From Porticoccaceae bacterium (GTDB lineage Bacteria; Pseudomonadota; Gammaproteobacteria; Pseudomonadales; Porticoccaceae), in NCBI GenBank assembly GCA_002689135.1, contig NZEU01000034.1, positions 1 to 46,479 on the forward strand: a stretch of DNA of 46,479 nucleotides. Direction: 5' to 3'. Below, piece after piece: positions 1 through 46,479 of the stretch (positions within the stretch are counted from its first letter, which is position 1; the number at the start of each line of letters is the position of its first letter). The notes under the pieces are model-generated. The model made no database searches, was not told where the DNA came from, and was given only the letters and a program-made list of their open reading frames with translations. The position numbers and the translations under genes are program-made.

Positions 1-73
1 CAGGTAGCTCAGTCGGTAGAGCAGTGGACTGAAAATCCTCGTGTCGGTGGTTCGATTCCGCCCCTGGGCACCA
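1..73 (+). tRNA. tRNA-Phe (GAA), 5' end cut by the window edge
   Basis: D-arm AGCTCAGTCGGTAGAGC, anticodon stem-loop GGA-CTGAAAA-TCC (anticodon GAA), T-arm GGTTCGATTCC, encoded CCA; acceptor CAGG pairs with CCTG; about 4 nt missing at the 5' end. Confidence 0.93.
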
Positions 74-479
74 CCTTAATAATTCCACAGATCTTTAAAG
101 ATCCAATTAGAATTGGAATCCTCCGAGGGTACTCTGGGAAAGTAGACAAATGATAAAATATTGTTCCTACTTTCCACAGGAGTGATAGATACCGTTGGGC
201 GCCAGCCACGGATTTATTTCTACTTTTTTAAGAGGTCTCTTGAATTTATAAATGACAAATCTCTTATTCAAGCTGAGAGTATTGCCAGAAACACAATTAA
301 AATGAGCCACCCGCGAGTCAAATCAGCGGTTTACCTTGAGTTGACTCCTGTTAGATTGTTCGAAAGGCCCTTGACCTGATTTTAGCTAGTTCAAAAATAG
401 GGTGAATAAGTGAATAAACTATCGGTAGTCACAAATTTAATTCTCTCATAATGAGACAACCCCATAAAAATAGCGTAAA

Positions 480-494
480 TGATAATGATTATCG
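480..494 (+). promoter_or_regulatory. Fur box
   Basis: TGATAATGATTATCG matches the 7-1-7 consensus TGATAATnATTATCA at all but the last base; about 34 bp upstream of the probable ATG at 528. Confidence 0.75.
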
Positions 495-527
495 ATATTG
501 TTAAAATTTTATTTGGTGGTGAATCAT

Positions 528-830
528 ATGTACATTGCAATGAACAGATTTAAAGTCTCTACTGGAAAAGAGGAGATGTTTGAGAGCATTTGGAGGGAGC
601 GAGAAACAAGATTGAGTGATGTGCCCGGCTTTGAGACTTTCAATCTTATTAAGGGGTCTCTAGAAGACCATCACACACTTTATGCATCTCACAGCACCTG
701 GCACTCAAAAGAAGCTTTTGAAAGTTGGACAAAATCAAGATCTTTCAAAGATTCACATCGAGATGCTGGTAAGCATCGGCATTTGTATGTCGGACATCCA
801 GTGTTTGAGGGCTTTGAGGTAATTATTTGA
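528..830 (+). CDS. Antibiotic biosynthesis monooxygenase (ABM/IsdG-HmoA-like) domain protein
   Basis: MYIAMNRFKVSTGKEEMFESIWRERETRLSDVPGFETFNLIKG...TLYASHSTWHSKEAFESWTKS is typical of ABM ferredoxin-like fold proteins; start moved from 498 to the ATG at 528 behind GGTGGTG. Confidence 0.75.
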   Translation: MYIAMNRFKVSTGKEEMFESIWRERETRLSDVPGFETFNLIKGSLEDHHTLYASHSTWHSKEAFESWTKSRSFKDSHRDAGKHRHLYVGHPVFEGFEVII

Positions 831-1978
831 ATAAGTCATATTTTGCGACAGCGGTGGTTCTTAGTCTTATGACTACTGGAATTGAAAAAGGCGCGGCTCA
901 TGAAAAGAAACCGGATGATGAGACTAGATATATATTTTCTTATAATATTTCGGATAGACCAAACATGAGACCAAGGGGTGGCACTACCCAAGGAATCGAC
1001 GTCACATTAACAGAGAGACCGGAAGATCAATGGTCCAGCTTGCAAAAATCAGGCGGATCAAGTTTTGAAAGAGACCGAAAAGCGATTCTAGCCATGACAG
1101 GCGAGTACAGAGTAGCTTTTGAGTTTATAGAGACTGTAGGTTTCAAAAATAATTATGAAATTGTGCGTCCTTATCAGTCTTGGGGTACAGAGTACGTTTT
1201 TATCATAGCCGATCACAAAAACGTCATCAGCTTACAGCATATACTTGTGATGAGGATGGTAGGAGAGGACAAGACAGAGTACCCCCCGATCGTAATGAAA
1301 CACTGGAGACAGGATTGGGAATATGAGGACAAGGTTGTATTAGAGTACCAGGGTAACCGTCGTTGGGTGACTAAAAGTTTAAAAGAGTCGGATATCCAAG
1401 GAACCTGGTCTCAGGCAGTTTTCCACGTTGACGATTCACCTCGGTACGAATCTACTGGCAAGTGGACACATGCGGGAAAGGTATCGCAATGGACTAGCGA
1501 GTTGACTAGTCGACCACTGCCACGACGGGAGCACACTATTAGAAGTGACTACGACATTTTGATCGGGAGGAATCGCCACACAATTACGCCCGAGGGATGG
1601 ATTCACGAACAAGACAATAGAAAGATTATATTGTCAAATAATAAGGATAAATCAGATCAAAGGTGGGATATCGGAAGCGAAGTATTAGCTTTTGAGATAG
1701 GCGTGAACCGATATGATCTTATCGAAGGATTTGATTTTTCTGAAGGCCATGATTACTGGAGAAAAACATCACTATTCTGGTCAAAGGTCCGAGATACATG
1801 GTCCAAACTACTGTCTTCAGGCGGTGTTGAATTAGGAGATGAGTATGAATCCCGAGTGTTAAGCAAGCTTTTTCAATATGCTAGTGATCTATCTGATTCA
1901 AGGAAAAACATTAAAGCAACCGAGCATCTAAATCCTGACGAATTGATAAGAAGCGAAACACAACAAATATCTCAGTGA
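827..1978 (+). CDS. Exported protein, DUF6607-like
   Basis: N-terminal signal-like segment; MRPYQSWGTEYVF / HILVM / MKHWRQDWEYED-type blocks; TTG start overlaps the upstream stop (TTGA). Confidence 0.6.
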   Translation: MNKSYFATAVVLSLMTTGIEKGAAHEKKPDDETRYIFSYNISDRPNMRPRGGTTQGIDVTLTERPEDQWSSLQKSGGSSFERDRKAILAMTGEYRVAFEFIETVGFKNNYEIVRPYQSWGTEYVFIIADHKNVISLQHILVMRMVGEDKTEYPPIVMKHWRQDWEYEDKVVLEYQGNRRWVTKSLKESDIQGTWSQAVFHVDDSPRYESTGKWTHAGKVSQWTSELTSRPLPRREHTIRSDYDILIGRNRHTITPEGWIHEQDNRKIILSNNKDKSDQRWDIGSEVLAFEIGVNRYDLIEGFDFSEGHDYWRKTSLFWSKVRDTWSKLLSSGGVELGDEYESRVLSKLFQYASDLSDSRKNIKATEHLNPDELIRSETQQISQ

Positions 1979-2664
1979 AAACCCTCCCAGAGGGTGTTTA
2001 AGTCTTTCACGGTCTGGGAAATACTTTTTCGCATACCGTCTTCGAGAGTTGGTGTGTTCGTTGGTATCACTCCATCGATCCACAAGTGTTCAATATTTTC
2101 TAGTTTCGCCTGTGTCTTCCCAGAAATTGCTGGATGCATCTTCCTAGATTGATGTTTTGCCTCAAGAATAAAACCATAGGCGTCTTGATACTCACTAGCA
2201 TCAACAACTATGTCGTCAACCAAAGCAATAGAGTATTCTTCTGAAGCTAAACGCAACAGTGTTAAGATGTTTCTGGATGCATCGCTCCTAATTTCTTTTT
2301 GGATAAGTTCTATTTCGCTTATCAAAAGCAGGGCTTTATCTGAGACAAGCTTTTCGGTCTCTCCATTTCGGATTAATGTAGCAGGCTCATGAAAACGCTC
2401 CTCATTAAGTCCAAATCTTTTGAAACCATCCTTTTGGTCTTTATCTGTCTCAGATATCGGGTGCATAAGGTGTGGCTCCGCCATATCGAATTCACCACGC
2501 ATAAGGAGTTCTAATCCGGCGCGAACATGTCCCGTCATTATGCTAAGTTGCTCAGACAAATCTATCTCTTCTTGGGACCCAGACCACGATTTCTCATAAA
2601 CTTTTGATTGTTTAACTTTAAAATTATTATTAAATCGTTCCATTGAAACTGCAGAGCAGCCCAC
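1972..2664 (-). CDS. Hypothetical protein, possibly a lipoprotein (MTGHVRAGLELLMRGEFDMAEPHLMHPISE motif)
   Basis: 230-aa ORF convergent with the DUF6607-like gene; residues just upstream of and including the called start read VVGCSA, like a lipobox. Confidence 0.65.
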   Translation of the reverse strand: MGCSAVSMERFNNNFKVKQSKVYEKSWSGSQEEIDLSEQLSIMTGHVRAGLELLMRGEFDMAEPHLMHPISETDKDQKDGFKRFGLNEERFHEPATLIRNGETEKLVSDKALLLISEIELIQKEIRSDASRNILTLLRLASEEYSIALVDDIVVDASEYQDAYGFILEAKHQSRKMHPAISGKTQAKLENIEHLWIDGVIPTNTPTLEDGMRKSISQTVKDLNTLWEGFH

Positions 2665-2830
2665 AACACAAAAAAGGGAGATTTATAATAAATATAATTA
2701 CTCTCGAACCACTTAACATACCAATCTCGCAACCTTCACTAAAAAATAGCTGTCTATCTTCCCCATGACCTAATCTCCTGCCTACATCTTCAACTAAATA
2801 GCGGTCGAATCAACGTAAGTGGGTTGGGAC

Positions 2831-3142
2831 TTATCCAATTACAAGTTTTGGCACAGATAAAAAATTATTATCACAATTAGACCTGACTCCCGCTTTAAGT
2901 AAACATTCACCGTTATTATCAAAATACCTTGTTAAAAGTAGAAATAGCTGCTTGAAAAGCTTGTGGACCTGTTTCCTCTCTCCATCACTTGCACACTCAT
3001 TTTCAAATCGCCAGTGAAGCAAGTCTTTTCCTGTAGAGGGGTCAATGGTTTTTAGTTGATGAATATTGCCGTCAACAAAAGCATCCATGAGATAACCTTT
3101 TGACCCATGCTTAGTTAACAACTTTCGATCCCTCGAAGTCAT
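2831..3142 (-). CDS. Hypothetical protein
   Basis: 103-aa ORF overlapping the end of the preceding small ORF; same strand. Confidence 0.4.
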   Translation of the reverse strand: MTSRDRKLLTKHGSKGYLMDAFVDGNIHQLKTIDPSTGKDLLHWRFENECASDGERKQVHKLFKQLFLLLTRYFDNNGECLLKAGVRSNCDNNFLSVPKLVIG

Positions 3143-3329
3143 CTGTCCAGTGACAGAAAGGTCTGTTAATCACCTCACTTAACATTATCGCTAATTCTTC
3201 CACCTCTGTGCAGGTCATTTTCAACGACACCTTGCCAATCATAAGGTGTGTTTGATAACAACAACTACACTTCCACAATTGATTATTTGGAGAAACTGCT
3301 ACGAGCTCTCCCACGCTAGTGTGCTTCAT
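3111..3329 (-). CDS. Small hypothetical protein with a WKCSCCYQTHL cysteine motif
   Basis: 72-aa ORF with a Fur-like box upstream. Confidence 0.5.
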   Translation of the reverse strand: MKHTSVGELVAVSPNNQLWKCSCCYQTHLMIGKVSLKMTCTEVEELAIMLSEVINRPFCHWTDDFEGSKVVN

Positions 3330-3380
3330 GTTGTCTCCAATTATCTTGACGGTCTTAAGTGTATTTGATACTAAAGTTAA

Positions 3381-3395
3381 TACTAATCATTATCA
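3381..3395 (-). promoter_or_regulatory. Fur-like box
   Basis: Minus strand TGATAATGATTAGTA matches 13 of 15 positions of 7-1-7 TGATAATnATTATCA (2 mismatches), about 50 bp upstream of the 3329 start. Confidence 0.55.
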
Positions 3396-3468
3396 TTTAC
3401 ATTACAATCTTTATTTATAAGTTTTTTTAGCTATCAATTAAAAAGAGTTCAGATTTTTGAATACCCTA

Positions 3469-3687
3469 TCAAGAGTTGCTAAGAACAATGCTCACTATCA
3501 GAGCAATAGTTGTTATGAAACAAATCATAAAGATAACACCACCAATAATGAGATGAAGCGGATTTGCATTCCGAAAGTCGTGTTCACGGTTTTTGTTTGA
3601 ATTAACACCGAATGCAGCAAACACAATAGTCCTTAATACATCAGAAAACCTATGTTTTTTACATGTTTTTTCACGTTGATCAGTCAA
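3469..3687 (-). CDS. DUF2970 family small membrane protein
   Basis: RTIVFAAFGVNSNKNREHDFRNANPLHLIIGGVIFMICFITTIALIVSIVL resembles the DUF2970 pattern (FGVqs.kNRErDF...piv.GlIft). Confidence 0.75.
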   Translation of the reverse strand: MTDQREKTCKKHRFSDVLRTIVFAAFGVNSNKNREHDFRNANPLHLIIGGVIFMICFITTIALIVSIVLSNS

Positions 3688-4203
3688 AGCATGTAAACCT
3701 TACCTTTGGTTTTAATCCCTCTTAAATGCTTACGCAAATATCCAAAAGAGATTGAGGTTTTATTGTCAAAACATCCAGAAGCCGAGAAGAATAACATCAC
3801 CGTTATCTGGTATGGTTTCATAATGCTGACTTCAACTTTTTATGCGTTTTGTTCTAGGAATACCTTTACTTAATTTCATGATCCATATATGACGAGACAT
3901 TTACAACATAATTAATCAAACTTTGCTGTCCGGCAAATGTTTAGTCATTAAAACCAAGGTTATCAGATTATTAAATATTGGTGGACAAAATATGATAGTA
4001 ATTTTTTGGTATTCAAAGTGATTAAGTTATGAAGCTTTCTCCAAAACTAAAACGTATTATCACCCTACCATTGGCAGTACCACTCGACCAGATTAGAGCT
4101 CATTCTAAGAAACCAATGTACCCAAGCAAAGTTGGCCGCGACGCAATATCAACGAAAAAACCCTAGCCTTAAGTTATTATCGAGAACTTGGTCTGACGAT
4201 TTG

Positions 4204-4488
4204 TCATCGATCGGACATGTCCATGATGTTGGGCATCGCTCTTATATCATTGTCGAAAGAATCGGACATGTCTCCAAGCGTTTCCAATATGGCGTCTGGG
4301 GACTTCGCCTTCCACCAGCAAAACATCGCCATATCATTTTCACCATTGTTCCAATTCATTTGTAAACTGGCGTTTTCATTCTTCATTCCAGCAGCAATTT
4401 CGTCTTGTGACATTTCACCGACTGATGAGAAGTGTTTTTGCCTTAGTTCCTCCGATTTGAAAGTGTGAACAACCAGATAATCCTGCAT
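4204..4488 (-). CDS. Hypothetical protein, possible ferredoxin-like fold
   Basis: 94-aa ORF; opposite-strand ORFs in the same place look spurious. Confidence 0.5.
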   Translation of the reverse strand: MQDYLVVHTFKSEELRQKHFSSVGEMSQDEIAAGMKNENASLQMNWNNGENDMAMFCWWKAKSPDAILETLGDMSDSFDNDIRAMPNIMDMSDR

Positions 4489-4799
4489 GATTCAATCTCC
4501 TGGTGACAAAGAATTATAAGCTAGTAATTAAACCTAAATTTTACATCATAAAAAAACGATACTGCTAAATAGTGACAAGAATAATGACGGTAATTTATTT
4601 CATTATCAAACTGACCCTTTAACACTCAAAAAATGCAAATACGTACTTTCTTAAAAAGAGAAATAAGGTGAGTAAGAAGTATCTCTAATTTAACACAAGT
4701 GATACTTGATGGACTCATACATGAAAGTCTTCTCACTTTATCGATTTGGTGGTGGAAGCCTGGGGATCGCAACAGCCTGCATAGACTTCGTTACCAAGA

Positions 4800-5171
4800 T
4801 CAATACAAGCTCGAAAATAGATAAGTAAAGATAGTGGCAGAAATAAAAATAAACCATGAGAAATAATAAATAATACGAGATCGTTTCCTTAATTTTAAGC
4901 AAAGTCTTCCTAACTCAGGGTCGAGGGGACATGGCGAATAAAAGCTTACGTAATTGAAATACCCTGCAATTATTAACATTATGAAAGTTGAGGCTGATAT
5001 ATAAATCTTAAACTTTGATAACGATACTAAAAGTGGAAAGGTAGTCACCAAAGTGGCTAAGGAAGCGCCCGCTCCCAAAGCAACGAATAACGCGGGCATC
5101 GCACAACAAATCAAGGTCGAAGAGGCTGCAAAGAGTGATAAGAAACTCAAGGACATATCAAACTTAGGCAT
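4800..5171 (-). CDS. MerT-like inner-membrane metal transport protein
   Basis: Hydrophobic; LICCAMPALFVALGAGASLATLVTTFP plus PCPLDPELGRLCLKLRKRSRIIYYFS; directly follows the HMA gene. Confidence 0.65.
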   Translation of the reverse strand: MPKFDMSLSFLSLFAASSTLICCAMPALFVALGAGASLATLVTTFPLLVSLSKFKIYISASTFIMLIIAGYFNYVSFYSPCPLDPELGRLCLKLRKRSRIIYYFSWFIFISATIFTYLFSSLY

Positions 5172-5173
5172 AA

Positions 5174-5581
5174 TTATCGGATTTCCAAGACAGCCAATTT
5201 CGTAGCTGTCTGTCCATTTTCCAAAATTTTTCTGCTGATGTATTCAAAGTCTATGATTGTGCCTTGCGAAAAAGCGATCAGCACTTTCCCTCTACCTAAG
5301 TCAACATCGACCTTGAATACCTCAGAGTTCCTCTTAAATGTTTTTTCTATGCCTCTGGCGCAAAAATCACAGACCATCCCGTTGACGCTGACAACCGCAA
5401 CTTTCATATCAGAGAGCCCATTGATGAATTCATTGAATCTTCTGGTGTCTACGTCAAATTTATCTCCATCAATTGATTCTTTATGTATGTGGTTAAGGTG
5501 ATCATGCTCTTCCTCCACTTCGGCATAAAGTGACATAATCGGGGCAATCACTGAGAGTCCTATCGTGAATAATTTGCGCAC
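5174..5581 (-). CDS. Periplasmic heavy-metal-associated (HMA) domain protein
   Basis: Signal peptide RKLFTIGLSVIAPIMSLYA, His-rich EEEHDHLNHIHKE, HMA-type VVSVNGMVCDFCARGIEKTF; GTG start at 5581 behind AAGGAA, instead of the ORF-track start at 5650. Confidence 0.75.
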   Translation of the reverse strand: MRKLFTIGLSVIAPIMSLYAEVEEEHDHLNHIHKESIDGDKFDVDTRRFNEFINGLSDMKVAVVSVNGMVCDFCARGIEKTFKRNSEVFKVDVDLGRGKVLIAFSQGTIIDFEYISRKILENGQTATKLAVLEIR

Positions 5582-5591
5582 AAAAACTTCC

Positions 5592-6194
5592 TTAAAACCT
5601 ATACATAAGATGTATATCCCACTCATTGTCTCTGCTGTATCCAGACTCAAACAACAAATTACCTTTGAAAAATTTTATCACAGGGTAAGCTGACCACTTT
5701 TTAGTGAGAGAATTTGTTCTTGTTTTGAGCATTACCCATGTATGTAAATCGCCATACTCACCGAGATAGGGAGCAAAACCGACTTGATAATCTTGATGGG
5801 TATAAGTGAGATTGTTCGTCTCTAGCTCCTTATAATTAAAATCCACATACCATCTTCTTGTCTCCCAATCTCCACGTAACCCAAAGAAATTATCATGAAA
5901 TTTGTCAAATCTGATCCCAGATTGGAAATAAACATTAACCTGAGAATCTTTGGTATTTATGCGTTTCAAAAGATAAGTCAACCTCAGATAAGAAAGGTTT
6001 GTTCTATAGTACTTGTTCTTTAGGCTTTCGACTCCAACAGAATATTTGTGTGAAGGGGAGTAGTGATAGTAAATAGATTCCTTCAAATGATTAGAAAATC
6101 CCATGACCGTTGACCCTCCCGGATATGAGATGGGTCTCGCTTCTAGATTGAAAGATTGAAAAAAAAACGCGAAAGCTAATATCCAGATACCCAT
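5592..6194 (-). CDS. Putative outer-membrane protein of a metal operon
   Basis: Signal peptide MGIWILAFAFFFQSFNLEA; amphipathic strands with terminal aromatic (HLMYRF); start at 6194 because the promoter lies inside the longer ORF. Confidence 0.6.
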   Translation of the reverse strand: MGIWILAFAFFFQSFNLEARPISYPGGSTVMGFSNHLKESIYYHYSPSHKYSVGVESLKNKYYRTNLSYLRLTYLLKRINTKDSQVNVYFQSGIRFDKFHDNFFGLRGDWETRRWYVDFNYKELETNNLTYTHQDYQVGFAPYLGEYGDLHTWVMLKTRTNSLTKKWSAYPVIKFFKGNLLFESGYSRDNEWDIHLMYRF

Positions 6195-6203
6195 AGGGGG
6201 TAT
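6187..6203 (-). promoter_or_regulatory. CsoR/RcnR-type G-tract operator candidate
   Basis: ATACCCATAGGGGGTAT inverted repeat overlapping the start codon, just downstream of a sigma70-like promoter. Confidence 0.6.
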
Positions 6204-6233
6204 AGTATATAAGATTTTAATGCCCAAAGTCAA
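6204..6233 (-). promoter_or_regulatory. Sigma70-like promoter of the metal operon
   Basis: Minus strand TTGACT - 18 bp - TATACT. Confidence 0.65.
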
Positions 6234-6816
6234 CAGGTGTTAAGAACAGTCATGTTTCTCGTAACCTCAGGCACACACTAAAAGTCTTGGTATTAATAAG
6301 TGGCTAAAAATAGAAATCTTTTACGGTGTATGTCATGACATTTTGAAATGTATATCCTGTCATATCTTGTGTAGCAAAAGATCCCAGAAAGGGTCCACCC
6401 ACCAATTCATCGCTCTAAATAACTCGACATCTAATTGTCATTACTATTTAAATTAAACATTTCAAAAGTAGTTGAGAATAATAAAAGCTCATCTCATATT
6501 CCAACTAACATGGATTCAACGGAGTAATAAAAGCAAGGCAACTTAACCTCATGAATGTGTGGACGATTTCTGAACTTAAATTCTGCGCGTTATCTAAAAA
6601 GTGTTTGCTTTTATATCTGTTCTTTGACTATGTATGACGCGGATGAGACATGAATATAAGCAAAAAAAAGCCCCAAAAAACTTTTTCTACTCTTATTTAG
6701 TAAAAAGTATGCTCTTGACATCGCTTGATACGTAATAGAGTTAGGTTCTAAAAAACTAAAAAAACTTTAAGTACATGGTTGGTATACGGCCCATAATTTC
6801 TGAGGTAGAAGATTTC

Positions 6817-7428
6817 ATGACACAAATCATTGTAGTTTCCGGCAGTCATAGACCAGGCTCACAGAGCCTGAAAGTTTCGAAGGTATTCGTGTCGTCTTTA
6901 ATGGGGCGTGGCACCGTGAATGGCGTCTCTATCCTTGACCTAGCAGATCAGACGCTTCCGCTTTGGGGTATGGATGAAACTCAGGGTCAAATATCACAAG
7001 TTGATGTTGCAGAGTTGAAAAATAACATTTCAGCCGCTTCCGGATTTGTGATTGTATGCCCCGAATGGCATGGGATGGTTCCAGCCGCTCTAAAAAACTT
7101 TTTCCTACACTTTAGTGGGGGTGAATTGGCTCACAAGCCGGCTCTGCTAACGGCAGTTTCATCCGGTATTGGTGGAGCCTACCCAATCAGTGAGCTACGG
7201 GCTAGCAGTTATAAAAATAGCCGTATCTGTTACTTACCTGAGCATTTGATAGTACGAAATGTTGAATCGGTTCTCAATGAAAACAGCGCCTTAAACAATG
7301 GTAATCATAATTCGTTAATGGAAAGATTGGAATTCTGCGTTGATTTACTTGTTGAATACGTCAATGCATTCAAGAGGATTCGAGATTCAGAAGTTGTTTC
7401 AAACAAACGTTTTAAGAATGGCATGTGA
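6817..7428 (+). CDS. NAD(P)H-dependent FMN reductase family
   Basis: VVSGSHRPGSQSLKVSK, CPEWHGMVPAALKNFFLHF; internal Met chosen as start. Confidence 0.8.
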   Translation: MTQIIVVSGSHRPGSQSLKVSKVFVSSLMGRGTVNGVSILDLADQTLPLWGMDETQGQISQVDVAELKNNISAASGFVIVCPEWHGMVPAALKNFFLHFSGGELAHKPALLTAVSSGIGGAYPISELRASSYKNSRICYLPEHLIVRNVESVLNENSALNNGNHNSLMERLEFCVDLLVEYVNAFKRIRDSEVVSNKRFKNGM

Positions 7429-7480
7429 TCATTAAGACAACATCTATTGGTGAGTCTTTGGGTGTCCATTCAAGTAAGGA

Positions 7481-8086
7481 ATGATTATGGATTGGTTTCT
7501 TCTTATCCTCGTAGTGTTTCTCATAGTTGCAAGGCTTCTGGGGTTTTATAAAAAGAATGACAGTGAAAGCTACCTTATCAACAAATCGTGGGTGCAGTGT
7601 CATGAAACACCACCAAAACATGCTTTCAATATCAAAGTTTTCAACGTGATTGGTGGAAACTCTGTCTTAGCCGAAATCCCAAAGGAGTTTTTAGAAGAAA
7701 AAACAGAATCAATGAAGAAGCCTTGTTTTGAATTAAGGTTGAATCATGTCGAAACGCCAGAATACACTCAAAGAGGTGGCAGAGCCGCAGTATTGGCTCT
7801 GGAGAGGTTATTAATCAAGACAGAGGTGAAGGTAGTATTCCAGCACTACACGGATCACTTCGAGGAATCATTAGCGACTTTATATGTTGATGATCGAAAC
7901 GTTTGTTTAGAATTGGCCGCTAACGGACTAGCATGGATAAACAAAAAGTATAATCAAGAGCCGGTATACTGGAAGGCATTACAAAAAGCGCAAGTGAAGG
8001 GGTTCGGTATTTGGTCACTGAATAGAAATGTTCCGCCATGGAAATATAGGAAATATAGGCGCCTGACCGAACCACGTCGGCGCTGA
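7481..8086 (+). CDS. Thermonuclease (SNase-like) family protein with N-terminal membrane anchor
   Basis: LRLNHVETPEYTQRGGRAAVLALERLL...ATLYVDDRNVCLELAANGLAWINKKY...KGFGIWS. Confidence 0.8.
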   Translation: MIMDWFLLILVVFLIVARLLGFYKKNDSESYLINKSWVQCHETPPKHAFNIKVFNVIGGNSVLAEIPKEFLEEKTESMKKPCFELRLNHVETPEYTQRGGRAAVLALERLLIKTEVKVVFQHYTDHFEESLATLYVDDRNVCLELAANGLAWINKKYNQEPVYWKALQKAQVKGFGIWSLNRNVPPWKYRKYRRLTEPRRR

Positions 8087-8088
8087 TT

Positions 8089-8214
8089 TCATTTTCTGTT
8101 AACGAGTAAGACCACCGTAACGCCGAGGACAAGTAACCAAAAAACTAAAATGCTTACCAAATTATTATGGGCAACCTCCCACCACAGTACGTCTTGATAA
8201 TCGAAGTTTTTCAT
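8089..8214 (-). CDS. Tiny single-pass membrane protein (41 aa)
   Basis: MKNFDYQDVLWWEVAHNNLVSILVFWLLVLGVTVVLLVNRK, AAGGA 5' of the ATG; below the ORF-track length cutoff. Confidence 0.5.
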   Translation of the reverse strand: MKNFDYQDVLWWEVAHNNLVSILVFWLLVLGVTVVLLVNRK

Positions 8215-8318
8215 CAAATTACATCCTTCTATGGTCTCATTAAGTAACACCTTGATCGCTTTGATTTACCTAACAACGATGCTGGTCAGTCAAAATCGCA
8301 CTCTGCTTTTATCATTTA

Positions 8319-8450
8319 TCAGCTTATGTAAAGGTATCCCATTGCTAGTATAAATGTGTAAATTGCACCTTTTACGGCAAAGAATAGCAATAAACCTGCT
8401 CCGCTCTTCCTGATGATATCCAAATACTTTGAGTTTTTAATCGCTCTCAT
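8319..8450 (-). CDS. Tiny membrane protein (43 aa)
   Basis: MRAIKNSKYLDIIRKSGAGLLLFFAVKGAIYTFILAMGYLYIS, AAGAGG 5' of the ATG; below the ORF-track length cutoff. Confidence 0.5.
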   Translation of the reverse strand: MRAIKNSKYLDIIRKSGAGLLLFFAVKGAIYTFILAMGYLYIS

Positions 8451-8636
8451 AAGAGCCTCTTATTTCAAATACTTTTTATGTACGTTCGCTTGCCCTGCAA
8501 AGATTACTACGTGTTTCTAACGCGCAATAAGGCAATTTCGATCTATTGAAATGCCTCCGGATAGACCGACTGGGTAAGTTCGCTAATTAAAGGCTAGCAA
8601 ATAATACGGGGAGCCTGACAAAGCGTAATCTACAAT

Positions 8637-9017
8637 ATGAAAGAAGCAATAAAAACCAAAATTGAAGAAAATCCACTTATGGCGTCCGTCATCTTTCTAC
8701 TATGCGTGGTACTCAGAACTACAATATTGTCTTCTCAAAATAGTGTGAGCTTTGTATCCGACATTGCTAATTTTTTCGTATTGTTGTGCTGTTTTTTAAG
8801 CTTCTTTTTGAGTTTATTTTTAATTCGAGTTCCCTTTCAAGTTGCCTCGAGTATTTTGCCAATGCCACTGAATGAGTACAAAAATACTCCCGCCAAATGG
8901 ATTATTTCAGGATTGTTGGTCACCCTCGCAATTCTGTACTGCTTTATATGCTTATTATTTTTTGCTACCACTTTCTCAGCCGCAATCACGTCTCTTACTT
9001 TGATTATAAATCGGTAA
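8637..9017 (+). CDS. Hypothetical membrane protein
   Basis: 126-aa ORF with several hydrophobic segments. Confidence 0.5.
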   Translation: MKEAIKTKIEENPLMASVIFLLCVVLRTTILSSQNSVSFVSDIANFFVLLCCFLSFFLSLFLIRVPFQVASSILPMPLNEYKNTPAKWIISGLLVTLAILYCFICLLFFATTFSAAITSLTLIINR

Positions 9018-9084
9018 TATCACCAGCCCTGTCAGATAGTATTTCCTTAAATTCTCAATATAATTGGATAGATCGACGAGACCT

Positions 9085-11352
9085 CTATCCATTCTTTTCA
9101 CATGAAGGATATCCCTTTAGCTTGATCATTCCTGAAGACATAATATGTTGGCTCGAATGAGCGGCAAAAAATAGATAAGTACCCTTTTCCAACATCCAAC
9201 CACAATCATTATCATTATTAAATATTTCAAGTTCACGATATGGAATGGTCACCGTGACATCAGCTGATTGGTTAGGACTGAGAATATCGGTCTTTCTGAA
9301 GCCTTTCAATTCTCTGAACGTAACATCACCTTTATCGGAATTAACACTGTAAACTTGTATCACATCAGCGCCAGAGACTTCTCCTATGTTTGTAATCGTC
9401 ATTAAAACCTCGACATTATGGGGCCGCTGCTTAATATACATATTACTTAATTCGAACTCTGTGTAATGCATACCGAATCCGAAAGGGTATGCGACCGATT
9501 TCTGTGATTGAAGAATATCCCTGTACCCAACCGAATCCTGTTCTAGATATTCAATTTTTGTGGGTTTAGCCATGTCACCACCACCAAAAATTGGTATAAG
9601 TTTTTCTGAGGTACCTATCCCGGGAAATCCACTTGCTGACTGAAGATCAGAATATTTTTTTGGCCATGAGGCTGTCAGATGTCCACTCGGATTCTGTTTC
9701 CCGGTCAAAATATCAAAAACAGCGTTCCCCATTTCTTGCCCTCCTAACCAAGAAACTAGAATCGCATCTGCATGATCTGCCCAGCTCTCTGTTTCTATTG
9801 GGGCGGGCACATTTAAAATTACAATCACTGGTTTTTTCTTATTTCTATAAATGTCTGAAACTGATCGAACTAAGGATAGTTCAGTTTGGCTTACCTCAAA
9901 ATGGTCTTCCTCAGACAAATCTTTTCCCTCACCGGGTAGCCTTCTTATCGTGATTATCGCGGCATCGCTTTGTCTCTCGATCAAGCCAATTTCTTTCTCG
10001 CTAATATCTCTTTCATCGATCAATTCAGGATCTCGACCAAAACCACCACCATAATCGCATACCGAGTGAGGATTAGATTTGGGAAGATAATTTCTCATAA
10101 TCTCCTCGAGTAGTTTCGATTGTCCATAACCAAAGTTAGAAGCACCCTCAATTATGTTTACCCTATAAGTGGAACAGACTCTCCCACTACCCAAACCACT
10201 AATCAACGAGTGATAACTTCCATTTCCAAAAAAGGCTATTTCCCTGATATTGCTTTTTAGCGGCAGTGTTTTTCCCTTATTTCGCAGTAAAACCATGCCA
10301 TTTGCCGCAGCGACTCGGGCCAGCGAGCGATTATTTTTCAGGAGTTTTTCTTTATTTAATAATTTGTAACTGTGCAAGGTCGGCAATGGGTTTATTGCCG
10401 ACCTCAAAACCTCTTCTACAGATTGATCAAGTTGTTCCATTCGGAGTCTTCCAGATTGCAGCGATTTTTTTATGGAAGAACGGTCATCCGAGCTACCAGG
10501 CATTATAAGATTCACTCCAGCTGAAATTTGCTGAGCCGCATCGGTGCCGCTCATCCAATCAGTCATCACGATCCCCTCAAAGCCCCACTCTTTCTTTAGT
10601 ATCTGAGTAATGAGCCTCCTATCCTGAGAAGTATGCACCCCATTTAGGAGGTTGTAAGCCGTCATTATTGCTCGCGGCTGACCATCTTGAACTGCAATTT
10701 TAAATCCCCTCAAATACAGCTCCCTCAGTGTTTTTTCGTCGACAACAATATCTAGAGCAGCTCGATTGGTTTCAGAATTATTCGCGACAAAATGTTTTAG
10801 TGTAGCTCCCACTCCAACGGACTGAATGCCCATAACCATCGATGCTCCTATCCGTCCTGTTAAAATTGGATCTTCGGAGTAATATTCAAAATTTCTTCCC
10901 CCTAATAGATTTCGCTGCAAATTAATGCCTGGACCCAAAATAATATCTGCATTGATGTGCCGTGCTTCTTTACCAATAGCCTCGCCTACTTTAAAAACCA
11001 ACTTTTTATCCCATGAAGAGGCAAGAGCTGTAGCCGTAGGAAAAGCAGTTGGACGAATCGAGTAATTGAGATCTTTTTTTGACCAATCAATTCTAATTCC
11101 CTGGGGTCCATCCAATAGCGCCATGTGCGGAACACCAAATCTCTCGATTGAGGTTGTGTAGCCGGTCATTCCTTGTGGACTTTGCTCGTAGCCAACCCCT
11201 GTCACAAGCTCGATCTTTTCTTGAACACTTAAATTAGAGAGTATTTCCTTTAGGTGATATGGGATCAAAGCGCTAGATGGTTTTGCATTAATGTGACAGG
11301 CGACCCAAAGAAGGATTACAATTGACGTGGATTTAAGCGTTTTTATAGTCAT
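9085..11352 (-). CDS. Glycoside hydrolase family 3 protein (beta-glucosidase-like), exported
   Basis: Signal peptide; GPGINLQRNLLGGRNFEYYSEDPILTGRI, KHFVANNSETNR, GIVMTDWMSG; Fn3-like C-terminus. Confidence 0.92.
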   Translation of the reverse strand: MTIKTLKSTSIVILLWVACHINAKPSSALIPYHLKEILSNLSVQEKIELVTGVGYEQSPQGMTGYTTSIERFGVPHMALLDGPQGIRIDWSKKDLNYSIRPTAFPTATALASSWDKKLVFKVGEAIGKEARHINADIILGPGINLQRNLLGGRNFEYYSEDPILTGRIGASMVMGIQSVGVGATLKHFVANNSETNRAALDIVVDEKTLRELYLRGFKIAVQDGQPRAIMTAYNLLNGVHTSQDRRLITQILKKEWGFEGIVMTDWMSGTDAAQQISAGVNLIMPGSSDDRSSIKKSLQSGRLRMEQLDQSVEEVLRSAINPLPTLHSYKLLNKEKLLKNNRSLARVAAANGMVLLRNKGKTLPLKSNIREIAFFGNGSYHSLISGLGSGRVCSTYRVNIIEGASNFGYGQSKLLEEIMRNYLPKSNPHSVCDYGGGFGRDPELIDERDISEKEIGLIERQSDAAIITIRRLPGEGKDLSEEDHFEVSQTELSLVRSVSDIYRNKKKPVIVILNVPAPIETESWADHADAILVSWLGGQEMGNAVFDILTGKQNPSGHLTASWPKKYSDLQSASGFPGIGTSEKLIPIFGGGDMAKPTKIEYLEQDSVGYRDILQSQKSVAYPFGFGMHYTEFELSNMYIKQRPHNVEVLMTITNIGEVSGADVIQVYSVNSDKGDVTFRELKGFRKTDILSPNQSADVTVTIPYRELEIFNNDNDCGWMLEKGTYLFFAAHSSQHIMSSGMIKLKGYPSCEKNG

Positions 11353-11778
11353 AATCGTTGTGACCCCTTAGATTGAACTTAGGCAGAGATCTTTTAATGA
11401 TCCTGAGTACTAGCTTCCTGAATGTGATGGCAATCTGTATAGACGAATATTAAATCTTTCGAAATGCATATAAGAACATACTTATTCGCTATACAAACTC
11501 GGCTTTTCTAGTTATGTGACTCTTGCTAATTTAGCATATCAACGGAAGCAAAAGGGCTCTTTACAACATTCTTATCATGGGAGTTGGGTTTGTTTAGGAC
11601 TTGCTAAAAGATTACCAAAAAGTTAATTTTAATCACGCGAAACTTCTTAAAAATACTTTTTTGCCGATGTGCGTAAATTTTGTAGGAGTAGTTCATGAAA
11701 AGGATTCACCAATTTTGGGAATATCATCAATGTCTACCCATGTAAAACCAGCCAAAAGGTCTAACTACAATCACAAAT

Positions 11779-12663
11779 ATGAACTTCCAAATAATAAGAA
11801 AAGAAACCCTCTTTTCAGAAAATGTTAGTCAAAAAGACGTCATAGTTTACGCATCGAAAAAAAAAGAACCCGTGTCAGACAAAACACTAGTGATATTGTT
11901 ACATGACGGTGAAAATTTTCTCTCCAGTGCCCCTTTTCTTTCACTGGATATCAATCATGGTCAATTGGAGCAGGGTAAAATTGCCTTCTCTAACATTTTG
12001 ATAGTAGCCGTAAGCAGTGCTAAAGCCCTTAGAAAAAACTTTGGTTCCAGTAGTCGTCGCTACAGCGAATATTTTCCAAAGAAGTCTATTAAGTTCATCA
12101 AGAACCCCATAACCAAATTCGTATATTCGCGTTTTATTGACGCAAAAGATTTTCAATACTCACGATTCATTGTTGAGGAGTTGAAGCCTTGGTTTGAGGC
12201 GCAATTTCATATAACTTTGTCGAGAAGGAATTTTGGGACGATTGGGATTAGTATGGGGGCTCTGGCAGCCTTAGACCTTTCCTTACAAAATCCAAGCCTG
12301 TTCGGATTTACTGGCTGTATGTCCACACATTGGACCGGCATATTGTTGCGTCAATATCTTACACTGCCCTCAGGAAAGAAAATTTCCCGGGGCGATCCTT
12401 ACATTGCACATGCGCTCATTAATTATGTGAAGAGCTCTCTGAAAAACGAACACATGCCGATAATTTATTTTGACAGGGGTACCGAGGGACTTGATTCCCT
12501 ATACGAACCATATCAGGCCAAAATTGACAAGATTTGTAAAAAGACTAATTCACTAACTTACACTAGCGCTGTATTTCAAGGGGATAGTCATCATCAACAT
12601 GATTGGTCACATCGGTTTGAGGCTGCGCTTGAGTTTTTTAAAGTCTCTTATTTGACGAGATAA
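11779..12663 (+). CDS. Esterase-family alpha/beta hydrolase
   Basis: LLHDGENF, GTIGISMGALAALDLSLQNPSLFG nucleophile elbow, C-terminal DSHHQHDWSHRF. Confidence 0.7.
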   Translation: MNFQIIRKETLFSENVSQKDVIVYASKKKEPVSDKTLVILLHDGENFLSSAPFLSLDINHGQLEQGKIAFSNILIVAVSSAKALRKNFGSSSRRYSEYFPKKSIKFIKNPITKFVYSRFIDAKDFQYSRFIVEELKPWFEAQFHITLSRRNFGTIGISMGALAALDLSLQNPSLFGFTGCMSTHWTGILLRQYLTLPSGKKISRGDPYIAHALINYVKSSLKNEHMPIIYFDRGTEGLDSLYEPYQAKIDKICKKTNSLTYTSAVFQGDSHHQHDWSHRFEAALEFFKVSYLTR

Positions 12664-12817
12664 AGTTTCAAAACACTAACAGAGTGTATAGACGAAGTGA
12701 TGATATTTATTGAACAAACAAAATAAACAATTATTTTCCGGCACAGCTAACATAACTTAATAGCAAGTCACAACACGGAATCTTCAAAATGGCAAGAGAG
12801 CGTTAAAAGAGATATTT

Positions 12818-13136
12818 TTAAAATTCTTCGACAACACAAATATTTCTTTCTATGACAGCTTGTATGTCTGGCCCCAAAATTTTTTAACACTGCTTGATAA
12901 TCGTCGGTTTTGTAATAGTTTTTTGCTTCCTCCACACTTCTAAACTCTTAGGCTGCTGCAAATTTCATTGAGTGCCCCTCATTAGTAGCTTCTACCGGTC
13001 CTCCACAAACTATTTTGAAGTCGCCTCTCCATTCAAGATACGACGCTGCCCTAAAATATTTTTTGTAAAGTTCAGAGTCCTTTACTTTAGCGACATACGT
13101 TATCCGGTTCCCTTCTTTTATAGCCGCCTCTAACAT
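12818..13136 (-). pseudogene. Degraded DUF1330-like protein
   Basis: MLEAAIKEGNRITYVAKVKDSELYKKYF...KFAAA*EFRSVEEAKNYYKTDDYQAVLK then, after a -1 shift near A6, GPDIQAVIERNICVVEEF*. Confidence 0.65.
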
Positions 13137-13522
13137 AAAGATAAGACTTACTTAAGATAAATATTCACTTCTATTGTTTTGACAAAACGCAACTCGATAA
13201 CACCCGCACAGTTACATAATCAAATAAGTAATTCAATGTAGTAGCAAACTGGACTTTTTACTGCTTTCAGTACAGAAAACTCGTATCAAATTTTGACGGT
13301 TTTCGTAGCAAATAAGTGCTGTTCTGTCTCGTTTTTTCTTTGCTGAGGAGTTCACGTAAACCTTAACTGATCAAGATATTTTAGACGCTGTATTTGCTAA
13401 CTCTATACTCATGTGGAGAAAGCGTTTCCGCATATCAAAATATGAGATCCAATTTCCTTAGAATTTAAGTACACTCAATATATTGTTCATAAGTTAGGTT
13501 TCCTGACCTATTGGGGTTTTCA

Positions 13523-14215
13523 ATGGCGCTAAAGCTAGTCTATTTTAAGATGAGGGCTCTTGCAGAAGCTCCTCAAATGCTAATGCACTATGCTGGGATA
13601 AGGTATAACTATGAGATGTCCTGGGAGTATTTCAAAAAAGACTGGGGAAATGTAAAACCAACATTGCCCTTCAAGCAATTACCCTTACTGGTTGTAGATG
13701 ATGCTCATCAGATTCCTCAAAGCATTGCGATTTTGGGGTACATTGAGCACCTAGCCGGTCTTAATCACACCAATCCTTTAACCGCTGCAAAAATGCACTC
13801 TTTTCTGTTAGGAGCGCATGATTTATTTTTACCTCTTAATCCAATCTTAAATTTTGCAGTTGGAAAGGACTTCTCAACAAAAAAAGCTTCCTTATTACCC
13901 ACTTTGACAAAGAAAATTGAAAACCTAGAACATGCGCTTGCTTCGACGTCCGGCTATTTTTTTGTTGATAATGAGCCAAGAGCATGTGATTTTCTTGCTT
14001 ATCATCACCTCGATGTCGCAAGAACACTCTATCAGAATTTATTTTTAAAGTTTCCACGAATAACGAAGCTACTCAAAGCAATCGAATCTATTGATCCAGT
14101 GAAAAACTACCTCGAAACGCGACCAAAGTTAATCGACATAGGAGTGTCTCCCAAACTTGTAATTAATGGGACTGCGCACCCCACAGGAACCAAGAATACT
14201 GAAAACCTGATCTAA
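13523..14215 (+). CDS. Glutathione S-transferase family protein
   Basis: LVYFKMRALAEAPQMLMHYAGI...LPFKQLPLLVVDDAHQIPQSIAILGYIEHLAGL; ATG at 13523. Confidence 0.8.
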   Translation: MALKLVYFKMRALAEAPQMLMHYAGIRYNYEMSWEYFKKDWGNVKPTLPFKQLPLLVVDDAHQIPQSIAILGYIEHLAGLNHTNPLTAAKMHSFLLGAHDLFLPLNPILNFAVGKDFSTKKASLLPTLTKKIENLEHALASTSGYFFVDNEPRACDFLAYHHLDVARTLYQNLFLKFPRITKLLKAIESIDPVKNYLETRPKLIDIGVSPKLVINGTAHPTGTKNTENLI

Positions 14216-14245
14216 AGATTATCAAACAACTGCTGGAGACACCTT

Positions 14246-14443
14246 GTGCAGCAAATCCTAATTATTTCCGGACTCATTCTAGTATTAATTGGCTTTTTCT
14301 ATCCATATTTAAAGAAACTACCGTTAGGACAACTGCCGGGCGACATATTCATTCAGTCGGGAAATTCTTCGTTTGCATTCCCTGTTGTGACATGCATAGT
14401 AATAAGTATTATTCTCTCTCTTATCTTAAATTTTTTTAAATAA
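14246..14443 (+). CDS. DUF2905 family small membrane protein
   Basis: LILVLIGFFYPYLKKLPLGQLPGDIFIQSGNSSFAFPVVTCIVISIILSLIL matches the DUF2905 pattern. Confidence 0.85.
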   Translation: MQQILIISGLILVLIGFFYPYLKKLPLGQLPGDIFIQSGNSSFAFPVVTCIVISIILSLILNFFK

Positions 14444-14638
14444 ACACTAATAAAATAAGTGATAAAACAAGCGCGATTTAGCTTTTTGTTATTGGTTAGC
14501 AGGATAAAGCTATAATGGCACTATGATCAACTCCGCACCTTTAGCCCTTGAAAAGTATGTTACAGGTTTCTATCGTGATAAATAATCAGTCTGAGAAAGA
14601 TCCCTGTCTCGGAGACTTAAAGTTGTCCAAGCTATCTA

Positions 14639-14803
14639 TTAGGGTTCTCGGTGTTCTTTCTCTCCCTGCAATCTTTCTCTCCTTTTATCATTTAAGTGGA
14701 TAACTGCGAAAACACATCCAAATGCACAAAGGCTCACAACCCATAAGTACCCCAAATAAAACCCAATTACACCCACGATCACAAAAGCTAAAATAATTTT
14801 CAT
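14639..14803 (-). CDS. Possible small membrane protein (54 aa)
   Basis: MKIILAFVIVGVIGFYLGYLWVVSLCAFGCVFAVIHLNDKRRERLQGEKEHREP; weak ribosome-binding site. Confidence 0.3.
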   Translation of the reverse strand: MKIILAFVIVGVIGFYLGYLWVVSLCAFGCVFAVIHLNDKRRERLQGEKEHREP

Positions 14804-15405
14804 AGCACCATCTCATCTTAAAATAATAGGCCAGTGAATTAAATTCTTGCACAGAGCTCCTAAAACATTCTTTTTACTTTCTCAGCGATATTTCTACGGA
14901 GAATATCAACGAAGATTATATGTTGTGTCACCATAAACACGGGAACTTACTCGTTACCCCCCCAATAAAAGCGTGATAGCCCAAAATGACGACACCATCT
15001 TTCTAAACGAAAATTTTCACATTCGCTTCATTAAAAGTATTGTCCACCAACTCTCTATCGGTACATTCCTCAATAGATGAAAGTATATCCAAGAGTCCCG
15101 TATCGTCTCATTGTTATTTTTACAGCATCTTAAACTTTACAAGTTCACCAAATAGTTAATATAACTTTTCTTGTTTTGTAAGGTAGTATTAAGATTTTTA
15201 ATAGGCATGTAATTCATCTCCTTGGAGGACATCTCGGGCAAATAAACAAAGAGCGGCTAAATAATCAGGGTATGAAGGCATCATTTGGTTAGCTATCGAA
15301 AAAGTTCTATTATATAGATGATCTCGTTTAAAATTCCGTCTACGATGAACGAGTCCGAAGGATAATACCGTATTGTTCGAGAATAGTTGAAAATAATACA
15401 AGCTA

Positions 15406-17706
15406 ATGGTGAGTCCCAGTCAAAGTTTTAATAAGTCTTTTCGAAAGGTTCTGCTTTACTCCCTTTGCGCTTCAATCCACTGGCCAGCAGCAGGAGAAAT
15501 AGTAATTGACGGCGTTCTCAATGAGCAACAATGGGATGACGCCAAAAAGTTTGAGCAATTTGTGACAATTTCCCCGCTGACCCTTGGCCCCGCGAGATAT
15601 GAAACTATCGCGCTCGTCGCCACAAACGAAAAAGGTATCTATATTGGTTTTAAAAACTACCAACCAAAACTGTCAGATCGAACAAAGAGGGTATATGCAC
15701 GTGATATGAAGTCAATTTATAGCTCCACAGACTCAAATCAGGTGTACATCGGCTTTGATGAGGGCTCCAATATCGGATATAGCTTCATTGTAAGCTCTGC
15801 CAACGGGCAGAGGGACGGGATATTAAGTCCTGGCAACTTTTCCTCTTCGTGGGATGGTATCTGGACATCAGCAACCAGTGCTGACGATCAATATTGGTAT
15901 ACCGAAATACATATTCCTTGGTCAGTAGCCCCAATATCTCAAAAAAGTGGAAAGAAAAATATTACATTTATGTTCGCAAGATTAGTCCACAGCAAAGGTT
16001 TGCGGTTCGCTTTCCCTAATACACATTACAGTAAACCCTCCTTCATCGAGGACTGGGTACCTGTAGAGGTCACCCCAAAACAAACAAAATCCTTTAATTA
16101 TTCACCATATTTAGCGTTAAAACACAAAATGTTTTCCAAAAAAACTACCATACCAGACGATGAAGCCTCAATTGGTGTTGACTTCAACTGGACCCCAACT
16201 TTAGGCACTGAAATAATCGGGGCATTAAAGCCGGACTTTGGTCAGGTGGAGAGTGACGATTTAGTCATTAATTTTTCAGCAATAGAGACATTTGTAGATG
16301 AAAAGAGATTGTTCTTTACCAACAACCAAACGATATTTACCAATTCAATACCCACTAGAGGCTGGACGCGAGAGACGATTTTACATACCCGTCGACTGGG
16401 CGCTGGTCAAGACGATAATGGCTCCCCAATACAGATCAAGTATGCCGTAAAGGCAATACATCAGTCGGATCAAATTGGACTAGGGATATTTGCTGTGCAA
16501 GAAGAAAGTGATGGAGCAATTCTCAATAATCGATTTTTCTCAACTAAATTTAACAACACTCTCGGGCGGCTCACATTTGGTCATCAAATCACATATGCAG
16601 ATATACGCACCGAGCATCGCACTGCGCGAGTTGACAACTATGACTTCGAATTAAAACCTAACAGAACTAATCGATTTCGTGGTGCGTTGATGCGAAGTGA
16701 CTTAAGAGACCAAGACCCAAATATGACTCCTCGGATCACTGATTACGCGGGCTGGCTCGACTGGTTTTATGCTCCAAACAAGAATTGGGAACATAAGATC
16801 ACCGCAGTACATTATGGAAAGAATTTTGATATGAATGACATGGGCTTCATGCTAAGGAACAACTACAACAGCGTATTTGGGTCAACAAGTTTCGTGGAAA
16901 CACAATTTGGAGAGCGATCCAACCTCTTGTCAACAGAAACTCGCTTTTCTTTTGCGTATGAAGAGAATTTAAATAACCAGAGACTTTTACAACGGTTCTA
17001 TTTAAAAAAATCGTGGAATTTTCTCTCCACAAGAATAGTCTCCTCACAACTTTGGGCAAACACTGAAAGTTGGAATGACCTAGAGACCCGCGGCAACGGA
17101 ATTTTCAAACAGCCTGAGAATGTTGGAGGCGGTGTATCTTTCAGCGGTTTAAGAGGAGGGTCAATATTTCATGATGGCGGCTTATCCATATCTCATAACA
17201 AGATAGATGGTGTTACAAAATCCATTTCATATGATCCGAAAATTTACCTATCTAAGACCACGCAATTCACATTAGGCCTAAAATACGAGATTACTGATAG
17301 TGAATTGATCTGGAATTCAGGAAATCAAATATTGAGCACCTTCGATACATCCAAATATATTACCAACATCAGGTTCGACTGGTATCCCACCGAGACACAA
17401 GAGTTAAGGTTTAAATTACAATGGACCAGTGTCTCTGCAGATGCCATCGAAAGTTTTGATATAAAGTCAAACGGCAATCTTTTTGTTTCCTCACATAGTC
17501 CGACAGACTTTAGTAGGAGTAACAGCGGGATCCAAATAAGATATAGATACAAGATTGCTCCGTTATCCGAAATTTTTTTCGTGTTTAGTAGAGGAGGCGA
17601 TTACACAAGTTCATTTGCACACGAAAGTCTAGGTAGACTGTTGAACCGAGGATTTGCTAATCGAGATAATGAGGGAATTCAGCTAAAAATCCGTTACAGA
17701 TTCTAG
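15406..17706 (+). CDS. CBM9-like/DUF5916 family exported protein
   Basis: N-terminal IVIDGVLNEQQWDDAKKFEQFVTISP...TDSNQVYIGFDEGSNIGYSFIVSSANGQRDG...WDGIWTSATSADDQYWYTEIHIPW; long beta-rich C-terminus ending IRYRF. Confidence 0.8.
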   Translation: MVSPSQSFNKSFRKVLLYSLCASIHWPAAGEIVIDGVLNEQQWDDAKKFEQFVTISPLTLGPARYETIALVATNEKGIYIGFKNYQPKLSDRTKRVYARDMKSIYSSTDSNQVYIGFDEGSNIGYSFIVSSANGQRDGILSPGNFSSSWDGIWTSATSADDQYWYTEIHIPWSVAPISQKSGKKNITFMFARLVHSKGLRFAFPNTHYSKPSFIEDWVPVEVTPKQTKSFNYSPYLALKHKMFSKKTTIPDDEASIGVDFNWTPTLGTEIIGALKPDFGQVESDDLVINFSAIETFVDEKRLFFTNNQTIFTNSIPTRGWTRETILHTRRLGAGQDDNGSPIQIKYAVKAIHQSDQIGLGIFAVQEESDGAILNNRFFSTKFNNTLGRLTFGHQITYADIRTEHRTARVDNYDFELKPNRTNRFRGALMRSDLRDQDPNMTPRITDYAGWLDWFYAPNKNWEHKITAVHYGKNFDMNDMGFMLRNNYNSVFGSTSFVETQFGERSNLLSTETRFSFAYEENLNNQRLLQRFYLKKSWNFLSTRIVSSQLWANTESWNDLETRGNGIFKQPENVGGGVSFSGLRGGSIFHDGGLSISHNKIDGVTKSISYDPKIYLSKTTQFTLGLKYEITDSELIWNSGNQILSTFDTSKYITNIRFDWYPTETQELRFKLQWTSVSADAIESFDIKSNGNLFVSSHSPTDFSRSNSGIQIRYRYKIAPLSEIFFVFSRGGDYTSSFAHESLGRLLNRGFANRDNEGIQLKIRYRF

Positions 17707-17733
17707 TCGCTTGTACCATAAGCAACTATTTTT
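17705..17733 (+). terminator. Possible rho-independent terminator
   Basis: AGTCGCTT-gtaccat-AAGCAACT (one mismatch) followed by ATTTTTG, overlapping the stop codon. Confidence 0.4.
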
Positions 17734-17809
17734 GTGTGAAGATTAGAAGAAAGAATTAAAGTCGCCGAATAATATTTAGGCATACGGTATTGAGGCCGCT
17801 GGATTAAAG

Positions 17810-18403
17810 TTAGTTCTGTTCCACCAATGCCTCCACACTGATTCTGAGATTTATGTCCATCTTAAACCCGTATTGTTTCGCAAAGTCTACCCCAAAATCA
17901 TCGCGCATAAACTTTGCGGAAGCGTCTGCTCCACAAACCTCTCGTTTTTTCCTAGGATGAATCATGCACTTGAACTGATTTATTTCCAGTGCCAGCGGCT
18001 TAGTGATTCCTCGCAAAGTAAGCTCGCCGTGCACTTCAGTTGGCTTACCCGCGACAAATCTAGCTAACTTACCTGTGTAAATAGATATTGGGAATTTCTC
18101 AACGTCTAACATATCCTCATTGCGCACATGGTCATTCATGCCCTCATGTCCAAAATCTATGGTTGACATATCCAATGTTACATCCACAGCTCCAGTGGAC
18201 GCGTTTTTGTCCAGGAGTATATAGCCTGAGGATGAATTGATTTTACCTCGCCACACCGAAAGTCCACCCATGTGGTCTGCCTCAAAAGAGGGATATGTGT
18301 GGCTTGAGTCAATCACATACCTTACCTGCTCTGAGTGAGCTCCAGAGATCAACAAAACACAGAGAGCTAGAGGAAACCTAAAAAGTCTGTATTTCTTTTT
18401 CAT
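17810..18403 (-). CDS. YceI family periplasmic protein
   Basis: RYVIDSSHTYPSFEADHMGG...GELTLRGITKPLALEI; signal peptide from internal Met at 18403. Confidence 0.88.
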   Translation of the reverse strand: MKKKYRLFRFPLALCVLLISGAHSEQVRYVIDSSHTYPSFEADHMGGLSVWRGKINSSSGYILLDKNASTGAVDVTLDMSTIDFGHEGMNDHVRNEDMLDVEKFPISIYTGKLARFVAGKPTEVHGELTLRGITKPLALEINQFKCMIHPRKKREVCGADASAKFMRDDFGVDFAKQYGFKMDINLRISVEALVEQN

Positions 18404-18632
18404 TCTTCTTCCTTTTGAAAACAATAACAACTTTTCTTGAAGCCCTAAATTTTGTGATTTAAAGAGCATGTGCTTTATCATCCTCAGCATGCGACTTGTA
18501 TACAGCGCTACTAACAAAGCACTATACATTCTTAATTTTACAAAAACAAAGACCGCTTAAACTTCAAAGCGACTTCAGCTTCAGCAACGCCATAAGGCTC
18601 CTTCATACTTGATATAGAACTAATTAAAGCAA

Positions 18633-19808
18633 CTAGATTCCCATAGCATAGCGCATAACACTTTGGTTAATAATGGGATTTTTTGCTCCCGCCAGTATTG
18701 AATTTCTAGCCCATTTCAGTGGCGCAATATCATTACTAAAGCCATAATAAAAACCGTCCATTGCCCGCAACATCAACTCGTTGACCCACCTTCGATGTCT
18801 CTGGTACTCCATCAAAACTCGATAAGAGGACCAATCAGTTCCCTGTTCCAAAGCTTTGCTAATAGTTTGGCTCAGACACTGGGTATCTTGAAATCCCAAA
18901 TTTACACCTTGACCGGCAAGAGGATTGATTGTGTGGGCCGCATCTCCAATAAGTGCAAGTCGATTTTGCACATATTTTTTTGCATGTTGCTTAAATAAAT
19001 CAAAACTACCGATCGAGTGAACTTTGACAGGTCCAAGTTCTACCGGAAATTTCTCTTGAAACTTTTTTTCAAGTTCAGGGAGATCAAGTTTTATCAAACT
19101 ATCTATTATTTCCCGCTGATCGTACCAAACTAGTGACGCGTGATGACCCGATAAAGGTAAAAATGCTTGTGGTCCGGAGCTTGTGAAGCGCTGCCAAGTT
19201 ATCTCTTGCTGAGGATAATCAGTAATGACTGATGCCACTAGACATGATTGATTATATGCATCCGATCGTATCGACATCCCAAAAGAATCTCGCACTTCCG
19301 AATCTGCCCCATCAGCACCAATAAGTAGTCGGCATTTTAAAACCCTTTGATCTTCGAGCGTTACCGACACTCCTGATCCATTTCTATCAAATGTGAGGCA
19401 GGTTGCTGGGCTCAAAATATTAACTTCTTTAATTTTTTCAATAGACTCTAGGAGTGCGAGTTGCACAATTCGGTTTTCGACAATATACCCCAAATAAGGC
19501 TCACCAATTTTGGCTGCCTCAAATGTAACATCCCCGAATCCTCTCATCTCCCAAACGCGCATTTGGCGGTATGGGCAAAAACGCATACTTTTTAAGCACT
19601 CCCAAGCACCGATGTTTTCCAGCATTTTAGCCGACTGAGGGCTTAAAGCAGATACCCGAAGATCAAAATCCTGAGTGGAAGAGTAAGGCTCTGGGATTTT
19701 TTTTTCAATTATGGCAATCTTTAATCCAAGTCCACCAAGTTGCCCAGCCATAGCAAGCCCGGTCATACCGCCCCCAATGATTATCACATCAAAATTCAAT
19801 GAATACAT
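18633..19808 (-). CDS. UbiH/UbiF/COQ6 family FAD-dependent hydroxylase (UbiF-like)
   Basis: IIIGGGMTGLAMAGQL, WQRFTSSGPQAFLPLSGHHASLVWYD, LIGDAAHTINPLAGQGVNLGFQD. Confidence 0.88.
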   Translation of the reverse strand: MYSLNFDVIIIGGGMTGLAMAGQLGGLGLKIAIIEKKIPEPYSSTQDFDLRVSALSPQSAKMLENIGAWECLKSMRFCPYRQMRVWEMRGFGDVTFEAAKIGEPYLGYIVENRIVQLALLESIEKIKEVNILSPATCLTFDRNGSGVSVTLEDQRVLKCRLLIGADGADSEVRDSFGMSIRSDAYNQSCLVASVITDYPQQEITWQRFTSSGPQAFLPLSGHHASLVWYDQREIIDSLIKLDLPELEKKFQEKFPVELGPVKVHSIGSFDLFKQHAKKYVQNRLALIGDAAHTINPLAGQGVNLGFQDTQCLSQTISKALEQGTDWSSYRVLMEYQRHRRWVNELMLRAMDGFYYGFSNDIAPLKWARNSILAGAKNPIINQSVMRYAMGI

Positions 19809-20240
19809 TTAATACCTTCTCTATGACTTACTTAGGCAAACACCTAATCTCGCAGTTAATTTTTGACCACAAATTATACGTTTTCATCAACGATTTGGTG
19901 AATGTTAATCATATATAGCCGGACAGAACTAGCGTACTTTTCTAAATTTTCAAAATCAATTGCTACATTTACCGTCGATCATCATAAAGAAGTCAAGGCA
20001 CCTGTGATTATCATTTAGTTGCACAAGCAACTGCGAGCACCGCATAGAGAGGTATTGGATTATACCAAAAAATTAATTTTTCTGACTTCAAAAAGGCCAG
20101 AAAATATCAAGTGCTTCGCAACTTGTAAACCTAATGTGCTATTGTGGGTTGACATCCTATTGGTTCTACTTATTATCATTGTCCTGAAGACAAATCCTCA
20201 AATTCATCATCCTTGACAATCTTTTCGGACGAAGACAAAT

Positions 20241-22868
20241 ATGAAATTAGCACATTGGTCGGAAGCTTTGAGAGTTAACAAAAAACCGTCACTCCGATAT
20301 ATCGTCGGGCTGTGGTTACTTTTAAGCTTAACCGCTGTCTTTGCGGAAACCATGCAAGATAAAATAATCGAGGAAGTTCGCGTGACAGGAACTCATATCA
20401 AAGGTTTAACGCAAAATGAGATGGTTCCTATAACTATCCTCCAGCAGCATTATATAGACGGCCTTGCCGCCAACTCAGTTTCTGACATTATCAACAAGTT
20501 AACAGTAAGCTCTGGTGCAGAAAATAGATCTGATTCTCTTACCCAAGGTTTCTCGCAGGGTACGGAAAATATTAACTTAAGAGGCCTTGGACTCAGTTCA
20601 ACACTGGTGCTGTTGAATGGAAGACGTCAAGCAGTCTCTGGCGCACTTGCTAATGATGGAAGTGTATTCGTGGATACAAGCAGTATTCCGATAAATGCCA
20701 TTGAGCGCGTTGAAGTCCTAAAAGAAGGGGCAGCATCCACTTATGGATCAGATGCGATTGCAGGGGTTATCAACTTTATTCTTCGCACCAACTTTGATGG
20801 CTTTGAGATTACTAGTGGTCACCAACGCGTGCACAATGGTGATCAAAGCGACAACAGCATAGGCGTCCTCTGGGGTAATCAATTCGGTGACACGTCAATT
20901 ACTCTAGCCACCCACTATCTCCAAAGATCAGCATTACGAGGCCCATCGAGGCCCACATTAATCGACAACGCCATCAGTGGGCTTGGTAGCACCTTTATTA
21001 CGAGCTCAAGTGCCTCTGTATCATCGGGTCCTTACGCTGGAGATTATGCTAAAGGAGAATACATACCTAATGCGCAGTGTGAGGAATATACCGAAGCTAT
21101 CTTGAGTTCGTCTGTGTGTCGTTTCTTTTATGGTCCAAGATTTAACTTAGTTGCGGCAGAAACTCGCTTGCAATTTTTTACAAATCTAACACACAACTTT
21201 TCAAACGGCTCTAAACTTTCCGCAGACTTGGGTTACAGCAATAACAAAGTAACTGAAAATCCACAATCACCTAGCTATCCTGACCTGACATTTCCCTTGA
21301 TCCCAGCAACACATCCAAGCAACCCCTTAAAGATCCCATTAACTTGGTTGGGGAGACCTTTTGCTTTCGGTTACCCATCTCCCAACGCCCCACGAGCCAA
21401 TGAAACCATCAGAGCGTCTATGGGGCTAGAGGGGTATTGGGATGATAACTGGGCTTGGGAAACTGCTCTAACTCACAGCCAAAACGTATATAAGGCCATC
21501 CAACCCGATACAATTTCATCGAGACTAAAGGATGCATTCAATGGTTCTGGGGGCCCTAATGCTGATGAGTATTATGATCCCTTCATCCCAGAAAATAATA
21601 GTCAAGCGCTTTATGATTACCTTGCCTACGAAACTGAGGTCGAGCGAACTTCGAAGCTCACCGTAGTCGATGGTATAATAAGCGGGGACATATATTCTAT
21701 AGATTCTGAACTGAATATAGGCCTGGCGGCGGGCATCCATATCCGAAGGGAAACCTATACCACAGAAGCTGATGACCTTTACGAGATAAAGTTTAACTCA
21801 GACGGTGACCCAATACCTGTAGATCTTATATTCCTTGGCGGTGTGTCCGAGATGGATGAATCACGCACCGACTACGCAGCTTTTGTTGAAACTCAAATAC
21901 CACTTAAAAAGGATTTTCTAATTTCTGCAGCACTACGATATGAAAATCTCGATAGCGACACTTCATTAGACCCCAAGGTGGCTTTAAATTGGAAAATCAA
22001 CCCTAAACTTTCTTTGAGAGCCTCTGCTAGTACTGCATTCCGTCAACCCTCCTTGGCACAAGTGCATGCCAGACAAGTGCAACTCGAGCGAATACAAGAC
22101 AAAGACTCTGATGGCTCTGATAAAGGTAGCCCCACGTTTGTCAGAATTCTTCAGGCGGGCTCAGATAGTCTTGTGGCAGAAGAGTCAGATAACTTTCACT
22201 TTGGAGTTCATATTCAACCAAGTAAAGTGTTTGATATAAAACTTGATTATTGGATGGTTGGGTACAACGATCTGATTACGGTTGAGAATGCTCAGAGTAA
22301 AGTAAATTCTAATCCCAACGACTCAGCTATCATACGAAGTGCGAGTGGAAATCTTTCGGGGGTCATCGTTGATTACTTTAACGCATCGCAAGTAGACGTT
22401 AGTGGATTGGATTTAGCCATTAAGTGGAAACTTAAAGATAGTCTTTTGCTTAGCTTTGACAGTATGCATCTTCTGAATTATGAAATCTCATTACCCAACG
22501 GAAATGTGATTGACGTAGCGGGTGAGCTAAACCGATCAAACTTTGCTCGTTCGCTCCCAGAGACTAAAATTAGTTCGAATCTTATCTGGACGGGAAATAA
22601 ACGACGCGCAGATCTTAATGTTTATCGAGTGAGCAGTTACAAAAATGTAAATGAGGACATAGACGCATATACCAGTATTGACGCTAAATATTCTTTTTAT
22701 GTATCGAATGCTTCTGATAAAGGTGAAATATCAATAAGTTTTGGAGTCAAAAACTTATTCGACGAGCTTCCACCGCGGGTCAACGACGGGGGTAACTTCA
22801 GTTACGACTCTAAACAACATAGTCCTTTGGGAAGGATTTTCTTTGCGCAACTAGGATATTCGCTTTAA
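20241..22868 (+). CDS. TonB-dependent outer-membrane receptor
   Basis: Signal peptide, EEVRVTGTHIKGL TonB-box region, plug INLRGLGLSSTLVLLNGRR / VEVLKEGAASTYGSDAIAGVINFI, C-terminal barrel ending AQLGYSL. Confidence 0.93.
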   Translation: MKLAHWSEALRVNKKPSLRYIVGLWLLLSLTAVFAETMQDKIIEEVRVTGTHIKGLTQNEMVPITILQQHYIDGLAANSVSDIINKLTVSSGAENRSDSLTQGFSQGTENINLRGLGLSSTLVLLNGRRQAVSGALANDGSVFVDTSSIPINAIERVEVLKEGAASTYGSDAIAGVINFILRTNFDGFEITSGHQRVHNGDQSDNSIGVLWGNQFGDTSITLATHYLQRSALRGPSRPTLIDNAISGLGSTFITSSSASVSSGPYAGDYAKGEYIPNAQCEEYTEAILSSSVCRFFYGPRFNLVAAETRLQFFTNLTHNFSNGSKLSADLGYSNNKVTENPQSPSYPDLTFPLIPATHPSNPLKIPLTWLGRPFAFGYPSPNAPRANETIRASMGLEGYWDDNWAWETALTHSQNVYKAIQPDTISSRLKDAFNGSGGPNADEYYDPFIPENNSQALYDYLAYETEVERTSKLTVVDGIISGDIYSIDSELNIGLAAGIHIRRETYTTEADDLYEIKFNSDGDPIPVDLIFLGGVSEMDESRTDYAAFVETQIPLKKDFLISAALRYENLDSDTSLDPKVALNWKINPKLSLRASASTAFRQPSLAQVHARQVQLERIQDKDSDGSDKGSPTFVRILQAGSDSLVAEESDNFHFGVHIQPSKVFDIKLDYWMVGYNDLITVENAQSKVNSNPNDSAIIRSASGNLSGVIVDYFNASQVDVSGLDLAIKWKLKDSLLLSFDSMHLLNYEISLPNGNVIDVAGELNRSNFARSLPETKISSNLIWTGNKRRADLNVYRVSSYKNVNEDIDAYTSIDAKYSFYVSNASDKGEISISFGVKNLFDELPPRVNDGGNFSYDSKQHSPLGRIFFAQLGYSL

Positions 22869-23087
22869 ACTTCACCGGGATAGGAAATAAAGCCACATCA
22901 CACAATTTGTGCTCCCAAGAAAAAACCTAGGTAATATTATGCGACCTAAACTTTATAAATGAGTTAATCACTAACCTGCACTTTAATTACACGATTAATC
23001 GAAAGCTATAAACCAATCGTATTATCAACATCAAAAGTAAATTTACAAATTACTGGAAATCCAATTTCACTTGGAGGTGGCGTAGGT

Positions 23088-23589
23088 TTGAGAGCGACGT
23101 CTACACTACTCACTGTCATTATTTTTGTGGTCACTCCCCTATCCACTAACGCGCTTGAGCCAGGTGATAGAGCACCAGATTTCACGATACAAAGCTCTGA
23201 TGGAAACTCCTATACACCCAGCGACCACATCGGTCGTCATAGCGTGGTTCCCACGAGCTTTTTCTCCGGGTTGCACGCTAGAATGCAAATAATTCGCCGA
23301 ATACGGACACCCGTTAGATGAAATGGGGATAGCATACTTCATGGCAAGCACCGATAATATAAAACGAGTGTCACAGTTCGCCAAAGCGTTAGATGCACAA
23401 TTCCCGATATTAAGTGACTCAGATTAGCAAGTTTCACGGAAATATGATGTTCTTTTTCTTGGAATGGCGAGTAAAAGAGTAACGTTTTATATTGATAAAG
23501 TCGGTAGCGTAGCTCACGTAGACAGTAATGTAAGACCTGAAACGGCCGCGCAAGACATTTTGCAAAAAGTAAAGGAATTAGCCATCTAA
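23088..23589 (+). pseudogene. Degraded AhpC/TSA (Bcp-type) peroxiredoxin with signal peptide
   Basis: LEPGDRAPDFTIQSSDGNSYT, frame change near 23245, then AWFPRAFSPGCTLECK*FAEYGHPLDEMGIAYFMASTDNIKRVSQFAKALDAQFPILSDSD*QVSRKYDV...ELAI*; in-frame TAA at 23290 and TAG at 23425. Confidence 0.88.
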
Positions 23590-23638
23590 TTATCAGAAAC
23601 AAGCTGAATATATTCTGAAATAGTTATAATCTCGTTGG

Positions 23639-24673
23639 TCATAAGCTTGAATTACTTGTGACAGAACCGAGCATGCTACCAATCCACCTTGTCTCATTCT
23701 GACTCTCTAAACCTATCTTAAGCATTATGGTCAAAGGAATGGAAAGGAGCATCCCCACTGGACCTAGTACCCAGCCCCACAATACCAAAGAAACAAAAAC
23801 TACTAAGGGCGATAGATTCAGTCCGCGACCCATCCATCTCGGCTCTACAAGGTTCCCCATGAGCATGTTAACCGAAATAAATCCAACAAGAGAGAGTGCA
23901 GCTGGCATCCAACCAAGTTGAACTATAGCCAACAGAACAGGAGGTAATGAGGCAATCACAGATCCCACAGCGGGAATAAAATTTAGCAAAAAAGTCAATA
24001 ACCCCCATAAAATAGCGTAATCAACACCGAGAAAAGATAACCATAAAAAAATCAAGAGGCCAGTAATAAAGCTAATAACAGTTTTTATCGCCATGTAGCT
24101 GTTGACACTTTTTGTAAAAGTTTTTAGCCAGACGCTAGAACTTTGTGGACCACGTGCTAAACTCAATTTTTCAGCGAAGCCCATATTTTCGGCAAGAATA
24201 AAAACTACGGTCAATAAGATCATCAGCCCATTTGTCATTACGTTTCCAAAAGAAGCAAGCGTATTAGCCACCACCCCCATCAGCGCACCCGGATCAAAGC
24301 TGTTTTGCCATTGTTCTGAACTAATCACAATACCGAACTCGGCGAACCAAGCCTGAATGTCTGAACTAATTACTGCAAGTTTTGCCGAATAATCTGGTAT
24401 ATCTTTTTGGAAGTTTACCATTGCCGATCCAATCACTGCTCCCAATAATAAGCCGGCAGAGAGCATTAAGCCGACAACTAAAATGATAGAAACCCCATGA
24501 GGAATACCTCGCATGCGAAGCACAGTAACAAGCGGGGAAACTACCATGGCGATAAAGATCGAAAGAATGAACGGCACTATTAATTCCTCAGCCAACTTCA
24601 TACCGCCCACAATAATTGTGCATGCGGCAAAGATAACGAGTAATCGATAAAGAGGTGATGCCGAGTCTGCCAT
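23639..24673 (-). CDS. AI-2E family transporter/permease
   Basis: 344 aa, multiple TM segments; LNFIPAVGSVIASLPPVLLA, LSPLVVFVSLVLWGWVLGPVGMLLSIPLT. Confidence 0.88.
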   Translation of the reverse strand: MADSASPLYRLLVIFAACTIIVGGMKLAEELIVPFILSIFIAMVVSPLVTVLRMRGIPHGVSIILVVGLMLSAGLLLGAVIGSAMVNFQKDIPDYSAKLAVISSDIQAWFAEFGIVISSEQWQNSFDPGALMGVVANTLASFGNVMTNGLMILLTVVFILAENMGFAEKLSLARGPQSSSVWLKTFTKSVNSYMAIKTVISFITGLLIFLWLSFLGVDYAILWGLLTFLLNFIPAVGSVIASLPPVLLAIVQLGWMPAALSLVGFISVNMLMGNLVEPRWMGRGLNLSPLVVFVSLVLWGWVLGPVGMLLSIPLTIMLKIGLESQNETRWIGSMLGSVTSNSSL

Positions 24674-24779
24674 GTAAAGTACCCTATTTTTCTATTTTAA
24701 AGAATCGCGGCTCACTTTTAAGCCTTCAAAGCCAACGAGCAACCGGCACAGTGCCATGTGCATAACAATTAAACAACAA

Positions 24780-25367
24780 TCAAAACTGGTCAGGATACCT
24801 ACCATCAAACTGCTGATAATATTCTCTAATCGCAACCAGATCAGCAGAATTATTTCCCGTGGGATAAAATAAATCTCCTATAATCACTCTCTTGGTGGAA
24901 AAACTTAAACCGACCATAATGATGGGGCATCTCAAGTTCCTCGACAATCTCAAGAAACCGGTTTTCCATTTGACCACTTTTTTTCGAGTTCCCTCGGGAG
25001 TAATTCCTATCACGACACTCCCCTCTTTTTCCGCAATATTTATTACACGATCGACCACAGCTCTCGGCTCGTTACGGTTTGTAGGAATTCCTCCCAACCA
25101 ATTAAAAATTGGGCGTATTAACGGCACAAATATAGTGTGTTTAGCAAGCCAAAACATTTTTAAATTAATCGCTAAAATGCTAGCCATCGCTATAACAAAA
25201 TCCCAATTGGATGTATGAGGCGCACCAATCAGAAGACTGCGATTTAGATCAGGGATCTTTCCCTCGATACGCCATCCCAACAAATTGAGAACAAGTATAC
25301 CAATCCACCGTGGTATTACACCTCGCCTCGATCGAAGTTGTTCGGGTACCTGTTCAGGGATGGTCAT
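24780..25367 (-). CDS. Lysophospholipid acyltransferase family protein
   Basis: SLLIGAPHTSNWDFV (HX4D-like), GGIPTNR, ITPEGTRKKVVKWKTGF; start at internal Met 25367. Confidence 0.8.
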   Translation of the reverse strand: MTIPEQVPEQLRSRRGVIPRWIGILVLNLLGWRIEGKIPDLNRSLLIGAPHTSNWDFVIAMASILAINLKMFWLAKHTIFVPLIRPIFNWLGGIPTNRNEPRAVVDRVINIAEKEGSVVIGITPEGTRKKVVKWKTGFLRLSRNLRCPIIMVGLSFSTKRVIIGDLFYPTGNNSADLVAIREYYQQFDGRYPDQF

Positions 25368-25426
25368 AAGAATCTTATTTTTTTTGACAAAATATTTTAT
25401 TAAACCGCAACCAATTAGATATAAAC

Positions 25427-26998
25427 TCAATGTTCACGAGTCATTACAAAATCGACATCTGGAAACCGCTCTTGCATTAAGGACAAGTTTACCCTGCTAG
25501 GTGCTAAGTATGTCAAATGCCCACCGCCATCATAAGCAAGATTATCCCATGCCTTATTCTTAAAACGTTCTAGTAATATGGCTGGATCTGCGTTAATCCA
25601 GCGGGCCGAGTACACATTTACTTGCTCATAAACGGCCTCTACTGAATATTCGGCTTTCAGCCGAAAAGCTACAACCTCAAACTGTAACTGACCTATAGCT
25701 CCAACAATTATGTCATTATTCTTTACCGGAAAAAAAACTTGTGTGCTACCCTCCTCGGACAACTGCCGGATACCTTTTTGCAACTGCTTGGCCTTCATTG
25801 GATCTTTGAGTCGAATTAATTTAAAAAGTTCCGGTGCAAAATGAGGGATGCCCAAAAACTTTAGTTGCTCTCCCTCGGTAAAAGTATCACCAATCTGAAT
25901 TGAACCATGATTATGTAATCCTATAATATCTCCTGCCTGCGCCTCATCGAGAGAAGCTCGTTCTCCAGCTTTGAAGCTGAAAGCATCGGAGACCCTAACT
26001 TCTTTACCGGTCCTCACATGTTTGATCCTCATTCCACGACGATACTGTCCGGAACATATTCGCAAAAATGCAATCCGATCTCGGTGTTTTAAATCCATAT
26101 TTGCCTGTATTTTAAAGACAAATCCGCTAAAAGCCGTTTCAGTAGGCGAGACCTCTCGAATCAAAGTCATTCTGGGCTGAGGTTCAGGGGCCCACCTAAT
26201 AAAATCATCGAGCATTTCTCTAACACCAAAATTTCCAAGCGCGGTCCCAAAGAATACTGGCGTCAACTCACCAGAGAAAAATTTTTCAAGACAAAATTTA
26301 TGAGTTGCTCCATAAACGAGCTCTAATTCCTCAAGCACATCATCAGCGAAATCGCCTAGCACCTCCCTAGCTGCCTTGGAATGTAAGTCTTTAACTAGAT
26401 TTCCCTCTGTAAGAGTTCGCCCTCTTCCTTGCACATACACGTGGATAGTGTCAGTGTAGAAATTGTATACACCACGAAATCCGCGCCCCATACCAATTGG
26501 CCAATTAATTGGCGTAGCCTTAATTCTGAGCACCGACTCAATCTCATCAAGTAAGTCAACAGGATCCCGGATATCACGATCCATTTTGTTTACAAAAGTA
26601 AAGATCGGCGTTGAACGCAACCGACAAACCTCCATAAGTTTTATAGTTCTTTGCTCTACACCCTTCGCACCATCAATCACCATCAAAGACGAATCTACAG
26701 CCGTGAGAGTCCTATAGGTGTCTTCTGAAAAATCTTGGTGACCCGGAGTATCCAAAAGATTTACCATACAATTACCATATGGAAACTGCATCACCGAAGA
26801 AGTAACAGAAATACCCCGTTTTTTTTCCATCTCCATCCAATCCGATGTGGCATGACGATCACTTTTTCGTCCCTTTACGGTCCCTGCAATCTGTATTAAA
26901 TTTCCTAGCAAGAGCATTTTTTCGGTAATCGTAGTTTTACCCGCATCGGGATGTGAAATAATGGCAAAGGTACGCCGATCTGATTGCTGCAGTTTCAT
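25427..26998 (-). CDS. prfC: Peptide chain release factor 3
   Basis: [66 protein letters not shown]. Confidence 0.96.
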
Positions 26999-27154
26999 TG
27001 GAACTCCGAGGACGAAAAAGTTTGGACACGATTATAACCCTGACGACAAAACTTCACACGATGATATCGCGTAATCAACATATGTTAGTAGTATTAAAGC
27101 GCTGAAATACTGTGATCGAAATGTGCATTCGGCACACTTATTTGAGGCAAAAAA

Positions 27155-28186
27155 GTGTATGATGTTGTTGTGAAGTATTTAGGCCAAACTAGTTATGACC
27201 ATCAAGGAGAACGCCCCCAAAGTGGCGTTCTCCTCTGTAACTTGGGCACGCCAGACGCGCCTTACACAACTGAGCTACGCGTCTATTTAAAAGAGTTTTT
27301 AAGCGATCCTAGGGTCGTTGAAGTTCCGCGATTACTTTGGTTTGTGATTTTATACTTCATAATACTCCCGCTTCGTCCTTCTCGTTCTGCAAATCTGTAT
27401 AAAAGCGTCTGGACAAATGAGGGAGCTCCACTGCTTGTGAATTGCAAAGCGCAAGTCGAGGGAGTGAGAAAACGTCTTCAAAAAAAGTTTGGAAGAGACA
27501 TCCCTGTTACTCTTGGAATGCGCTATGGGAATCCATCTATTCCATCCGCACTCTCCGAGCTTACAGCGCTTAATGTTCGAAACATAGTTGTGTTACCACT
27601 TTATCCTCAGTACTGCGCAGCAACTACCGGATCTACATTTGATGCAATAGCCAAAACCATGATGAGATCTCGATGGGTCCCGGAACTTCACTTTATAGGC
27701 GGTTACCAGCAATCATCACAATATATAATGGCAATAGGTGAGACCATAAAAATTCACTTCAAGAAAAACGGAAAACAAAAAAAAATAATATTTTCATACC
27801 ATGGTACGCCGCAAAAATATCTTGAAAAAGGCGATCCATACCATTGCTTTTGCCATCAAACTACGCGGCTTGTCAGAGAGTTTGTGGGACTCAAAGAAGA
27901 GGATGTACTTACTACCTTTCAATCTCGTTTTGGCCGAGAGCCCTGGCTACAACCTTATACTGACAAAATATTAGAAGATCTTCCCTCACAAGGTATAACC
28001 TCTGTAGCTGTACTTTGTCCGGGATTTTCCTCTGATTGCCTCGAAACATTAGAAGAGATAAAAGTGGAGGCGAGAGATATATTCACCAAAGCTGGAGGTT
28101 CTGAGTTTCACTATATACCAGCACTCAATTCAAACCCCCAACACTTGGACGCACTCACTGAAATAATCAGCCGCCACTTAATTTAA
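27155..28186 (+). CDS. hemH: Ferrochelatase
   Basis: GVLLCNLGTPDAP, FSYHGTPQKYLEKGDPYHCFCHQTTR, FQSRFGREPWLQPYTD, CPGFSSDCLETLEEI. Confidence 0.96.
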   Translation: MYDVVVKYLGQTSYDHQGERPQSGVLLCNLGTPDAPYTTELRVYLKEFLSDPRVVEVPRLLWFVILYFIILPLRPSRSANLYKSVWTNEGAPLLVNCKAQVEGVRKRLQKKFGRDIPVTLGMRYGNPSIPSALSELTALNVRNIVVLPLYPQYCAATTGSTFDAIAKTMMRSRWVPELHFIGGYQQSSQYIMAIGETIKIHFKKNGKQKKIIFSYHGTPQKYLEKGDPYHCFCHQTTRLVREFVGLKEEDVLTTFQSRFGREPWLQPYTDKILEDLPSQGITSVAVLCPGFSSDCLETLEEIKVEARDIFTKAGGSEFHYIPALNSNPQHLDALTEIISRHLI

Positions 28187-29038
28187 TTTACCTATCTCAT
28201 CCGAGTAGATGCGCTCATTGGAAAGTTGCATCCAGTGCCTCAAAACTGGACCGCAATCAGCTCTTGTCTTTTCAATAGCGAGATGATCCGCACGAGTATC
28301 GCCATTACACAGCAAGGCAATCGGCTTACCCTGTTTGCTCGCCCAATTACAAAAACGATATCCAGAAAATACCTGTAAAGAGGAGCCAACCACTAACAAT
28401 CCAGATGACACCTTCATCATATCCATACATAAATCTATCTTACTATGCGGCACAACTTCACCGAAAAATACTACGTCTGGTTTTAATAAACCCCCACAAA
28501 GATGGCAACTCGGAATAATTAAAGAGGTAAAATCTAAATTATCGATGCTAGCATCATTTTCGGGCACAATTCTTTCAACCTTATTAAAAAAAATAGGGTT
28601 ATGTTTTTTAAATAAATCTTGCAAACTCTGTCTCGACTGCATATCCCCGCAGTCTAAACACAAAACCGAATCGGCTCGCCCATGCAAATCAATGACGCCT
28701 TTACTACCTGCTTTTTCATGAAGACCATCCACATTTTGCGTGACTAGCCCTGATATCATCCCCATTTTTTCCAATTTAACTAATGCCAAGTGGGCAATAT
28801 TAGGCTCGGCCGCACTTATGAATCTCCATCCAGCGATATTTCGCGCCCAAAATTGTCTTCTGCTAGTTTCGTTTAAAAGAAATTCTTGATATGTAACAGG
28901 AGATTTGCGTTGCCATTTTCCCTCAGAGTTTCGATAAGTAGGGATTCCTGAGAGTGAACTGATCCCTGCCCCTGTAAGCACAAGCCAATCGGTCTGGGAC
29001 ATCAGTAAATCGAGAAGCGACTTCAGGATAGTGTCCAT
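28178..29038 (-). CDS. Sir2 family NAD-dependent deacylase (class II/SIRT4-like)
   Basis: LTGAGISSLSGIPTYRNSEGKW, TQNVDGLHEKAGS, DLHG, CLDCGD..CHLCGG zinc cysteines, VVFFGE. Confidence 0.9.
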   Translation of the reverse strand: MDTILKSLLDLLMSQTDWLVLTGAGISSLSGIPTYRNSEGKWQRKSPVTYQEFLLNETSRRQFWARNIAGWRFISAAEPNIAHLALVKLEKMGMISGLVTQNVDGLHEKAGSKGVIDLHGRADSVLCLDCGDMQSRQSLQDLFKKHNPIFFNKVERIVPENDASIDNLDFTSLIIPSCHLCGGLLKPDVVFFGEVVPHSKIDLCMDMMKVSSGLLVVGSSLQVFSGYRFCNWASKQGKPIALLCNGDTRADHLAIEKTRADCGPVLRHWMQLSNERIYSDEIGKLN

Positions 29039-29191
29039 CTATGAAAACACAAAATCAACGGAGTTTTATTTTTCCGATTAAATAGGGCCGGTTTATTAAA
29101 CAAAACACGCTCCATAATATTCAACTAGAGACACGCACTAAAAGTAAGTATAAAATTAGAAATCATTTATTTATACGAAAAAATTTGGTTA

Positions 29192-30448
29192 ATGATCATT
29201 CAAGATTATGTGGAAACATTAGGGAACGCTGCAACTATGGCATCAAGGTCTATTGCATGTGCGACTTCTGAGGTCAAGGATACAACACTCGCTCTTATTG
29301 CAGAACATCTCGACTCAGACCGACAATTTATTGTTTTAGCAAATGAATTAGATTTAGAGGAAGCTAAAAATAACTCGCTAGATCCTGCCATGATTGAGCG
29401 TCTTGAGTTAGGTCCCAGCCAGATCGACCAGATGCTTGAGGGGCTCCATCAGGTTATCGGGTTAACCGATCCAATTGGAGAGGAAAACGATATAGGGCGC
29501 CGTCCCAGCGGAATTTACTTAAAGAAACTACGCGTACCATTGGGCGTTGTTGGTATAATTTATGAGTCGCGTCCTAACGTCACCATTGACGCCGCCAGCT
29601 TATGTCTCAAGGCAGGGAACGCTTGTATACTTCGCGGAGGGAGTGAGGCAATAAACTCAAACCGTGCAATTGGCGTAAGCATTCAGAATGCTCTTGCAAA
29701 ATCTAAGCTACCCAATGCCTCTATACAAATTGTCAACACGCCTGATCGTCGAGTAGTTTCAGCATTACTTTCCCTCTCAAGTTGCGTAGACATAATAATT
29801 CCTCGTGGCGGAAAAAGTCTTATTGAAAAAGTAATTAAAGAAAGTTCCATTCCGATCATAAAACATCTGGATGGGAACTGTCACATGTACATCGACGATA
29901 GCGCTAACCTAGAAATGGTAATTGCATTAACCGTGAATGCCAAAACCAGTCGCTATGGCGTATGTAATGCGCTCGAGTCATTGTTAATCGCGAAAAATGA
30001 GGCCAAAAAAATCTTGCCTTCGCTTTGTTCCGAAATGAGAAAAAGACACGTCGAACTTCGGGGGTGCATTGAAACTAGATGCCTTGTCGAGGGAATCAAA
30101 GCTGCGTCTGACGCAGACTGGTCTCTCGAATACCTCGCACCAATATTATCAATCAAAATCGTGGCCGATATTTTGGATGCTATTGAGCATATAAACAAAT
30201 ATGGCTCGGGTCATACCGACTGCATCATCACAGAGAATACCGACAATGCAAAACGATTTGTAAGAGAAGTTGACTCAAGTTCTGTGATGGTTAATGCCTC
30301 AACCAGATTTGCGGATGGATTCGAATACGGTTTAGGAGCTGAGATAGGAATTTCAACTGATAAAATCCATGTTAGGGGTCCAGTGGGTTTACAGGGGCTT
30401 ACTTGTCAAAAGTGGGTGGTCTATGGCGACGGAACGATTCGTAAATAG
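29192..30448 (+). CDS. proA: Glutamate-5-semialdehyde dehydrogenase
   Basis: PLGVVGIIYESRPNVTIDAASLCLKAGNACILRGGSEA; GLGAEIGISTDKIHVRGPVGLQGLT. Confidence 0.96.
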   Translation: MIIQDYVETLGNAATMASRSIACATSEVKDTTLALIAEHLDSDRQFIVLANELDLEEAKNNSLDPAMIERLELGPSQIDQMLEGLHQVIGLTDPIGEENDIGRRPSGIYLKKLRVPLGVVGIIYESRPNVTIDAASLCLKAGNACILRGGSEAINSNRAIGVSIQNALAKSKLPNASIQIVNTPDRRVVSALLSLSSCVDIIIPRGGKSLIEKVIKESSIPIIKHLDGNCHMYIDDSANLEMVIALTVNAKTSRYGVCNALESLLIAKNEAKKILPSLCSEMRKRHVELRGCIETRCLVEGIKAASDADWSLEYLAPILSIKIVADILDAIEHINKYGSGHTDCIITENTDNAKRFVREVDSSSVMVNASTRFADGFEYGLGAEIGISTDKIHVRGPVGLQGLTCQKWVVYGDGTIRK

Positions 30449-30449
30449 A

Positions 30450-31082
30450 ATGTCTATAGCGCTATTAGGAGGTACATTTGATCCAATACATACCGGCCAT
30501 ATTGGTATTGCCAAATATCTTTGCGAACACCTAAAAGTCGATGAGTTGAGACTGGTTCCATGTGGTCGCCCGAGTCATAAACAGCACCCAGTTGTCTCCA
30601 ACCAGCATCGCTTAGCAATGCTCCAAATTGCTTTGAAACAGCATCCGGAACTCTCTCTTCAGACGAACGAATTAGCTAGTGATACTCCAAGTTACACCAT
30701 TAATACTTTACGTTTAGTAAGAACTCAAATTGGTCCAAACCGATCGCTTTTTATGTGCATAGGCATGGACGCTCTTAATACTTTACACGAATGGAAAGAA
30801 TGGAAGAGTATTCTAGATTATGCAAACATTGTGGTAGTGGCGCGCCCCAATGCAAGCTTCCCTGAGACAACATTTCTAGTTGACTGGATCAGAAAAAATG
30901 AATGTAATTCGTTAAAAAAACTTCTGCAGATGGAGTTTGGCGTTTTTTATTTCTGTAATTCTAAACGTCACGATATATCATCTACTGAAATTAGAGACCT
31001 TAAAAAGCAACGTTTTGGAATCAAGCAATATGTTTCGCCTGGCATAGAAAGCTATATTACGGAAAATAATCTTTATTGTTGA
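30450..31082 (+). CDS. nadD: Nicotinate-nucleotide adenylyltransferase
   Basis: MSIALLGGTFDPIHTGHIGIAK; ATG at 30450 right after the proA stop; SSTEIRD. Confidence 0.94.
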   Translation: MSIALLGGTFDPIHTGHIGIAKYLCEHLKVDELRLVPCGRPSHKQHPVVSNQHRLAMLQIALKQHPELSLQTNELASDTPSYTINTLRLVRTQIGPNRSLFMCIGMDALNTLHEWKEWKSILDYANIVVVARPNASFPETTFLVDWIRKNECNSLKKLLQMEFGVFYFCNSKRHDISSTEIRDLKKQRFGIKQYVSPGIESYITENNLYC

Positions 31083-31091
31083 CTAATTCAA

Positions 31092-31481
31092 ATGAAACAC
31101 ACTCTTCAAAATATAATCGTCGGTTCCTTGGAAGATGCGAAAGTATTTGACATCACGAGGCTAGATGTCCGATCTAATTGCAATATAACTGATGAGATGA
31201 TCATCGCTACAGGTTCATCCACCCGGCAGGTAAAATCTGCCTGCAAACATGTAATTAATAATGTCAAAACGCGCGGCGGTCTAAGGCCTATCGGAATCGA
31301 AGGGGAGGATGTCAGTGAGTGGATTTTGATTGATTTTGGTGACGTCGTGATTCACATTATGTTGCAATCAATACGCGAGTTTTATCGTTTAGAACGCTTA
31401 TGGTCTTTCAGCAATATTTCTGAAGAAGAAATATTTCCAAACATTGAAAAAACAAAATCGTCGCAACCATCATGCAAATAA
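31092..31481 (+). CDS. rsfS: Ribosomal silencing factor
   Basis: MIIATGSSTRQVKSA, GEDVSEWILIDFGDVVIHIMLQSIREFYRLERLW. Confidence 0.95.
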   Translation: MKHTLQNIIVGSLEDAKVFDITRLDVRSNCNITDEMIIATGSSTRQVKSACKHVINNVKTRGGLRPIGIEGEDVSEWILIDFGDVVIHIMLQSIREFYRLERLWSFSNISEEEIFPNIEKTKSSQPSCK

Positions 31482-31942
31482 CGATTTCCGCGGTTGGAAC
31501 ACGAACGCCCAAATGGATTCAAGAGGGTGTTACCAACTATCAACGCCGGCTTCCAGCCAATTTACGTCCAAAATTAATTGAAGTGCCTTTAGAAAAAAGA
31601 CGCAAGACTACCGTTATAGACAATGCAGTAGAGAAGGAGAGTGAGGCGCTATTTAAAAAAATTCATTCAGACGATTGTGTTATCATTCTCGACGTTTCGG
31701 GCATCAAAATAAGTACCAACGAGGTTGCCGATTTTCTGAAATACTGGCAATTTCAAAACAAGAATATTTACTTTTTAATTGGGGGACCAGATGGCATTTC
31801 TCCTCGCTATATTCGGAGAGCTCAGTTTTGCTGGTCACTGTCGGAGATGACCTTGCCCCACTCATTGGTGCGAATCATACTCCTCGAGCAACTCTACAGA
31901 GCTTGGAGCATTAATTCTAATCACCCTTACCATAGAGCCTGA
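31472..31942 (+). CDS. rlmH: 23S rRNA pseudouridine1915 N3-methyltransferase
   Basis: FLIGGPDGIS, SLSEMTLPHSLVRIILLEQLYRAWSI. Confidence 0.95.
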   Translation: MQITISAVGTRTPKWIQEGVTNYQRRLPANLRPKLIEVPLEKRRKTTVIDNAVEKESEALFKKIHSDDCVIILDVSGIKISTNEVADFLKYWQFQNKNIYFLIGGPDGISPRYIRRAQFCWSLSEMTLPHSLVRIILLEQLYRAWSINSNHPYHRA

Positions 31943-31956
31943 AGAGAAGAATAAAA

Positions 31957-33822
31957 ATGAATGACAATTCTGCTTTTGTCAACGATACGGAGATGAAGCG
32001 GCTGTTTTCAAGACGGGTCTTGTTTGCATCAATAGTCGCTATTGTAGTGGGATTTATGGTCTTAGGGCGCTATTTCGATCTGCAGGTCAATCAGCATCAA
32101 GATTTCGTCACACAATCAAATAACAATCGAGTTTTGATGCGTCCTGTGAGCCCGCCACGAGGATTAATATTTGATCGCAATGGTGAATTATTAGCAGACA
32201 ATAAGCCCACTTATAACCTCACAATCGTTAATGAGCGAAGTGGTAACTTAGAAGTTCTTCTTAATGACCTCCGGCAACTGATTGAAATATCCTCCCAAGA
32301 TATCTATCAGTTTAAAAATAGACTCAAACGACGAAAACCTTACCAAAATATCCCACTTAAATATAATCTTAGTGAGCGTGAGCGAAGCATTCTTGGTGTC
32401 AATAGCTTCAGATTAAATGGGGCTGAAGTGTCTGCAAAACTAACGCGCTATTACCCGCAGGGTCCATTTTTTGCTCATGTAATCGGCTATGTTGGCCGCA
32501 TAAATGAAATAGAAAACCGAAATATCGACACCTCGCTATACCGCGGAACGGATTCTATAGGGAAGCTAGGTATTGAAAAATATTATGAACATGCACTTTT
32601 GGGGAAGTTAGGGCATGAGCACGTCGAAACCAACGCTCGCGGACGCGTGATGAGGTCTCTTAGCAAAGAAGATCCAATCCCGGGCGCCAATTTAGAATTA
32701 TACTTAGACGCGAACCTTCAACGCACCGCGCAGAAGATCTTAGGAGATAAACGGGCCGCTTTTGTGGCTATCGAGATTAAAACTGGTGGGATACTTGCGA
32801 TGGTAAGCACACCCAGCTATGACCCCAACAAATTCGTCCTAGGAATCAGCCAAGGAGATTACTCAGAATTGGTAAATTCAGAGAACCAGCCATTGTTTAA
32901 CCGGGCGATTCGTGGACAATATCCGCCGGGGTCAACAATTAAACCGATGTTCGGTCTTATCGGGCTCCAAAACAAAATTATTACTACTAAACACGTAATT
33001 GATGACCCAGGATTTTTTGTTTTAAAGGGAGTTGAACGCCCCTGGCGTGACCATAACTCAGACAAAGGTGGGCACGGAGAGGGCATTGATTTAGCGCAAG
33101 CAATAATCGAATCTTGTGACGTCTACTTTTACAACATGGGCTTAGATATTGGTATTGAAACCTTAGCTTCGTTTAGCTCAATGTTTGGTATTGGCCAAGT
33201 AACCGGCATTGACCTACATGGGGAACAACCCGGAATAATGCCGTCAAAATCATGGAAAAAACTTACGCTCGGTGAGCCTTGGTTTGATGGTGATACTATC
33301 AACGTAAGTATCGGACAAGGTTTTATGCTTGCCACTCCACTCCAACTAGCCGTGATGACAGCACGAATAGCTTCACGCGGCTCTCAAATCGTGCCAAAAC
33401 TCGTTTCATCAAAAAATGGTGTCAATTATACAAAGAATGATAATTTTCCTATCACGCCCCTCGATATTCACTCAGAGTACTGGACCTACATGCATCAAGC
33501 AATGCGAAATGTTGTTCACACACCTCGAGGTACAGCCTACCGAATCGGAAAAGATCTCAACTACCTGATAGCTGGGAAGACTGGGACCGCGCAAGTGATA
33601 AGTATTGATGCAGACAAAGAATATGACAAAACACAAATTGACCAAACAAAGTGGGATCATGCCTTGTTCATTGCTTTTGCGCCAGCAGAAGATCCAAAGA
33701 TTGCTATGGCCTTAATTGTAGAAAATGGCGGTCACGGAAGCTCCACTGCAGCACCGATTGCCCGAGTTATTTTAGATGCTTATTTCAATGAAGTAGAAAA
33801 ACAAATGTTGGTAGGTGGATAA
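31957..33822 (+). CDS. mrdA: Penicillin-binding protein 2
   Basis: PPRGLIFDRNGELLADN, GQYPPGSTIKP, AGKTGTAQV. Confidence 0.95.
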   Translation: MNDNSAFVNDTEMKRLFSRRVLFASIVAIVVGFMVLGRYFDLQVNQHQDFVTQSNNNRVLMRPVSPPRGLIFDRNGELLADNKPTYNLTIVNERSGNLEVLLNDLRQLIEISSQDIYQFKNRLKRRKPYQNIPLKYNLSERERSILGVNSFRLNGAEVSAKLTRYYPQGPFFAHVIGYVGRINEIENRNIDTSLYRGTDSIGKLGIEKYYEHALLGKLGHEHVETNARGRVMRSLSKEDPIPGANLELYLDANLQRTAQKILGDKRAAFVAIEIKTGGILAMVSTPSYDPNKFVLGISQGDYSELVNSENQPLFNRAIRGQYPPGSTIKPMFGLIGLQNKIITTKHVIDDPGFFVLKGVERPWRDHNSDKGGHGEGIDLAQAIIESCDVYFYNMGLDIGIETLASFSSMFGIGQVTGIDLHGEQPGIMPSKSWKKLTLGEPWFDGDTINVSIGQGFMLATPLQLAVMTARIASRGSQIVPKLVSSKNGVNYTKNDNFPITPLDIHSEYWTYMHQAMRNVVHTPRGTAYRIGKDLNYLIAGKTGTAQVISIDADKEYDKTQIDQTKWDHALFIAFAPAEDPKIAMALIVENGGHGSSTAAPIARVILDAYFNEVEKQMLVGG

Positions 33823-33825
33823 ACC

Positions 33826-34965
33826 ATGTACAAAAGTGACTTTGTCCGTCAATTACAAACACCCGGTGGCGGGATTCAATTACGTCGATCAATACAAATG
33901 GATTACACGCTTGCCATAATTTTGTTAATTTTATGTGGAATGGGACTTCTAATTATCTACAGCGCAACAGGGCAGAGTATCTTTTACGTAAGGAGACAAT
34001 TAATATTTATGCTCACAGGCTTCTTTATAATGATTTTATTTGCTCAATTCCCTCAGCGTTTCTGGGAACGTTGGGCACCAGTAATATACTTGATCGGGGT
34101 TATTGCACTTATTGGCGTTTTGCAAGTTGGAGTGGAAATTAATGGAGCTCAGCGGTGGCTCGATCTGAAATTTATTCGGCTTCAACCGTCGGAGCTGATG
34201 AAAATATGCGTACCTTTGATGATTTCTGCTTACATCGCTAAGCGCGCAATTCCTCCATCTCTAAAACATGTGAGCGCTGCGGTTATTTTAATCTCGATTC
34301 CAGTGTTACTTGTGGTACGACAACCTGACCTCGGCACTGCTTTATTGATCTCAGTGACTGGCTTTTTTGTTCTATTTTTAGCCGGAATTAAGCGTCGATA
34401 TCTTATTGGGGCCTTCGTCCTGGCGCTAGCCGCCCTTCCAAGTCTATGGTTTTTTGTGATGCTTGATTATCAGAAACAACGCGTGTTAACGTTACTTAAT
34501 CCGCAACATGATAAACTGGGAGCCGGATGGAACATAATCCAATCAACCACAGCAATAGGTTCCGGTGGTTGGTCGGGCAAAGGTTGGACGCAAGGAACCC
34601 AGTCACAACTAAATTTCTTACCAGAGAGCCATACTGATTTTATTATTGCAGTTCTCGCTGAAGAGTTTGGCCTCATCGGTGTGTTGACGCTCAGTGCGTT
34701 GTACACATTGCTGATCGGTAGATGTCTTTATATCGGTCTAAGTTCACCATCAATGTTTGGACGATTAATGGCTGGAAGTATTGCATACACCTTTTTCGTC
34801 TTTGTGTTTGTCAATCTATGCATGGTTTCAGGACTATTGCCAGTAGTAGGTGCCCCACTGCCTTTAATCAGCTATGGTGGAACTGCAATTGTGACCTTGT
34901 TAGCTGGATTTGGTATTATTATGTCCATTGGAAACGAATCAAAAAAAGGTAGGAGCGTAAGTTGA
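33826..34965 (+). CDS. rodA: Rod-shape-determining peptidoglycan polymerase RodA
   Basis: SEDS family; INGAQRWLDLKFIRLQPSELMKI, LPESHTDFIIAVLAEEFGLIG, GAPLPLISYGGTAIVTL. Confidence 0.95.
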   Translation: MYKSDFVRQLQTPGGGIQLRRSIQMDYTLAIILLILCGMGLLIIYSATGQSIFYVRRQLIFMLTGFFIMILFAQFPQRFWERWAPVIYLIGVIALIGVLQVGVEINGAQRWLDLKFIRLQPSELMKICVPLMISAYIAKRAIPPSLKHVSAAVILISIPVLLVVRQPDLGTALLISVTGFFVLFLAGIKRRYLIGAFVLALAALPSLWFFVMLDYQKQRVLTLLNPQHDKLGAGWNIIQSTTAIGSGGWSGKGWTQGTQSQLNFLPESHTDFIIAVLAEEFGLIGVLTLSALYTLLIGRCLYIGLSSPSMFGRLMAGSIAYTFFVFVFVNLCMVSGLLPVVGAPLPLISYGGTAIVTLLAGFGIIMSIGNESKKGRSVS

Positions 34966-36134
34966 GAAAACAACTATTCTATAGCATCGGAGTAATGTGT
35001 TTAGTTATTACTTGCCCGGTATTAAGCGATTATTCAAATCATCCCGATGCAATTCAATTCGCAGAACATATGTTTTATGAGCATAAGTTCTCAAAATCTT
35101 CGACAATTGAACTATTAAGAACCGCAAAGCGCTCAGATTCAGTAATCAAGGCAATGCAACGTCCCGCAGAAAAAACTAAGCCATGGCATCAATATAGAAA
35201 GCATTTTATAACTAAACAACGAATCGAAAATGGTGTAGTTTTCTGGAAGAAAAATAAATCATTCCTAAAGCAAGCGGAAGAAAGATTCGGTGTTAATGCT
35301 GCAATAATCGTCAGCATTATCGGCGTAGAGACAAATTATGGACGTAACGTCGGATCTCACAGAGTTATCGACGCCCTTTGCACTTTAGCCTTCGATTACT
35401 ATACAGAAATCGAAAAACGAGAATCTCGAAGAATATTTTTTACAGTGCAATTAGAGAATGTTCTCTTGCTTGCGCGCGAACAAAAACAAGATCCTTCTCA
35501 ACTAGTTGGCTCCTACGCAGGCGCAATGGGTTTAGGACAATTCATGCCCAATAGCTATAGGAATTTCGCTATAGACTTCGATGGAGATCAGTTCGCGGAT
35601 ATATGGAAAAATCCGGGTGATGCGATAGGAAGTGTGGCAAATTATTTTGCCCAACATGGCTGGGTGCCCGGCGACATTGTCGCCTTGCGCGGAGAACGCA
35701 AATCCACAACAAGTGCAGAAACACCCTCAAATTATCAAATCAAATCTGGAGATACGCTATATTCTATAGCTAATTACTTCGGACTTACAGTTTCTGAAAT
35801 TCAAAGAGTAAACACACTCTCAGATGCGGATGTATTATCCGTTGGAGAAACTCTTTTCTTACCCACAGAGATAGAATTCAATAAATTGTCAAAGCCATCT
35901 ATATCAATTGGCGATCTGAAGAAAGCGGGTCTCTCTACCCTAGAGCCCGCGAACGCAAATCGGCTTGCTCTCCCAATAATGCTGGATGTTGGTGTAGAGA
36001 AAGATTATTGGCTGGGACTACAAAACTTTTATGCAATAAGCCGTTACAACCCTCGCATTAAATATGCTATGGCCGTTTATCAACTAAGTGAATTAATTCG
36101 GAGCCAATATTGTGATCCAACGACTCTTTGCTAA
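34962..36134 (+). CDS. mltB: Lytic murein transglycosylase B with an inserted LysM domain
   Basis: VSIIGVETNYGRNVGSHRVIDAL, YAGAMGLGQFMPNSYRNFAIDFDGD; LysM-like YQIKSGDTLYSIANYFGLTVSEIQRVN inserted. Confidence 0.92.
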   Translation: MRKQLFYSIGVMCLVITCPVLSDYSNHPDAIQFAEHMFYEHKFSKSSTIELLRTAKRSDSVIKAMQRPAEKTKPWHQYRKHFITKQRIENGVVFWKKNKSFLKQAEERFGVNAAIIVSIIGVETNYGRNVGSHRVIDALCTLAFDYYTEIEKRESRRIFFTVQLENVLLLAREQKQDPSQLVGSYAGAMGLGQFMPNSYRNFAIDFDGDQFADIWKNPGDAIGSVANYFAQHGWVPGDIVALRGERKSTTSAETPSNYQIKSGDTLYSIANYFGLTVSEIQRVNTLSDADVLSVGETLFLPTEIEFNKLSKPSISIGDLKKAGLSTLEPANANRLALPIMLDVGVEKDYWLGLQNFYAISRYNPRIKYAMAVYQLSELIRSQYCDPTTLC

Positions 36135-36932
36135 CGCACATTTATATATATTTTTTTTTTTGGTTGTAGCAATACTGAGCATATCAGGTTAGACGAAGAT
36201 GGACCCGGTGAGGCAATAGACATCGACTCGATACCCGAGGTCATTCCAAAAATTGAGGATATTACTCGTGCAGGTAACCGAAACCCATACACCCAATTCG
36301 GTGTTACATATTACTTACTTCCCTCTGCTGAAGGATATAAACAGAGCGGCATAGCGTCATGGTATGGAAAGAAATTTCACGGTCGTAGAACAGCTAATGG
36401 CGAAATATATGATATGTATGCAATGACTGCCGCGCACACTACTCTGCCTATTCCTTCTTACGCCAAGGTAACCAATATCAGCAACCAAAAATCTGTTGTA
36501 GTAAGAATAAATGATCGTGGTCCATTTCACTCGAACAGACTTATTGACCTCTCTTACGTCGCGGCACTTAAACTCGATTTTGCTGAAAAAGGCACAACAC
36601 AAGTCGAAGTTGAAGTCATAACGCCTCCAAAGATTATGGCTGACGATTCTTTGGCAAATCCGGTAAAAACCATGGCTAATATTAGAGGAAAAAAGAATTT
36701 TGACTTTTCAGGCGGTGTTTATCTCCAAGCGGGTGCTTTCTCGACTCGGGTGGCTGCTCAAAAGTTTCACGCGAATCTGGTAACACTCACGTCCACTCCT
36801 GTTAACTTGCTACAAGAGAACCAGCTCACAAAAGTAATAATTGGACCACTGACCAATCTAAATGTCTTGAACAAGCTCAGTGATGTACTAGAGTCCAATT
36901 TCAACATTACACCGATCTTACTTAGCCCGTAA
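36112..36932 (+). CDS. rlpA: RlpA septal-ring lytic transglycosylase (DPBB + SPOR), out of frame at T11
   Basis: GCSNTEHIRLDEDGPGEAIDIDSIPEVIPKIEDITRAGNRNPYTQFGVTYYLL...GIASWYGKKFHGRRTANGEIYDMYAMTAAH; SPOR domain GVYLQAGAFSTRVAAQKF; the GTG start at 36112 joins this frame only if T11 gains 1 or loses 2 nt. Confidence 0.85.
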
Positions 36933-37028
36933 AGTCCTCCGAAAAGTTTAAGAGTAGAAGAATTAACAATATAACCCAAAATGATAGTATGCTTGATGAC
37001 TTTATTGTTAGAGGGAGTTGACAAATTT

Positions 37029-38204
37029 ATGTCCAAAAAGTGGTTTATAAGCGCGTTGAGTTGCGTTATCTCTATCATTATTTCACAAGCACTGCTAGGA
37101 CAAGAGGCATTACCAAAAGCTCCAGGAATAACTGCGAAATCTTGGATCTTGATAGATGCGAATACAGGATTTGTCATTACAGAGAATAATGCCGACATAG
37201 CTCTACCTCCCGCCAGTTTGGTAAAAATGATGACGACCCATATCGCTTCGAACCAAATAAGCAGGGGAATGATAGATGAATTTGAAAACGTCACTATCAG
37301 CGATAATGCTTGGGCCAAAGGGGGCGCTAAAACAGACGGTTCGACGATGTTTCTCAATCCAAGAAGTCAAGTTTCGATAATTGATTTAATCCGGGGTATT
37401 ATAATTCAGTCTGGTAACGATGCGGCCATAGCTTTGGCGGAACACATCAGCGGTAATGAAGAAAGCTTTAGTGTCCTTATGAACCAAACTGCCCGAGATA
37501 TCGGCATGAGTAACACTTTTTTCACAAATTCCACAGGTTTACCCGCGGATGAAATGAGGTCCTCTGCTCGCGATTTATCCATCCTCGCAAGAGCAATCGT
37601 ACAAGGCGATCCGGATCACTATGCAATATACTCGGAAAAATATTTCCAACACAACAATATAAATCAACCAAACCGAAATCGCCTATTGTGGCGCGATAGC
37701 GCTGTGGATGGATTAAAAACGGGACATACACAGGCGGCTGGATACTGTCTTGTCGCATCTGCTATACGAAACGATATGCGTCTAATTTCTGTTGTCTTGG
37801 GGGCTCCAAGCGCAGAAATTAGAACACGTCAATCGCAAAAACTTCTCACGTATGGTTTTCGTCATTTCAACACGAAAAAAGTATACACGGCAGGCGACTT
37901 AGTCAAAGAAAATGCGAAGGTTTGGTTCGGAAAAGAAAATTTTGTCGATATTGTAGTAGCCGATGATGTTACCCTAACCTTTCCAAAACGTGCAGAAGAG
38001 CTTTTAACTGCGAAAATTATTATTGATGAGCAGCTTAATGCTCCTTTAATGGCTGGACAAGAAGTGGGTCGACTCCAAGTAAGTTTAACTGAAAAGCATC
38101 TCATCGATATAGCTATCGTTTCGGAAAAAGATGTACCTCAGTCTGGACTGTTAGCTCGTATATTTGACTGGATAGTATTATTTCTGACAAAAATAATGTC
38201 CTGA
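37029..38204 (+). CDS. dacA: D-alanyl-D-alanine carboxypeptidase (PBP5/6 family)
   Basis: SLVKMM (SxxK), SGNDAAIALAE, DGLKTGHTQAAGYCLVASA; signal peptide from ATG 37029. Confidence 0.93.
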   Translation: MSKKWFISALSCVISIIISQALLGQEALPKAPGITAKSWILIDANTGFVITENNADIALPPASLVKMMTTHIASNQISRGMIDEFENVTISDNAWAKGGAKTDGSTMFLNPRSQVSIIDLIRGIIIQSGNDAAIALAEHISGNEESFSVLMNQTARDIGMSNTFFTNSTGLPADEMRSSARDLSILARAIVQGDPDHYAIYSEKYFQHNNINQPNRNRLLWRDSAVDGLKTGHTQAAGYCLVASAIRNDMRLISVVLGAPSAEIRTRQSQKLLTYGFRHFNTKKVYTAGDLVKENAKVWFGKENFVDIVVADDVTLTFPKRAEELLTAKIIIDEQLNAPLMAGQEVGRLQVSLTEKHLIDIAIVSEKDVPQSGLLARIFDWIVLFLTKIMS

Positions 38205-38268
38205 CCTTCCAAAGCTAGTCACTTTATGCGCGAATATAAAATATATTTAATACCCCCTAATAAAATCA

Positions 38269-38535
38269 ATGTTAAATGAACCACCCAAAATCACCTTTCC
38301 ATGCAACTACCCAATTAAAATTATGGGGGCAAACCACCCTGATTTTGAATTACAAGTCAAGGTGATACTACAACAGCATGTTCCAGATTTTGACCAAAAC
38401 CTCGCATCAAAAAGAATTAGTGCACGTGGTACTTGGATCGCTTTGACCGTGACTATTATCGCAAGTGAAAAGTCACAACTTGATGCTATTTTTCGTGACC
38501 TAAAGGCTTGCGTCCACGTGCGTTTGGTACTCTAA
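38269..38535 (+). CDS. ybeD: DUF493/YbeD family protein
   Basis: FPCNYPIKIMGANHPDFE...SARGTWIALTVTIIASEKSQLDAIFRDL; conserved dacA-ybeD-lipB order. Confidence 0.9.
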   Translation: MLNEPPKITFPCNYPIKIMGANHPDFELQVKVILQQHVPDFDQNLASKRISARGTWIALTVTIIASEKSQLDAIFRDLKACVHVRLVL

Positions 38536-38537
38536 AA

Positions 38538-39200
38538 ATGTGCATATCAAAGAAGCTTCAAGTACGTCAACTCGGAATCCAGCCATATGAGAGAACACTT
38601 ATGGCCATGCACCATTTTACAAAAACAAGAACAGCTGAAACTTTAGATGAACTCTGGTTGTTAGAACACCCTCCAACTTTTACCGTGGGGCTAACAGGAA
38701 GGAAAAAGGATATTTTTTGTTCGAACAAGATCCCCGTCGTCAAGAGCGATCGGGGAGGTCAAGTCACTTATCACGGCTTTGGGCAGATCACCGCTTATGT
38801 ATTAATAGATTTAAAACGCAAAAATCTTTCCATTCCAAAGTTGGTAACGGAATTGGAAAACATAATTATTGACGCCCTTAATCACTGGGAAATAATTGCA
38901 TCAAGACAGACAGGACATCCCGGCGTTTATGTTGGTAACAAGAAAATTGCATCCATAGGCCTTCGAGTAAAAAACTACTGCTCGTATCATGGATTCAGTC
39001 TAAATGTGGACATGGATCTTACTCCTTGGGAACAGATCTTTCCATGCGGTCAAAATGTAAATATGACGCAAATTGCTGATCAACTAAAGGGTAAGATATC
39101 ACTGCCGATGGTCTATACTGTTTTACTGGAAAAATTTATACATAACCTCCAATTTTGTTACTTAAAGAGTATCCAATCCACATATGATCACTATGCGTAA
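38538..39200 (+). CDS. lipB: Octanoyltransferase
   Basis: LWLLEHPPTFTVG, DRGGQVTYHGFGQ, HPGVYVGNKKIASIGLRV. Confidence 0.95.
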   Translation: MCISKKLQVRQLGIQPYERTLMAMHHFTKTRTAETLDELWLLEHPPTFTVGLTGRKKDIFCSNKIPVVKSDRGGQVTYHGFGQITAYVLIDLKRKNLSIPKLVTELENIIIDALNHWEIIASRQTGHPGVYVGNKKIASIGLRVKNYCSYHGFSLNVDMDLTPWEQIFPCGQNVNMTQIADQLKGKISLPMVYTVLLEKFIHNLQFCYLKSIQSTYDHYA

Positions 39201-39227
39201 CAGTTTTATAAACAGAGATTTGCTTTA

Positions 39228-40196
39228 ATGAGTACAAGAACTTTGGTACCCCCCAAAAGGTCTGAGAGACTAAAACAAGGAGAAAAGTATCGTAGCGCAA
39301 CTAAAGTAGAACGAATCCCAGTAAAAGTGATCCCGTCAATAGAAATCGCTCGGAAGCCAGCTTGGTTGAGAGTCCCGACTAAAACCTCTCGAAAAGTGCA
39401 GCTAATCAAAAATGTGCTACGAAAAAATAGACTTGCCACAGTCTGCGAAGAAGCGTCATGCCCCAATCTCAATGAATGCTTCTCTAATGGAACTGCAACA
39501 TTTATGATTATGGGTGATATTTGTACCAGGCGATGTCCGTTTTGTGATGTTGGTCACGGAAAGCCTCTACCCTTGGATGAAAATGAGCCAAGCAATTTAT
39601 CCAAAGCTATAGCAGAAATGAATCTGAAATACGTTGTGATTACCTCAGTGGACAGAGATGATCTTCGTGATGGTGGGGCCCAACACTTCGCAGATTGTAT
39701 TAGCTCAGCCAGAAAAAAAATCCCACAATTAAAGATCGAGGTTTTAGTACCTGATTTTCGCGGGCGCATGGATGTGGCATTGGATATCTTGAGCGATTCG
39801 CCACCCGATGTTTTTAATCACAATATTGAGACAATACAAGATCTTTATAGGAAAGTAAGACCGGGAGCAAATTATGAGTGGTCTCTGCGTCTATTGAGCG
39901 AGCATTTGTCACGAAATCCGAAGGTGCCCACAAAATCTGGCCTCATGGTAGGGTTAGGGGAAACTAAAACTGATATCTTCAAGACGATTGATGATCTTCG
40001 CTCTAATGGTGTGACGATGCTCACCATAGGGCAATATCTTCAGCCCTCGGTGAATCATCTAAAAATTGAGAGATTTGTTCACCCTGAAGAATTTGAAGAA
40101 TATGCCAAATATGCGCTAAATGTCGGTTTCACCCACGCGGTGTGTGGTCCCCTTGTAAGGTCCAGTTATCATGCCGAAAAACAAGCTCTGTGCTAA
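39228..40196 (+). CDS. lipA: Lipoyl synthase
   Basis: [39 protein letters not shown]. Confidence 0.97.
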
Positions 40197-40374
40197 ACAC
40201 GAGTTCACGGTACTCTCTGAACTGATCCCGATTTTCTTTGTGAAAATTGTCAACCATATAAGACATTGTCTTAAACCCGTTTTTATCATCGTACGTAGCC
40301 GTTATTAAGTTGCAGACTTCATAACTTTTTTTACCACACACGATACATCGGAAAAGATCAAAACAATTTCGAAC

Positions 40375-40713
40375 TCAACGCTCTCGACTACCGCTTTCGT
40401 TGATCCAAACTTCTCTTAGTGGTTCCCCAAAGTCATCATAAATAAGTTTTTTATGCCTTCCCGACTTAGTGCGAGTCAGCAGTTTAGATTTGTTAGTTTT
40501 TACTTTACGAGCATCAATAGTTGCAACGACGTCGATGAGACAAGTTTTACTTCCCGAGGCTTCGCCCATTGTGAATACTGGTCTAGGGCGGGGCTCGTTT
40601 GTATTCCGACCAGACTCACCAAGCGATATTTTTTCTATCGATCCACCACTAGAGAGATAGTCTTGTGTTTTTGCCACGATCGCTTTTCGTATAGATTTTT
40701 TACTCAGCTTCAC
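40375..40713 (-). CDS. Conserved-looking basic small protein of unknown function
   Basis: AIVAKTQDYLSSGGSIEKI...RHKKLIYDDFGEPLREVWINE; well-formed 112-aa ORF. Confidence 0.6.
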   Translation of the reverse strand: MKLSKKSIRKAIVAKTQDYLSSGGSIEKISLGESGRNTNEPRPRPVFTMGEASGSKTCLIDVVATIDARKVKTNKSKLLTRTKSGRHKKLIYDDFGEPLREVWINESGSRER

Positions 40714-40775
40714 TTTGCGACAATCACACGAATTCGGTAAATAGTATCGAATTTGTAAATCACAAACAAATTAAA

Positions 40776-43700
40776 TTATCTCCCATTCGCTATTGAGGTG
40801 TTCATCGACGTCATCTCGTAGATACGACTTGGTAACACCAATAGGGCCGGCGTCAACAACAGCGTCATCACCGTAGATAACAACAAACCATCGACGATTG
40901 CACTGGCTAGCGGCTGCCACCAAGAGACAACCATTCCACCTCTCTCCCAACTGCGGTTAACAATATCGATACTAAAACCGTTCGCGAGAGGAAGCAAACC
41001 CACTATGGTTGTTGTCGAAGTCAAAATAATTGGTCGGAACCGAGATTTTGTTGCCTCAAAAACCGCCATTTCTGGTGTTATACCGATTGTTTTTTTTCTT
41101 ATATAGTTATAGGTATGTAGCAAGACGATATTATTATTCACAACAATCCCAGCCAAAGCCACAATACCAATCCCGGTTAATGTAATACTAAATACGTCTT
41201 TACCGACCAGTAACCCCAACAAAACTCCAGCTGTCGATATAACTACCGAGAAGAGTATTAAAAATGTCTGATAGAAGCTGTTGAAGTGGGCCAGCATGAG
41301 CACCAGCATAAGTCCCAAAGCAGTTCCAAAAGATATCAACAAAAAGTTGGCAGATTCGGCCTGCTCCTCATTGACCCCCCGAAATTTAACTTCAACATTG
41401 TGAGGAATATCGGCATTTTTTAGCCACGCATTAATCTGCCGTATTTGGTCATCAATCAGAAATCCTTTCTCAGAAAACGCCATAACCATAACAGACTCTT
41501 GCATATCCAGCCGGTTTATAGTGTCAATTTTATCGACAGGGCGTCTTTCCGTGAAAATACCTATCGGAACTGAACCAAGGGCTGAGTTCACAAGGAGACC
41601 ATCTAATTCGGTAAAATTTCTTTGTAATTTCGGGTACCTGAGACTTATTTCAACCTCTTCTTCAGCATCATCGGGCCGAAAATAACTCAAAGGCAAACCA
41701 TTCGTAACTAACTGTATTGATTGCCCTAAAGTCTTTACATTTACATCAGTCATGGAAGCTAAGGATCGATCAATTCGAAATTCCCATTGAACCCCCGCAA
41801 TCGGTATCGTATCTTCCAAATCCCTAAATCCATCAACGTTTTTCGAAATCCATTGTTTTATCCGATCCGCAGTTCGATACATTTCATCACGATTTTTGGA
41901 AGATACCTGAAGCTGCAAATCCTTACCTACTGGCGGGCCATTGTCAAGATTTTGGCCAGTAGCATTAACGCCGGGAATTTTGCCTAAAGCCACTCGAATT
42001 TTTGCAAAGACCTGCGCACTAGACAGTGCACGTTCTCTACTTGGCGTTAGTTCAACGAAAATTATACTTATTTGATCTTTACTTGTATCTTTTCGGATAA
42101 GCCAGCCCCCTCCACTGGTGGCGTGAAGCTTTTTGATTTCATCAAACTTACTTATGCTTTTCAAAACTTGATCGGTAAGACCCCGTTTTTGACTAACAGA
42201 GAGATTACCTTGAGCCCGGACTGATATAGTGCCAAATCGGTGCTCAGTCTCTGTAAAAAATTCACTTCCAATTCCAAACTTTACATATCCTAAAAACACC
42301 GATAGCAAAAATGTAAGCAATAGAGCCACCGTGATAAGTGGCCGGTTAATCACCTCTCTTAAAAGTTTGAGATAGATAACATAAAAATACGTTAAAAAAC
42401 CACCCAGAGGCTGTTTTGACGCATAACTTCGGTTTTTCGAACCATTCGAAAGTACGCTACGTTCAATCACTACTCCGAGCGTCGGCGCAAAAATCAATGC
42501 GTACAACAACGACCAAAGAAGCACAGCAAATACAGTAACCGGCATGTATGCCATGAATTTACCCGTTGTACCAGGCCAAAATAGTAACGGCGAGAAAGCG
42601 GCCAACGTGGTTCCTATAGACGCACCTATCGGTAATCTCATTCTTTCAACTGCCTCTTTATAAGCGTCTGAGGCATTTGTTCCTGTTGCCATTCTGGCAT
42701 CGGCAAATTCAACAACTACAATCGCACCATCAATCAGCATCCCCAATGATAGTAACAATCCAAACATAACGACAAAGTTGTAGCTATATCCAAGAAATAA
42801 AATTATAACCAGTGACCCAAGAAGACAAAAAGGAACAGCAAGTGTTACCAATATGCCGGATTGAAAGCCCAAAGTAGCGACGACGAGAATAAGAACCAAC
42901 GCCATCGCAGTCAAAATATTCCCTGTCAGCTCGTCCACAAGCGCCCGAGAGTAAGGAGCCGAATCAAATAAGAAATCTATGTTAATATTTTGAGAAAATA
43001 AATGGCGATCTCTTGTAACTAAGTCTCTCACCAACTGTACCGTTTCAATTGAATTTGCACCCGGACGCTTCATCACATCAAGCGTAATCGCATCAATACC
43101 ATTTACAGTGCTAAATCCGCTGGCATCTTTAAATTTTCGTGCAATTTGAGCCACATCGCCTAACTTTAAAACTCCATTCTCAGAACTCTTTATTGGAATT
43201 CCTCTTACGTCTCGCTCGTCCTCAATAAGTGCGGGTACCTTTATACTAAAAAGACCCGATATCGCGTCTAGTTGACCTGCGGGTACAACAAGGTTGTTGA
43301 CTGAAAAAATATTAAGAATCTCGTCTAAGGTAACTTGATAATATCTCAGCCGCTCTGGCATGAGTGAGATCTCTAATACCTCTTCCCGATATCCACCCAG
43401 TTTAGCCTCCAACACATGCGGCAACTTTTCAAATTGCGCTTCAAAATACTTTGCAACGGCATCCAGCTCTCGATGAGATTCTCCCGCAGCAGAAAACGCA
43501 ACAACTACCTCCGGCAACCGAATGCTTATCTCTTCGATTATTGGTTCCTCGGTGTCCTCTGGAAATTTTGTACTCGCTCTCTCGACTGCGTTTCGTAAAT
43601 CAGTCAAGACCCCTTTTGCTTGGCGATCAATTTCAAACTCCACAATAATTTGGATAGAGTCATCCCGTGAAGTCCCGATTATCTCCTTCACACCATCTAG

Positions 43701-43952
43701 ATTTTTTAATTCGCTCTCAATTGGAGTGATTAATAACCGAGCACCGTCCTCTGACGAAATTCCCTCATGTTGTACCACAATTAAAAAAACAGGTATCTGT
43801 ATATCTGGTTCCATTTCAACAGGGAGAGTTTTAAATGCGAAAACACCTACAGACAAAACCAGAAACATAATGAATAAAGTAACCTTCGGTGTCTTTATAA
43901 GGGAATTTATCACACCTACCTTCAAAGGGATCTCTGCTCGGTCTTTATTCAT
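40776..43952 (-). CDS. RND-family efflux transporter permease (AcrB-like)
   Basis: About 1058 aa; LPVEMEPDIQIPVFLIVVQHEGISSEDGARLLITPIESEL, GMLIDGAIVVVEF, GIVALAGIVVNNNIVLLHTYN; start ATG 43952 overlaps the adaptor stop. Confidence 0.94.
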   Translation of the reverse strand: MNKDRAEIPLKVGVINSLIKTPKVTLFIMFLVLSVGVFAFKTLPVEMEPDIQIPVFLIVVQHEGISSEDGARLLITPIESELKNLDGVKEIIGTSRDDSIQIIVEFEIDRQAKGVLTDLRNAVERASTKFPEDTEEPIIEEISIRLPEVVVAFSAAGESHRELDAVAKYFEAQFEKLPHVLEAKLGGYREEVLEISLMPERLRYYQVTLDEILNIFSVNNLVVPAGQLDAISGLFSIKVPALIEDERDVRGIPIKSSENGVLKLGDVAQIARKFKDASGFSTVNGIDAITLDVMKRPGANSIETVQLVRDLVTRDRHLFSQNINIDFLFDSAPYSRALVDELTGNILTAMALVLILVVATLGFQSGILVTLAVPFCLLGSLVIILFLGYSYNFVVMFGLLLSLGMLIDGAIVVVEFADARMATGTNASDAYKEAVERMRLPIGASIGTTLAAFSPLLFWPGTTGKFMAYMPVTVFAVLLWSLLYALIFAPTLGVVIERSVLSNGSKNRSYASKQPLGGFLTYFYVIYLKLLREVINRPLITVALLLTFLLSVFLGYVKFGIGSEFFTETEHRFGTISVRAQGNLSVSQKRGLTDQVLKSISKFDEIKKLHATSGGGWLIRKDTSKDQISIIFVELTPSRERALSSAQVFAKIRVALGKIPGVNATGQNLDNGPPVGKDLQLQVSSKNRDEMYRTADRIKQWISKNVDGFRDLEDTIPIAGVQWEFRIDRSLASMTDVNVKTLGQSIQLVTNGLPLSYFRPDDAEEEVEISLRYPKLQRNFTELDGLLVNSALGSVPIGIFTERRPVDKIDTINRLDMQESVMVMAFSEKGFLIDDQIRQINAWLKNADIPHNVEVKFRGVNEEQAESANFLLISFGTALGLMLVLMLAHFNSFYQTFLILFSVVISTAGVLLGLLVGKDVFSITLTGIGIVALAGIVVNNNIVLLHTYNYIRKKTIGITPEMAVFEATKSRFRPIILTSTTTIVGLLPLANGFSIDIVNRSWERGGMVVSWWQPLASAIVDGLLLSTVMTLLLTPALLVLPSRIYEMTSMNTSIANGR

Positions 43953-45018
43953 CTGGCTTATTTTCAAAAACTGGATCAATTATCTCACCAGCTAACACAT
44001 AATTCTGTCCAACGGTTATCAATGCAACAGTTTTCGCCAAGCCCGTGACCCACATTCCATGCTCGCTCTCACCAACAATGGTGACATGAGTGTTTTCAAC
44101 AACATTACTATCGGAAATTGTCCTGACAATAAGTTCGCCATTATCATCGAGCAATAAAATAGAACCCGGAATTTGGTGTGCAATAACTTTAGGAGTGGTA
44201 ACGATCAAATTTCCCAACACTCCTGCCCGCAGATGCGACGCTGTATTAGGGAATATTGCCTCTACCAAAAACGTACGAATTTCAGAATCAGCCACACTAG
44301 ATATGTAGCTAACAGTAGCCGAATACTTCCCACCATTATTGACATGGAACTCAACTAATTGCGCGGTTTCGAGTTGGCTAATTTGATGGTCCGTCACATG
44401 AGCCCTTACCTGTATTGGATCGAGTTCAACTATCGATCCACATAATTCTCCAGCTTGTAAATAATCCCCAACATCAGCGGATCTCGTCTCCAAAAAACCT
44501 TCAAAAGGGGCCTTAATCTGTAAATTATCAACTGCTTCTCTCGCAAGGTCTAAACGAACTCTAGCCTTTTCTAAATCTGCGGCTGCTCTGGCAATTGTTA
44601 ATTCAGATTGAAATTGATTTCTCTTGAGACTTAAAAATCCCGTATATTCAAGTTGCGATTTATGGAAGGATGCCTGTGCACTGACATAATCCGCTTTACG
44701 GCCATCGCTGGCCAATTCGCATATCGTTTGTCCAGCACTCACATACACCCCTCGTACTTGCGGCGTACTAATCACCTCACCGGTAATTTGTGCCTTCAAA
44801 AAAACATGCCGATTGGCATGGGTTTCTGCGAACAACTTCATAGTGGGTGAGTAATATTCCGACGAGTAATACCGTGCTTGCACCTGCGTTAGCGCAACAC
44901 CATCGCCTGTACCGGAATTATTTGTAGAGCCAGTTTTCTGTGGGACCCAAAGGCCACTTACCAACCACATCAGGACAGTGACCGCCAAAAGGAGCGACAC
45001 TCGAGCATTACGGTTCAC
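43945..45018 (-). CDS. RND/HlyD-family periplasmic adaptor subunit
   Basis: N-terminal anchor, barrel-sandwich VRGVYVSAGQTICELASDGRKADYVSAQA ... LQIKAPFEGFLETRSADVGDYLQAGELCGSIVELDPIQVRAHV. Confidence 0.92.
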   Translation of the reverse strand: MNRNARVSLLLAVTVLMWLVSGLWVPQKTGSTNNSGTGDGVALTQVQARYYSSEYYSPTMKLFAETHANRHVFLKAQITGEVISTPQVRGVYVSAGQTICELASDGRKADYVSAQASFHKSQLEYTGFLSLKRNQFQSELTIARAAADLEKARVRLDLAREAVDNLQIKAPFEGFLETRSADVGDYLQAGELCGSIVELDPIQVRAHVTDHQISQLETAQLVEFHVNNGGKYSATVSYISSVADSEIRTFLVEAIFPNTASHLRAGVLGNLIVTTPKVIAHQIPGSILLLDDNGELIVRTISDSNVVENTHVTIVGESEHGMWVTGLAKTVALITVGQNYVLAGEIIDPVFENKPDE

Positions 45019-45036
45019 AGAAATACCTCCGCGGGA

Positions 45037-45066
45037 CAGATAACAACCTTAAAAGCTTGTTATCTG
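45037..45066. promoter_or_regulatory. Perfect inverted repeat, candidate operator of the RND operon
   Basis: CAGATAACAA-ccttaaaagc-TTGTTATCTG (10-10-10) 19 bp upstream of the adaptor start; no T-run on either side to suggest a terminator. Confidence 0.6.
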
Positions 45067-45087
45067 AAAATATATCTTTACCCGAAA

Positions 45088-46479
45088 CTAAATAGTCAGC
45101 AGCGGTGCTATAACAAGACTGACAATCGCCATGACATTTATTAGAATATTCATTGAAGGTCCAGACGTATCTTTGAAAGGATCCCCCACTGTGTCTCCAA
45201 CAACAACAGCAACATGCGTTTCTGAACCCTTACCTCCATGATTCCCTTTTTCTACAAACTTTTTGGCGTTATCCCATGCCCCACCAGCATTCGCCATCAT
45301 CAGTGCGAGAGAAACGCAACCCAACAAACCGCCTCCCAACATTCCACCAAGTGCTTCCGCTCCTAGACCAATGCCTACCAGAACCGGCATTGATACAGCT
45401 ATAATTCCAGGGAGCATCATTTTTTTCAATGCCGCCTCGGTTGCGATTTCAACACATTTTTCTGAGTCTGGATCAGCCGCGCCCTCCATCAGCCCAGCTA
45501 TCTCTCGAAATTGTCTCCGTATCTCGTTGATCATTTCAAACGCGGCATCACCCACCGCGGTCATAGTAATCGAAGAGATCAGAAATGGTATGCAAGCTCC
45601 AATAAACATACCCACTAGCACAACTGGTTTAGTCAACTCTAAGGAAAATTCTGGATTTTTAACGGACACTACTGCCGCATATGCGGATATTATGGCCAAA
45701 GCCGCTAAAGCCGCGGCTCCTATCGCAAAACCTTTTCCAATCGCTGCAGTGGTGTTACCCAATTCGTCAAGAGAGTCGGTAATCTCTCGCACATCCTCAC
45801 CCATTCCCGACATTTCAGCTATCCCTCCAGCATTATCTGCAACGGGTCCGTAGGCATCAATCGCCATTGTGATACCAACGGTTGATAACATTCCGACTGC
45901 TGCAATCCCAACACCATAGATACCAGATAGCCCCGTGGATATAAAAATTACACCAGCAAGTATTAAGATTGGTATGACCACCGATTCCATACCCACGGAG
46001 AGGCCCGAAATCATAACCGTTGCGGGTCCTGTCTCTCCGGATCTAGCGATCTTTCTAACTGGACCCCGACTTGTATCAGTATAAAACTCGGTCACCAAGC
46101 CTATCATTACGCCACCAACGGCACCGCAAATCACACACCACCACACGTCCAAAGAAACATTAGGCATGTTTGCTATCACAAAGTAAGCAAGAATGATAAA
46201 AATTATAGGTGCGAGCAAGGTGCCGAAGCGAAGCGCAGCTGACGGAGAGCTTCCCGAACGCACCTTAACCATAATAATACCTATGATTGAGGAAACTAAT
46301 CCGATAGAGGCAAGAGCTAATGGCAAAGACATCAGTTCACGAGAACCTAAAGTATAAGCAATAGCAATGGAAGCAATCATCGAGCCGCAATATGATTCAA
46401 AAATGTCTGAACCCATGCCAGCCACATCTCCAACATTATCCCCAACATTATCTGCTATTACACCTGGATTACGCGGATC
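45088..46479 (-). CDS. hppA: Membrane-bound pyrophosphatase (partial, N-terminus beyond the window)
   Basis: [83 protein letters not shown]; open to the window edge. Confidence 0.96.

Follow-up and report, generated by a model that had tools for sequence, protein, structure and literature searches.

The locus raises the question of which metal is handled by three adjacent genes that link the outer membrane, the periplasm, and the inner membrane, and in which direction that metal moves. The genes lie in the window, the whole stretch of DNA analyzed here, which comprises the first 46,479 bases of a contig of 66,630 bases (G000:C27) in a draft genome of 1.86 Mb (82% complete). The original prediction proposed three neighboring minus-strand genes for an outer-membrane protein, a periplasmic HMA protein, and a small MerT-like protein, and all three were found with the motifs quoted for them at 6194-5592, 5581-5174, and 5171-4800. 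This three-gene reading stood, albeit it did not include the operator, csoR as the fourth gene, the separate position of csoR in the window's species, or the absence of CopA and CusA. We regard the locus as a real, conserved, CsoR-controlled metal operon, of which the metal is most likely copper.

Products of the three genes

The first gene (5592..6194, minus strand) encodes a protein of 200 aa with a signal peptide and the C-terminus ...LMYRF, for which neither a Pfam match nor a PDB sequence match was found. The AlphaFold2 model, based on 15 aligned sequences, displayed 12 strands (pLDDT 82, pTM 0.74), and the closest solved folds were outer-membrane barrels, including the 12-strand porin KdgM, with moderate TM-scores of 0.53/0.59. 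The barrel fold that had been anticipated for this protein was thus recovered by modeling, and the assignment of the product as an outer-membrane beta-barrel is well supported by the predicted structure. For the start of this gene, the listed TTG at 6233 appears less likely than the ATG at 6194, since the genes of the relatives start at the latter position.

After a gap of 10 bases, the second gene (5174..5581, minus strand) encodes a putative periplasmic HMA protein of 135 aa, which comprises a signal peptide, a His-rich stretch, and an HMA domain with CDFC (PF00403, 26.3 bits against the cut-off of 24.8), and carries both GMVCDFC and HDHLNHIH. GMVC-FC was invariant in 15 sequences, and GMVC-FCA-GIE was among the invariant residues of the protein. 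The best matches of the HMA profile were the copper HMA domains of ATP7B, CopA, and CopZ, with E-values of 1e-28 to 1e-9 as compared with 6e-5 for MerP. A signal-peptide-like N-terminal segment was recognized by reading in all of the aligned members. The protein can be described as CopZ-like but with a predicted periplasmic location, unlike the cytoplasmic CopZ. The His-rich stretch is variable: the window's protein has 4 His, that of L033 has 15 His and 6 Met, and that of G016 has no His there.

The third gene (4800..5171, minus strand) follows after only 2 bases, and both gaps are operon-like. It encodes a putative inner-membrane protein of 123 aa with three hydrophobic segments, including ICCAMP and PCPLDPELGRLC. 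Cys22-Cys23 reside in the first segment, and the basic loop that leads into the third contains Cys81 and Cys91; these four cysteines and Pro26 were invariant among the aligned MerT-like proteins, and the protein was the best conserved of the three products. The cysteine layout matches that described for MerT (PMC5715351), whose first of three membrane segments carries a Cys-Cys pair and whose third is preceded by a loop with two further Cys. No Pfam family, including PF02411 (MerT), matched the window's protein at the cut-off, and a distant homologue received 20.1 bits against the PF02411 cut-off of 32.9. PF02411 matched nine of the 12 aligned family members at E-values up to 1 (the best being 1e-6), and hhalign against a canonical MerT, which was found in one of the loci, gave a probability of 72% (E 3e-5). 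The fold search with the weak model of this protein (pLDDT 67) gave no useful match. The few annotated relatives of this MerT-like family are labeled as hypothetical or heavy-metal proteins. The NCBIfam entries NF033556 (MerTP fusion) and NF045683 (MerT/CopZ selenoprotein) also combine MerT-like and HMA parts but represent fused or selenocysteine forms, and the scores obtained here were far below the cut-offs of these models. Downstream of the operon, a gene at 4204-4488 on the minus strand encodes a 94-aa protein that weakly resembles the nickel-responsive SCO4226-like family (E 0.0097, below the cut-off); it is about 95% identical in close relatives and unlinked to the operon elsewhere.

The adjacency of MerT-like and MerP-like proteins, together with the weak matches of the MerT and MerP profiles, may suggest a degenerate mer operon that detoxifies mercury or another soft metal. 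As in MerT-MerP, the three hydrophobic segments with their cysteines are accompanied by a periplasmic HMA partner from the neighboring gene. Nevertheless, the operon differs from mer in having an outer-membrane barrel, no adjoining merA, and a MerT similarity below the Pfam cut-off, and instead of MerR control we found CsoR, with copper ligands, and a CsoR-type operator (see below). In reading through the ORFs of 170 aa or longer in the window, we found neither merA nor a P-type ATPase, as had been claimed before, and merA was absent from the conserved operon as well. A canonical mer operon, already dismissed in the original prediction, was rejected on account of the regulator, the missing merA neighbor, and the HMA profile. 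With this profile closer to the copper domains than to MerP, the degenerate version is most improbable.

The operator and the CsoR regulator

A perfect inverted repeat, ATACCCCCTATGGGTAT, is located at 6187..6203 on the minus strand and represents a CsoR-type operator of the form TAC-N9-GTA with G/C tracts. For Streptomyces CsoR, the operator rule of TAC-X9-GTA with G-tracts was defined by mutagenesis, the copZA2 site being ATACCCCCTAGGGGTA (PMC3902906), and the window's palindrome obeys this rule. The consensus scan predicted a -10 hexamer, TATACT (6204..6209, minus strand), which directly abuts the operator, and a -35 hexamer, TTGACT (6228..6233, minus strand). This pair has 10 of 12 consensus matches with a spacer of 18, a match level near chance in the scan, and the prediction is supported by its position beside the operator. 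The operator extends over the predicted transcription start and encloses the start codon (ATG) of the barrel gene. If the -10 hexamer is right, the transcript would start within a few bases of the ATG and may be leaderless.

The sole exact copy of ATACCC-N5-GGGTAT in the genome is the operator of the operon. In the genus genomes, the palindrome occurs about once per genome, at the operon, and the reversed control pattern is rare. Across 32 distinct upstream sequences, the TACCC and GGGTA columns were almost invariant with varying flanks, and the palindrome was found at the start of the first operon gene in all relatives free of truncation or masking there. The site is one base shorter in two close species (G009 and G012). 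The conservation and rarity rule out a chance palindrome. We also rejected the idea that the palindrome is retained merely through its overlap with the coding start (Met-Gly-Ile), because many genomes of g10, the genus in which the operon is patchy, place the ATG behind the palindrome (TACCCTATGGGGGTATG) and still keep the latter.

The window's genome possesses one CsoR-family gene (PF02583, 86.5 bits against the cut-off of 22.8). In 26 of the 36 close loci, csoR is the adjacent fourth gene directly after the MerT-like gene, and in G016 it leads the operon, preceded by its own site. In the window's species and near relatives, csoR lies apart from the operon; in the former it is on another contig, with a site that is one base short at its promoter (TACCTGAGGGGGTA). 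The CsoR gene was found in all of the 17 g10 genomes with the operon and 3 of the 33 without it (Fisher p 1e-10, kinship ignored). In G068 (C1:85351-85757, L144), csoR sits beside a fragment of a MerT-like gene bearing a stop codon, with the intact operon 27 kb off, as if an old copy of the operon had decayed and csoR had been left behind.

The CsoR alignment demonstrated that the Cys-His-Cys Cu(I) ligands and the preceding Tyr, as in the copper sensor of M. tuberculosis, are kept in all clade members. Cu(I) binding makes CsoR release DNA (PMC10141476, PMC11978298). On the other hand, members of this family sense Ni (InrS), Ni/Co (RcnR), formaldehyde (FrmR), or persulfide (CstR) (PMC5016687), and the clade's CsoR bears a conserved extra N-terminal Cys-His (NPCH), both of which are compatible with a sensor of nickel, zinc, or persulfide and an operon that handles that signal. 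Considering that the best PDB matches of the regulator were copper CsoRs, InrS and FrmR being clearly weaker, and that the copper ligand set is kept throughout the clade, we judge such a sensor very unlikely. The CsoR-type operator and the co-located CsoR with the copper ligand set lead us to predict copper as the metal, and copper regulation of the operon is well supported by the sequences compared.

In several near relatives, csoR diverges from a gene encoding a Met/His-rich outer-membrane-like protein of 350 aa (DHxHKKGE...), for which no Pfam match was found; the region separating the two genes contains a similar palindrome in most cases. The 350-aa gene is likely a second target of CsoR. 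The divergent pair with a CsoR-like site in between is present outside the window at G000:C26:7247-8659 (L076; DHYHKKGEWMISARQSHMEM), and the gene pair was found in G003, G006, G011, G071, G092, and others. Such a second CsoR-linked gene, as well as the His-rich segments that precede the HMA domain and reach 15 His and 6 Met in L033, would fit periplasmic sequestration without cytoplasmic export, in which the HMA protein and the barrel capture copper in the periplasm or drive it out, and the role of the MerT-like protein is only to return or reload it. We consider sequestration of this kind rather unlikely, as conservation is highest for the MerT-like protein and the operon persists in G016 without the His-rich part.

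Distribution of the triad and the standard copper exporters

The genes for the barrel, HMA, and MerT-like proteins are kept head to tail in this order in dozens of gammaproteobacterial genomes, even where the flanks differ. The gene order was identical in 15 relatives, namely 14 other genomes of the genus or family and one named contig (L024), some of them with flanking genes that have nothing in common with those of the window. In the widest comparison, the same order was found in L113-L142 and L164-L169; the genomes of other families with the triad are of 1.0 to 1.3 Mb (L164, L165, and L167-L169) or 3.2 Mb (L166). The locus L039 ends at a contig edge, where most of the MerT-like gene is absent. 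The compared genomes are mostly draft or metagenome assemblies, and the named relatives with the MerT-like gene are Porticoccaceae bacteria of metagenome-assembled or single-cell origin. As order and adjacency are kept across genera and families, even with wholly different flanks, the grouping of the genes is not by chance, and the co-occurrence in relatives that the original prediction called for was borne out.

MerT-like genes of this kind were detected in 51 of the 370 gammaproteobacterial genomes sampled, and an HMA gene adjoins the MerT-like gene in nearly all of the loci inspected. Beyond the close clade, a barrel-like gene of another family adjoins in about 20 of 23 loci (by reading); the proteins of this family often begin with AHDPIFGLGPHVL, and one of them scores as PF13557. 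The module of an outer-membrane protein, an HMA protein, and a MerT-like protein is thus wider than its CsoR-controlled form in the window. The other gammaproteobacterial triads (L038, L172-L192) resemble the operon in the HMA-MerT pair and the barrel-like protein but differ in the family of the barrel, in having MerR where a regulator was seen and no CsoR, and in being sometimes near CusABC-like pumps. The wider clusters frequently contain genes for MerR, glutaredoxin-like, and CcdA-like proteins. The cluster with the AHDPIFGLGPHVL-type outer-membrane protein is widespread in Gammaproteobacteria (L172, L173, L177-L179, L185, and L188-L192), and several of these loci also encode MerR, a CcdA/DsbD-like membrane protein, and a protein resembling glutaredoxin; no description of the function of this cluster was found in the literature searched. 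The plasmid search retrieved only distant relatives, in Variovorax and on a Vibrio plasmid. In the latter (L194; Vibrio diabolicus plasmid NZ_CP069194.1, 4712-6356), a Tn3-family transposase is accompanied by genes for a MerT-HMA fusion, a GDCCVxC (seleno)protein, and a hypothetical protein of 244 aa, so the module may be mobile.

CopA is close to universal among cells. The 14 genus genomes, of which five are at least 94% complete, contained no real match to CopA (TIGR01511), whereas TIGR01511 was found in 12 of the 14 family genera and all of the 14 control genomes. Likewise, CusA/CzcA (TIGR00914) was found in none of the 14 genus genomes at E 1e-150. In the window, the minus strand encodes an RND-type pump and a periplasmic adaptor at 40776-45018, with no match to the heavy-metal RND model at E 1e-150. 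Within g10, CopA was present in 2 of 17 genomes with the operon and 7 of 33 without it (p 0.70), and the operon and CopA occur together in G022 and G081. A loss of CopA that tracks the operon genome by genome is unsupported within this genus. As CopA is scarce in g10 with or without the operon, its absence is a trait of the lineage and no proof of replacement by the operon.

A proposed role in copper stress and the direction of flow

The copper-stress operon that we favor, with reserve, would be derepressed through CsoR and move Cu(I) outward via the MerT-like and HMA proteins, to be held or released via the barrel. At low copper, CsoR would sit on the palindrome, which covers the transcription start region and the start codon, and block transcription. 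With a rise in cytoplasmic Cu(I), CsoR would bind the metal via Cys-His-Cys and leave the DNA. The MerT-like protein would then load cytoplasmic Cu(I) on Cys81/Cys91 of the basic loop and transfer it to Cys22/Cys23 in the first membrane segment, from which the CxxC site of the HMA protein in the periplasm would accept it. The Cu(I) would next be either kept by the His-rich segment or let out through the 12-strand barrel. In this reading, copper as the metal in vivo, the outward flow, the transfer from protein to protein, the part played by the barrel, and the chemistry are inferred.

The cited work on MerT bears on both the steps and their direction. MerT shuttles Hg(II) among a periplasmic CxxC partner, the Cys24/Cys25 pair, and a cytoplasmic Cys pair, and the known MerT-MerP transport is inward, to MerA, which counts against the outward reading (PMC5715351). 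The weak point of export is the energy coupling: with neither an ATPase nor an obvious coupling in the MerT-like protein, outward transport would need a sink or a gradient. The same inward precedent, along with the fact that small porin-like barrels usually admit solutes, would suit copper acquisition or allocation, in which the barrel and the HMA protein take up or retain copper and the MerT-like protein carries it inward to supply cuproenzymes, CsoR only tuning the amount. As several g10 genomes lack both the operon and CopA, there is no evident strict requirement for export. Against import, genes released by Cu(I)-loaded CsoR, as far as studied, are those for efflux or protection (review PMC10141476). 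A CsoR-type repressor turns its genes on at high Cu(I), and copper-induced import would worsen the excess in a harmful positive feedback; no MerA-type reductase sink was seen. Related triads outside the clade, moreover, lie in islands of metal-resistance genes that also contain CusABC-like pumps or a DUF411-like gene (by reading). We consequently regard acquisition as unlikely.

The proposed copper-stress operon shares its kind of repressor and operator with the CsoR-copZA operons of Bacillus, Streptomyces, and Listeria, as well as a copper carrier of the HMA type and, in the position of CopA, a cysteine-bearing transporter in the inner membrane. It differs from them in lacking a P-type ATPase, in encoding an HMA protein that is exported, and in having the MerT-like protein and the outer-membrane barrel in place of CopA. 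The operon would then substitute for CopA and Cus in these genomes. Tentatively, and with less confidence than in the copper-stress operon itself, we propose a copper exporter without a P-type ATPase, in which an outward MerT-like protein, an HMA carrier, and a barrel replace CopA and Cus in streamlined marine gammaproteobacteria.

No published description of the operon was found in the open-access literature searched. It combines known parts in a new variant and is a possible new mode of copper export. A genus that has neither CopA nor CusA must control Cu(I) otherwise, and the CsoR-controlled operon is the main candidate seen. The operon is probably how these marine bacteria handle excess copper and, if true, the copper-stress reading would define which metal is moved, and in which direction, by a MerT-like family that is found in 51 of 370 gammaproteobacterial genomes.
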